This document shows, one piece after another, positions 1 to 39,506 of a stretch of 39,506 nucleotides of DNA. A program made the position numbers and the translations under genes. The DNA is taken from contig JALONK010000054.1 of NCBI GenBank assembly GCA_025454975.1, positions 1 through 39,506 on the forward strand, written 5' to 3'. The notes below the pieces were generated by a model, which worked only from the letters and a program-made list of their open reading frames with translations, made no database searches and was not told where the DNA came from. How positions within the stretch are numbered: the stretch's first letter is position 1; each line of letters opens with the position of its first letter. This stretch comes from Bacteroidia bacterium (GTDB lineage Bacteria > Bacteroidota > Bacteroidia > UKL13-3).

Positions 1-22
1 AACACCAGAGTTTATGCATAAA

Positions 23-54
23 AAATCCCCAGCTGAATTAACAACTGAGGATTT
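23..54. terminator. Possible intrinsic terminator of an upstream gene
   Basis: An imperfect hairpin has an outer stem AAATCC/GGATTT at 23-28 and 49-54, then a C-A mismatch, CAG/CTG, a second mismatch and TG/CA closing a 6-nt AATTAA loop. An AT-rich stretch with T runs follows on the + strand. It fits a terminator for a gene to the left of the window, but the two mismatches make it only moderately convincing. Confidence 0.35.
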
Positions 55-103
55 AATTAATTAATTTTGAACTGTCAACTTATTTTAGGACGGCTCAAAG
101 ACT

Positions 104-883
104 ATGGCGATTCAACAACTGATTAACGAAACAGAAAAGCTAAAACAAGAACTAATTAATCATCCTTTATATCAAAGGCTAAAACATCCGGAAGATATAA
201 AAGTGTTTATGGAGCATCATGTTTTTGCTGTATGGGATTTTATGAGCCTGCTAAAATCATTACAAAAAAATCTCACCTGTGTTGATATTCCTTGGGTACC
301 TAAAGGCAATGCAAATACACGCTTTTTAATTAATGAAATTGTTGTTGGTGAAGAAAGTGACGTGGATGAACAAGGAAACCGGATCAGCCATTTTGAACTT
401 TACCTGCAAGCAATGAAACAGGCATCTGCTTCTTGTTCTGAAATTGAACAATTACTTGCCCGAGTACAAAATCGAATGCCTATACAAGAAGCAATGTTAA
501 TGGCCAAAATACCTGATTCTGTTAAACAGTTTGTATTACACACATTTAACGTTATCGCCACCAATAAACCTCACGTAATGGCAGCAGTATTTACTTTTGG
601 AAGGGAAGATTTAATACCGGGTATGTTTATGCACTTGGTAAAGGAACTCAACGACGAACATCATGGTAAATTTGGTATATTCCAATACTACCTCGAACGT
701 CATATAGAAGTTGACGGAGACCATCACAGTAAACTAGCTGTAGAAATGACAAACCAATTATGTAACAATGATCCTGTAAAAATAGCAGAAGCTGAAAGTT
801 GGGTAATAAGTTCGCTAATGGCTCGAAAAAAACTCTGGGATGGTGTTTTAAATGCTTTGCCACTGCGTATTTCAGGAAATTAA
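104..883 (+). CDS. DUF3050 family protein (heme-oxygenase-like fold)
   Basis: This 259-residue cytosolic protein has no signal peptide and no membrane segment. I recognise the DUF3050 pattern from an EHHVFAVWDFMSLLKSLQ-type helix near residues 38-55, a central WVPKGNANTRF segment, and a late helix with NDEHHGKFGIF and DGDHH near residues 183-208. The family is predicted all-helical and related to the heme oxygenase/TenA-like fold; its conserved His and Glu residues could bind metal or heme, but I know of no established reaction. The length is normal for the family. It starts with ATG and is followed after 6 bp by a small exported thioredoxin-like gene, so the two are probably co-transcribed. 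I see no clear -7 promoter directly upstream. Confidence 0.8.
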   Translation: MAIQQLINETEKLKQELINHPLYQRLKHPEDIKVFMEHHVFAVWDFMSLLKSLQKNLTCVDIPWVPKGNANTRFLINEIVVGEESDVDEQGNRISHFELYLQAMKQASASCSEIEQLLARVQNRMPIQEAMLMAKIPDSVKQFVLHTFNVIATNKPHVMAAVFTFGREDLIPGMFMHLVKELNDEHHGKFGIFQYYLERHIEVDGDHHSKLAVEMTNQLCNNDPVKIAEAESWVISSLMARKKLWDGVLNALPLRISGN

Positions 884-889
884 TCAACC

Positions 890-1420
890 ATGAAAATTTT
901 ACTTACCTTATTACTGATAGCAGGAAGTTTATCAGTTAAAGAATCTGTTTTCCCTTCCATCTCCTGTACAAATTTAAAAGATGAAGTGATACAACTGCCG
1001 TCTGCCATTTCAGGCAAACGAACCGTAATTGCTATGATGTTTAGTTTAAAAGCTGATAAAATGATGCAAAAATGGAATCAACCTTTGTACCGTGCATTAT
1101 TAGCCGATGGGGCAGGTGGCATGATGGGAGGAAATATGTACAATGCTAACTTGTATTTCATAGGCGTAGTTAAAGGTCTTCAAAAATTAGCATTACCTGA
1201 AATAATAAAAAAAGCAAAAAAAGAAGTAGATGTTAAGTATCATCCTTTTTTTATGTATACCAATGCGGAGATCGACTTATTAATAAAAGCGATTGACATT
1301 AAAAATGTAGATGAACCACAGTTTATAGTTTTAGAAACTGACGGTAAAATACTGTATAAAACTTCAGGCGAATACAGCGATGACAAATTAAATGACATTA
1401 CCGGATCGCTGTTAAATTAA
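890..1420 (+). CDS. Small exported protein, possibly thioredoxin-like
   Basis: The 176-residue product begins with a hydrophobic signal-like segment (about residues 1-16). A mixed alpha/beta pattern follows that resembles the thioredoxin-like/AhpC-TSA or ATP10-like group: an early strand GKRTVIAMMFSLKA near residues 43-56 and a late FIVLETDGKILYKTSGEYSDD near residues 145-165. No CxxC is visible where thioredoxins carry it, so a redox role is not supported. It lies 6 bp behind the DUF3050 gene and runs directly into the convergent comF gene, their stop codons abutting. I cannot name a function; the fold assignment is an inference from the strand pattern. Confidence 0.55.
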   Translation: MKILLTLLLIAGSLSVKESVFPSISCTNLKDEVIQLPSAISGKRTVIAMMFSLKADKMMQKWNQPLYRALLADGAGGMMGGNMYNANLYFIGVVKGLQKLALPEIIKKAKKEVDVKYHPFFMYTNAEIDLLIKAIDIKNVDEPQFIVLETDGKILYKTSGEYSDDKLNDITGSLLN

Positions 1421-2098
1421 TTATTGATACACCACGCAAGCAATACTGCCAATACTTAATGAATTTGTAAACGGTATGATGGTTTGAGCACAAGCTTCTA
1501 TCGTTGCTCCAGTTGTAATAACATCATCAACCAATAATATTTTTTTATTAAAAACCAATTCTGGTTTTTTAACCTCAAAAACACGTCCAACATTTTCCCA
1601 TCTGGCAAAACGGCTTTTTCTTGTTTGTGTTTCTGTTGCTCTTTTTCGAATGATAATATGGTCGGAATGCTTACATCCTAATACTGAACTTATGCCCTTT
1701 GCAAAACACTCACTTTGATTATAACCCCTAAGTTTTAATTTTTTAGGATGAAGTGGCACGGCAAGAACTATTTCAGGAAATATGCCTGCCGTAGCTAGCC
1801 TTTGAGCATACATCATCCCTAATAACTCGCCTACTTCCGGATTATTCCCATATTTTAAATCGTGTAACAACCGTTGCACAATGCCTTGTTTTTTAAACGA
1901 CAAAAAAGAATATGCCGACACTATCGGTATTCGTCCCCAAAATATTTTTTCAACCGGATTATTTACTTGTAAGTGATAGTTTGTTTCCGGTAAATGTAGA
2001 ATACAATCAGTACACAGGTGTTTTTCGCCGAATACTAACGATTGGTTACAACCGATACATAACTGCGGAAATAATAAATCAATAAAAGATTGAAGCAT
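1421..2098 (-). CDS. comF: ComF family phosphoribosyltransferase-like protein
   Basis: The 225-residue protein has the two parts of ComF. An N-terminal zinc-ribbon has two CxxC pairs (Cys14/Cys17 and Cys29/Cys32), and a type I phosphoribosyltransferase domain carries the PRPP loop ILLVDDVITTGATIEAC near residues 187-203 and the family RGYNQSE motif near residue 124. ComF proteins support uptake or processing of single-stranded DNA in natural transformation in several bacteria; no enzymatic reaction is firmly established. It starts with ATG immediately after the stop codon of the upstream M6 protease (TAAATG), so they form one transcript. A broken comM/yifB gene lies about 15 kb away. Confidence 0.88.
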   Translation of the reverse strand: MLQSFIDLLFPQLCIGCNQSLVFGEKHLCTDCILHLPETNYHLQVNNPVEKIFWGRIPIVSAYSFLSFKKQGIVQRLLHDLKYGNNPEVGELLGMMYAQRLATAGIFPEIVLAVPLHPKKLKLRGYNQSECFAKGISSVLGCKHSDHIIIRKRATETQTRKSRFARWENVGRVFEVKKPELVFNKKILLVDDVITTGATIEACAQTIIPFTNSLSIGSIACVVYQ

Positions 2099-4462
2099 TT
2101 ATGGTTTACATACTTTAACATGGTTAACCGAACCGTTCGATTTCCATGTTACAAAGTATAAACCCGATGGCCAAGTAGTAGTATCAAATCGAATATTATC
2201 GTTTGTTTTAATTGGTTCTGAAAGTATTTCTTTTCCGGTAATATCATAAACAATAATATCAACTTCTTGTGTGCTATTCGATTGGATAAGCATATTGTTT
2301 TCAAAAGGATTCGGATACACCAATATCTCATCCTTATTTTTCTGTTGAACAGCCGTATTTAAGCCCACAGTAAAAATAGGAACGCTATCATTACGCGAAC
2401 TAATACAACCATCTTTACTGGTTGCCGTAACCCTAACTTGCATGCGTAGCGGACCGTTTAGCTGTAATATTGGGGCAACATCATTGCTCCTTAATGAAGT
2501 ATCCGGTAAGTTAAAAATCCATATATATGAATTACCCATTTGAGTTTGGTTATTAAAAACAATCCTGTAGCTACTATCCCTATCCCATGTGTAATTAATA
2601 ATGGGTGTTTCAAGAACCCTGATATTTAATGAACTTGAATCAATAGGTATGCCGCTGTTAAAAATGGTAAGTTTAACGGTGTAAGTTCCGGTTGACGAAA
2701 ATACTTTTGATGGTGTTTTTATTGATGCTGTTGTACCGTCTCCAAAATCCCATAAATAAGCATCGGCGCCCGAAGAAACATTATTAAATCCAACAGTTAA
2801 CGGAGCACATCCACTGAGTCTGTTAGGATTAAATGCCGCGGATGCGTTCATTCCTAATTCAAATATAATGCTGCTGTCGGCTTGTTGTATAATATCTGTA
2901 ATTGCTACTCCACTTGGTTGCCGAACGTTATTAACTCTAAAATGTAAATTACTTGCTGGCGATGTTGTTGGCGTAAAATTTCGGTTGGTGTTAAGTGGAT
3001 ATAAATCACTTCCGTCGCCTCTATTTTGCTCGCGTTCTAAATGTCGGAAGCCATCAGCTTGAATTAAACCAACACCCAGTTGGCTGGTATCGTTATTAAC
3101 ATTATTACGTAAAGAAGAACTTGCCTTGCTTAACAATAATGCACGTGTAGTATTAATATGCCATATTGCTAATCCGCGCGAAGGAACATACATATCGAAT
3201 CCCTTGCGTTGTCGGTTTTCAAGCAAATAATATTCATTTATACGTTCGGTATTAATTCGATAAACCATATCACTATCTACTACAGCAAAAGGTAAAGTGT
3301 ATGTTTTCACTGCTTCAATCACTTCTTCTTTTACCCAACCCATTTGAATCCTACACCAAGCATTGTTTAAACATGGTGTTCTTTCGTTATTTAACCATGG
3401 TCCGCCCGCCATTAAACAATAATTACCTGCACCTTCATTGGTTGATTGAGTTGAATACAAATCAGGCAAATCTAAAAGATGTCCAAACTCATGAGATAAT
3501 ACGCCGATACCAACCATTGTTTCGTTTCCTCCATTCCAACGTTTTTCCGGAAACATGGCAAATGCTGCAATATCAACGCTATCGTAAGTCGGACGTAAAC
3601 TTGCAGCTAACGTACTTCTGAACGACCAAATGTAATCACCCGAATTTGGAGCTGAAACTTCCTCGGCGCCTAATCCTGCATGCATGATAATTACACCATC
3701 CACAAAACCATCTTTGTCATTATCATACTCGCTAAAATCAACTCCTAACGAATCGTTTGCTTTAGCCACAGCATCCAATAATAATTCGCGTGTTGCTGCA
3801 CTATAATTAGGACTGCTGGTTCGTCCATAATAACGATATTCATTTTCTGCCATAATCCAGCCATAAACAGTACTGGTTAGGTTTAATTTACCGTTTGATG
3901 TTTCTAAATAAAAGTCCTTGAACGAACCGGTTCCATTGTACTGCGGTTGGTTAAGCAACAACTCAAAATTTTCCTTTGAAATTGTTGCTCTTAAATCAGG
4001 AAATTCAACTAATAACACAATAACCTTACGGTCGCCTGTTGAAGGAAATGGTAAAGGTTCACCTGCTTTACCTAAATCTTTATTCTCGCGTTCGGCATTA
4101 AATCGCTGCATCAATAAATTTACCTGAGTGGAGCTGTATCGTAGGTGTGGTTTAATTCCAAGCTTCATTTTATCCCCGTCCCTGGCTATTATTCCCGAAG
4201 TAGTCAAGTTACCTTGTTCATCGGCAATTGCATATTCATAAAAGCCTGACGAATTTCTTAATAATGTATAACCTTCTGTATTTTCAAAAAAATGTACGGC
4301 TTCTCCTCCAAATGCTTTTACCGTTATCTTCGATTGATCGGGCTGTGTAATAGTTACGGTATATGGTGCAGCCGGGCAATTGCTATGTTGAGCCTGTAGT
4401 AAATTATTACTAAAACTAGAGACTAATATGACGAACAGTAAATAGGTAAATCCCTTTTTCAT
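2099..4462 (-). CDS. Secreted M6-family metalloprotease with PKD domain and T9SS sorting domain
   Basis: The 787-residue secreted zinc protease starts with a signal peptide (about residues 1-25, ending in LLQAQ). The catalytic part resembles the M6 immune inhibitor A family, with the zinc motif HEFGH at residues 324-328 followed by LLDLPDLY. A Ca-binding-like DNDKDGFVDG segment lies near residues 247-256. A PKD domain with the typical YLWDFGDGT core follows near residues 545-620. The C-terminus (about residues 715-787) is a T9SS type A sorting domain with the YPNPF start and SGLYFVTW end. It is therefore predicted to cross the outer membrane by T9SS and degrade extracellular protein. comF follows with no gap. 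A promoter is visible upstream. Confidence 0.9.
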   Translation of the reverse strand: MKKGFTYLLFVILVSSFSNNLLQAQHSNCPAAPYTVTITQPDQSKITVKAFGGEAVHFFENTEGYTLLRNSSGFYEYAIADEQGNLTTSGIIARDGDKMKLGIKPHLRYSSTQVNLLMQRFNAERENKDLGKAGEPLPFPSTGDRKVIVLLVEFPDLRATISKENFELLLNQPQYNGTGSFKDFYLETSNGKLNLTSTVYGWIMAENEYRYYGRTSSPNYSAATRELLLDAVAKANDSLGVDFSEYDNDKDGFVDGVIIMHAGLGAEEVSAPNSGDYIWSFRSTLAASLRPTYDSVDIAAFAMFPEKRWNGGNETMVGIGVLSHEFGHLLDLPDLYSTQSTNEGAGNYCLMAGGPWLNNERTPCLNNAWCRIQMGWVKEEVIEAVKTYTLPFAVVDSDMVYRINTERINEYYLLENRQRKGFDMYVPSRGLAIWHINTTRALLLSKASSSLRNNVNNDTSQLGVGLIQADGFRHLEREQNRGDGSDLYPLNTNRNFTPTTSPASNLHFRVNNVRQPSGVAITDIIQQADSSIIFELGMNASAAFNPNRLSGCAPLTVGFNNVSSGADAYLWDFGDGTTASIKTPSKVFSSTGTYTVKLTIFNSGIPIDSSSLNIRVLETPIINYTWDRDSSYRIVFNNQTQMGNSYIWIFNLPDTSLRSNDVAPILQLNGPLRMQVRVTATSKDGCISSRNDSVPIFTVGLNTAVQQKNKDEILVYPNPFENNMLIQSNSTQEVDIIVYDITGKEILSEPIKTNDNIRFDTTTWPSGLYFVTWKSNGSVNHVKVCKP

Positions 4463-4487
4463 TGATGATTGGTGTTGTTTTAAAAAA

Positions 4488-4518
4488 TAAAAGTATGCTA
4501 TTCGAATTACAATTCAAA
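4488..4518 (-). promoter_or_regulatory. Bacteroidota-type promoter of the M6 protease-comF operon
   Basis: On the minus strand, TTTG (4515-4518) is followed after exactly 19 bp by TACTTTTA (4488-4495). This matches TTTG-N19-TAnnTTTG except for the last base. The element ends 25 bp before the ATG of the protease gene. Confidence 0.55.
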
Positions 4519-4580
4519 CCAATTGTTTTAACTTAGTGAAAGGTTTGAGATAAATTTTACAATATAAACACTTCTGTTGC

Positions 4581-5300
4581 ATGAAAGTTCAATATACACC
4601 GGCTACAATTATTCATATTATTGACGAAACCGCAGCAGTGAAGCGTTTTTTCTTTAAAATGCCTTCAGGCAGTTTATTTACTTTCAAACCGGGTCAGTTT
4701 GTAATTTTAGATTTACCTATTGAGTCTAAAATAACTTATCGAAGTTATTCAATTGCATCAGCACCCGGAGATGACGGTATTTTTGAATTAGTGATAGTAT
4801 TAAACCCCGACGGACTTGGAACCCCATATATGTGGCAAAACTTTAAAGTAGGCGACCAAATACCTGTGGCTGGTCCGCTTGGTAAATTTGTTTTACCTGA
4901 AGGACACATTGAGCAAGAGCTCTGTTTAATAGGCACCGGAACCGGAATTGCCCCCTTAAGAAGTATGCTTCACCATTTAATTAACCACAACCTGATTAAC
5001 AAAAACATTTATATGATTTTTGGTAATCGCACTCAAGCCGACATCCTCTATCATATTGAAATGGAAGCTTTAAGTGCAAAATTTTCTTCGTTCGAATTTA
5101 TTCCTGTATTATCAAGGCCGCATAGCGAATGGCAAGGCCGAAGAGGTTATGTTCATCAAATCTATCAAGAGATTTTCAGCGATGGAAGGCCTGCCATGTT
5201 TTATTTATGCGGATGGAAAAATATGATTAATGACGCAAGAAAAAACCTTACCGATATGGGGTACGATAAATCTCAAATTAAATTTGAACTTTATGATTAA
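4581..5300 (+). CDS. Ferredoxin-NADP reductase-like FAD/NAD(P)H oxidoreductase
   Basis: The 239-residue soluble flavoprotein has the two-domain ferredoxin reductase layout. The FAD domain carries RSYSIAS (residues 54-60) for the flavin phosphate and isoalloxazine. The NAD(P) domain carries GTGTGIAPLRSM (118-129) and the nicotinamide-side motif YLCGWKNM (208-215). No 2Fe-2S Cys cluster motif is present, so it is a stand-alone reductase of the Fpr/FNR group. It would move electrons between NAD(P)H and ferredoxin or flavodoxin, but the partner is unknown. The ATG is the first of the reading frame. It is divergent from the M6 protease and 44 bp before the rRNA methyltransferase gene, which has its own -7 box. 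Confidence 0.85.
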   Translation: MKVQYTPATIIHIIDETAAVKRFFFKMPSGSLFTFKPGQFVILDLPIESKITYRSYSIASAPGDDGIFELVIVLNPDGLGTPYMWQNFKVGDQIPVAGPLGKFVLPEGHIEQELCLIGTGTGIAPLRSMLHHLINHNLINKNIYMIFGNRTQADILYHIEMEALSAKFSSFEFIPVLSRPHSEWQGRRGYVHQIYQEIFSDGRPAMFYLCGWKNMINDARKNLTDMGYDKSQIKFELYD

Positions 5301-5331
5301 TTCATGCTTCTTTTAGATTAGATTAAATTGT

Positions 5332-5339
5332 TACCTTTG
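5332..5339 (+). promoter_or_regulatory. -7 element of the rRNA methyltransferase gene
   Basis: TACCTTTG is a perfect TAnnTTTG match and ends only 5 bp before the ATG at 5345. The implied transcript has almost no 5' leader. A good TTTG box at 19-21 bp upstream is not visible. Confidence 0.5.
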
Positions 5340-5344
5340 TTTGA

Positions 5345-6097
5345 ATGTCATTTAAAAGAAAACCCACTTCAAGCAATTTAATTTATGGAATTCACGCTAT
5401 TCAAGAAGCCATTGCAGCGAATAAACAAGTGAATAAAGTAATGATACAACAAGGCGAATCAAGTGAGTTGATGCAACAACTACTTCAACTGCTTAAATCC
5501 CACCAAATCCCAGTTCAATACTTGCCTAAACACGCTGAAGTTTTCCCTAAAGGTAAAAATCACCAAGGTGCAGCAGCTTCAGTTTCACCTGTTACTTATT
5601 ATAAACTTGAAGATATAATTCCTGATTTATTTGAAAAAGGTGAGGTTCCTTTTATTGTAGTACTTGACCGTATTACTGATGTTAGAAATTTTGGTGCTAT
5701 TGCCAGAAGTGCTTTTTGCGCAGGGGTTCATGCATTAGTTATTCCTGAACAAGGTGGAGCCATGGTGACTGAAGATGCTGTTAAAACCTCAGCAGGTGCC
5801 TTGCATCACATTCCTGTTTGTAGGGAAAAAAACTTAAAGTCAACAATGGAATTATTAAACCAATCAGGACTGGTTACCATTGCATGTACTGAAAAAGCAA
5901 GCCGTTATTTACATCAATGTGATTTAACTGTTCCTGTTGCAATCATCATGGGCAACGAAGAAACAGGTATTAGTAATGATATAATAAAAAAATGTAGTGA
6001 AATGGCAATGATTCCTTTAAACAAAGGTGTACAATCATTAAATGTATCTGTTGCCGCAGGAATTGCTGTTTACGAAACCGTAAAACAGCGGATGTAA
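5345..6097 (+). CDS. rlmB: SpoU-family 23S rRNA 2'-O-methyltransferase (RlmB type)
   Basis: The 250-residue protein has an N-terminal rRNA substrate-binding domain (about residues 10-85) and a C-terminal trefoil-knot SPOUT methyltransferase domain. The three SpoU motifs are clear: DRITDVRNFGAIARSA (108-123), MGNEETGIS (202-210) and IPLNKGVQSLNVSVAAG (223-239). Arg113-Asn114 and the Asn-Val-Ser of motif 3 are the expected catalytic and SAM/knot residues. RlmB in E. coli makes Gm2251 in 23S rRNA, and this length and domain order fit that group, though the exact target base is inferred. The gene is convergent with rnc with only a 2-bp gap. Its promoter box nearly abuts the start codon. Confidence 0.9.
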   Translation: MSFKRKPTSSNLIYGIHAIQEAIAANKQVNKVMIQQGESSELMQQLLQLLKSHQIPVQYLPKHAEVFPKGKNHQGAAASVSPVTYYKLEDIIPDLFEKGEVPFIVVLDRITDVRNFGAIARSAFCAGVHALVIPEQGGAMVTEDAVKTSAGALHHIPVCREKNLKSTMELLNQSGLVTIACTEKASRYLHQCDLTVPVAIIMGNEETGISNDIIKKCSEMAMIPLNKGVQSLNVSVAAGIAVYETVKQRM

Positions 6098-6099
6098 TA

Positions 6100-6837
6100 T
6101 TATACTTTAATTGCTAATGCTGTGCAAGCTTTTTCAGACGCTAATTGTTCTGCTTTCTTCTTTGAGATATGTTCTGCCTCCCCTACTATTGAACCATCAA
6201 CCTGAACGCGAACGGTAAAAATTCTTTGCTTTCTGCTTTGATCTTCAAACGTATCAAATTCAAGTGGCGTATTATGTTTCTGACTCCACTCAATTAAACG
6301 ACCCTTAAAATTCTTTTCGGTGTATTGAAGCCTATCTAGATCAATGTGTGTAATCAGTTTTTTGATGATAAATCGTTTGGCAAGATTAAACCCACCATCC
6401 AAAAAAATTGCACCGATAAACGCTTCTAATGCATTCCCGAAAATACTGTTTTTCGTATGCAGCCCAATCAGTTTTTTATCATACTGAACTATGGTACTCA
6501 ATCCAATTTTTATAGCTAAGTCATTCAAGCTTTCCCTACTCACGATTTTACTTCTCATTTCAGTTAAAAACCCTTCGTTTTTATAAGGAAATTTATTGAA
6601 GAGCAACTCTGCTACTACTGTATTTAAAACTGAATCACCAAGATATTCCAAACGCTCATTACTGTCTCGAGAGCCATTACTGTGTATGGCAATAGATGCT
6701 GAGTGATGCTTTAATGCCTGAATATAACAATTGATATTAACAGGGCTAAAGCCTGTAATTTTTCTTATCTGTTTGAATGACTCTTTATGAGCAGATAAAC
6801 TTGATATAAGGATTGCTTTTGTTTGCCTAACAATCAA
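6100..6837 (-). CDS. rnc: Ribonuclease III
   Basis: The 245-residue enzyme cleaves double-stranded RNA in rRNA and mRNA processing. The RNase III domain has the signature NERLEYLGDSVL (residues 60-71), with metal/catalytic Glu64 and Asp68. The second acidic pair appears as N135..E138 in FGNALEAF, so the usual Asp is Asn. A C-terminal double-stranded RNA-binding domain (about 174-245) ends with KKKAEQLASEKA. No in-frame ATG precedes the conserved ITGFSP region, because an in-frame TAG lies at 6844-6846. Initiation must therefore use TTG at 6837 or a nearby ATT. The gene is the last of acpP-fabF-rnc, 13 bp after the fabF stop, so it is probably translationally coupled. Confidence 0.92.
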   Translation of the reverse strand: MIVRQTKAILISSLSAHKESFKQIRKITGFSPVNINCYIQALKHHSASIAIHSNGSRDSNERLEYLGDSVLNTVVAELLFNKFPYKNEGFLTEMRSKIVSRESLNDLAIKIGLSTIVQYDKKLIGLHTKNSIFGNALEAFIGAIFLDGGFNLAKRFIIKKLITHIDLDRLQYTEKNFKGRLIEWSQKHNTPLEFDTFEDQSRKQRIFTVRVQVDGSIVGEAEHISKKKAEQLASEKACTALAIKV

Positions 6838-6850
6838 AATAAACTACCTA

Positions 6851-8104
6851 TTAACCTTTATATTTACTGAACAACACGGATGCATTGTGACCTCCAAATC
6901 CAAAGGTGTTACTTAACGCATAGCTTACCTCGCGTTTTTGCGCCTTGTTCAATGTTAAATTTAGTTTGGGGTCAATCTCAGGGTCAGGAGTTGAATGATT
7001 GATGGTTGGGGGAATAATACCTAATTCAATTGCCATAATACTTGCTATGGCTTCAATTGCTCCGGCTCCACCAAGTAAGTGACCGGTCATTGATTTAGTT
7101 GAACTAATATTCATTTGGTAAGCAGCCTCACCAAATACTTTTTGTATAGCCTTTATTTCTTGTGGATCGCCAAGCGGAGTTGATGTACCATGAGTATTTA
7201 TGTATTGTACATCGAATGGAGAAATACCGGCCTCCTCAATTGCGCTTTGCATAACTAGAGCTGCTCCAAGTCCGTCAGGGTGTGGAGCTGTCATATGGTA
7301 TGCATCTGCACTGGCACCGATTCCTACAAGTTCGGCATAAATTTTAGCACCTCTGGCAAGTGCGTGATCTAACTCTTCTAAAACTAAAGCGCCTGCACCT
7401 TCACCCAATACAAAACCATCACGGTTTAAATCATAAGGTCGTGATGCTGATGCCGGATCATCATTTCTTTCAGATAAGGCTTTCATTGAATTAAATCCAC
7501 CCATTGCAGGCTCGGTAACACTGGCTTCTGAACCACCTGTAATAGCGATATCAGCCTTACCTAATTTGATGTAAGCATAAGCATCACAAATAGCATTTGT
7601 TGAGCTGGCACACGCCGAAACTACAGCAAAGTTAGGACCTCTAAATCCGTATTTTATTGAAATTAATCCTGCAGCTATGTCTGCAATCATCATCGGAATA
7701 AAAAATGGACTAAAACGAGGTGTTCCGTCGCCTCTAGCAAAGGCTGAAACTTCTGAATGAAAAGTGCTTAACCCGCCGATACCGGAAGCCCAAATAACCG
7801 CAGCCCTGTTTTTGTTGATTTTTTCCAAATCAAGTCCGCTGTTAATAATAGCTTCATCAGCTGTTACCATAGCATAATGCGTGTAAGGATCCATTCGTCG
7901 GGCTTCCTTACGATCAATAAATTGGGTAATGTCGAAACCTTTTACCTCACAGGCAAACTGGGTTTTAAATTTACTGGCATCAAAACGAGTGATGCGGGCA
8001 GCCCCGCTCACTCCGTTTTGCAATGCGTTCCAGTAATCCTGAACATTGTTACCAATTGGTGTTAACGCTCCTATGCCTGTAACAACTACTCTTCGGGATT
8101 TCAT
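6851..8104 (-). CDS. fabF: Beta-ketoacyl-ACP synthase II
   Basis: The 417-residue condensing enzyme elongates fatty acids by adding two carbons from malonyl-ACP to acyl-ACP. The catalytic triad of the FabF/KAS II type is complete: Cys165 in VVSACASSTNAI, His305 in NTHGTSTPLGD and His342 in SMTGHLLGGAGA. The late NTFGFGGHNAS motif is also present near the C-terminus. The length is typical. It starts with ATG 18 bp after the acpP stop and is followed by rnc, an operon order widely conserved in bacteria. It is expressed from the promoter upstream of acpP. Confidence 0.96.
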   Translation of the reverse strand: MKSRRVVVTGIGALTPIGNNVQDYWNALQNGVSGAARITRFDASKFKTQFACEVKGFDITQFIDRKEARRMDPYTHYAMVTADEAIINSGLDLEKINKNRAAVIWASGIGGLSTFHSEVSAFARGDGTPRFSPFFIPMMIADIAAGLISIKYGFRGPNFAVVSACASSTNAICDAYAYIKLGKADIAITGGSEASVTEPAMGGFNSMKALSERNDDPASASRPYDLNRDGFVLGEGAGALVLEELDHALARGAKIYAELVGIGASADAYHMTAPHPDGLGAALVMQSAIEEAGISPFDVQYINTHGTSTPLGDPQEIKAIQKVFGEAAYQMNISSTKSMTGHLLGGAGAIEAIASIMAIELGIIPPTINHSTPDPEIDPKLNLTLNKAQKREVSYALSNTFGFGGHNASVLFSKYKG

Positions 8105-8122
8105 GAAAGTTGAGTTGATTAA

Positions 8123-8362
8123 TTAACCTTTTGCGTTTTGCTCAATGTAAGCAATGGCTTGACCTACAGTTGAAATTTTTTCTGCCTGGTCGTCCGGAAT
8201 AGCAATGTTGAATTCCTTTTCAAACTCCATGATCAGTTCTACGGTATCCAATGAATCAGCTCCTAAGTCGTTTGTAAAATTCGCCTCAGTAGTAATCTCT
8301 GATTCTTCAACCCCAAGCTTATCAATAATGATAGCTCTAACTTTTTGTGCAATTTCTGACAT
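8123..8362 (-). CDS. acpP: Acyl carrier protein
   Basis: The 79-residue acidic protein carries the growing acyl chain on 4'-phosphopantetheine. The attachment site is Ser37 in the canonical [15 protein letters not shown] segment (residues 34-48). Size and the four-helix pattern are normal for bacterial ACP. It is the first gene of the acpP-fabF-rnc operon, with a well-formed promoter upstream. An IPExxxVDY gene lies divergently on the other strand. Confidence 0.97.
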
Positions 8363-8390
8363 GTTCTGTAGAATTTAATTTTCGAATGTG

Positions 8391-8423
8391 CAAATAAAGT
8401 ATTTTTTTTAAGTAAAAAGCAAA
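8391..8423 (-). promoter_or_regulatory. Promoter of acpP-fabF-rnc
   Basis: On the minus strand, TTTG (8420-8423) is followed after 21 bp by TTTATTTG (8391-8398), one mismatch from TAnnTTTG. The box ends 28 bp before the acpP ATG, giving a short leader. The spacing fits the Bacteroidota consensus. Confidence 0.6.
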
Positions 8424-8488
8424 CCCTGATGATTTTTTCATGCTAAACCTAAATTAAAGGTTAATTAACACTAAAAAACAACGAGAAT

Positions 8489-8944
8489 TTGTTTCTTTGC
8501 AGTAAATATACAAACAATATCAAACGATTAGAACTTTCTGTTAATTATTCTTTTGATTTCCCTCTTTTCGGGATTGTTGCCAACGAAATGCCACACCGAT
8601 TGGTTTGGTTTTTGAATCAATTAGGACACTTAAATTTTTATCGTGACCATGACTATGAACTTCACTTCGATGAGCAATTATTATCGTTCCCATGTTTTAG
8701 TTTTATTGACGAAGAAAATCATCTCAATTTCACTTTGATTGGAAACAAAGATGATAATCAATGGTTAATACCGGAATATAAACATGTCGACTTTATTATC
8801 GCAGTTCAAGGGGCAATTGATTTTTTTGATGAAGAACACTTTAAACAATTGGTTATGAAATCGAAAGTTGTACAATTAATTTTTTCTGTTGATGTAAACA
8901 AATTAAAATCAAAGAATAACCTAATTCTGCTGCATGAAAGATAA
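8489..8944 (+). CDS. IPExxxVDY family protein of unknown function
   Basis: This is a Bacteroidota-specific small protein of unknown function, recognised by the eponymous motif, here IPEYKHVDF near residues 91-99 of the long reading frame. An early FDFPLFGIVANE block and an acidic middle are also typical. The start is uncertain. The frame has no ATG before the conserved region. TTG at 8489 is a legal start but lies just upstream of a -7-like box (TTTCTTTG, 8492-8499). A start at ATC 8519-8521 would give the family-like N-terminus (M)KRLELSV. I give the TTG coordinates because they are conventional, but the protein may really begin at 8519. The neighbourhood, between acpP (divergent) and pyk (downstream), is one I recall as common for this family. 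Confidence 0.8.
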   Translation: MFLCSKYTNNIKRLELSVNYSFDFPLFGIVANEMPHRLVWFLNQLGHLNFYRDHDYELHFDEQLLSFPCFSFIDEENHLNFTLIGNKDDNQWLIPEYKHVDFIIAVQGAIDFFDEEHFKQLVMKSKVVQLIFSVDVNKLKSKNNLILLHER

Positions 8945-8980
8945 TAAATGTACATTTTACACTTATTCGTTAATATTAAT

Positions 8981-8988
8981 TAGATTTG
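8981..8988 (+). promoter_or_regulatory. -7 element upstream of pyk
   Basis: TAGATTTG is a perfect TAnnTTTG match 54 bp before the pyk start codon. The upstream -33 box is weak. This suggests pyk has its own promoter as well as possible readthrough from the IPExxxVDY gene. Confidence 0.45.
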
Positions 8989-9042
8989 AACAGCATAAAA
9001 ACTAAAAAATTTATTCATTGTAATAGATAAAAAAAACAAAAA

Positions 9043-10476
9043 ATGAAAACAATCAACTTTAATCGCACAAAAATTGTTGCTACCATTGGACCAGCAACCG
9101 CAAGCTACGACATGCTGAAAGCCATTATTGAGGAAGGAGTTGATGTTTGCCGATTAAATTTTTCGCACGGAACTTACGACGACCATAAAAAGGTGATTGA
9201 TAACATTAAACAAGTAAATACTGATTTAAACTCACATGTAAGTATGTTGCTCGACTTACAAGGACCAAAATTACGTGTGGGTGAAATGGAAAATAATAAA
9301 GTTGAACTAGTTACCGGTACCACCATTAAAGTAAGTACAAAACCTGTGCTAGGAACATCAACACATATATCAGTAAAGTTTGAAACCTTGGCTGCTGATG
9401 TTAAACCTGGCGAATTGGTTTTATTAGATGACGGCAAAATTGAATTAGAAGTACTGTCAACTAATGGTATTGATGAAATCCTTTGCAAGGTGAATTTTGG
9501 AGGCGTGTTATCTTCAAAAAAAGGATTCAACCTACCGCATACTAACTTAAGTATTCCGGCGATGACCGAAAAGGATAAGGCAGATTTGCTTTTTGGTATT
9601 GAACAAAAAGTAGATTGGATTGGTTTGAGTTTTGTACGTAAAGCGGAAGATATTATTGAACTAAAAAAAATAATAGATGAGCATGATTGGAAACCACGGG
9701 TTATAGCAAAAATAGAGAAACCTGAAGCACTTGAAAACCTTGATGAAATAATTGCAGTTACTGATGGTGTTATGGTTGCGAGAGGGGACTTGGGTGTGGA
9801 GTTACCCATGCAACAGGTTCCTGTGATTCAAAAACAAATTGTAAAAAAATGTATTCAATCAGGCAAACCTGTAATTATTGCAACACAAATGATGGAGAGC
9901 ATGATTACCAGTGCTTCGCCTACCCGAGCAGAAGTAAATGATATAGCCAATGCTGTTATGGATGGCGCTGATGCTGTAATGTTAAGTGCTGAAACTTCTG
10001 TTGGTGCCTTCCCGATTTTAGCTATCAGACACATGCAGCGCACGATTGCAGAAGCAGAAAAAACAAATGCTCCATTCTATAAAGGAGTTCGTCCAACCGA
10101 AGATTCACCTACGTTTTTAAGTGACGAAATCTGTTTTACAGCAGTAAGGATGAGTGATCACATCAAAGCTGCTGCCATTGTTAGTATGACCTTTAGCGGA
10201 TATACTGCTTACAAAATTTCTTCGTATCGTCCGAAAGCATCAATCTATATTTTCACAGGTAATACCCGCTTGATAAATACGCTTAATTTGGTGTGGGGTA
10301 TTCGCGCTTTTTATTACAAGAGTTTTGAAAGCACCGACCAATCTATTCAAGATGTAAACAATTTATTAAAAGAAAAAGGGTTAGTATCAACCGGTGATTT
10401 AATCATTAATACAGCTAGTATGCCAATTCATGAGCGTACCAGAACAAATGCTATCAAGATTAGCGAAATCGAATAA
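9043..10476 (+). CDS. pyk: Pyruvate kinase
   Basis: The 477-residue glycolytic enzyme converts phosphoenolpyruvate and ADP to pyruvate and ATP. It opens with TKIVATIGPAT and the CRLNFSHG motif, then a B domain (about residues 70-165). The pyruvate kinase active-site signature is around VIAKIEKPEALENLDEI (about 225-241), followed by VARGDLGVELP and IATQMMESM. The C-terminal regulatory domain is complete. Length is normal for bacterial pyruvate kinases. It is a monocistronic-looking gene with a -7 box upstream and a strong terminator downstream, which it shares with the convergent pnp. Confidence 0.97.
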   Translation: MKTINFNRTKIVATIGPATASYDMLKAIIEEGVDVCRLNFSHGTYDDHKKVIDNIKQVNTDLNSHVSMLLDLQGPKLRVGEMENNKVELVTGTTIKVSTKPVLGTSTHISVKFETLAADVKPGELVLLDDGKIELEVLSTNGIDEILCKVNFGGVLSSKKGFNLPHTNLSIPAMTEKDKADLLFGIEQKVDWIGLSFVRKAEDIIELKKIIDEHDWKPRVIAKIEKPEALENLDEIIAVTDGVMVARGDLGVELPMQQVPVIQKQIVKKCIQSGKPVIIATQMMESMITSASPTRAEVNDIANAVMDGADAVMLSAETSVGAFPILAIRHMQRTIAEAEKTNAPFYKGVRPTEDSPTFLSDEICFTAVRMSDHIKAAAIVSMTFSGYTAYKISSYRPKASIYIFTGNTRLINTLNLVWGIRAFYYKSFESTDQSIQDVNNLLKEKGLVSTGDLIINTASMPIHERTRTNAIKISEIE

Positions 10477-10514
10477 TCTTATTTGTTAATAGTTTAGTTT
10501 ATTTATCTTCATTA

Positions 10515-10551
10515 AAAAGCCCCCTTCATCACTGCGATAAAGGGGGCTTTT
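10515..10551. terminator. Bidirectional intrinsic terminator between pyk and pnp
   Basis: A perfect 12-bp stem AAAAGCCCCCTT/AAGGGGGCTTTT (10515-10526 and 10540-10551) closes a 13-nt loop. The A/T tails on both sides let it end transcription in both directions, serving the convergent genes pyk (+) and pnp (-). Confidence 0.92.
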
Positions 10552-10584
10552 ATAGTTTACTAATCTTTAAAGTTATACTCTGCC

Positions 10585-12774
10585 TTATGCCGTAGCATCT
10601 GCAGCGGTTTCACCTTCTGACTTTTGTTCGTTCTTAGGTGCTTCGGCACGTGGAGGACGAGGTAATAAAACTTTACGAGATAATTTATATTTACCTGACT
10701 TCTTATCTACGTCTATTAGTTTAATCTTTATCTCTTCACCTACTTGCAACACACCTTCCATGGTTGCTAATCGGTTCCAACTAATTTCGCTGATGTGTAA
10801 TAACCCTTCTTTTCCCGGCAAAAATTCAACGAATGCTCCAAAATCTACAACCGATTTTACTTTTCCATCATATACTTCTCCAACTACCGGAACAGCTACA
10901 ATACCTTTAATTATGGCAACAGCTTTATTCATACTATCGCCATTAGTTGCAGCAACTTCCACAATGCCTTTATCTCCTACTTCTGTAATGCTAATGGTAG
11001 TTCCTGTATCTTTTTGAATTCCTTGAATAACTTTACCACCCGGCCCAATTACAGCGCCAATAAAATCTTTGTCAATGATTATCGTTTCGATACGAGGTGC
11101 ATGTGGTTTGTAATCGGTATTTGGTGCGCTGATGGTTTTGTTCATTTCATTCATAATGTGCAAACGACCTGCTTTGGCTTGTTTTAAAGCTTCTTCAACC
11201 ATCTCCCATTTCAACCCATTGATTTTAATGTCCATTTGACAAGCGGTAATTCCTTTAGCCGTGCCAACAACTTTAAAATCCATATCACCCAAATGATCTT
11301 CATCACCAAGAATATCTGTTAAAATTGCATACTTACCAGATTTGTCATCAGAAATTAATCCCATGGCAACACCACTAACTGCTCCTGTTATTTTAATACC
11401 GGCATCCATTAATGCAAGTGAGCCTGCGCAAACCGTAGCCATTGATGATGAACCATTCGATTCTAAAATATCACTTACAATTCTTATGGTATATGGGTTT
11501 TGTTCTAATCCGGGCAACACTCTTTTTAATCCGCGTAAGGCTAAATTACCATGACCAATTTCTCTTCTTCCCGGACCTCTGTTGGGTTTTACCTCTCCGG
11601 TTGAAAAAGAAGGGAAATTATAGTGTAACAAAAATTTTGCATAACCGGCATTCATCGGAGCATCTAATAATTGCTCGTCTAACTTAGTACCTAATGTTAC
11701 GGTTGTTAGTGATTGTGTTTCGCCGCGAGTAAATATTGCACTGCCATGGGCAGCAGGTAAATAATCAACCTCTGTCCATATTGGTCTTACTTCATCTAAT
11801 TTACGTCCATCCAAACGGGTGCGATCGTTCAAAATCATTGCCCTTACCGCGTCGTACTCAACATGATGAAAGTATTTATTAATTAAGAACTTATCAGGTT
11901 GAGCTTCGCTACCTTCAGGATAAAATGTTTCAATGTATGATTTACGAATTGCTTTAAAGCCTTCACTTCGCTCATTTTTACCTAAGGCACCTTTAGCAAT
12001 GGCCATCACTTTATCGTAGGCAAATTCGCGAATATGTTGTTCTAAGGCTTCATCACTACGCTCATGATTGTACTCGCGTGCAGGTTTACGACCTCCCAAC
12101 ATTTCACAAAGCTCCCACTGTGCTTTACATTGTTGTTTAATAGCATCATGTGCCAATTTTAAAGCCGCTAACATGTCTTCTTCACTTACTTCCGAGCACT
12201 CGCCTTCCACCATGTTCAAGTCTTTTTCTGTTCCGGCTACTATTAAATCCATATCTGCATTAGCTAATTCATCAATAAATGGATTTAAAACAAATTGTCC
12301 ATTGATGCGTGCAATGCGAACTTCTGAAATAGGTCCATTGAAAGGGATATCACTAACCATTAAAGCTGCTGATGCTGCTAAACCGGCAAGGCAATCAGGC
12401 AACATATTCTTATCAGAAGAAATTAACTGAACCATTACTTGGGTATCAGCATGATAATTTTCCGGAAATAACGGTCGTAAAGCCCTATCAATAATACGGC
12501 TTACCAATACCTCGTAATCACTTAATTTTGCTTCACGCTTGTGAAAACTACCCGGAATGCGACCAACAGCAGCAAACTTCTCTTGGTAATCTACAGTAAG
12601 TGGCATAAAGTCCACATCTTCTTTTGCTTCTTTTGCCGAAACAGCTGTTGCTAATAACATGGTATCACCCATCTTAACTACCACTGCCCCATCGGCCTGA
12701 CGGGCAAGTCGCCCGGTTTCAATTGAGATGGTTTTACCACCAATCTCAAATGTTTTAATTGTTGCTTTACTCAT
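10585..12774 (-). CDS. pnp: Polynucleotide phosphorylase
   Basis: The 729-residue PNPase degrades RNA 3'-5' by phosphorolysis in mRNA turnover. Domains run in the standard order: RNase PH-like domain 1 (from about residue 10), an alpha-helical linker, RNase PH domain 2 with [14 protein letters not shown] and the GRREIGHG motif, a KH domain with the loop [11 protein letters not shown], and a C-terminal S1 domain starting near [15 protein letters not shown]. The end is a short Glu/Ala/Lys-rich tail. Length fits the family. The gene follows rpsO, the order also seen in E. coli, with a terminator-like hairpin between them and a second hairpin just before the start codon. Confidence 0.97.
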
Positions 12775-12788
12775 TTTGTTTCTTGTTT

Positions 12789-12807
12789 TACAAGGCCAAT
12801 CCTTGTA
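12789..12807 (-). promoter_or_regulatory. Perfect hairpin in the pnp 5' leader
   Basis: TACAAGG and CCTTGTA form a 7-bp perfect stem around a 5-nt loop, 14 nt upstream of the pnp start codon. No T-run follows on the minus strand, so it is not a terminator. A structure in the leader could affect pnp translation or stability. In E. coli, pnp autoregulates through a leader hairpin; whether this one is equivalent is inference. Confidence 0.45.
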
Positions 12808-12861
12808 GTGTTTATGTTATTTCTCTTATTTTCTATTTCCGGATTATTGTTTTAAAACAAC

Positions 12862-12891
12862 AAAAGCAGGGAACAATGTTACCCTGCTTTT
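12862..12891 (-). terminator. Intrinsic terminator after rpsO
   Basis: A perfect 10-bp stem AAAAGCAGGG/CCCTGCTTTT (12862-12871 and 12882-12891) closes a 10-nt loop. On the minus strand it lies 74 bp after the rpsO stop and before pnp. I see no clear promoter between it and pnp, so partial readthrough may feed pnp. Confidence 0.85.
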
Positions 12892-12965
12892 AATTACATG
12901 TTATAATAAGCATGTTAGGTATATTACCCAAGCCTACTATAGTAACCGTTTCATCAAACATTTGA

Positions 12966-13241
12966 TTACTTACGGATTTCAAGTTCTTTGATAATCGCCC
13001 TGTAACGGAAGATATCATTTTTCATTAAATAGTCTAACAGAGCGCGTCTTTTACCTACTAATTTCACAAGGCTCAACTCAGCAGAATAATCTTTCTTATT
13101 TTGCTTTAAGTGACCCGTAATGTGATTAATACGGTGAGTAAATAATGCGATCTGACTCTCAGCTGAGCCTGTGTCGGTTTTCGACTTGGCTTTACCGTAC
13201 TTTTCGAAGATTTCTTGTTTCTCTTCAGTGGTCAAATACAT
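12966..13241 (-). CDS. rpsO: Ribosomal protein S15
   Basis: The 91-residue basic protein binds 16S rRNA in the central domain of the small subunit. The S15 signature is plain: DTGSAESQIALFTHRI (residues 23-38), then a HLKQNKKDYS stretch, and LVKLVGKRRALLDYL near residues 59-73. The length is one or two residues above the typical 89. It starts with ATG 33 bp after the best promoter in the window and ends before a strong terminator, with pnp further downstream. Confidence 0.97.
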   Translation of the reverse strand: MYLTTEEKQEIFEKYGKAKSKTDTGSAESQIALFTHRINHITGHLKQNKKDYSAELSLVKLVGKRRALLDYLMKNDIFRYRAIIKELEIRK

Positions 13242-13274
13242 AATTATATGTTTTAAATGTTAATAAATGAACGG

Positions 13275-13305
13275 CAAAGGTATTCAAATCTTTGATACTT
13301 ACAAA
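13275..13305 (-). promoter_or_regulatory. Consensus promoter of rpsO
   Basis: On the minus strand, TTTG (13302-13305), a 19-bp spacer and TACCTTTG (13275-13282) match the Bacteroidota housekeeping consensus exactly. The remaining 13306-13536 intergenic stretch is AT-rich, and I see no further feature in it. Confidence 0.75.
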
Positions 13306-13536
13306 TGGTTTTCAGCCATAATAGCTTCTATGTTAAATATTCACTCAACAAAAGTATTATTTATAAATTGGTATTTTAAGCGGTGTTGATCCGGTATGGC
13401 TTTACCCAAATGGTATTTTTATACATTAAACTATCGGGTACATTAAATAAGTGTAACAACTTCGTTTTTTACCAAGTTATTAAACTTATGATAATTTAAT
13501 TATACAATTTATAATAATATTTTCAGAAATTGCAGC

Positions 13537-13929
13537 ATGCAAAAACATAGCAAAAACCATATTGGAAACAATATTCGTATTTTGCGTGTAACGGCAGGAT
13601 TGTCTCAAGCTGAGTTGGGCGAACGCATCGGTAAAACAAGAGGTATGATTTCTCATATAGAAGTATTTGGGAAAGTAAATCATCGCACACTTGTAAGTAT
13701 TGCTGAAGCACTTCAAACAACGGTGGAAAACATACAGACATTTACCCCATCCCAGCCGGTAGTTACAGCTAATCAGGCTACCAATCAATCCGACCAATCC
13801 ACGCATTATGCGAACGACCATCAATACCTAAAACGTGAAATTTCGTTGTTAGAAGAATTAGTTACCTACCAAAAAAGAATTATTCATTTGTTAGAGCAAA
13901 AATTAGAAACTGAACATCAACGAACTTGA
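13537..13929 (+). CDS. XRE-family HTH regulator with C-terminal coiled coil
   Basis: The 130-residue protein has a Cro/C1-type helix-turn-helix at about residues 10-66 (NNIRILRVTAGLSQAELGER, then KTRGMISHIE and LVSIAEALQTTVENI). A Gln/Ser/Thr-rich linker follows, then a heptad-like helix (about residues 98-126, LKREISLLEELVTYQKRII) that probably dimerises it. No ligand-binding or protease domain is present. It stands alone, divergent from rpsO and convergent with the TonB receptor. I see no antitoxin partner or phage gene nearby, so its target is unknown. The ATG follows an AT-rich region without a good -7 match. Confidence 0.85.
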   Translation: MQKHSKNHIGNNIRILRVTAGLSQAELGERIGKTRGMISHIEVFGKVNHRTLVSIAEALQTTVENIQTFTPSQPVVTANQATNQSDQSTHYANDHQYLKREISLLEELVTYQKRIIHLLEQKLETEHQRT

Positions 13930-13984
13930 TAAACATCAATAGATAAGTTTTAAATAAATAATTTGTTAGCACAGATTTAATTAA

Positions 13985-16405
13985 CTAAAAATTAAACCTG
14001 CAGGCTGTTATAATATTTCTGCCGGGTGCAACAATGCCCCAACTGTAAGGTCGGTATCTTTCATCAAGTATGTTTTCGATACCTGCTTGCAATTGCATAT
14101 GTTTAGTAACCTTTACTTGCAGCTTAGCATTTAAGGTTAACCAAGCCGGAGCGTATGGATTTCCATTGGCATCTTTAGCATAAATAAAAGTTTTTAGTCG
14201 CTCTTCTTGATTTAATTGTTGATAGCTTACTTCGGCGCTGCTAATGGTGTAGAATTGTACCATAATAAATTTACCTCGGTAAGTTAATTTAGTGGTTAAC
14301 ATTGCCGGTGCAGCATGTCGTAATGAACTTTCTGTTTCATTCGTCATTTGCTCATTACCTTTTTGCCATACATATTGAGTAGAAAAATATAATTGCTTAA
14401 ACAGTTTGGTTTCTATTCTGGCTTGCCATCCAAACACATAAGCATAAGCTGCATTTTGAATAGCATACGACTTAAGCATTACCCCACTTACATTTACACT
14501 ATCAGAGCCATTAACTTTAAAGGGTCGAAGCACCAACACATGATCTAATATGGTATAAAAAGCAGACGCCTCAAATTGAAGTAACTCTTTTATACCATAC
14601 GCAAGTTTTCCTTCACCACTGTAGGCATATTCTGCATTCAAGTTGGTGTTCGGAACTACAACTCCTCCATTTAAATTCTCAAAAAACTTGCCTAAATCAT
14701 CAATATTAGGCGATCGAAAAGCAGTTGAAATCCCCCCGGCAATAATTAATCTTTTCGATAATTGATAAGTAATTCCAACATTACCGGTAATATTGGCATT
14801 ATTACTTGAGAACTTGTTTTGATTGAGTGTTGTAAAATTTTTATTCTTAGAAAAATCAACATCAACACCATAATAAGTTATACGTGCCCCGGTTTGAATG
14901 TTTAATTTAGAAGTTGGGCTAAATTGATAGGCAAAATAAGCGCCTGCCGTATACCAATTTCCTTGCGGATAACGATCGGCTGCATCAATTGATGTATTCG
15001 TATTGATAAGGACAGCCGTACCTTCCGATTTAACTGTATTTAGCACACCTTCAACCCCATAAAAGAATTGATGGTTGCGCACTAATTTTATAAAATCTGA
15101 ATTTAAACTGAAGGCATTTACTTGCTCAAGTTGGGTTCGTAATCGAAAACGATTAGCACCACTAAAAGGACGGTCAATTCTACTTTCCTCAAATTGTTGA
15201 AAGCCTGCTTTTATCGCTGCCTTGGAAAATAGTTTAAGGTTTTTATTAATGGTAATATTAACTTGATGCATCGTCCATTTTTGAGGCCCATAATTCCAAA
15301 CTGCTGAAGAAGGATTACCATTAGGCTGTTGTTCAATAAGTCTATCGTACCTGGCATAAGCACCGGTTTGTGAGTGATGAAATGAATACTCGGTAAGAAC
15401 ATGTTTATGGGGTTTGATTAATAATTTAAACAACATACTTTGTTGATTATAGGCTGTTGGACGTTGAATATCAGGATTGTTATTTTGTACAATCCTATCA
15501 CCGGAATCAGTTTGTTGCACATAAAAATTTCTTCTGTATTCATTGTTGCCTCTGCTTCCCATTCTTAAATCATCAAATTCATTATTTGTAACAGAAAACA
15601 ACATTGCCCATTTTTGTCTGGCAACTTGTACATCCGCATGCAAGGTTTGTTCTTGGTTTGCCGACGAAAAACGATAGGCCGCTTTTCCATAAACCTCTGT
15701 TTTATCAGTGATACTTAACCTGGTCATTAACGTTTGAAAACTCATTACACCACCAATAGCATCACTTCCATATATAACGGAGCCCGGACCAAATACAATT
15801 TCTGCTTTTTCAACAGTAAAAGGATCAAGGGATATAATTTGCTGTAAATTACCTGCCCTGAAAATAGCAGTATTCATCCTGATTCCATCAATTGAATATA
15901 ATAACCTGTTTGTTGCAAAACCTCTTATCATCGGGCTCCCTCCGCCTAATTGACTTTTCTGAATAAATACTTCACCGGTTTGACCCAATAAATCGGCCGA
16001 TGTTTGCGGATTAAAAAAACTAATTTCACGAGCAGAAATGGTTGAAATTGTCTTGGGGATATTTGCATGCAATTGGCTCCACCTATTGGCTGAAATAACT
16101 ACTTCATCCAAGGTATTAATGGCAGGCTTTAACCTTATAATATAATCTGACTTTTCGAGTTGTAATTTGTTAAAGTGCGTTTTTAAATATCCATTAGAAA
16201 TTAATGTGTAGGAATGAGAATTATCAATTTCACCTAAATGCACCTGCCCCTTATTGTTGGTGCTATAATTTATTTTATTACTGTCATTAACAACATACAC
16301 ATTTGCTATTGGTTCGTCCGTTAAAGCATCTTTCACCGTAACTATTTGGGCAAATGATGTAATGTTAGAAATAGAAAAGAGAAAAAATATGAAAAAAAAC
16401 CTCAT
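13985..16405 (-). CDS. TonB-dependent outer-membrane receptor with N-terminal carboxypeptidase-D-like domain
   Basis: The 806-residue outer-membrane receptor has a signal peptide (about residues 1-19, ending SFAQ), a CarboxypepD-regulatory-like beta-sandwich (about 20-95), and a TonB plug (about 110-225) containing GGGSPMIRGFATNRLLYSIDG and the VEKAEIVFGPGSVIYGSDAIGG block. The 22-strand beta-barrel ends with a terminal Phe, as usual for BamA substrates. A FRSPN segment and a following NTNLNAEY near residues 560-585 recall the FRAP/NPNL boxes of heme and hemoglobin receptors. A heme or metal-complex substrate is therefore possible, but I cannot prove it. It lies 9 bp behind the DUF2279 gene in one operon. 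No SusD partner is present, so it is not a glycan-type SusCD pair. Confidence 0.9.
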   Translation of the reverse strand: MRFFFIFFLFSISNITSFAQIVTVKDALTDEPIANVYVVNDSNKINYSTNNKGQVHLGEIDNSHSYTLISNGYLKTHFNKLQLEKSDYIIRLKPAINTLDEVVISANRWSQLHANIPKTISTISAREISFFNPQTSADLLGQTGEVFIQKSQLGGGSPMIRGFATNRLLYSIDGIRMNTAIFRAGNLQQIISLDPFTVEKAEIVFGPGSVIYGSDAIGGVMSFQTLMTRLSITDKTEVYGKAAYRFSSANQEQTLHADVQVARQKWAMLFSVTNNEFDDLRMGSRGNNEYRRNFYVQQTDSGDRIVQNNNPDIQRPTAYNQQSMLFKLLIKPHKHVLTEYSFHHSQTGAYARYDRLIEQQPNGNPSSAVWNYGPQKWTMHQVNITINKNLKLFSKAAIKAGFQQFEESRIDRPFSGANRFRLRTQLEQVNAFSLNSDFIKLVRNHQFFYGVEGVLNTVKSEGTAVLINTNTSIDAADRYPQGNWYTAGAYFAYQFSPTSKLNIQTGARITYYGVDVDFSKNKNFTTLNQNKFSSNNANITGNVGITYQLSKRLIIAGGISTAFRSPNIDDLGKFFENLNGGVVVPNTNLNAEYAYSGEGKLAYGIKELLQFEASAFYTILDHVLVLRPFKVNGSDSVNVSGVMLKSYAIQNAAYAYVFGWQARIETKLFKQLYFSTQYVWQKGNEQMTNETESSLRHAAPAMLTTKLTYRGKFIMVQFYTISSAEVSYQQLNQEERLKTFIYAKDANGNPYAPAWLTLNAKLQVKVTKHMQLQAGIENILDERYRPYSWGIVAPGRNIITACRFNF

Positions 16406-16414
16406 CAGAAACAG

Positions 16415-17317
16415 TTATAGATAAAATGGATACCACTTAGTGCCGGGTGCAAAACGAACTGTTGGCATCGGTAGTTTGATACAATTTAAAGAATAACTAA
16501 GCACACGATTAAACGTTGTTCTCTGTTTGATAATTTTACGCCAATCTACATCAATACTTAAATAAAATTCTTCTCGTCCTTTTCCCTTGTTCTCTTCCAA
16601 GTTTACTCCTTTATAATAATAATTTAGTGTTTCATCAGTACCCCAACCGCCCGCTATCGTTAAAAAATCCGGCCAAATTTTTTCAATTCTGCTTCCTTTA
16701 GGCAACCAATCATTAACCGAAACCGATAACCAGTAGGTTTGATTCATATAGTCATCAATCAGTTGAGCATAAGGAAACTGCTGATAATAATAATCATGAT
16801 GCCTATAATAACTCATTTTAAAAGTTATGGCTTTTGTTTTTGGATAATAGTGTTGCAACAATGGGATACAACTTCCTAAAGTTCCCGCTCCCCAATCGCC
16901 CAAACTAAAACCATAAGTGGGTGCAAACGCATCTTTTAATTCAATAAAAGTTTGAATTACATTACCAGCGGCGGCGGCATACCAAATTGAACGTTTTTTA
17001 GGAACTCCCGCCCAAATAAATGCAGCATCAAATAGCTCCGCAGTGATCATGCCACCAAAAAAATGACCGGTTTTATCTAGATTACGTGCATAACGATAAT
17101 CCATATCCCAATCTATTTTAAATGAAGTTTTATCCTCATTCCACCAAACATTTTGCAAATAATAATAAGTGCCTGCGAGGGTTAAGGTTGTAGCACCGGC
17201 AACCATGTATAATCTGGTTTTATTAACCTTTGTAGTGTCTGATGCCTGAACAACACACATACGGCTAACCACCAAAATTAAAAAAAATATTGTTCGATAT
17301 GTTTTCCGTTTCACCAT
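16415..17317 (-). CDS. DUF2279 family envelope protein
   Basis: The 300-residue protein begins with a hydrophobic signal segment (about residues 8-26) and a short second hydrophobic stretch (about 37-52). The conserved core, with YARNLDKTGHFFGGMI near residues 75-90, then VIQTFIELKDAF and GFSLGDWGAGTLG near residues 120-148, is typical of DUF2279/YfiM-like periplasmic or outer-membrane-associated proteins. Their function is unknown. The gene starts with ATG (followed by GTG) and precedes the TonB receptor by 9 bp, so the two are co-expressed and may act together at the outer membrane. A TATACTTG sequence just before the ATG is one mismatch from a -7 box. Confidence 0.8.
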   Translation of the reverse strand: MVKRKTYRTIFFLILVVSRMCVVQASDTTKVNKTRLYMVAGATTLTLAGTYYYLQNVWWNEDKTSFKIDWDMDYRYARNLDKTGHFFGGMITAELFDAAFIWAGVPKKRSIWYAAAAGNVIQTFIELKDAFAPTYGFSLGDWGAGTLGSCIPLLQHYYPKTKAITFKMSYYRHHDYYYQQFPYAQLIDDYMNQTYWLSVSVNDWLPKGSRIEKIWPDFLTIAGGWGTDETLNYYYKGVNLEENKGKGREEFYLSIDVDWRKIIKQRTTFNRVLSYSLNCIKLPMPTVRFAPGTKWYPFYL

Positions 17318-17448
17318 TCAAGTATACTCAATTTAAAAGAAAGTTAAATAACCTCATCATCAAATCAATATAAAGTTTACCCAGATAAAACCGATTAAAA
17401 TCTAATCATTTTTAAGTAATAACTTACTTCGTAAAAAACACTTTAAAC

Positions 17449-19025
17449 ATGCTGGTAAAAACATTTGGAAGCGCAGTATATGGAGTAAATGCCGTAACCA
17501 TAACAATTGAAGTAAATGTATCTGATAAAGGTGTTGGCTACAGTTTAGTTGGCTTACCAGATAATGCAGTTAAAGAAGGTCATCAAAGAATTGAAACTGC
17601 TGTTAAAAATATTGGCTTAAAAATGCCACGTTTAAGGGTTGTAATTAATATGGCACCTGCCGACATACGAAAAGAGGGCTCATCATACGACTTACCTATT
17701 GCCCTTGCTTACCTTGCCGGAAGTAATCAAATGAATGGCGAACAATTAAGCAAGTTTATAATCATGGGAGAGCTTGCATTAGACGGAACTTTAAAGCCGA
17801 TAAAAGGAGCTTTACCAATAGCCATTCAGGCATTAAAAGAGGGTTTTGAAGGTTTAATTATACCAATGGAAAATGTGAAAGAAGCAGCAATTGTTAGTCA
17901 ATTAAAAGTATATGGTGCAAATCATCTTAAAGAAGTAGTTGACTACTTTAATAATGAAGGAAATTTAAACCCTGTAATTATAGATACGAAGGCAGAATTT
18001 GAACAAAATTTAACCAAGTCGGAATTTGATTTTGCAGATGTGCGCGGACAAGAAAATATAAAACGAGCATTAGAAATTGCGGCTGCAGGTGGGCATAATG
18101 TAATTCTGATTGGTCCGCCGGGTGCTGGCAAAACCATGTTGGCCAAACGGCTTCCTGGAATTCTTCCCCCATTAACTTTAAATGAAGCATTAGAAACTAC
18201 AAAAATTCATTCAGTTGCAGGAAAAATAGGACGCGATACTTCGTTGGTATATCAACGTCCGTTTAGGAGTCCGCACCACACCATCAGTGACGTCCGTTTA
18301 GGAGTCCGCACCACACCATCAGTGACGTTGCATTAGTAGGTGGAGGAAATAATCCTCAACCGGGCGAAATAAGTTTGGCACATCATGGTGTATTATTTCT
18401 TGATGAATTACCTGAATTTAAAAGAACAGTTTTAGAGGTAATGCGTCAACCATTAGAGGAACGAAGAATTACCATTTCTAGGGCTAAATTTTCAATTGAA
18501 TATCCGGCCAGTTTTATGTTGATAGCTGCAATGAACCCATGTCCGTGCGGTTATTTTAATCATCCCGAAAAACAATGTGTATGCGGACCGGGAGTCGTGC
18601 AACGATACATAAGTAAAGTTTCGGGACCATTATTAGATAGGATAGATATTCATGTAGAAGTTACTCCGGTAGATTTTGACCAGTTGGCGGAAGCAAGAAA
18701 ATCAGAAAATAGTAATGAAATAAGAACACGGGTGATTAGAGCCAGAAGTAGACAAATAGAAAGGTTTATAACAACAGAAGGATTGCATAACAACGCCATG
18801 ATGAGCACAACCATGGTAAGGGAAATTTGCACAATTGATTCGGTCGGACAAACCTTGTTAAAAACTGCTATGAACAGACTACAACTTTCTGCAAGGGCTT
18901 ACGATCGCATACTAAAAGTTGCAAGAACCATTGCCGACTTATCAGACAGCGAGGAGATAAAAACAGAACATTTAGCCGAAGCCATACATTATAGAAGTTT
19001 AGATAGGGAAACTTGGGGAGGGTAG
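17449..19025 (+). pseudogene. comM: YifB/ComM-type AAA+ Mg-chelatase-like ATPase, frameshifted by a 35-bp duplication
   Basis: Two reading frames together encode a YifB/ComM protein, an AAA+ helicase-like ATPase that aids branch migration during natural transformation. The first frame (17449-18336) holds the Lon-like N-terminal domain and Walker A GPPGAGKT (about residues 222-229). The rest, from about 18336 to 19025, holds Walker [11 protein letters not shown], the Cys-rich [13 protein letters not shown] region and the C-terminal sensor region. An exact 35-bp tandem duplication (18256-18325) lies between them, shifts the frame and causes a TAG stop at 18334-18336 after an aberrant tail. Deleting one copy gives an uninterrupted 513-residue protein of normal length, reading [19 protein letters not shown] across the join. 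The break is therefore recent, reversible by slippage, or an assembly artefact. Confidence 0.93.
18256..18325. repeat. Exact 35-bp tandem duplication inside yifB/comM
   Basis: Copy 1 is 18256-18290 and copy 2 is 18291-18325. They are identical, and three more matching bases (CGT) follow at 18326-18328. Because 35 is not a multiple of three, the duplication puts the downstream half of the gene out of frame. Confidence 0.97.
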
Positions 19026-19032
19026 CGTTAAT

Positions 19033-19380
19033 TTATAAACTTAACTCTCGCATAGGATCCCAAAATAATTCGCTAAAACACTCCACCTGATCATTAACCA
19101 CCTTCACTCCTTCTGATGCTAATAATTCTTGCATTCGTGTTGGAGTTGCGAAATGATGTTTGCCCGTCAGTAATCCATTGCGGTTAACAACTCGATGCGC
19201 CGGAATCTCAGGTATGGCATGAGCTGCATTCATGGCATATCCAACAGTGCGGCTACTTTTTGCTGTACCTAAATACCTTGCAATTGCTCCATAACTTGTA
19301 ACCCTTCCTTTGGGAATAAGCTTTACCACTTCATAAACATCATTAAAAAAAGTACTTGGTGATTCAGTATTTTTTTGCAT
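19033..19380 (-). CDS. Alkyltransferase-like protein (ATL, MGMT family lacking the acceptor Cys)
   Basis: The 115-residue protein is the DNA-binding half of the O6-methylguanine-DNA methyltransferase family, with the helix-turn-helix VTSYGAIARYLG (residues 27-38) and the recognition region RTVGYAMNAA (44-53). The active-site PCHR motif reads PAHRV (60-64), so the alkyl-accepting Cys is Ala. Such ATL proteins bind O6-alkylguanine and recruit nucleotide excision repair rather than reverse the damage. I start it at ATG 19380 and not at the upstream TTG (19431), because that TTG lies within the -33 box of the predicted promoter. It is convergent with yifB/comM. Confidence 0.87.
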   Translation of the reverse strand: MQKNTESPSTFFNDVYEVVKLIPKGRVTSYGAIARYLGTAKSSRTVGYAMNAAHAIPEIPAHRVVNRNGLLTGKHHFATPTRMQELLASEGVKVVNDQVECFSELFWDPMRELSL

Positions 19381-19400
19381 AACCTTTCGCTTAGTTATAA

Positions 19401-19432
19401 CAAATGAAAAGGCTTTAGAAGGATTAAACAAG
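19401..19432 (-). promoter_or_regulatory. Promoter of the ATL gene
   Basis: On the minus strand, CTTG (19429-19432) and TTCATTTG (19401-19408) are separated by 20 bp. The second box is one mismatch from TAnnTTTG and ends 20 bp before the ATG at 19380. Confidence 0.45.
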
Positions 19433-19491
19433 TAATTATAGAAAACGCTTGAGTTGTATAATAAATATTATTCACTTATATAATTAAATCA

Positions 19492-19839
19492 TTAATCCCA
19501 ATAATGCCCAAAAATCCAATCTCCCTGTCTTTGGGCTATTCCATTAAAAATAAAACTACCATTTTTCCAATGAAAGTTGAGTTCATTAGGATTATTCGGA
19601 TTAATAGTAATTGTTAAATCTACATTTGTAATAAGTATATTTCTTTCATACCATGTGCTCTTATAGTTTCTGTACAAATCAGCACCAATAGCATTTGTAG
19701 AACTCAACAGATTACTATTCGTCAGTGGATTTGCTATGCAACATTCACTAAAATACTGCCCATTGGTGACATTGTTACAATAGAAACCGGCCAATGTTCC
19801 CGGCAAAACAGCCAACTTAAAATGTCCTTTAATAGTCAT
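19492..19839 (-). CDS. Small protein of unknown function
   Basis: I do not recognise this 115-residue protein. It starts with ATG at 19839 (MTIKGHFKL); a GTG 48 bp upstream would add 16 residues. It has no signal peptide or membrane segment. The C-terminal half looks beta-rich, with alternating segments such as DLTITINP, ELNFHWKNGSFIFNG and GDWIFGHYWD at the end. It has three Cys and five Trp. A small beta-barrel or calycin-like fold is conceivable but unproven. It stands alone; the 300 bp on its right, up to the GH25 gene, show nothing else. Confidence 0.5.
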   Translation of the reverse strand: MTIKGHFKLAVLPGTLAGFYCNNVTNGQYFSECCIANPLTNSNLLSSTNAIGADLYRNYKSTWYERNILITNVDLTITINPNNPNELNFHWKNGSFIFNGIAQRQGDWIFGHYWD

Positions 19840-20147
19840 AAAATTATAATTTAAAAGTTTACACCCTTGAATTTGATAATAACACACATCATTAAAAACT
19901 AACCAGTTTAATCTATTGTCAATTATTTAAAGCAGATTCAACTTTACTGAAATTATCATCAGTTGAAATAAATACTTCATCTGAATTCACTTTAAAATTT
20001 AGTAAAATATACTATTGTATGTATTTAATGTTAACTAAGTAAGTTGAAGGAAAAAAAAATTATAGTTTAAAAATTAAATAGCTTACACCTAATTTTCTTT
20101 GTTCACAAACTATTCCCGTCAGTATCCAACACATTTATTTAAGCAGA

Positions 20148-20942
20148 TTACTCCAACAATTCACCTTTCGTTCCATAAAATAAATCAAAATCAGTTTGGG
20201 TTGATGATATTTCATAGGTATCACTTCGTTGCCATATTTTATAGCCCTTCTTCTTCCAAGTGGTTGGAATGGATGGCTTCTCACGTTTGGTATATTCGGC
20301 AAGCCATAAAGGATATTTAGCAAAATTGGCATGATTTAAATATTGCTCACCAAATGCAGCTCCGGTATATATCATAGGAACCCTGCCGCTTTTTTGCTCG
20401 ATTAGGTTTAAGAACGTCATCAGATCATTTTGTACTTTTTCTATGGTTACTTTGCTCTTTGGTAAACTACCCTGTTCTATATCAACAATTGGTGTTAACT
20501 GAACATGACCATGCGCAACAAGTGTATTCCAAAAATGATTGGCTTGTGTTTCAGGATTATCTCCAACTTGATAAAAATGATATGCACCTGAAATTAACCC
20601 TTTCTGTTTGATGATTGCTAAATTCGCCTTAAAGTCGGGATCAATGCTACTTGTGCCTTGGGTTGCTTTGCAAATAACAAAAGTTAAACTGTCGGCAGCA
20701 GTAATTTCAGTTAGTTCTTTACCATTCCACCTCGACACATCAATACCATAATGTTCTTTGGCAATATCATGATGAGGAGAGGGAGATAAGGTATCTTCTT
20801 GTTTAGCAATTGGCTTATTAAGTGTTGAATCAGATTCGTTTTGATTGGTATGACTACGGTTAGTGCATGCAACTAAATTAATAAATAAACCAAGGCAACT
20901 TAATACTACCAAAGTGAGCAAAGGGGTAAGCGATTTTTTCAT
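20148..20942 (-). CDS. GH25 lysozyme-like lipoprotein
   Basis: The 264-residue protein is a predicted muramidase that cuts between N-acetylmuramic acid and N-acetylglucosamine in peptidoglycan. A lipoprotein signal ends in the lipobox LVAC (Cys26), followed by a polar Ser/Asn/Gln-rich linker to about residue 60. The GH25 TIM-barrel starts with YGIDVSRWNG (65-74). The catalytic acidic pair is in PIVDIEQG (Asp154, Glu156), and the FVICKATQGTSSIDPDF and GAYHFYQ motifs are typical. The ending WQRSDTYEIS..TDFDLFYG is complete. It would act in the periplasm or at the outer membrane, in wall remodelling or attack on other cells. It is flanked by long AT-rich gaps and is probably monocistronic. Confidence 0.92.
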   Translation of the reverse strand: MKKSLTPLLTLVVLSCLGLFINLVACTNRSHTNQNESDSTLNKPIAKQEDTLSPSPHHDIAKEHYGIDVSRWNGKELTEITAADSLTFVICKATQGTSSIDPDFKANLAIIKQKGLISGAYHFYQVGDNPETQANHFWNTLVAHGHVQLTPIVDIEQGSLPKSKVTIEKVQNDLMTFLNLIEQKSGRVPMIYTGAAFGEQYLNHANFAKYPLWLAEYTKREKPSIPTTWKKKGYKIWQRSDTYEISSTQTDFDLFYGTKGELLE

Positions 20943-21376
20943 TGATATAATTTTAAATGGATATAGATTTTTAAAGTTAAGTATCTTAATTGGTATTTGA
21001 ATCTATCATTATGTAATTTAATTGAATTCAGTTAGCAAATAAGACAACACCAAAATAATAAATCATTAGAGATTTATAACATTAATTTTTTACAACAAGA
21101 ACTATGCTAGTTCATTAGACAACTGTTATAACTATTGCCAGTTGATTAATTATGAGCATTAATCGTTTTGAAAATTGTAGTTAATGTTTTGTACAAATGA
21201 TTTATACTTTTATTAAAACTACACGAAACAGAGGGACTTGTTGATAGAAGAAATCATTAATTTATTAATATTGAATCCAATAAACAAATCTATAAAAATA
21301 GCCTTTAACAAAGGATAAAGCCGCTAAACTTTTATTGATATAAGGAATAGCCATGTGCTTATATCCACGGTTCAAT
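20943..21376. other. Long AT-rich intergenic region
   Basis: This stretch holds no reading frame of note on either strand. I see three short inverted repeats: AACTA/TAGTT (21100-21112), CAACTG/CAGTTG with a 13-nt loop (21120-21144), and CCTTT/AAAGG with a 3-nt loop (21302-21314). None is followed by a T-run. It separates the GH25 gene from the TrpF-like gene, whose -7 box ends the region. A small RNA is possible but not supported by the sequence alone. Confidence 0.5.
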
Positions 21377-21384
21377 TATATTTG
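21377..21384 (+). promoter_or_regulatory. -7 element of the TrpF-like/mgtC operon
   Basis: TATATTTG is a perfect TAnnTTTG match ending 4 bp before the ATG at 21389. The -33 region (TGTG, 19 bp upstream) is weak. The box supports the 21389 start over the in-frame ATG at 21353. Confidence 0.5.
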
Positions 21385-21388
21385 TTGC

Positions 21389-22012
21389 ATGGCATTTTTA
21401 ACTAAAATAAAACTAAGCAGTGTAAATAATTTAAGTGATGCAAGATATGCAGCAGCAGTTGGGATAGATTATATCGGATTTTGTTTTGACCATACTCATC
21501 CTCAATACATCGCCCCAATAAAAGCAAAAGAAATGATGGATTGGATCACCGGAAGCTTTCTTGTTGCTGAGTTCGGTAATCAATCATTAGAAAGTATAAT
21601 AGACATTAGTGACGTTTTAGGTGTTGAAATTATCGAAGTTGATAACAATCTGCTGCCGGAACAACTGACACAATTAAATAAATCCATAATTAAAAAAATT
21701 GATGTCACACTTTTATCCAATGAACTATTAAAAAATGTTTTACAAGCCTATGATGGAGTTTGCGACAGTTTTCACTTTTATGCAAGTCGGCAACTAACTC
21801 CTGAAGAACTCACGAACTGTATTTCATTTATTCAGGATTATAAAATTATATGGGGCATACCGCTAGACATTCATACTTTATCAAACTTTGTTTTGCAACA
21901 TCATCCTTATGCTATTCATTTAGCAAGTGGAGAAGAGGAGCGCGCAGGTATTAGAGATTTCGATGACTTGACTAGTATATTAGAAACATTAACCATCGAA
22001 GAAACCGAATAA
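21389..22012 (+). CDS. Degenerate TrpF-like (phosphoribosylanthranilate isomerase fold) protein
   Basis: The 207-residue protein aligns by eye to phosphoribosylanthranilate isomerase (TrpF) at both ends. The start TKIKLSSVNNLSDARYAAAV matches the KICGITNLEDA block, and the end HLASGEEERAGIRDFDDL matches DVSSGVE..PGKKD. However, the catalytic Cys of KICG is Ser, the general-acid Asp of the LLDT segment and the GGSGK loop are absent (SFHFYASRQLTP instead), and the LSGG phosphate loop is replaced by WGIPLDIHTL. It is therefore unlikely to isomerise PRA, and no other trp gene is nearby. I start it at 21389 because the upstream in-frame ATG at 21353 lies before the -7 box. It overlaps the MgtC gene by 1 bp. 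Confidence 0.75.
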   Translation: MAFLTKIKLSSVNNLSDARYAAAVGIDYIGFCFDHTHPQYIAPIKAKEMMDWITGSFLVAEFGNQSLESIIDISDVLGVEIIEVDNNLLPEQLTQLNKSIIKKIDVTLLSNELLKNVLQAYDGVCDSFHFYASRQLTPEELTNCISFIQDYKIIWGIPLDIHTLSNFVLQHHPYAIHLASGEEERAGIRDFDDLTSILETLTIEETE

Positions 22013-22710
22013 TGAACATTGGAGAATTAGCTATAGGTCAGTTTGAGCATAGGTTGTTACTTGCTTTTGTGGCAGGTACCATTATTGGAATGGAGCGACA
22101 ATGGAAACATAAAATTGCAGGTGTTAAAACTAATGCATTAGTAGCAGGTGGGGCTGCTTTGTTTGTATTGATTGCGGAAAAGATTACAGTTGACGGCTCG
22201 GCTGTTTCACGTATTGCTGCGAATATCATTACCGGTGTTGGTTTTTTGGGGGCTGGTGTTATGATGAAAAACGGAACTAACATCGTTGGTATAAATACTG
22301 CAGCAACCATTTGGTGTTCAGCAGCAGTGGGTGCTTTGGCCGGATTAGGATTTTGGTATGAATCATTGGTTGGTACTTTTTTTGTTGTAATTGGTAATAT
22401 TATTCTTCAGCCATTAGGAACTAAGATTGAAGCAAAAATTAACAGAATTCAACAAACCGGAAATAGATATCAGTTAACTCTCTACATGGATAAGGAAATT
22501 GTTAATGAGGTTAAAGAAACACTGGTCAATTTGATTCATGAAACTGAAACATTACATATTGCTTCACTACAATCCAATTCGAATGGCGAAATCATTGCAG
22601 AAATTAATTCATTAGATAAAAGACAATCAGACTTAAATGAAATTGTAGAAAATATACAACAAAAACATGCTATTCAATCCATCAGGTGGGTTGATTTAAA
22701 GTCGGAATAA
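22012..22710 (+). CDS. MgtC/SapB family inner-membrane protein
   Basis: The 232-residue protein has four or five hydrophobic segments in its first 140 residues and a soluble C-terminal part (about 150-232). The MgtC/SapB signature is clear: IGMERQWKHKIAGVKTNALV near residues 25-44 and ANIITGVGFLGAGVMMK near residues 65-81, then GINTAATIWCSAAVGALAG near 88-106. MgtC-group proteins help cells cope with low magnesium and modulate ATP synthase in pathogens; SapB-type roles are less clear. The start codon overlaps the stop of the TrpF-like gene (TAATG), so translation is coupled. The C-terminal domain is ACT-like in length, but I cannot confirm the fold. Confidence 0.88.
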   Translation: MNIGELAIGQFEHRLLLAFVAGTIIGMERQWKHKIAGVKTNALVAGGAALFVLIAEKITVDGSAVSRIAANIITGVGFLGAGVMMKNGTNIVGINTAATIWCSAAVGALAGLGFWYESLVGTFFVVIGNIILQPLGTKIEAKINRIQQTGNRYQLTLYMDKEIVNEVKETLVNLIHETETLHIASLQSNSNGEIIAEINSLDKRQSDLNEIVENIQQKHAIQSIRWVDLKSE

Positions 22711-22711
22711 A

Positions 22712-23974
22712 TTAGCTCTTCTTAATCAACTCAATGAGTTTATCAACTTCACTTGTATGGTTATAAATATGAGTAGAGACCCTTAAACTGTTTAAGCCAT
22801 TTTCATGCACCTGCCTGATTCGAATTCGTTGTTTGGATGCTAATTCATAAAAGGAAGTACTATTTATTCCCTTTATTCTGAAGCCAATTACTCCTGACCG
22901 ACTTTTTTGTTCAACAGGAGTAAGCATTTCAACCTTATCGGTATTCAACAATTGTTGTTGAGTATAATTGCCAAGTGTTTCAATTCTTTTTATCCACCTT
23001 TCTTCGCCAACACTTTCAATAAATTGTAAAGCAGCAATCACTCCTTTATACAATCCGGCATTAAAAGTACCGGCATAATACCGATGAGCACTTGGTGCAA
23101 AATCGCCCATAGTTGGGGGTTGGGTAGCCATTGTCCACTTGGCATTATCACTACCTGCACCTACAAAAATAGGCTGAACCTTTTCGAAAGCATTTTTATT
23201 AATGTAAAGAAAACCTGTTCCTTTAGGCCCTAACATCCATTTATGGCAGCAAGTAGCATAAGCATCACATCCTAATTCTTTCATGTTCAACTTTACCATC
23301 CCCGGTCCGTGTGCACCATCAATAAAAACAAACAGTTGATTTCTTTTACCCAATGCTGATATTTCTTTAATAGGTAAGATTTGCCCTTGCGTACATAAAA
23401 TATGCGGCACCGCAATTACTTTAGTACGTTTTGAAATACAAGCTTCTAGCCTGTTCAATGTTTCATCGGCAGTTGGGGCAGGTGTAAACGTTCGTAAAAT
23501 TACTCCTTTATTACGAGCAATATTTAACCATGGAAATGCATTACCTCCATGTTCGTGAGTGGTTATAATTACTTCATCACCTTTTGTTAAGGATAATCCA
23601 TTACAAATGATGTTAATTCCTTCAGTAACATTTCTTGTTAAAGCAATCTCTGTTTCATCGGCTCCAATAAATGCAGCAAGTTGTTGATGTGTATTTTCCC
23701 ATCCACCATAATTTGCATCCTCATCAGCTTCAAGCATTCCTTGTTGTGTTTGTTCAATTACATAATATGGAGATGGTCCCATGGTTCCATTATTCAAATA
23801 AACCAAGTCGTTGCGCAGTGGAAAATGTTTTCTTAACATTTTCCAATAAGCAGCACTGTCAATTCCTTCTTCAGGTAATGCATGTAATTGCAGTTTATTT
23901 GTTTGATGATAAAATGCACCACCCAAAAAAAGTGCAGGTGCCGATTGCAAAAATGCACGCCTGTTTTGTTTCAT
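22712..23974 (-). CDS. PLP-dependent class V aminotransferase (cysteine desulfurase/isopenicillin epimerase-like), exported
   Basis: The 420-residue protein belongs to fold-type I class V PLP enzymes. YLNNGTMGPSP opens the substrate domain, and the PLP-binding lysine is in CCHKWMLGPKGTGFL near residue 244. The N-terminus reads MKQNRRAFLQSAPALFLGGA, a twin-arginine-like signal, so it may be exported folded with its cofactor. The reaction is uncertain: relatives include cysteine desulfurases, isopenicillin N epimerases and kynureninase-like enzymes, and no Suf/Nif partner is adjacent. I start at ATG 23974 because the farther TTG (23998) sits inside a CATATTTG sequence that resembles a -7 box. 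It is convergent with the MgtC gene. Confidence 0.87.
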   Translation of the reverse strand: MKQNRRAFLQSAPALFLGGAFYHQTNKLQLHALPEEGIDSAAYWKMLRKHFPLRNDLVYLNNGTMGPSPYYVIEQTQQGMLEADEDANYGGWENTHQQLAAFIGADETEIALTRNVTEGINIICNGLSLTKGDEVIITTHEHGGNAFPWLNIARNKGVILRTFTPAPTADETLNRLEACISKRTKVIAVPHILCTQGQILPIKEISALGKRNQLFVFIDGAHGPGMVKLNMKELGCDAYATCCHKWMLGPKGTGFLYINKNAFEKVQPIFVGAGSDNAKWTMATQPPTMGDFAPSAHRYYAGTFNAGLYKGVIAALQFIESVGEERWIKRIETLGNYTQQQLLNTDKVEMLTPVEQKSRSGVIGFRIKGINSTSFYELASKQRIRIRQVHENGLNSLRVSTHIYNHTSEVDKLIELIKKS

Positions 23975-24070
23975 TGAATTACCTATTGAATATATCAAAT
24001 ATGGTGAAAAACAATGATTTCACCACATATTAAATAAGTAGATTTAATATTGTGTTATAATTGTTCAAGC

Positions 24071-25126
24071 ATGAATATAAATCAAACGACAGTTATAGGT
24101 GTAATGTCGGGAACCTCATTAGATGGTGTGGATCTCATTTGTTGTTCTTTTTATCAAGAAAACGATAAATGGAATTACAATATTCATCATACTGAAACAA
24201 TTCCCTATACCGATGTTTGGATAACCAGGTTAAGTAAACTACACGAACAACCTATTTATTTACTACCTAAAACGGATGCTTATTATGGGAAATATTTAGG
24301 TCAACTCATTACATCTTTTATTAAAAAACACCAATTAACTCCCAACCTTATTGCCAGTCACGGGCATACCATCTTTCATGCACCAAATCAAGGTTACACA
24401 ACTCAGATAGGCAGTGGTGCATATATTTATGCAGAAACCGGAATTAAAACTATATGTGATTTCAGGATGCTTGATGTTGCATTGGGCGGACAAGGAGCTC
24501 CATTGGTTCCTATTGGAGATGAGTTGTTGTTTAGTGAATATGATGCATGTTTGAACTTAGGTGGTTTTAGTAATATCAGTATGAAACGAACCAAACGAAT
24601 TGCATTTGATATTTCTCCATGTAATTTAATTTTAAATAAGGTTGCTAATGATTTAGGACTAGCCTATGACGATTCAGGAAAGATAGCTTCAACCGGAAGC
24701 GTAAATGAAGAACTGTTGACTGCATTAAATGAAATATATTTTTACCAACAATCAGGACCAAAATCCTTAGGTATTGAGTGGTTGAGAGAATATTTTTGGC
24801 CCGTTGCTAAACCTTATACTTTAAGTCACGCTGACTTATTAGCAACATTTAACAAACATATTGTAGACCAAATTCATAAAGTTTATGAATCCTATCAAAT
24901 AAAAGATATGTTAGTTACCGGAGGAGGCACCCATAATAACTTTTTGATAGCACAGTTACTTGAAGCAGGTATTCAACTAATAGTTCCCGACGAAAAAATC
25001 ATAAATTATAAAGAAGCCTTAATATTCGCATTTTTAGGGGTTCTTCGACTTGCAGGTCGTAATAATAGTTTATCTGATGTTACAGGGGCGGTTTATTCCA
25101 ATTCAGGAGGTGCAATTTGGGGATAA
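24071..25126 (+). CDS. anmK: Anhydro-N-acetylmuramic acid kinase
   Basis: The 351-residue enzyme opens the 1,6-anhydro ring of murein-derived anhydroMurNAc and phosphorylates it with ATP, feeding cell-wall recycling. The ASKHA kinase motifs are in place: VIGVMSGTSLDGVD (residues 8-21) near the start, the ASHGHTIFH motif (about 97-105), GGQGAPLVPIGDELLF, then LNLGGFSNIS and DDSGKIASTG. The C-terminal VTGGGTHN (phosphate loop) is present. I start at ATG 24071; an upstream TTG at 24050 would add seven unlikely residues. It is divergent from the aminotransferase gene. A TAATATTG sequence at 24045-24052 is one mismatch from a -7 box. Confidence 0.93.
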   Translation: MNINQTTVIGVMSGTSLDGVDLICCSFYQENDKWNYNIHHTETIPYTDVWITRLSKLHEQPIYLLPKTDAYYGKYLGQLITSFIKKHQLTPNLIASHGHTIFHAPNQGYTTQIGSGAYIYAETGIKTICDFRMLDVALGGQGAPLVPIGDELLFSEYDACLNLGGFSNISMKRTKRIAFDISPCNLILNKVANDLGLAYDDSGKIASTGSVNEELLTALNEIYFYQQSGPKSLGIEWLREYFWPVAKPYTLSHADLLATFNKHIVDQIHKVYESYQIKDMLVTGGGTHNNFLIAQLLEAGIQLIVPDEKIINYKEALIFAFLGVLRLAGRNNSLSDVTGAVYSNSGGAIWG

Positions 25127-25302
25127 CCGGCACTTATTTTATACTAATAGCTGTTTTTAGAAATAGACAACACCGCTAATCACACCCATAAGTTACTGCT
25201 AATCTTATCTACACTACAACTTACATAAATTAACACATTTATCTACTTGATTTAACTGATTTTTGAGGTCGTAAATACAATATGTAATAGACCAAAAAAT
25301 CA

Positions 25303-28300
25303 ATGGATTCTTGTTTCTTAAAAATTCGCAATTACCCCACAAAAATTATAGCATTAATCACTTTTTTGCTGATTAATACTAATATCAATGCACAAACCAA
25401 AACATTTTCAGGTACCGGTAATTGGAATGATGCTGCAAGATGGAGTCCTTCAGGTACTCCTGCAAGTACTGACCTTGTGATAATCTCTGCCGGCTCAAGT
25501 GTTACTGTTAATGGTGATTTCACCTGCGACAGTATGGTGTTTAGTTCTAACTCAACATCCAGTACAGTTACTATATCCGGAACAAATCACTTAACTGTTA
25601 CAAGGGGAATAAGATTCACGAATCCATCTGCCGGTTCAATTTCTCAAACCATTGCAGTTGGTGCCGGCCGTTTAACAACGGCTATTGTTACTATGAATGG
25701 AAGTAATAATTCAGGAAGAACGAATAATATCACAGTTTCAACAGGACTTGTAACTATATCCACAGATTTGTCAATGGCTGATGGTACAGCGAACGACAAC
25801 AGATTTGAATTTACAGGAGCCGGAACCCTTCGTTTAGGCGGTACATGGTCTAATCTTGGTAATGCAGCTAATTTTATAAACGGAACAGGTACTATTGAAT
25901 ATACACGCTCCAGTGCACAATCTATAAGGGCAAGAACTTATAATAAATTGCGATTAAGTGGTGGAACTAAAACCCCGGCGGGTAATATCGTTGTTAATGA
26001 TACATTTGATATCGTTTCCGGTGCAACGTTAGATAATAGTGGGACAGCTAATTTAACCATGAATGGCGTTTTTTATATACAAGGAACTTATACAGAAGGA
26101 AGCACAAGTGGTAATGTTACTTTGGTAGGTTTAGTGCATGTAACTTCAACAGGAACATTTAATGCAACTGTTGGTGAATCGTTTGTAATACGCGGTGGAA
26201 TTTTAAATAATGGAACTTTCAACTCTGGAACCGGTGGTTTTACTTTTGCAACCAACAATCAAACATTATCAGGTACAAGAGCTATTGTTTTTCTTGGAAA
26301 TGTTACAGTTACCGGCATTACTCTTACAAATGAAGACTCGGTTCAAATAAACGGTAATTTTACGGGCACAGGGGCATTTGATAATCTCTCTTTAAGTTAT
26401 TTACGTTTAAATGGAGGAACAACAAGTATAACTACCTTAACTGCGACAGCAAGTAATAATACTGTTCATTATGGAAGAACTAGTGCTACACAAACGTTAA
26501 TAGCTACAACTTATCATAACCTAAGAATTACTTCGGGAAGTACTAAAAGTTTGGCTGCTGCTACTACGGTAAATGGCGACTTATTTGTTGAGTCAGGTAC
26601 AACTTTTAACCTAACAACTTTCACATTAAATATGGGTGGTAGTTCAACAAATTCAGGAACAGGTATAATTCAAACAAATTCTACAGGCACACCATATACC
26701 GCCGGTAGAACTTGGGCTAGTACAGTTCGTTTTAACGTGAATGCCGGCCAAAATGTACCTCAAGGCACCTATGCTTATCTCGATCTTAGGGGAGGCGGAA
26801 GTAAAGTAGCAACAGGAGCAATAACTATTAATGGAACTCTAGATATTGCATCTGGAACAACCTTTAGTATGTCTACATTTAGGTTGATTAATGGTGGTAC
26901 CTTTACAACTGTAAACACCGGGACATTAAGTACTGGTTGCACAACTTTTTCACCAACTCCTCCATTTCCAACCGGAATTACTTATACATTTAACTCAATA
27001 GTTTATAATTCGGCCAGTGCTCAGGAAGTGGTTAATGGAACTTATATTTCATTGAATATATCAGGTGGTCCTAGAACATTTTCCTCAGCAGGAAACATAA
27101 ACATTACGGGAATTTTCACTGCTGGCTCGGGCCCATTTACTGTAACCGGAAGTTTGGTAAATTTTAGCCTAGTTGGCTCCCAAAATATACCCGCATGTAC
27201 ATTTAATAATTTAACATTGTCGGGAGGAGCTACAAAAACAGCTACCGGTAATATTACCGTAAATGGTACACTAAATATTCAAGCTTCAACAACGTTAAAT
27301 TTGAGTACGTTTCAGTTATTAGGTTCTTTAACTAACAGTGGGCCTTCTACTGGAACAATATTTACAGAATTTGCAACAGCTGCAACACCACCAATTCCAA
27401 ATGGAGTAACTTGGTCGAGTACGGTAAACTATCGCGCTAATTCTTCAAATCAGGCTATTAGCGGTGGTTCATATGCTTCATTAACTATCAGCAGAACAAA
27501 TACAACAGCTTATACCAAAACTGCCTTAGGAAATATTTCGTGTGCTGCAACACTTAATGTGGCAACGGGCTTAACTTTAGCCATGTCAACCTTTGCGTTA
27601 AGCGGTGATTTTAGTACAGCAGGAACAGGTGTGTTAACAACCACACACAACTCAACTGTTAGTCCGATTACAGCCGATAGAACATTTACTTTCGGAGTTG
27701 AATACAACGCTAACTCAGGAACCCAAACTATTGTTCCGGGCACATATACAACATTAACATGCAACAATGGTGCTACAAGAAATTTTGCTACCGGTAACAT
27801 AAACATCAGCGGCTCGTTAACACCCGGAACCAGCACTTTTACTGCTTCAGTTGGGAGTACAGTTACTTTTACTAGTAGTGGTACGCAAACAATTCCTGCC
27901 ATTACTTTTCACAACTTAAGTTCAACAGGTACAGGTTCCAGAACACTTGCTTCAGGCACTGTTAATGTTGCAGGTAATTTTAGCGCAGGTACCAACACTT
28001 ATACCGTAACCGGCAATACCATGAACTTTAATGGGGTTGATCAAAATATTAGTGGCATCCCCGGTGGATATAATAACTTAGCTACCGCTGGAAGTGGAAC
28101 CAAAACTGCTACACAAAATTTAGTAATAAACGGTACGCTAACCACAGCCGTTAACACCACATTAAATTTAACTGCTGCCTTTACGCTAAGTGGAACCTTA
28201 ACTACTGTAACGAATAATGGAACTATAAGAACAGGTGTACCTACTACGCTATCATCAACTCCAATTCCAACAGGAAGAACTTGGGCCGGTACAATTGAGT

Positions 28301-30483
28301 ACAATGGCTCAGGAGCTCAAACTTTTGTTGCCGGGACTTACAATAATGTAATTATTAATAATACAGCATCAGGTGGAGTAAGTTTAAGTTCAAGTCCTAC
28401 CATTAATGGTACACTTACTTTTACCAACGGAAGATTATTTATTGGCGCTAACACCTTAACCCTAGCAGGAAGTATTGTTAATACAGTTACAGGAGGATTA
28501 TCTGGTGGCAGTACAAGTAACTTAACAATTAATGGAAATGTTAGTCGTACTTTAAGTTTTAACCAAACCACACCAGGTACAACTAACGTGCTTGATAATT
28601 TGGTTAATAACTCATCATCAGGAACAACTACTATTGGTAATACGTTACGTATTATTACCGAAGTTACACCTACATCAGGAAGTATAAATGCTTCTGGTAA
28701 TTTGGTATTAGTTTCTACTTCTTCGCGCACTGCAAGAATTGGTACAGGAACTGGTTCATATATTACAGGTAATATAATTGCACAAAGGTTTGTGCCTTCA
28801 ATATCTCGCAGGTGGAGATTTTTATCTAGCCCTGTTAACGGCGCTACAATTGAAGATTGGCGCGGGGAAATATTTATTACCGGTCCGGGTACAGGAACTA
28901 CTGTTGGAACAACCAACAGCAATGGATATGATGCCACTCAAAGTAATGCAGCAGGTATTTTTAGTTATGACGAAACAGCTACTGGTGATTTAAATGCAGG
29001 TTGGACAATACCTTCAACTACAAGCACAGCCTTACAAACCGGAAGAGGTTACAGGGTTTTTGTACGCGGTGACCGTTCAGACATCAATCGTTTGAACAAT
29101 ACAAACATGACACAAAACTCCGTAACAATGGATGTGATTCAAACACCAAATATTGGTGCCATAAGCATGCCTGTATTTTATACAAATAACAGTACTGCCG
29201 AAAATGTGGGCTGGAATTTAGTTGGTAATCCATACCCAAGTTCTTACGACTGGAATGCTTTCCATGATTTGGGCAGAAGTGGAAACAGCGGAACATATTA
29301 CACAAATATTGAACCTACTATTTGGGTATTAGACCCTAATGATAACTCTTATAAATTCTATAATGCCCTTTCAAATAGTGGAACAATTACAGGAGGTATA
29401 ATAGCTCAAGGACAAGCATTTTTTGTGAAAGCAACAGGAGCAAGTCCTGCGATGACCTTCAGAGAAGAATATAAAGTAGCTACCAATCCTACTCCATTAT
29501 TAAAAACTAACGAAGAAGGGGCTTTTAGTATAAGAATGGTTAGAGATAGCATTAACGCTGATGAGTTGTTAGTGAAATATATGTCGGCATCTACTACTAA
29601 TTTTGATGCTTATGATGTGAGGAAATTAGCAAGCCCAGTTTCTATTGCAGCTTGGGATAACGATAGTATATTTTTATCCTTATCTGTGCGTCCGCTTAAT
29701 CAACAAAATGACACCATTCGCTTATCGGTTAACGGAAACGTAAGTGGTAACTATCAGTTATTGTTTGCAAACAGTACAGCAATTGATGTGCAAGACCAGG
29801 TATTTTTAGTGGATAGATTCACCAATACTGTAACAGATTTAAAAAATACTTCAACTTACAGCTTCAGTATTGCCAATAATAACCCGGCTACTTTTGGACT
29901 AAACAGATTTTTTATAGTTGTTGCTTCAAATCAAGCAGTACCAGTTAAACTTATTAGCTTTGGTGCTCGCAAAAAAGCTGATAAACAAGTTGAACTACAT
30001 TGGGCAACAGCCATCGAGAGAAATGCTTCACATTTTGAAATTGAGCATGCAGGAAGTGATTTAGTTTTTCATAAAGTTGGTAGACTAAAAGCTAAAGGCA
30101 ATAGTGATATTATTAGTCAATATTCATACTTACATACAGGAGAAAACGTAAACTATTACAGATTAAAACAAGTGGATTGGAACGGTGATATTATGTATTC
30201 TGACATTATTAAAGTTGACTTTACTACAGATGATTTAGTTATAGAACAACCACTCCAAATTTATCCGATACCTGCTGAACATGAAGTGAATGTAAAACTG
30301 AACTCAACTCATAATATCTTATTAATAACAGTTAATAAAATTACCGGTGAATTGGTTTACGAAAAAGAATTACAAACTAAGTCGCATCGCCTAATTACAG
30401 AAAATTGGGAGTCCGGTACTTATGTAATTACTGTTATGGATGAATCAGGATTTATTCTACGCGAAAAAATAATTAAGCAATAA
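25303..30483 (+). CDS. Giant T9SS-secreted repeat protein
   Basis: The 1726-residue surface or secreted protein starts with a signal peptide (about residues 1-31). An opening TFSGTGNWNDAARWSPSGTP block is typical of Bacteroidota adhesin-like proteins. From about residue 195 to 1055 there are roughly ten degenerate repeats of 60-105 residues sharing a pattern of V.Y...QTI..GTY..L...GG..K...GNI.VNGTL.I..GTTL.LSTF.L, rich in Thr, Gly, Asn and Ser and predicted to form a beta-solenoid. A non-repetitive module follows (about 1155-1480, RRWRFLSSPVNG, WNLVGNPYPSSYDWN). Then comes a PVKLISFGARKK..ELHWATAIERN module (about 1546-1640). It ends in a T9SS type A sorting domain (about 1650-1726, PLQIYPIPAEHE..). 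Function is probably adhesion or surface structure; no catalytic motif is visible. Its last 11 bp overlap the convergent CMD gene. Confidence 0.88.
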   Translation: MDSCFLKIRNYPTKIIALITFLLINTNINAQTKTFSGTGNWNDAARWSPSGTPASTDLVIISAGSSVTVNGDFTCDSMVFSSNSTSSTVTISGTNHLTVTRGIRFTNPSAGSISQTIAVGAGRLTTAIVTMNGSNNSGRTNNITVSTGLVTISTDLSMADGTANDNRFEFTGAGTLRLGGTWSNLGNAANFINGTGTIEYTRSSAQSIRARTYNKLRLSGGTKTPAGNIVVNDTFDIVSGATLDNSGTANLTMNGVFYIQGTYTEGSTSGNVTLVGLVHVTSTGTFNATVGESFVIRGGILNNGTFNSGTGGFTFATNNQTLSGTRAIVFLGNVTVTGITLTNEDSVQINGNFTGTGAFDNLSLSYLRLNGGTTSITTLTATASNNTVHYGRTSATQTLIATTYHNLRITSGSTKSLAAATTVNGDLFVESGTTFNLTTFTLNMGGSSTNSGTGIIQTNSTGTPYTAGRTWASTVRFNVNAGQNVPQGTYAYLDLRGGGSKVATGAITINGTLDIASGTTFSMSTFRLINGGTFTTVNTGTLSTGCTTFSPTPPFPTGITYTFNSIVYNSASAQEVVNGTYISLNISGGPRTFSSAGNINITGIFTAGSGPFTVTGSLVNFSLVGSQNIPACTFNNLTLSGGATKTATGNITVNGTLNIQASTTLNLSTFQLLGSLTNSGPSTGTIFTEFATAATPPIPNGVTWSSTVNYRANSSNQAISGGSYASLTISRTNTTAYTKTALGNISCAATLNVATGLTLAMSTFALSGDFSTAGTGVLTTTHNSTVSPITADRTFTFGVEYNANSGTQTIVPGTYTTLTCNNGATRNFATGNINISGSLTPGTSTFTASVGSTVTFTSSGTQTIPAITFHNLSSTGTGSRTLASGTVNVAGNFSAGTNTYTVTGNTMNFNGVDQNISGIPGGYNNLATAGSGTKTATQNLVINGTLTTAVNTTLNLTAAFTLSGTLTTVTNNGTIRTGVPTTLSSTPIPTGRTWAGTIEYNGSGAQTFVAGTYNNVIINNTASGGVSLSSSPTINGTLTFTNGRLFIGANTLTLAGSIVNTVTGGLSGGSTSNLTINGNVSRTLSFNQTTPGTTNVLDNLVNNSSSGTTTIGNTLRIITEVTPTSGSINASGNLVLVSTSSRTARIGTGTGSYITGNIIAQRFVPSISRRWRFLSSPVNGATIEDWRGEIFITGPGTGTTVGTTNSNGYDATQSNAAGIFSYDETATGDLNAGWTIPSTTSTALQTGRGYRVFVRGDRSDINRLNNTNMTQNSVTMDVIQTPNIGAISMPVFYTNNSTAENVGWNLVGNPYPSSYDWNAFHDLGRSGNSGTYYTNIEPTIWVLDPNDNSYKFYNALSNSGTITGGIIAQGQAFFVKATGASPAMTFREEYKVATNPTPLLKTNEEGAFSIRMVRDSINADELLVKYMSASTTNFDAYDVRKLASPVSIAAWDNDSIFLSLSVRPLNQQNDTIRLSVNGNVSGNYQLLFANSTAIDVQDQVFLVDRFTNTVTDLKNTSTYSFSIANNNPATFGLNRFFIVVASNQAVPVKLISFGARKKADKQVELHWATAIERNASHFEIEHAGSDLVFHKVGRLKAKGNSDIISQYSYLHTGENVNYYRLKQVDWNGDIMYSDIIKVDFTTDDLVIEQPLQIYPIPAEHEVNVKLNSTHNILLITVNKITGELVYEKELQTKSHRLITENWESGTYVITVMDESGFILREKIIKQ
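25888..28470 (+). repeat. Degenerate protein-level tandem repeats within the giant T9SS protein
   Basis: About ten copies of a 60-105 residue unit follow each other. Each has a V.Y strand, a Q-T/N-I segment, GTY..L, then a GG..K turn and a NGTL strand. The DNA copies are diverged, so this is a protein-level and not a sequence-level repeat. The first unit begins near TGTIEYTRSSAQ and the last near TWAGTIEYNGSGAQ. Confidence 0.75.
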
Positions 30484-30814
30484 GTTCTTCCCAATATTCG
30501 GCTGCCCTACGGGTGTGCGGTATAACAATAGTACCTCCTACAATGTTAGCAATTGCGAATACTTCATACACCTGAGCGGTAGTTACTCCTGCTTCTTTAC
30601 ATTTACCTAAGTGGTATTTAATACAATCATCACAACGCAACACCATACTTGCAACTAAACCAAGCATTTCTTTAACATTTACGGTAAGCGCACCGGCTTC
30701 ATAAGTGTTTGTATCTAAATTGAACAATCGTTTTAAAACAAGATTATCCTTAGATAAGATAACCTCATTCATTTTTTGACGATACGTATTAAATTCCTCT
30801 TGTTGATTTCCCAT
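30473..30814 (-). CDS. Carboxymuconolactone decarboxylase/AhpD-like protein
   Basis: The 113-residue all-helical protein belongs to the CMD/AhpD-like family. It has the redox pair Cys61/Cys64 in RCDDCIKYHL with His68, the AhpD-type proton relay, and EVFAIANIVGGTIVIPHTRRA at the end. The CxxC and His point to a peroxidase-like redox role, not decarboxylation, but the partner is unknown. It starts with ATG 4 bp after the gpsA stop, so it is the last gene of the tolC-adaptor-gpsA operon. Its final 11 bp overlap the convergent T9SS repeat gene. Confidence 0.88.
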   Translation of the reverse strand: MGNQQEEFNTYRQKMNEVILSKDNLVLKRLFNLDTNTYEAGALTVNVKEMLGLVASMVLRCDDCIKYHLGKCKEAGVTTAQVYEVFAIANIVGGTIVIPHTRRAAEYWEELIA

Positions 30815-30818
30815 AATG

Positions 30819-31847
30819 TTATATCAATTTAGCAGTTAACTTTTCTATAGTGGCACGAACAGGATGTTGTAGATAGATAATATTATAAACGGCCTCGGCA
30901 ATAGGCATATCAATATGCAGTGATTCTTGATTCCATTCATACATACTTTTAGTTGCATAATAACCTTCAGCAATCATATTCATTTCTAATTGAGCAGATT
31001 TAACTGAATAACCTTTACCTATCATATTACCAAACGTCCGGTTGCGACTATGTTGCGAATACGCAGTTACTAATAAATCACCTAAATAAGCCGAATGATT
31101 TATTTCCCGTGGATGTGCATGAACCTTATATAGAAATGCCTCCATTTCACGAATAGCATTACTTATTAATACCGCCTGAAAATTATCGCCAAAACCTAGT
31201 CCATGACAAATACCTCCGGCTACAGCATATATATTTTTAAGTACTGCACCATATTCAGTTCCTGTTAAATCATCCGATAAAATAGTTTTAATAAAACGAC
31301 ATGATAACAAAGAAGCCATATAAGCGGTTATATCAGCATTTAAACCTGCAATCGTAAGATAAGATAATTTTTCAGAGGCCACTTCTTCTGCATGACAAGG
31401 ACCGGAAATAACCATTAACTTTTCTTTCTTACACCCATGATGGGTTATTAAAAAATCAGCTACTATTTGTTTGGTTGATGGCACCAATCCTTTTATAGCC
31501 GAAACCAAATACTTTTGTTGTAATAAGGTAGAATCAACAGATTGTAAAGCCTCAGCTAAAAAGGCTGATGGTATAGCTAAAACAATAATGTCTGCTTCAT
31601 TAACCGCAAGGTTTATATCACAAGTAACCAACACTTGCTCAGTATGAATTTCAACTGATGAAATATACTGCGGGTTATGCTTATGTTGTTTAATAAAATC
31701 TACTGTTTCCTGTTTGCGAACCCACCAGGTTAATTTAGATAAACTACCTGTTTGTTGTTTTAGTTGTTCAGTTAAAATTTTAACTATGGCGGTTCCCCAA
31801 CTGCCACCGCCAAGCACGCTTATTTTTGCAGGTAAAATACTACTCAT
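30819..31847 (-). CDS. gpsA: Glycerol-3-phosphate dehydrogenase (NAD(P)+)
   Basis: The 342-residue enzyme reduces dihydroxyacetone phosphate to sn-glycerol-3-phosphate, the backbone for phospholipids. The Rossmann motif VLGGGSWGTA (residues 11-20), the GPCHAEE motif (149-155) and the catalytic Lys204 in GTEYGAVLKNIYAVAGG are all present. Length is normal. It lies 50 bp after the HlyD-type adaptor and 4 bp before the CMD gene on the same strand. A TACATTCG sequence before the start is one mismatch from a -7 box, so it may also have its own promoter. Confidence 0.95.
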   Translation of the reverse strand: MSSILPAKISVLGGGSWGTAIVKILTEQLKQQTGSLSKLTWWVRKQETVDFIKQHKHNPQYISSVEIHTEQVLVTCDINLAVNEADIIVLAIPSAFLAEALQSVDSTLLQQKYLVSAIKGLVPSTKQIVADFLITHHGCKKEKLMVISGPCHAEEVASEKLSYLTIAGLNADITAYMASLLSCRFIKTILSDDLTGTEYGAVLKNIYAVAGGICHGLGFGDNFQAVLISNAIREMEAFLYKVHAHPREINHSAYLGDLLVTAYSQHSRNRTFGNMIGKGYSVKSAQLEMNMIAEGYYATKSMYEWNQESLHIDMPIAEAVYNIIYLQHPVRATIEKLTAKLI

Positions 31848-31897
31848 AAAACGAATGTAAAACTTAAACAGAGAATAGAAAAGAAACCAATAACAGA

Positions 31898-33286
31898 TTA
31901 TTGACTTTTATCTTCTGCAAATAACTCTTCTTTGTTTACACTCATTACTGTAGAGCCATTTTTTAATTCACGAGTAATAGCACTGTATGGCGAAGAAATT
32001 ACTTCTTCACCAACAGATAAACCCTCAAGCACTTGAATAAATTTATCATTTTGAATCCCTGTTTTTACCTTTTTTAAAATGGCTTTATTTCCTACTAAAA
32101 CAAATACTACTTCAACTTCTTCGTCACTCTTTACTTTAGTTTTGGTGCGTTTTATTGTTTTTGGGTCATTTCCTTTTGTTGAAGAAGTATCTAATTCACC
32201 TTTATCACGCATAGTTACCGATTCAATTGGTGTAGCCATCGTATTACTGGCCGATTGTGTTTGAATATCAACGGATGCCGACATTCCCGGACGAAACACA
32301 TTACGCTTTTTACCATACAATGTTGTTAAATCGGAGTAAGAACTACGTAATATTCTGATTTTAACAATAAAGTTGGTAATTTGATCACTGGTTGTTTGCG
32401 CCGTTGTAGTTGCGGAATTGGCAATTTCAGTTACAATACCCTTAAACTTTCTTTTTCCATAAGCATCCACCTCTACCAAAGCTGTATCGCCTAAAGAAAC
32501 CTTTACAATATCATTCTCATTTACATCCACACTTACTTCCATATCATTTAGATTTGCGATGCGCATCATTTCAGTTCCTGCCATCTGAGATGTTCCTACC
32601 ACACGTTCGCCTTTCTCAACACTTAATTTTGAAACGATTCCATTTACAGGTGAAAAGATTTCGGTACGCGTTAAATTTTTCTTTGATTCTTTTAGACTTG
32701 CTTCCTGACTTTGAACGGTAAATTGTGAAGCTAATATGGTTTGCTTGGATGCATCTACTTCGGCTTTAGCACTAATGTATGACGACTTAGCTGTTTCAAA
32801 TTCAGCATCGCTCATTAGTTTCTGTTGGTGTAATTTTACATTACGTTGATATTGGTTTTCTAATTCATTTAAACGCGCCTCTGATTGTAATAATCTTGCT
32901 TTTGCGGTAGCCAAATTAGCTCTTGAATTATTAAGTGCGGCTTCCGTTCGATCTAAGGCTGATTGATACAACTCAGGATCAATACGAGCTAATAATTGAC
33001 CTGATTTAACTGAATCGCCTTCTTTTACATATAGTTCTCTAATTTCGCCTGAAACATCACTGCTTATTTTTACTTCTACCTCAGGCTGAATTTTTCCATT
33101 TGCTGTAACTGACTCTGTAATTTGCTGCAACTCAACTTTGGTAACAGATACTTTAATTCCCTTGTCCTTCCCTATCCATCCTGCACTTCTTCCAATCATC
33201 ACTATTATGATCAGTAAGATTGCACTAATACCTAGTATCCAAAGTAAGCGATTACCGCGTTTCTTTTGCTTTTCAACTTTTGTCAT
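31898..33286 (-). CDS. HlyD/MacA-family periplasmic adaptor subunit
   Basis: The 462-residue membrane-fusion protein has one N-terminal transmembrane helix (about residues 14-35). A biotinyl-lipoyl-like domain follows (KISSDVSGEIRELYVKEGDSVKSGQ), then a long coiled-coil hairpin (about 105-200, rich in Ala, Gln, Glu), then the returning lipoyl half IFSPVNGIVSKLSVEKGE and a beta-barrel domain. A Ser/Lys/Thr-rich charged insertion (about residues 350-385) precedes the last domain. It would link an inner-membrane ABC or RND transporter to a TolC channel. The tolC gene is 2 bp upstream; no inner-membrane pump gene is adjacent. gpsA follows instead. Confidence 0.92.
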   Translation of the reverse strand: MTKVEKQKKRGNRLLWILGISAILLIIIVMIGRSAGWIGKDKGIKVSVTKVELQQITESVTANGKIQPEVEVKISSDVSGEIRELYVKEGDSVKSGQLLARIDPELYQSALDRTEAALNNSRANLATAKARLLQSEARLNELENQYQRNVKLHQQKLMSDAEFETAKSSYISAKAEVDASKQTILASQFTVQSQEASLKESKKNLTRTEIFSPVNGIVSKLSVEKGERVVGTSQMAGTEMMRIANLNDMEVSVDVNENDIVKVSLGDTALVEVDAYGKRKFKGIVTEIANSATTTAQTTSDQITNFIVKIRILRSSYSDLTTLYGKKRNVFRPGMSASVDIQTQSASNTMATPIESVTMRDKGELDTSSTKGNDPKTIKRTKTKVKSDEEVEVVFVLVGNKAILKKVKTGIQNDKFIQVLEGLSVGEEVISSPYSAITRELKNGSTVMSVNKEELFAEDKSQ

Positions 33287-33288
33287 AC

Positions 33289-34737
33289 TTATTCAATTAA
33301 CGATTTACCAAGATAAAAATCTAAAACTTTACGCCTAAACATGAGTTCATATTTTGCCTGCAATAATGTAGTTTCAGCCTGCAAATATTGATTTTTGGTG
33401 TTTAAAAAATCTGCTGTATTTAAAGCCCCTAATTCAAACTGCTGTTGTGCTAATAAATAAGCCTCCTTGTTTGCATCATATCCTATCAGCGAAGCATCAT
33501 ATCGTTTAATTGCTGATTGGAAATCTAAATACGCTTGATTTACATTTCTGTAAACATCAAGCTCGGTTTGAGTCATGGTTAAACCTGCCGACATCTGATT
33601 AATGCGTTGCCTTTGAATATTTGTGTTAACCTGCCAACCGTTGAAAATAGGAATGCTTAATGTAAAACCCAATGATTTACCCAAGTTTCTATCAAATTGT
33701 TCATTAAATGGAACAACTTCTGTTTCCGAAAACTGTAGAAACGGTGAATATACAGGAACCCCAAAACTATCAATACCAATTTGACGTAATTGAGGATTAC
33801 CTGCACCAACGCCCCTAGTTGCCTGGGTGGTAAAAAAAGAATTAAAACCACCACTCATGACTAAGCGCGGACTCCTTGAACCTAAAGCCATCAAATACGA
33901 AATATGCGCACTTTGTTTGCGTGCTTTTGCTGCTTGCACTTCCGGACTTCTAGCTAAAAAATCTCGGTAAATTTCCTCGGCAGTTTTTATCTCACCTGAT
34001 ACTTGATTCATTGTTAATGGAGGTGCTTGAATTTTATTTAAAGTATCAGGAGCAATGTTCATTAATTGCCATAAAGTTAAATAAGATTGATCTAGTTGTG
34101 TTCGGGCTATTACCAACTGCGACTCTTCATTTGCCAACTGAGCCTTTATTTGTAGGTAGCGAACTTTATTTAAACTGCCTAATTCATACATTTGTTGTTG
34201 ACGCTTCACCTGCTCGGCCGTAGCTCCGGCTTGTAAAATGCGAGCTTGTAGTATTTCAGTATTTAACAATACATTCATAAAAGCATTTGCAACTTGTAAT
34301 GATAAATTATTTTTAGCCGTAACAACATCTAATTCAGAGGCCTTTACATTTGCCTCTTGTAACCGAGCATTATTAGTAGTTTGAAAGCCATTAAACAGAA
34401 CCATCGAACCATTTAATGAAAAATTATTGCTTCTAAATGTAACATCTCGTTGGGTTGTATTAGTTATCGGATTAATAGCAAAACCCGTATTATAATTATT
34501 AGTAACCGAACCATTTACCGATGGCAACAGTGCCATTTTACTTTGAAAAGCATCTGCTTTACCTGTTTGTAAATTAAGCTCCCGCTGCCTTAAATTAATA
34601 TTATTATTTAAAGCTGTTTCAATACATTCCTTTAGTGAATACAACCTCACCGGAACCTGAGCAGATGCCTGTCCAATGATTGTAATTAAAAGGATAAACA
34701 CTATTTTGCGTCTTATTACGCTTAAACAGTTATTCAT
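33289..34737 (-). CDS. TolC-family outer-membrane efflux protein
   Basis: The 482-residue protein forms an outer-membrane channel with long periplasmic helices. A signal peptide runs from residue 1 to about 27 (ending GQASAQ). The two TolC repeat halves are visible: YSLKECIETALNNNINLRQRELNLQTGKADAFQ at the start of the first and KSLGFTLSIPIFNGWQVNTNIQRQRINQ at the start of the second. I use ATG 34737, not the earlier in-frame codon at 34782, because the later ATG gives a proper signal peptide and follows a -7 box. It is the first gene of a four-gene operon with the adaptor 2 bp downstream. Confidence 0.92.
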   Translation of the reverse strand: MNNCLSVIRRKIVFILLITIIGQASAQVPVRLYSLKECIETALNNNINLRQRELNLQTGKADAFQSKMALLPSVNGSVTNNYNTGFAINPITNTTQRDVTFRSNNFSLNGSMVLFNGFQTTNNARLQEANVKASELDVVTAKNNLSLQVANAFMNVLLNTEILQARILQAGATAEQVKRQQQMYELGSLNKVRYLQIKAQLANEESQLVIARTQLDQSYLTLWQLMNIAPDTLNKIQAPPLTMNQVSGEIKTAEEIYRDFLARSPEVQAAKARKQSAHISYLMALGSRSPRLVMSGGFNSFFTTQATRGVGAGNPQLRQIGIDSFGVPVYSPFLQFSETEVVPFNEQFDRNLGKSLGFTLSIPIFNGWQVNTNIQRQRINQMSAGLTMTQTELDVYRNVNQAYLDFQSAIKRYDASLIGYDANKEAYLLAQQQFELGALNTADFLNTKNQYLQAETTLLQAKYELMFRRKVLDFYLGKSLIE

Positions 34738-34760
34738 GGTGTAAAACTTATTGGAGCCAA

Positions 34761-34768
34761 CAAAAGTA
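34761..34768 (-). promoter_or_regulatory. -7 element of the tolC-adaptor-gpsA-CMD operon
   Basis: On the minus strand TACTTTTG is a perfect TAnnTTTG match ending 23 bp before the tolC start. Its complement directly abuts the ATG of the divergent deacetylase gene. The -33 box is weak. Confidence 0.45.
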
Positions 34769-35377
34769 ATGTTAAAATACACAATACCTTCATTTGTTTC
34801 GTATTTATGGCCTTCCCTTACATGGAAGGTTAATACAAGTGATAAAGTGGTATATTTAACTTTTGACGATGGACCGCATCCCGAAATAACTACCTATGTG
34901 CTTGATATTCTTAAAGAATTTAATGCATTGGCAACCTTCTTTTGTGTGGGAGATAATGTAGTAAAATACCCCCATATAATGTCTAAAATTTTGTTGGATG
35001 GACATCAAATTGGTAACCATACCCAACATCATTTAAGTGGTTGGAAAACCCAAAACCAATTATATTTTGAAGATATTTCAGAAGCAGCAATTCATATTAA
35101 CAGTAATTTATTCCGACCTCCATACGGTCAAATCACACCAAAACAAGCTAATTTTCTCAAGCAACGTTATAAAATAATCATGTGGAGTTTGCTAACCTGT
35201 GATTATGATAAAAAACTACCTGTTCAAAAAGCATTATCTTTTATCAAGCAGCAAACAAAAAAAGGTGACATTATAGTTTTTCATGATAGTGAAAAAGCAT
35301 ACCATAACTTAAAGCAACTATTACCAGATTATCTTGCACATTTAACAAAAGAGGGTTTTAAATTTGCTGCTTTATGA
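34769..35377 (+). CDS. Polysaccharide deacetylase family protein
   Basis: The 202-residue NodB-homology enzyme removes acetyl (or formyl) groups from a carbohydrate, perhaps peptidoglycan or a surface polysaccharide. The catalytic TFDDGPHPE motif (Asp33-Asp34) and the metal-binding NHTQHH (His84, His88) are intact, and RPPYG (116-120) and the late IIVFHDS motif follow. It has no clear signal peptide, only a short hydrophobic start. I use ATG 34769; a TTG 18 bp upstream would place the tolC promoter inside this gene. Its stop overlaps the start of the GT2 gene (ATGA), so they are translationally coupled. Confidence 0.9.
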   Translation: MLKYTIPSFVSYLWPSLTWKVNTSDKVVYLTFDDGPHPEITTYVLDILKEFNALATFFCVGDNVVKYPHIMSKILLDGHQIGNHTQHHLSGWKTQNQLYFEDISEAAIHINSNLFRPPYGQITPKQANFLKQRYKIIMWSLLTCDYDKKLPVQKALSFIKQQTKKGDIIVFHDSEKAYHNLKQLLPDYLAHLTKEGFKFAAL

Positions 35378-36477
35378 TTAGCATAATTATCCTCATCATT
35401 ACCGCATCTTATTTACTGATTCAGTTTTTGAATGCAGTAATTGTTTGGTTAGTTGAGTATGATGAACCTAACAATTTATTAGACGAGAAACATTTGCCGG
35501 AAATAGCTATTTTGATAGCAGCCAGAAATGAAGAAAAGAATATTAAAAACTGTTTAGAGAATTTAGTCAACTTAGATTACCCGGTAAATAGAATCAGTAT
35601 CTTGATTGGAGACGATCAGTCAACAGATAAAACAGAAATAATTGCCCAATCTTATGCGAACAAATTTCCTCATATTAAAGTTATTGCTATTGAGAAAGGA
35701 ACCAAACGATTAAAAGGAAAAGCTAATGTGTTAGCACAACTAGCTAAACAAACCAAAGCAAGTTATTTATTTATTACTGATGCCGATATAACGGTGCATC
35801 GGTTGTGGGTAAAAACTTTATTAAGCTATGTTAAACCCGGAACGGGTATCGTAAGTGGGTTAACGGTGGTATCGCATGAAGGATTTTTAGGAAGAATGCA
35901 ACAAACAGATTGGTTATACTTCATGGGATTATTATTAAGTTTTGCACGACTAAAAATTCCGGGTACGGCTGTTGGGAACAATATGTTAGTAACAAGGGAA
36001 GCATATGAAGATGTTGGAGGATATGAAAGCATACCATTCAGCGTTACCGAAGATTATAAACTGTATAAAGAGGTTAGAAAAAAAGGGTACATAACTAAAA
36101 ATATTTTCCATCCTAATGCTACAAATATCTCGGCCCCGGTTTCAGGATTCTGGAAGCTTATCAACCAAAGAAAAAGATGGCTTACCGGTGCTATGGATTT
36201 ACCATATTACTGGTGGTTTGTATTTTTAGTTTTCAGCTTATTTTTACCTGCCGTAATTGTATATTGGTTTCAGCATCCTCAAATTGCAATTTTGCTTTAT
36301 TTGTTTAAGTTTTTAATTCAATCCATAACCATTCGAATACAACAATATCAAGTAAATATTCGCACATCAATATTTACACTTTTATGGTTCGAAATTTATA
36401 TGAACATATTAACTATTGTTAGTGCCTTATATTTTATTTTACCTATAAGACTAAGGTGGAAAAACAGAACATATTAA
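35374..36477 (+). CDS. Glycosyltransferase family 2, membrane-bound
   Basis: The 367-residue enzyme has one N-terminal transmembrane helix (about residues 2-28), a GT-A catalytic domain and two to four C-terminal helices (about 278-355). Motifs are IAILIAARNEEKNI (44-57), the nucleotide-sugar DxD as DADI (136-139), the acidic ED (226-227) and QRKRW (265-269), the last typical of processive or lipid-linked GT2 enzymes. Substrate unknown. It overlaps the deacetylase gene by 4 bp and precedes tatD by 3 bp. The deacetylase-GT2 coupling suggests shared work on a cell-surface glycan. Confidence 0.9.
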   Translation: MISIIILIITASYLLIQFLNAVIVWLVEYDEPNNLLDEKHLPEIAILIAARNEEKNIKNCLENLVNLDYPVNRISILIGDDQSTDKTEIIAQSYANKFPHIKVIAIEKGTKRLKGKANVLAQLAKQTKASYLFITDADITVHRLWVKTLLSYVKPGTGIVSGLTVVSHEGFLGRMQQTDWLYFMGLLLSFARLKIPGTAVGNNMLVTREAYEDVGGYESIPFSVTEDYKLYKEVRKKGYITKNIFHPNATNISAPVSGFWKLINQRKRWLTGAMDLPYYWWFVFLVFSLFLPAVIVYWFQHPQIAILLYLFKFLIQSITIRIQQYQVNIRTSIFTLLWFEIYMNILTIVSALYFILPIRLRWKNRTY

Positions 36478-36480
36478 TAC

Positions 36481-37248
36481 ATGATACTTACAGATACACA
36501 TACACACCTTTACAGCGAAAAATTTGAGAACGACAGAGAAGCCATGGTTAAAAGAGCTATTGATGGAAGAGTAAGAAAATTATTCTTACCTAATATTGAT
36601 GTACATAGCATACAACCAATGCTCGATTTAGTATGGAAATTTCCTGACCATTGCTTTCCAATGATGGGATTACATCCTTGTAGTGTAGATGAGCACGTTG
36701 AAGCGCATCTTTTTCAAATTCAAAAATGGTTTAAAAAACGTAAGTTTTATGCTGTTGGCGAAATTGGCTTAGATTATTATTGGAGTGTTGAATTTAAGGC
36801 TGAACAAATTATGGCCTTTAAAAAACAAATTCAATGGGCTATCCAACTTGATTTACCAATTAATATCCATTCAAGAAACAGCACCGATGATGTAATTTCG
36901 ATACTACAAGAAATGTCGCATCCCAAATTACGTGGAATATTTCATTGCTTTAGCGGAAACGCTGAACAAGCCAAGCAAATTGTTGAGTTAGGATTTTATT
37001 TAGGAATAGGTGGCGTGATAACCTATAAAAAAAGTGAACTACCAGAGGCGATCACTTCCATTGCACTAGAAAAATTAGTTTTAGAAACAGATGCGCCTTA
37101 TTTAAGTCCCGAGCCATACCGAGGAAAAAGAAACGAAAGTGCCTATTTACTTTATATCGCTCAAAAGTTAGCTGAATTAAAAAAAACAACTGTTGAGCAA
37201 GTAGCTAATATCACAACCCATAATGCTACACTAATTTATGGCGTATAA
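36481..37248 (+). CDS. tatD: TatD-family metal-dependent hydrolase
   Basis: The 255-residue TIM-barrel enzyme is a metal-dependent DNase or related hydrolase. Metal ligands follow the family order: His7/His9 in TDTHTHL, Glu94 in GEIGLDYYW, His130 in INIHSRN, His155 in IFHCFSG and the Asp of ETDAPYLSP near residue 204. Length is normal. It starts with ATG 3 bp after the GT2 stop, so it is the third gene of that operon. Proposed roles in the family include DNA repair and quality control; the exact substrate here is unknown. Confidence 0.9.
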   Translation: MILTDTHTHLYSEKFENDREAMVKRAIDGRVRKLFLPNIDVHSIQPMLDLVWKFPDHCFPMMGLHPCSVDEHVEAHLFQIQKWFKKRKFYAVGEIGLDYYWSVEFKAEQIMAFKKQIQWAIQLDLPINIHSRNSTDDVISILQEMSHPKLRGIFHCFSGNAEQAKQIVELGFYLGIGGVITYKKSELPEAITSIALEKLVLETDAPYLSPEPYRGKRNESAYLLYIAQKLAELKKTTVEQVANITTHNATLIYGV

Positions 37249-37419
37249 TCATATACATTTGAACTAACATCACTCTTTATTTCAATAGTTATTATTATTT
37301 ACCTTACAATTCGATGATATAAAATTAATCATGGCTATTAATCAATAAACGAATTGATGTAAATGATACACTTATCTTTTCATTAAGCATTAAAACCAAT
37401 ATCATCCCGATTAAAATAA

Positions 37420-37427
37420 TATCTTTG
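37420..37427 (+). promoter_or_regulatory. -7 element of the CLC gene
   Basis: TATCTTTG is a perfect TAnnTTTG match, but it ends just 1 bp before the first in-frame ATG (37429). Transcription would begin at or after that ATG, so the next ATG at 37444 is the likelier start. Confidence 0.5.
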
Positions 37428-37443
37428 GATGTTAGAAACATTA

Positions 37444-39249
37444 ATGAAAAACGCATTAAGAAAATTAATATTTCGGGTTAAACTGATGTTTAACTTATTC
37501 CTTAAACACAGGAGCAGGTATATTAATGACAAAAATTTTCTGATTGTTGCCAGTATTTTGGTAGGACTAAGTGCCGGCCTTGCTGCTGTTATTCTTAAAA
37601 GCTTGGTGCATGCAATTAAACACTTTTGTGAAAGTGGTTTCGAAGCAAAATATGAAAACTACCTATTTCTTGTTTTCCCATTGGTTGGTATTTTATTATC
37701 TGCTTTATACATACGTTTATTCCATTATAGAATAAGATTTGACAAAGGATTAAGTAGTATCATTTATGCTATTAATAAAGAAGGTGCAAAAATTGAACGA
37801 CATAAAACTTTCTCTCATGTTGTAACAAGTGCCTTAACTGTAGGATTTGGCGGTTCGGTTGGTTTAGAAGCTCCAATTGCTGTTACCGGAAGTGCTATAG
37901 GTTCAAATGCCGGAAGGGATTTATTGGTTACACGTGCAGAACGAACATTATTAACCGCTGCGGGAGCAGCAGCAGGAATTGCCGCTGTATTTAACAGCCC
38001 AATTGCCGGTGTTATTTTTGCGTTCGAAGTATTGCTAACGGGCGTAAGTATACCCGCATTTATTCCATTGCTTATGGCATCAGCAACAGGTGCAGTAGTA
38101 GCAAAATTTTTCAGAAGTGAAAATATGTTTACCATTGTTACTGATGGATGGCGAATACAAAATTTGCCGTTTTATCTTGTATTAGCAGCCATTTGTGGCC
38201 TATATTCTGTTTATATGATGCGTACTTCAATAAGAATTGAACAAGCATTTAAAAAATGGAATGCCTTATTCCCTAAAGCTATCGCAGGTGGAGTAATTTT
38301 AGGATTGTTTATCTTTTTGTTTCCTCCTTTATATGGAGAAGGTTATGGTATAATTGATCAGTTGTTGGTAGCAGATCAAACTGCCATGTTTAATCAAAGT
38401 TTATTTTATAAATACGCAGGACAATTATGGTTTGTAATTGCATTTGCATCGGCTGTTTTGTTATTAAAAATTGTAGCAGCATCCGTAACTATAGGAGCCG
38501 GTGGTAATGGTGGAATTTTCGGACCAAGCTTATTTTCAGGCGCATTATTGGGTTTTATCTTTGTTAAACTTATGCTGGTATTCGGCATCACTGATTTAAG
38601 CATTCAAAATTTTGTTGCTGCAGCTATGGCTGGACTGATTAGTGGAGTATTACATGCTCCTTTAACTGCCATATTTTTAATTGCTGAAATTACCGGAGGA
38701 TATGCGTTAATCGTACCACTAATGTTGGTTTCATCAGTATCTTATTTTATAACCAGGTATTTCGAAAAGTATTCAATTTATACTAAACGACTAATTGAAC
38801 GAGGATTAATCACATTTGATAAAGACAAAGAATTATTAAGCAGGGTTGATTTGAATAAAATAATTGATAACGACTATAGCAAATTAAGTCCTGAGCAAAC
38901 TTTAAGAGAATTGGTTCAAATCATTCCAAAATCAGAAAGAAACCTTTTTGCTGTTGTAGATGAAAATAATCATTTGTTAGGTGTACTGGCTATTGATGAT
39001 GTGAGAGAAGTGATGTTTAAACAGGAACTCTATGACAAACTTAAAGTAAAACGTTTAATGAATATTCCTTCATTCACCGCAAATTTAAACAGTGATGTTG
39101 TTGAACTTGTTAATAAATTTGATGAATATAATGTTTGGAAAATACCCGTTGTTGACGAAGAAGGATTATATTATGGCTTTGTTTCTAAAACCAATGTATT
39201 GAATCAATACAGAGAGAAATTAATGAATGATAACCCTAATAATGAATAA
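37444..39249 (+). CDS. CLC-family chloride channel with C-terminal CBS domains
   Basis: The 601-residue membrane protein has a CLC core of about 440 residues with many helices, then two CBS domains (about 470-595) that may bind adenine nucleotides. The gating glutamate is in SVGLEAPIA (Glu142), and GGNGGIFGPSLF holds the late anion-site motif. The usual GSGIP filter reads KGLSS, and the position of the internal proton glutamate is Val196 in FAFEVLL, as in CLC channels and not in H+/Cl- antiporters. I begin at ATG 37444 because the first ATG (37429) sits 1 bp after the -7 box. The 180 bp before it, after tatD, show no other feature. Confidence 0.88.
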   Translation: MKNALRKLIFRVKLMFNLFLKHRSRYINDKNFLIVASILVGLSAGLAAVILKSLVHAIKHFCESGFEAKYENYLFLVFPLVGILLSALYIRLFHYRIRFDKGLSSIIYAINKEGAKIERHKTFSHVVTSALTVGFGGSVGLEAPIAVTGSAIGSNAGRDLLVTRAERTLLTAAGAAAGIAAVFNSPIAGVIFAFEVLLTGVSIPAFIPLLMASATGAVVAKFFRSENMFTIVTDGWRIQNLPFYLVLAAICGLYSVYMMRTSIRIEQAFKKWNALFPKAIAGGVILGLFIFLFPPLYGEGYGIIDQLLVADQTAMFNQSLFYKYAGQLWFVIAFASAVLLLKIVAASVTIGAGGNGGIFGPSLFSGALLGFIFVKLMLVFGITDLSIQNFVAAAMAGLISGVLHAPLTAIFLIAEITGGYALIVPLMLVSSVSYFITRYFEKYSIYTKRLIERGLITFDKDKELLSRVDLNKIIDNDYSKLSPEQTLRELVQIIPKSERNLFAVVDENNHLLGVLAIDDVREVMFKQELYDKLKVKRLMNIPSFTANLNSDVVELVNKFDEYNVWKIPVVDEEGLYYGFVSKTNVLNQYREKLMNDNPNNE

Positions 39250-39288
39250 GTTCATTAAAAACACAAATTGCCAATTCAAAGAAATGAT

Positions 39289-39296
39289 TAACTTTG
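39289..39296 (+). promoter_or_regulatory. -7 element of the last gene
   Basis: TAACTTTG is a perfect TAnnTTTG match 6 bp before the ATG at 39303. A TTG lies 18 bp upstream of it. It supports an independent promoter for the gene cut by the window end. Confidence 0.5.
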
Positions 39297-39302
39297 TTGC
39301 AG

Positions 39303-39506
39303 ATGTTAAAATCATGGTTAAAAAATATATTAATCCTATGTTTACTTGCAGGAGTAAGTACACCTCATGTATTTTTACATCAACTCCTTAAAATTCCTGT
39401 ATTGTTCAGCCATTATTTACATCACGCTACCGAACATGATGAAGCAGGGTTATTAACCTTTATTCAATTACACTACGGCGATTCAAAACATATGGAGGAT
39501 GACGCT
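39303..39506 (+). CDS. Partial His-rich exported protein (5' end only)
   Basis: The first 68 codons are present and the gene runs off the window. The N-terminus has a hydrophobic segment (about residues 8-19). The following part is rich in His, with VFLHQLLKIPVLFSHYLHHATEHDEAG near residues 24-50 and FIQLHYGDSKHMED at the end. I recall similar small His-rich proteins in Bacteroidota beside metal-efflux genes, but the match is from memory. Metal binding is an inference only. It is too short for the supplied reading frames but has a clear promoter and start. Confidence 0.65.
   Translation, partial: MLKSWLKNILILCLLAGVSTPHVFLHQLLKIPVLFSHYLHHATEHDEAGLLTFIQLHYGDSKHMEDDA

Follow-up and report, generated by a model that had tools for sequence, protein, structure and literature searches.

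A conserved TrpF-derived barrel of the Bacteroidia that has lost the TrpF active site and probably serves a non-catalytic role

Introduction

What is a gene for that codes for the barrel of phosphoribosylanthranilate isomerase (TrpF) and not for its active site? The question arises from a contig of a Bacteroidia bacterium (JALONK010000054.1, assembly GCA_025454975.1), all 39,506 nucleotides of which were analysed and are referred to here as the window. A first-pass annotation, made from the sequence of the window, had noted a TrpF-fold protein without the TrpF catalytic residues, with no other trp gene nearby and with translation coupled to an MgtC/SapB gene, and had suggested either a repurposed barrel with a new ligand or a partner of the membrane protein. 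Here we compare this protein with its relatives and with intact TrpFs, follow its distribution, gene neighbourhoods and selection, and weigh what it may do.

Results

Gene, family scores and predicted fold

The open reading frame starts with an ATG at 21389 and ends with a stop codon at 22010-22012. Another in-frame ATG is present 36 bases upstream, at 21353; aligned relatives begin at approximately the position of 21389.

21389..22012, + strand: gene of a TrpF-derived (beta/alpha)8 barrel, putative pseudoenzyme, 207 aa plus stop (ORF, Pfam, AlphaFold2 and Foldseek)

The Pfam family PRAI (PF00697) matched residues 11-198 of the protein with 28.5 bits, above the cut-off of 22.7, and 16 of 22 diverse relatives matched PRAI at E<=0.01. 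These scores bear out the warning of the first-pass annotation that the gene is easily misannotated as TrpF. The NCBIfam TrpF equivalogs, with a cut-off of 215 bits, remained far below it, the best reaching 47.7 bits. By sequence, the best solved relative was a Thermotoga TrpF chain (E 9.5e-7).

Structure prediction, which had been proposed as a check, was done with AlphaFold2 on ten unaltered sequences (the window protein and L068-L076) and yielded a complete (beta/alpha)8 barrel with a mean pLDDT of 90 and a pTM of 0.87. In a Foldseek comparison with the PDB the eleven top matches were all TrpF structures, with query TM-scores of 0.70-0.80 at 13-19% identity, and the protein is thus predicted to be a barrel of TrpF type.

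The comparisons below use 80 relatives, composed of 31 from the order of the window (window included) and 49 others picked from search hits. Fourteen of the 80 are shorter than 180 aa; these reduced members have 154-179 aa (L104-L106, L151-L153, L158, L163-L166 and L168-L170). The model of the 154-aa member L076 has a pLDDT of 88.9 and is predicted to contain strand-helix units 1-4, strands 5-8 and helix 8, with helices 5-7 absent; its best folds are still TrpF. The alignment behind this model held three short members only, which makes the reduced part tentative.

Active site

With the catalytic residues assigned from general knowledge of TrpF, the window protein was aligned with 47 intact TrpFs from its own phylum and with that of E. 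coli, a family alignment that had also been recommended at the outset. Cys, Arg, His and Asp are present in 47/47 intact TrpFs of this wider alignment and in 31/31 of those in the 80-relative alignment. The corresponding columns of the window protein read Ser10, Gln39, Asp85 and Tyr131.

21416..21418, + strand: codon of Ser10, aligned with the catalytic Cys of TrpF; Cys in 0/80 relatives and 47/47 intact TrpFs
21503..21505, + strand: codon of Gln39, aligned with the TrpF Arg that binds substrate (SPR motif); Arg in 9/80 relatives
21641..21643, + strand: codon of Asp85, aligned with the His of the TrpF motif QLHG; His in 3/80 relatives
21779..21781, + strand: codon of Tyr131, in the column of the general-acid Asp; Asp in 6/80 relatives; the GG(S/T)G loop that follows is deleted
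21926..21958, + strand: loop between strand 8 and helix 8, residues 180-190; Glu183 in 69/80 and Gly187 in 70/80 relatives; largely TrpF-like

Strand 1 therefore ends without the catalytic Cys and strand 6 without the general-acid Asp, as the first-pass annotation had noted, and its statement that two phosphate-binding loops are missing was also correct. Beside the deleted loop after strand 6, the GG after strand 7 is replaced. The loop between strand 8 and helix 8 is also a phosphate-binding region in TrpF, and this third loop is present and largely kept; in the window protein it reads SGEEERAGIRD, with low pLDDT at residues 184-188 of the model. By sequence the protein is not a working TrpF.

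The loss extends across the relatives. None of the four active-site residues is left in 62 of them, one is left in 18, and two never occur together. Of the loop 6 glycines, the first is found in 0/80 and the second in 5/80. Residual positions are distributed unevenly between order members (n = 31) and the others (n = 49), with 0 versus 6 for Asp, 1 versus 8 for Arg and 0 versus 3 for His. Three of the six relatives that keep the Asp belong to one family (code f89), and in one of this family, L147, the general-acid Asp is accompanied by a WGSF remnant where TrpF reads WGGT.

Distribution and phylogeny

A relative of the window protein was detected in 59 of 64 genomes of its family and in 44 of 45 good genomes of its order, which holds one family code in this sample. 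A profile of the 22 diverse relatives, run over 296 genomes of the class, gave matches at E<=1e-8 in 101. The hits were of two kinds, aligned either from model position 1-10 or only from about position 22 on, and the later-starting ones, where read (20 fetched), were ordinary TrpFs. Hits at E<=1e-8 starting at model position <=10 were obtained in 64 genomes; without G551, whose protein is a true TrpF by sequence, 63 of the 296 class genomes (13 of the order and 50 others, 19 family codes) carry the barrel. Five of those 63 (G174, G249, G625, G037 and G004) are outside the 80 relatives. Two hits were seen in eleven class genomes; the ten second copies that were fetched all have the four catalytic residues, and ten genomes hold the barrel protein together with an intact TrpF.

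A tree of 78 rows was built from 50 of the 80 relatives, 17 of 21 Bacteroidia TrpFs, 10 of 26 TrpFs of other classes, and E. coli. The 50 relatives group in a single clade (100/99), and a second clade, also at 100/99, holds the 17 Bacteroidia TrpFs. Among the relatives two f89 sequences diverge first, although the support for the rest (93/77) is not firm. The order does not appear as one clade (3 changes), where the inner supports are weak and the bootstrap has not settled. A single loss of catalysis would be the simplest reading of these sequences.

Conserved and drifting parts

Conservation across the 80 relatives differs between the elements of the barrel. At helix 1 positions the commonest residue has, on average, a share of 0.80, as against 0.21-0.23 in helices 5-7.

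21431..21445, + strand: L15-S-D-A-R19 in helix 1; Leu15, Ala18 and Arg19 in 80/80 relatives
21542..21553, + strand: W52-x-x-G55 at the corner of helix 2 and strand 3; Trp in 80/80 and Gly in 78/80 relatives
21569..21571, + strand: codon of Glu61 in strand 3, a gained acid; Val in 47/47 intact TrpFs, Glu or Asp in 66/80 relatives

Equivalents of Arg19, Trp52 and Gly55 are found in 26/26 trp-operon TrpFs of other classes. These 26 (L034-L061 minus L046 and L054) are the sequences from outside the class among the 30 best hits, a choice biased towards likeness, and they are the best-scoring intact relatives of the window protein. They share with it the Arg of D-A-R and the W-x-x-G motif (26/26) but own all four catalytic residues (26/26) and adjoin trp genes, which were found within 1.5 kb in 26/26 cases. 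The true TrpFs of the Bacteroidia mostly do without these positions (Arg in 2/21, Trp in 0/21). Because both residues mark all 26 of these active-looking TrpFs of other classes, Arg19 and Trp52 are probably older than the loss of catalysis. They could also be retained for folding alone.

Two functional readings of this pattern have to be compared. The one that we hold to be probable, and the most likely of all those considered, is a pseudoenzyme that descends from TrpF, is spread across the class and has a role in binding, as a scaffold or in regulation instead of catalysis. Second to it, and in our estimate unlikely, comes a repurposed enzyme in which a new substrate would be handled by new catalytic groups, for example Glu61, Lys8 and the kept loop of strand 8. 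The exchange of the Val of intact TrpFs for an acid at position 61 speaks for such an enzyme, as do the retention of Lys8 in 54/80 relatives and of Glu183 and Gly187 in most of them, and a barrel that is predicted to be complete in the window protein. However, none of the polar residues at strand ends or in strand-to-helix loops is invariant, the best being Glu183, and position 61 is neither Glu nor Asp in 14/80 relatives; the assignment of residues to the pocket is putative. The members below 180 aa also argue against a repurposed enzyme, the modelled one being predicted to have dispensed with helices 5-7. Glu61, finally, may just substitute for the lost Asp of strand 8 as the partner of Lys8.

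Gene neighbourhood and MgtC

22012..22710, + strand: MgtC/SapB family gene; it starts on the last base of the barrel stop codon; paired with the barrel gene in the window's genus only
19033..19431, - strand: alkyltransferase-like gene with an MGMT DNA-binding domain and a PAHRV motif, two genes from the barrel gene

In the window, the start codon of the MgtC gene (ATG, 22012) shares one base with the TAA stop of the barrel gene. The coupling noted by the first-pass annotation thus holds for the window, but the overlap is specific to it among the three genus loci measured, since L077 and L078 show gaps of 13 and 15 bases. Within the genus of the window, 7/7 genomes found to carry the barrel gene have MgtC next after it, and so has L068, a named record whose gene resembles that of L008. 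Outside the genus MgtC was seen beside the barrel gene in no other locus (flanks of 1.5 to about 7 kb). A partnership with the adjoining MgtC membrane protein, which would account for the overlap and for the constant order of the two genes in the genus, is very improbable in view of this distribution: the barrel occurs in 18 further family codes, with no MgtC beside it in any locus examined, and other genera couple it instead to a DUF2480-type gene, with 4-base overlaps in L089, L090 and L093. The idea of an MgtC partner was therefore dropped as a general role, the pairing being limited to the window's genus.

A simple ORF caller supplied the neighbours for 78 loci out of 80 (L111 and L172 had no gene call). 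In 13 loci of the order the DUF2480-type gene immediately precedes the barrel gene in the same orientation, with a pyruvate-kinase-type gene further upstream. An alkyltransferase-like gene is the immediate divergent neighbour in 14 loci, which come from four family codes, and a trmB-like gene is the immediate convergent one in 6 loci. The recurrence of the alkyltransferase-like and trmB-like neighbours supports orthology across families. No universal neighbour exists among the 78 loci, and neighbourhoods differ between families. A functional link to the DUF2480, pyruvate kinase, AnmK, trmB-like or alkyltransferase-like gene was rejected in each case, as each of these neighbourhoods is kept only in part of the tree.

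The names of DUF2480 (one member), AnmK, MgtC, a class-V aminotransferase and, for the window, the pyruvate kinase and the alkyltransferase-like protein come from a scan; the remaining ones, such as trmB-like and lipoprotein-like, are presumed from the look of the sequences. DUF2480 was named in no paper of the open-licence PMC literature.

Tryptophan genes in the window, the genome and the order

E. coli TrpA-E queries found no trp gene in the 39.5-kb window, as the first-pass annotation had stated, and none around the 80 relatives (0/80 at E<=1e-5, in stretches of 5.7-16 kb and, for the window, 39.5 kb). Whether the genome holds another complete trpF had been put forward as a check. The window genome (G000) is 98.4% complete and was searched for PRAI, TrpA and IGPS. 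A second TrpF over the cut-off was not found; the sole other PRAI hit, C68:31194-31433, reached 21.2 bits (cut-off 22.7) over model positions 88-166 in a 373-aa frame and was taken as another barrel. TrpA gave no hit at E<=0.001 and TrpC (IGPS) one hit of 11.1 bits, below the cut-off of 27. Fourteen control genomes were positive in the PRAI, TrpA and IGPS searches.

The same picture was obtained for the order. PRAI exceeded its cut-off in 28 of 46 order genomes, each time at the barrel locus itself. TrpA hits were seen in 25 of the 46. They lie in frames of 249-303 aa and cover about 41-68 of the 259 model positions; 2 of these 25 score above the cut-off. With coverage of at most about 68/259, these partial hits may be taken for other phosphate-binding barrels and were not counted as TrpA. 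Judged by the searches for PRAI, TrpA and, in the window genome, IGPS, these bacteria look like tryptophan auxotrophs, and in an auxotroph a lone TrpF would make little sense.

That the protein is still a phosphoribosylanthranilate isomerase, working by unusual chemistry or as a PriA-like substitute, is hardly credible. TrpF is its top structural match and Pfam labels it PRAI, yet the Cys is lost in 80/80 relatives and at most one of the four active-site residues is left in any of them; the window genome shows neither a TrpA hit nor an above-cut-off TrpC hit to use the product; and the barrel co-occurs with an intact TrpF in ten genomes. A true TrpF or PriA-like substitute was rejected on the grounds of the residue loss and of the lack of TrpA and TrpC over the cut-off.

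Selection

Values of dN/dS between 0.069 and 0.225 in 12 pairs indicate purifying selection; the pairs were chosen by us, all within the order, 12 of 14 gave values, and the window pair, with a dS of 2.0, is near saturation. A pseudoenzyme is an enzyme homologue without the catalytic residues that is conserved under selection, and this is the combination observed here. That the gene is a decayed trpF, left as a pseudogene in an organism auxotrophic for tryptophan, has next to no likelihood. The missing TrpA of the order, the degenerate sequence and a stop inside the matched piece in 2 of 59 matching family genomes (G002 and G046) might point to it, but the frames are open in the other listed family matches, dN/dS is far from the value near 1 that it calls for, some residues are invariant class-wide, and the barrel is present in 44/45 good genomes of the order.

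Discussion

In fold, and in the kept loop between strand 8 and helix 8, the window family resembles TrpF (PF00697; PDB 1dl3, 1nsj and 1v5x). It differs in the absence of the catalytic Cys, Arg, His and Asp and of two glycine loops, in that no trp genes adjoin it, and in that some of its members have just 154 aa. The probable explanation named above, a TrpF-derived pseudoenzyme of the class with a binding, scaffold or regulatory role, would come about as follows. Early in the class, a TrpF of the phylum's trp-operon type probably lost its catalytic function, in a single event, and would have been retained for another role. The recognition surface would be made up of helix 1 (L15, D17-A18-R19), the W52-x-x-G55 corner and the region of strand 8 and helix 8, with helices 5-7, around the old catalytic half, free to drift and, in the 154-aa member, predicted to be absent. 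This surface probably predates the loss of catalysis, because the same R and W mark the active-looking TrpFs of other classes; the old TrpF would then have had, or readily acquired, a second binding role, which would have been kept when tryptophan synthesis vanished or when another type of TrpF served it. MgtC is not the partner as a rule. Both the non-catalytic state of the barrel and its binding, scaffold or regulatory work are deduced here from sequence comparisons.

A more specific version can be put forward as a conjecture that we would rate somewhat below an even chance. In the ancestor of the phylum, the trp-operon TrpF may have had a second, non-catalytic binding role on helix 1 and the helix 2/strand 3 corner, which in this class outlived the enzyme and turned it into a scaffold or regulator, some barrels now being dismantled towards the 154-aa form. 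If so, the natural variation within the family would show where in a TIM barrel a non-enzymatic function resides.

Several observations weigh against the binding role. A partner search by neighbourhood found none that is constant between families. A ligand or a new reaction could lie behind the gain of Glu61 and the partial retention of the strand 8 loop, and single active-site residues linger in 18/80 relatives.

A known case for comparison is the plant protein PDX1.2, which is a TIM barrel. It is reported to be a pseudoenzyme that regulates vitamin B6 synthesis (PMC6829848). As with the window family, a homologue of a metabolic enzyme would have lost catalysis and been kept for regulation; PDX1.2 acts in a pathway that its host retains, whereas the order genomes here have no complete TrpA. 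Among the papers listed in searches of the open-licence PMC literature, none described a TrpF pseudoenzyme of this phylum, and passages of PMC7311316 and PMC7591586 had no bearing on one.

The analysis delineates a family of conserved proteins which Pfam assigns to PRAI/TrpF and which many members of the class possess. In metabolic reconstructions of auxotrophs the PRAI label would falsely fill a gap in the tryptophan pathway. As the putative pre-existing surface (R19, W52) is visible in intact relatives, the idea that a second role preceded the pseudoenzyme is open to experiment, and the family supplies natural TIM barrels that are predicted to lack three helices.

Additional observations

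The active MGMT motif is PCHRV. In the alkyltransferase-like proteins of the window and of the 14 loci it reads PAHRV in 11/15 and PAQRV in 4/15, and this protein is probably a second non-catalytic relative of an enzyme.

A block that recurs in the order (L082, L090, L092, L093 and others) consists of a small protein, the pyruvate-kinase-type gene, often a lipoprotein-like gene, DUF2480 and the TrpF-like gene, with AnmK further on. In the window the pyruvate kinase (9043-10476) is farther away, some 11 kb separating it from the TrpF-like gene downstream.

At 17449-19025 (+ strand) the window contains a ComM/YifB-type Mg-chelatase-like gene in two ORFs of 295 and 216 aa, which match consecutive portions of one Pfam model. 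In related loci it is a single ORF (550 aa in L077, 523 in L078 and 514 in L086), and the split is either a genuine break or an assembly error. Further downstream, at 25303-30483 (+ strand), the window encodes a repetitive protein of 1726 aa that is probably secreted and ends in a C-terminal sorting-like domain, which we take to be of the type IX secretion style.
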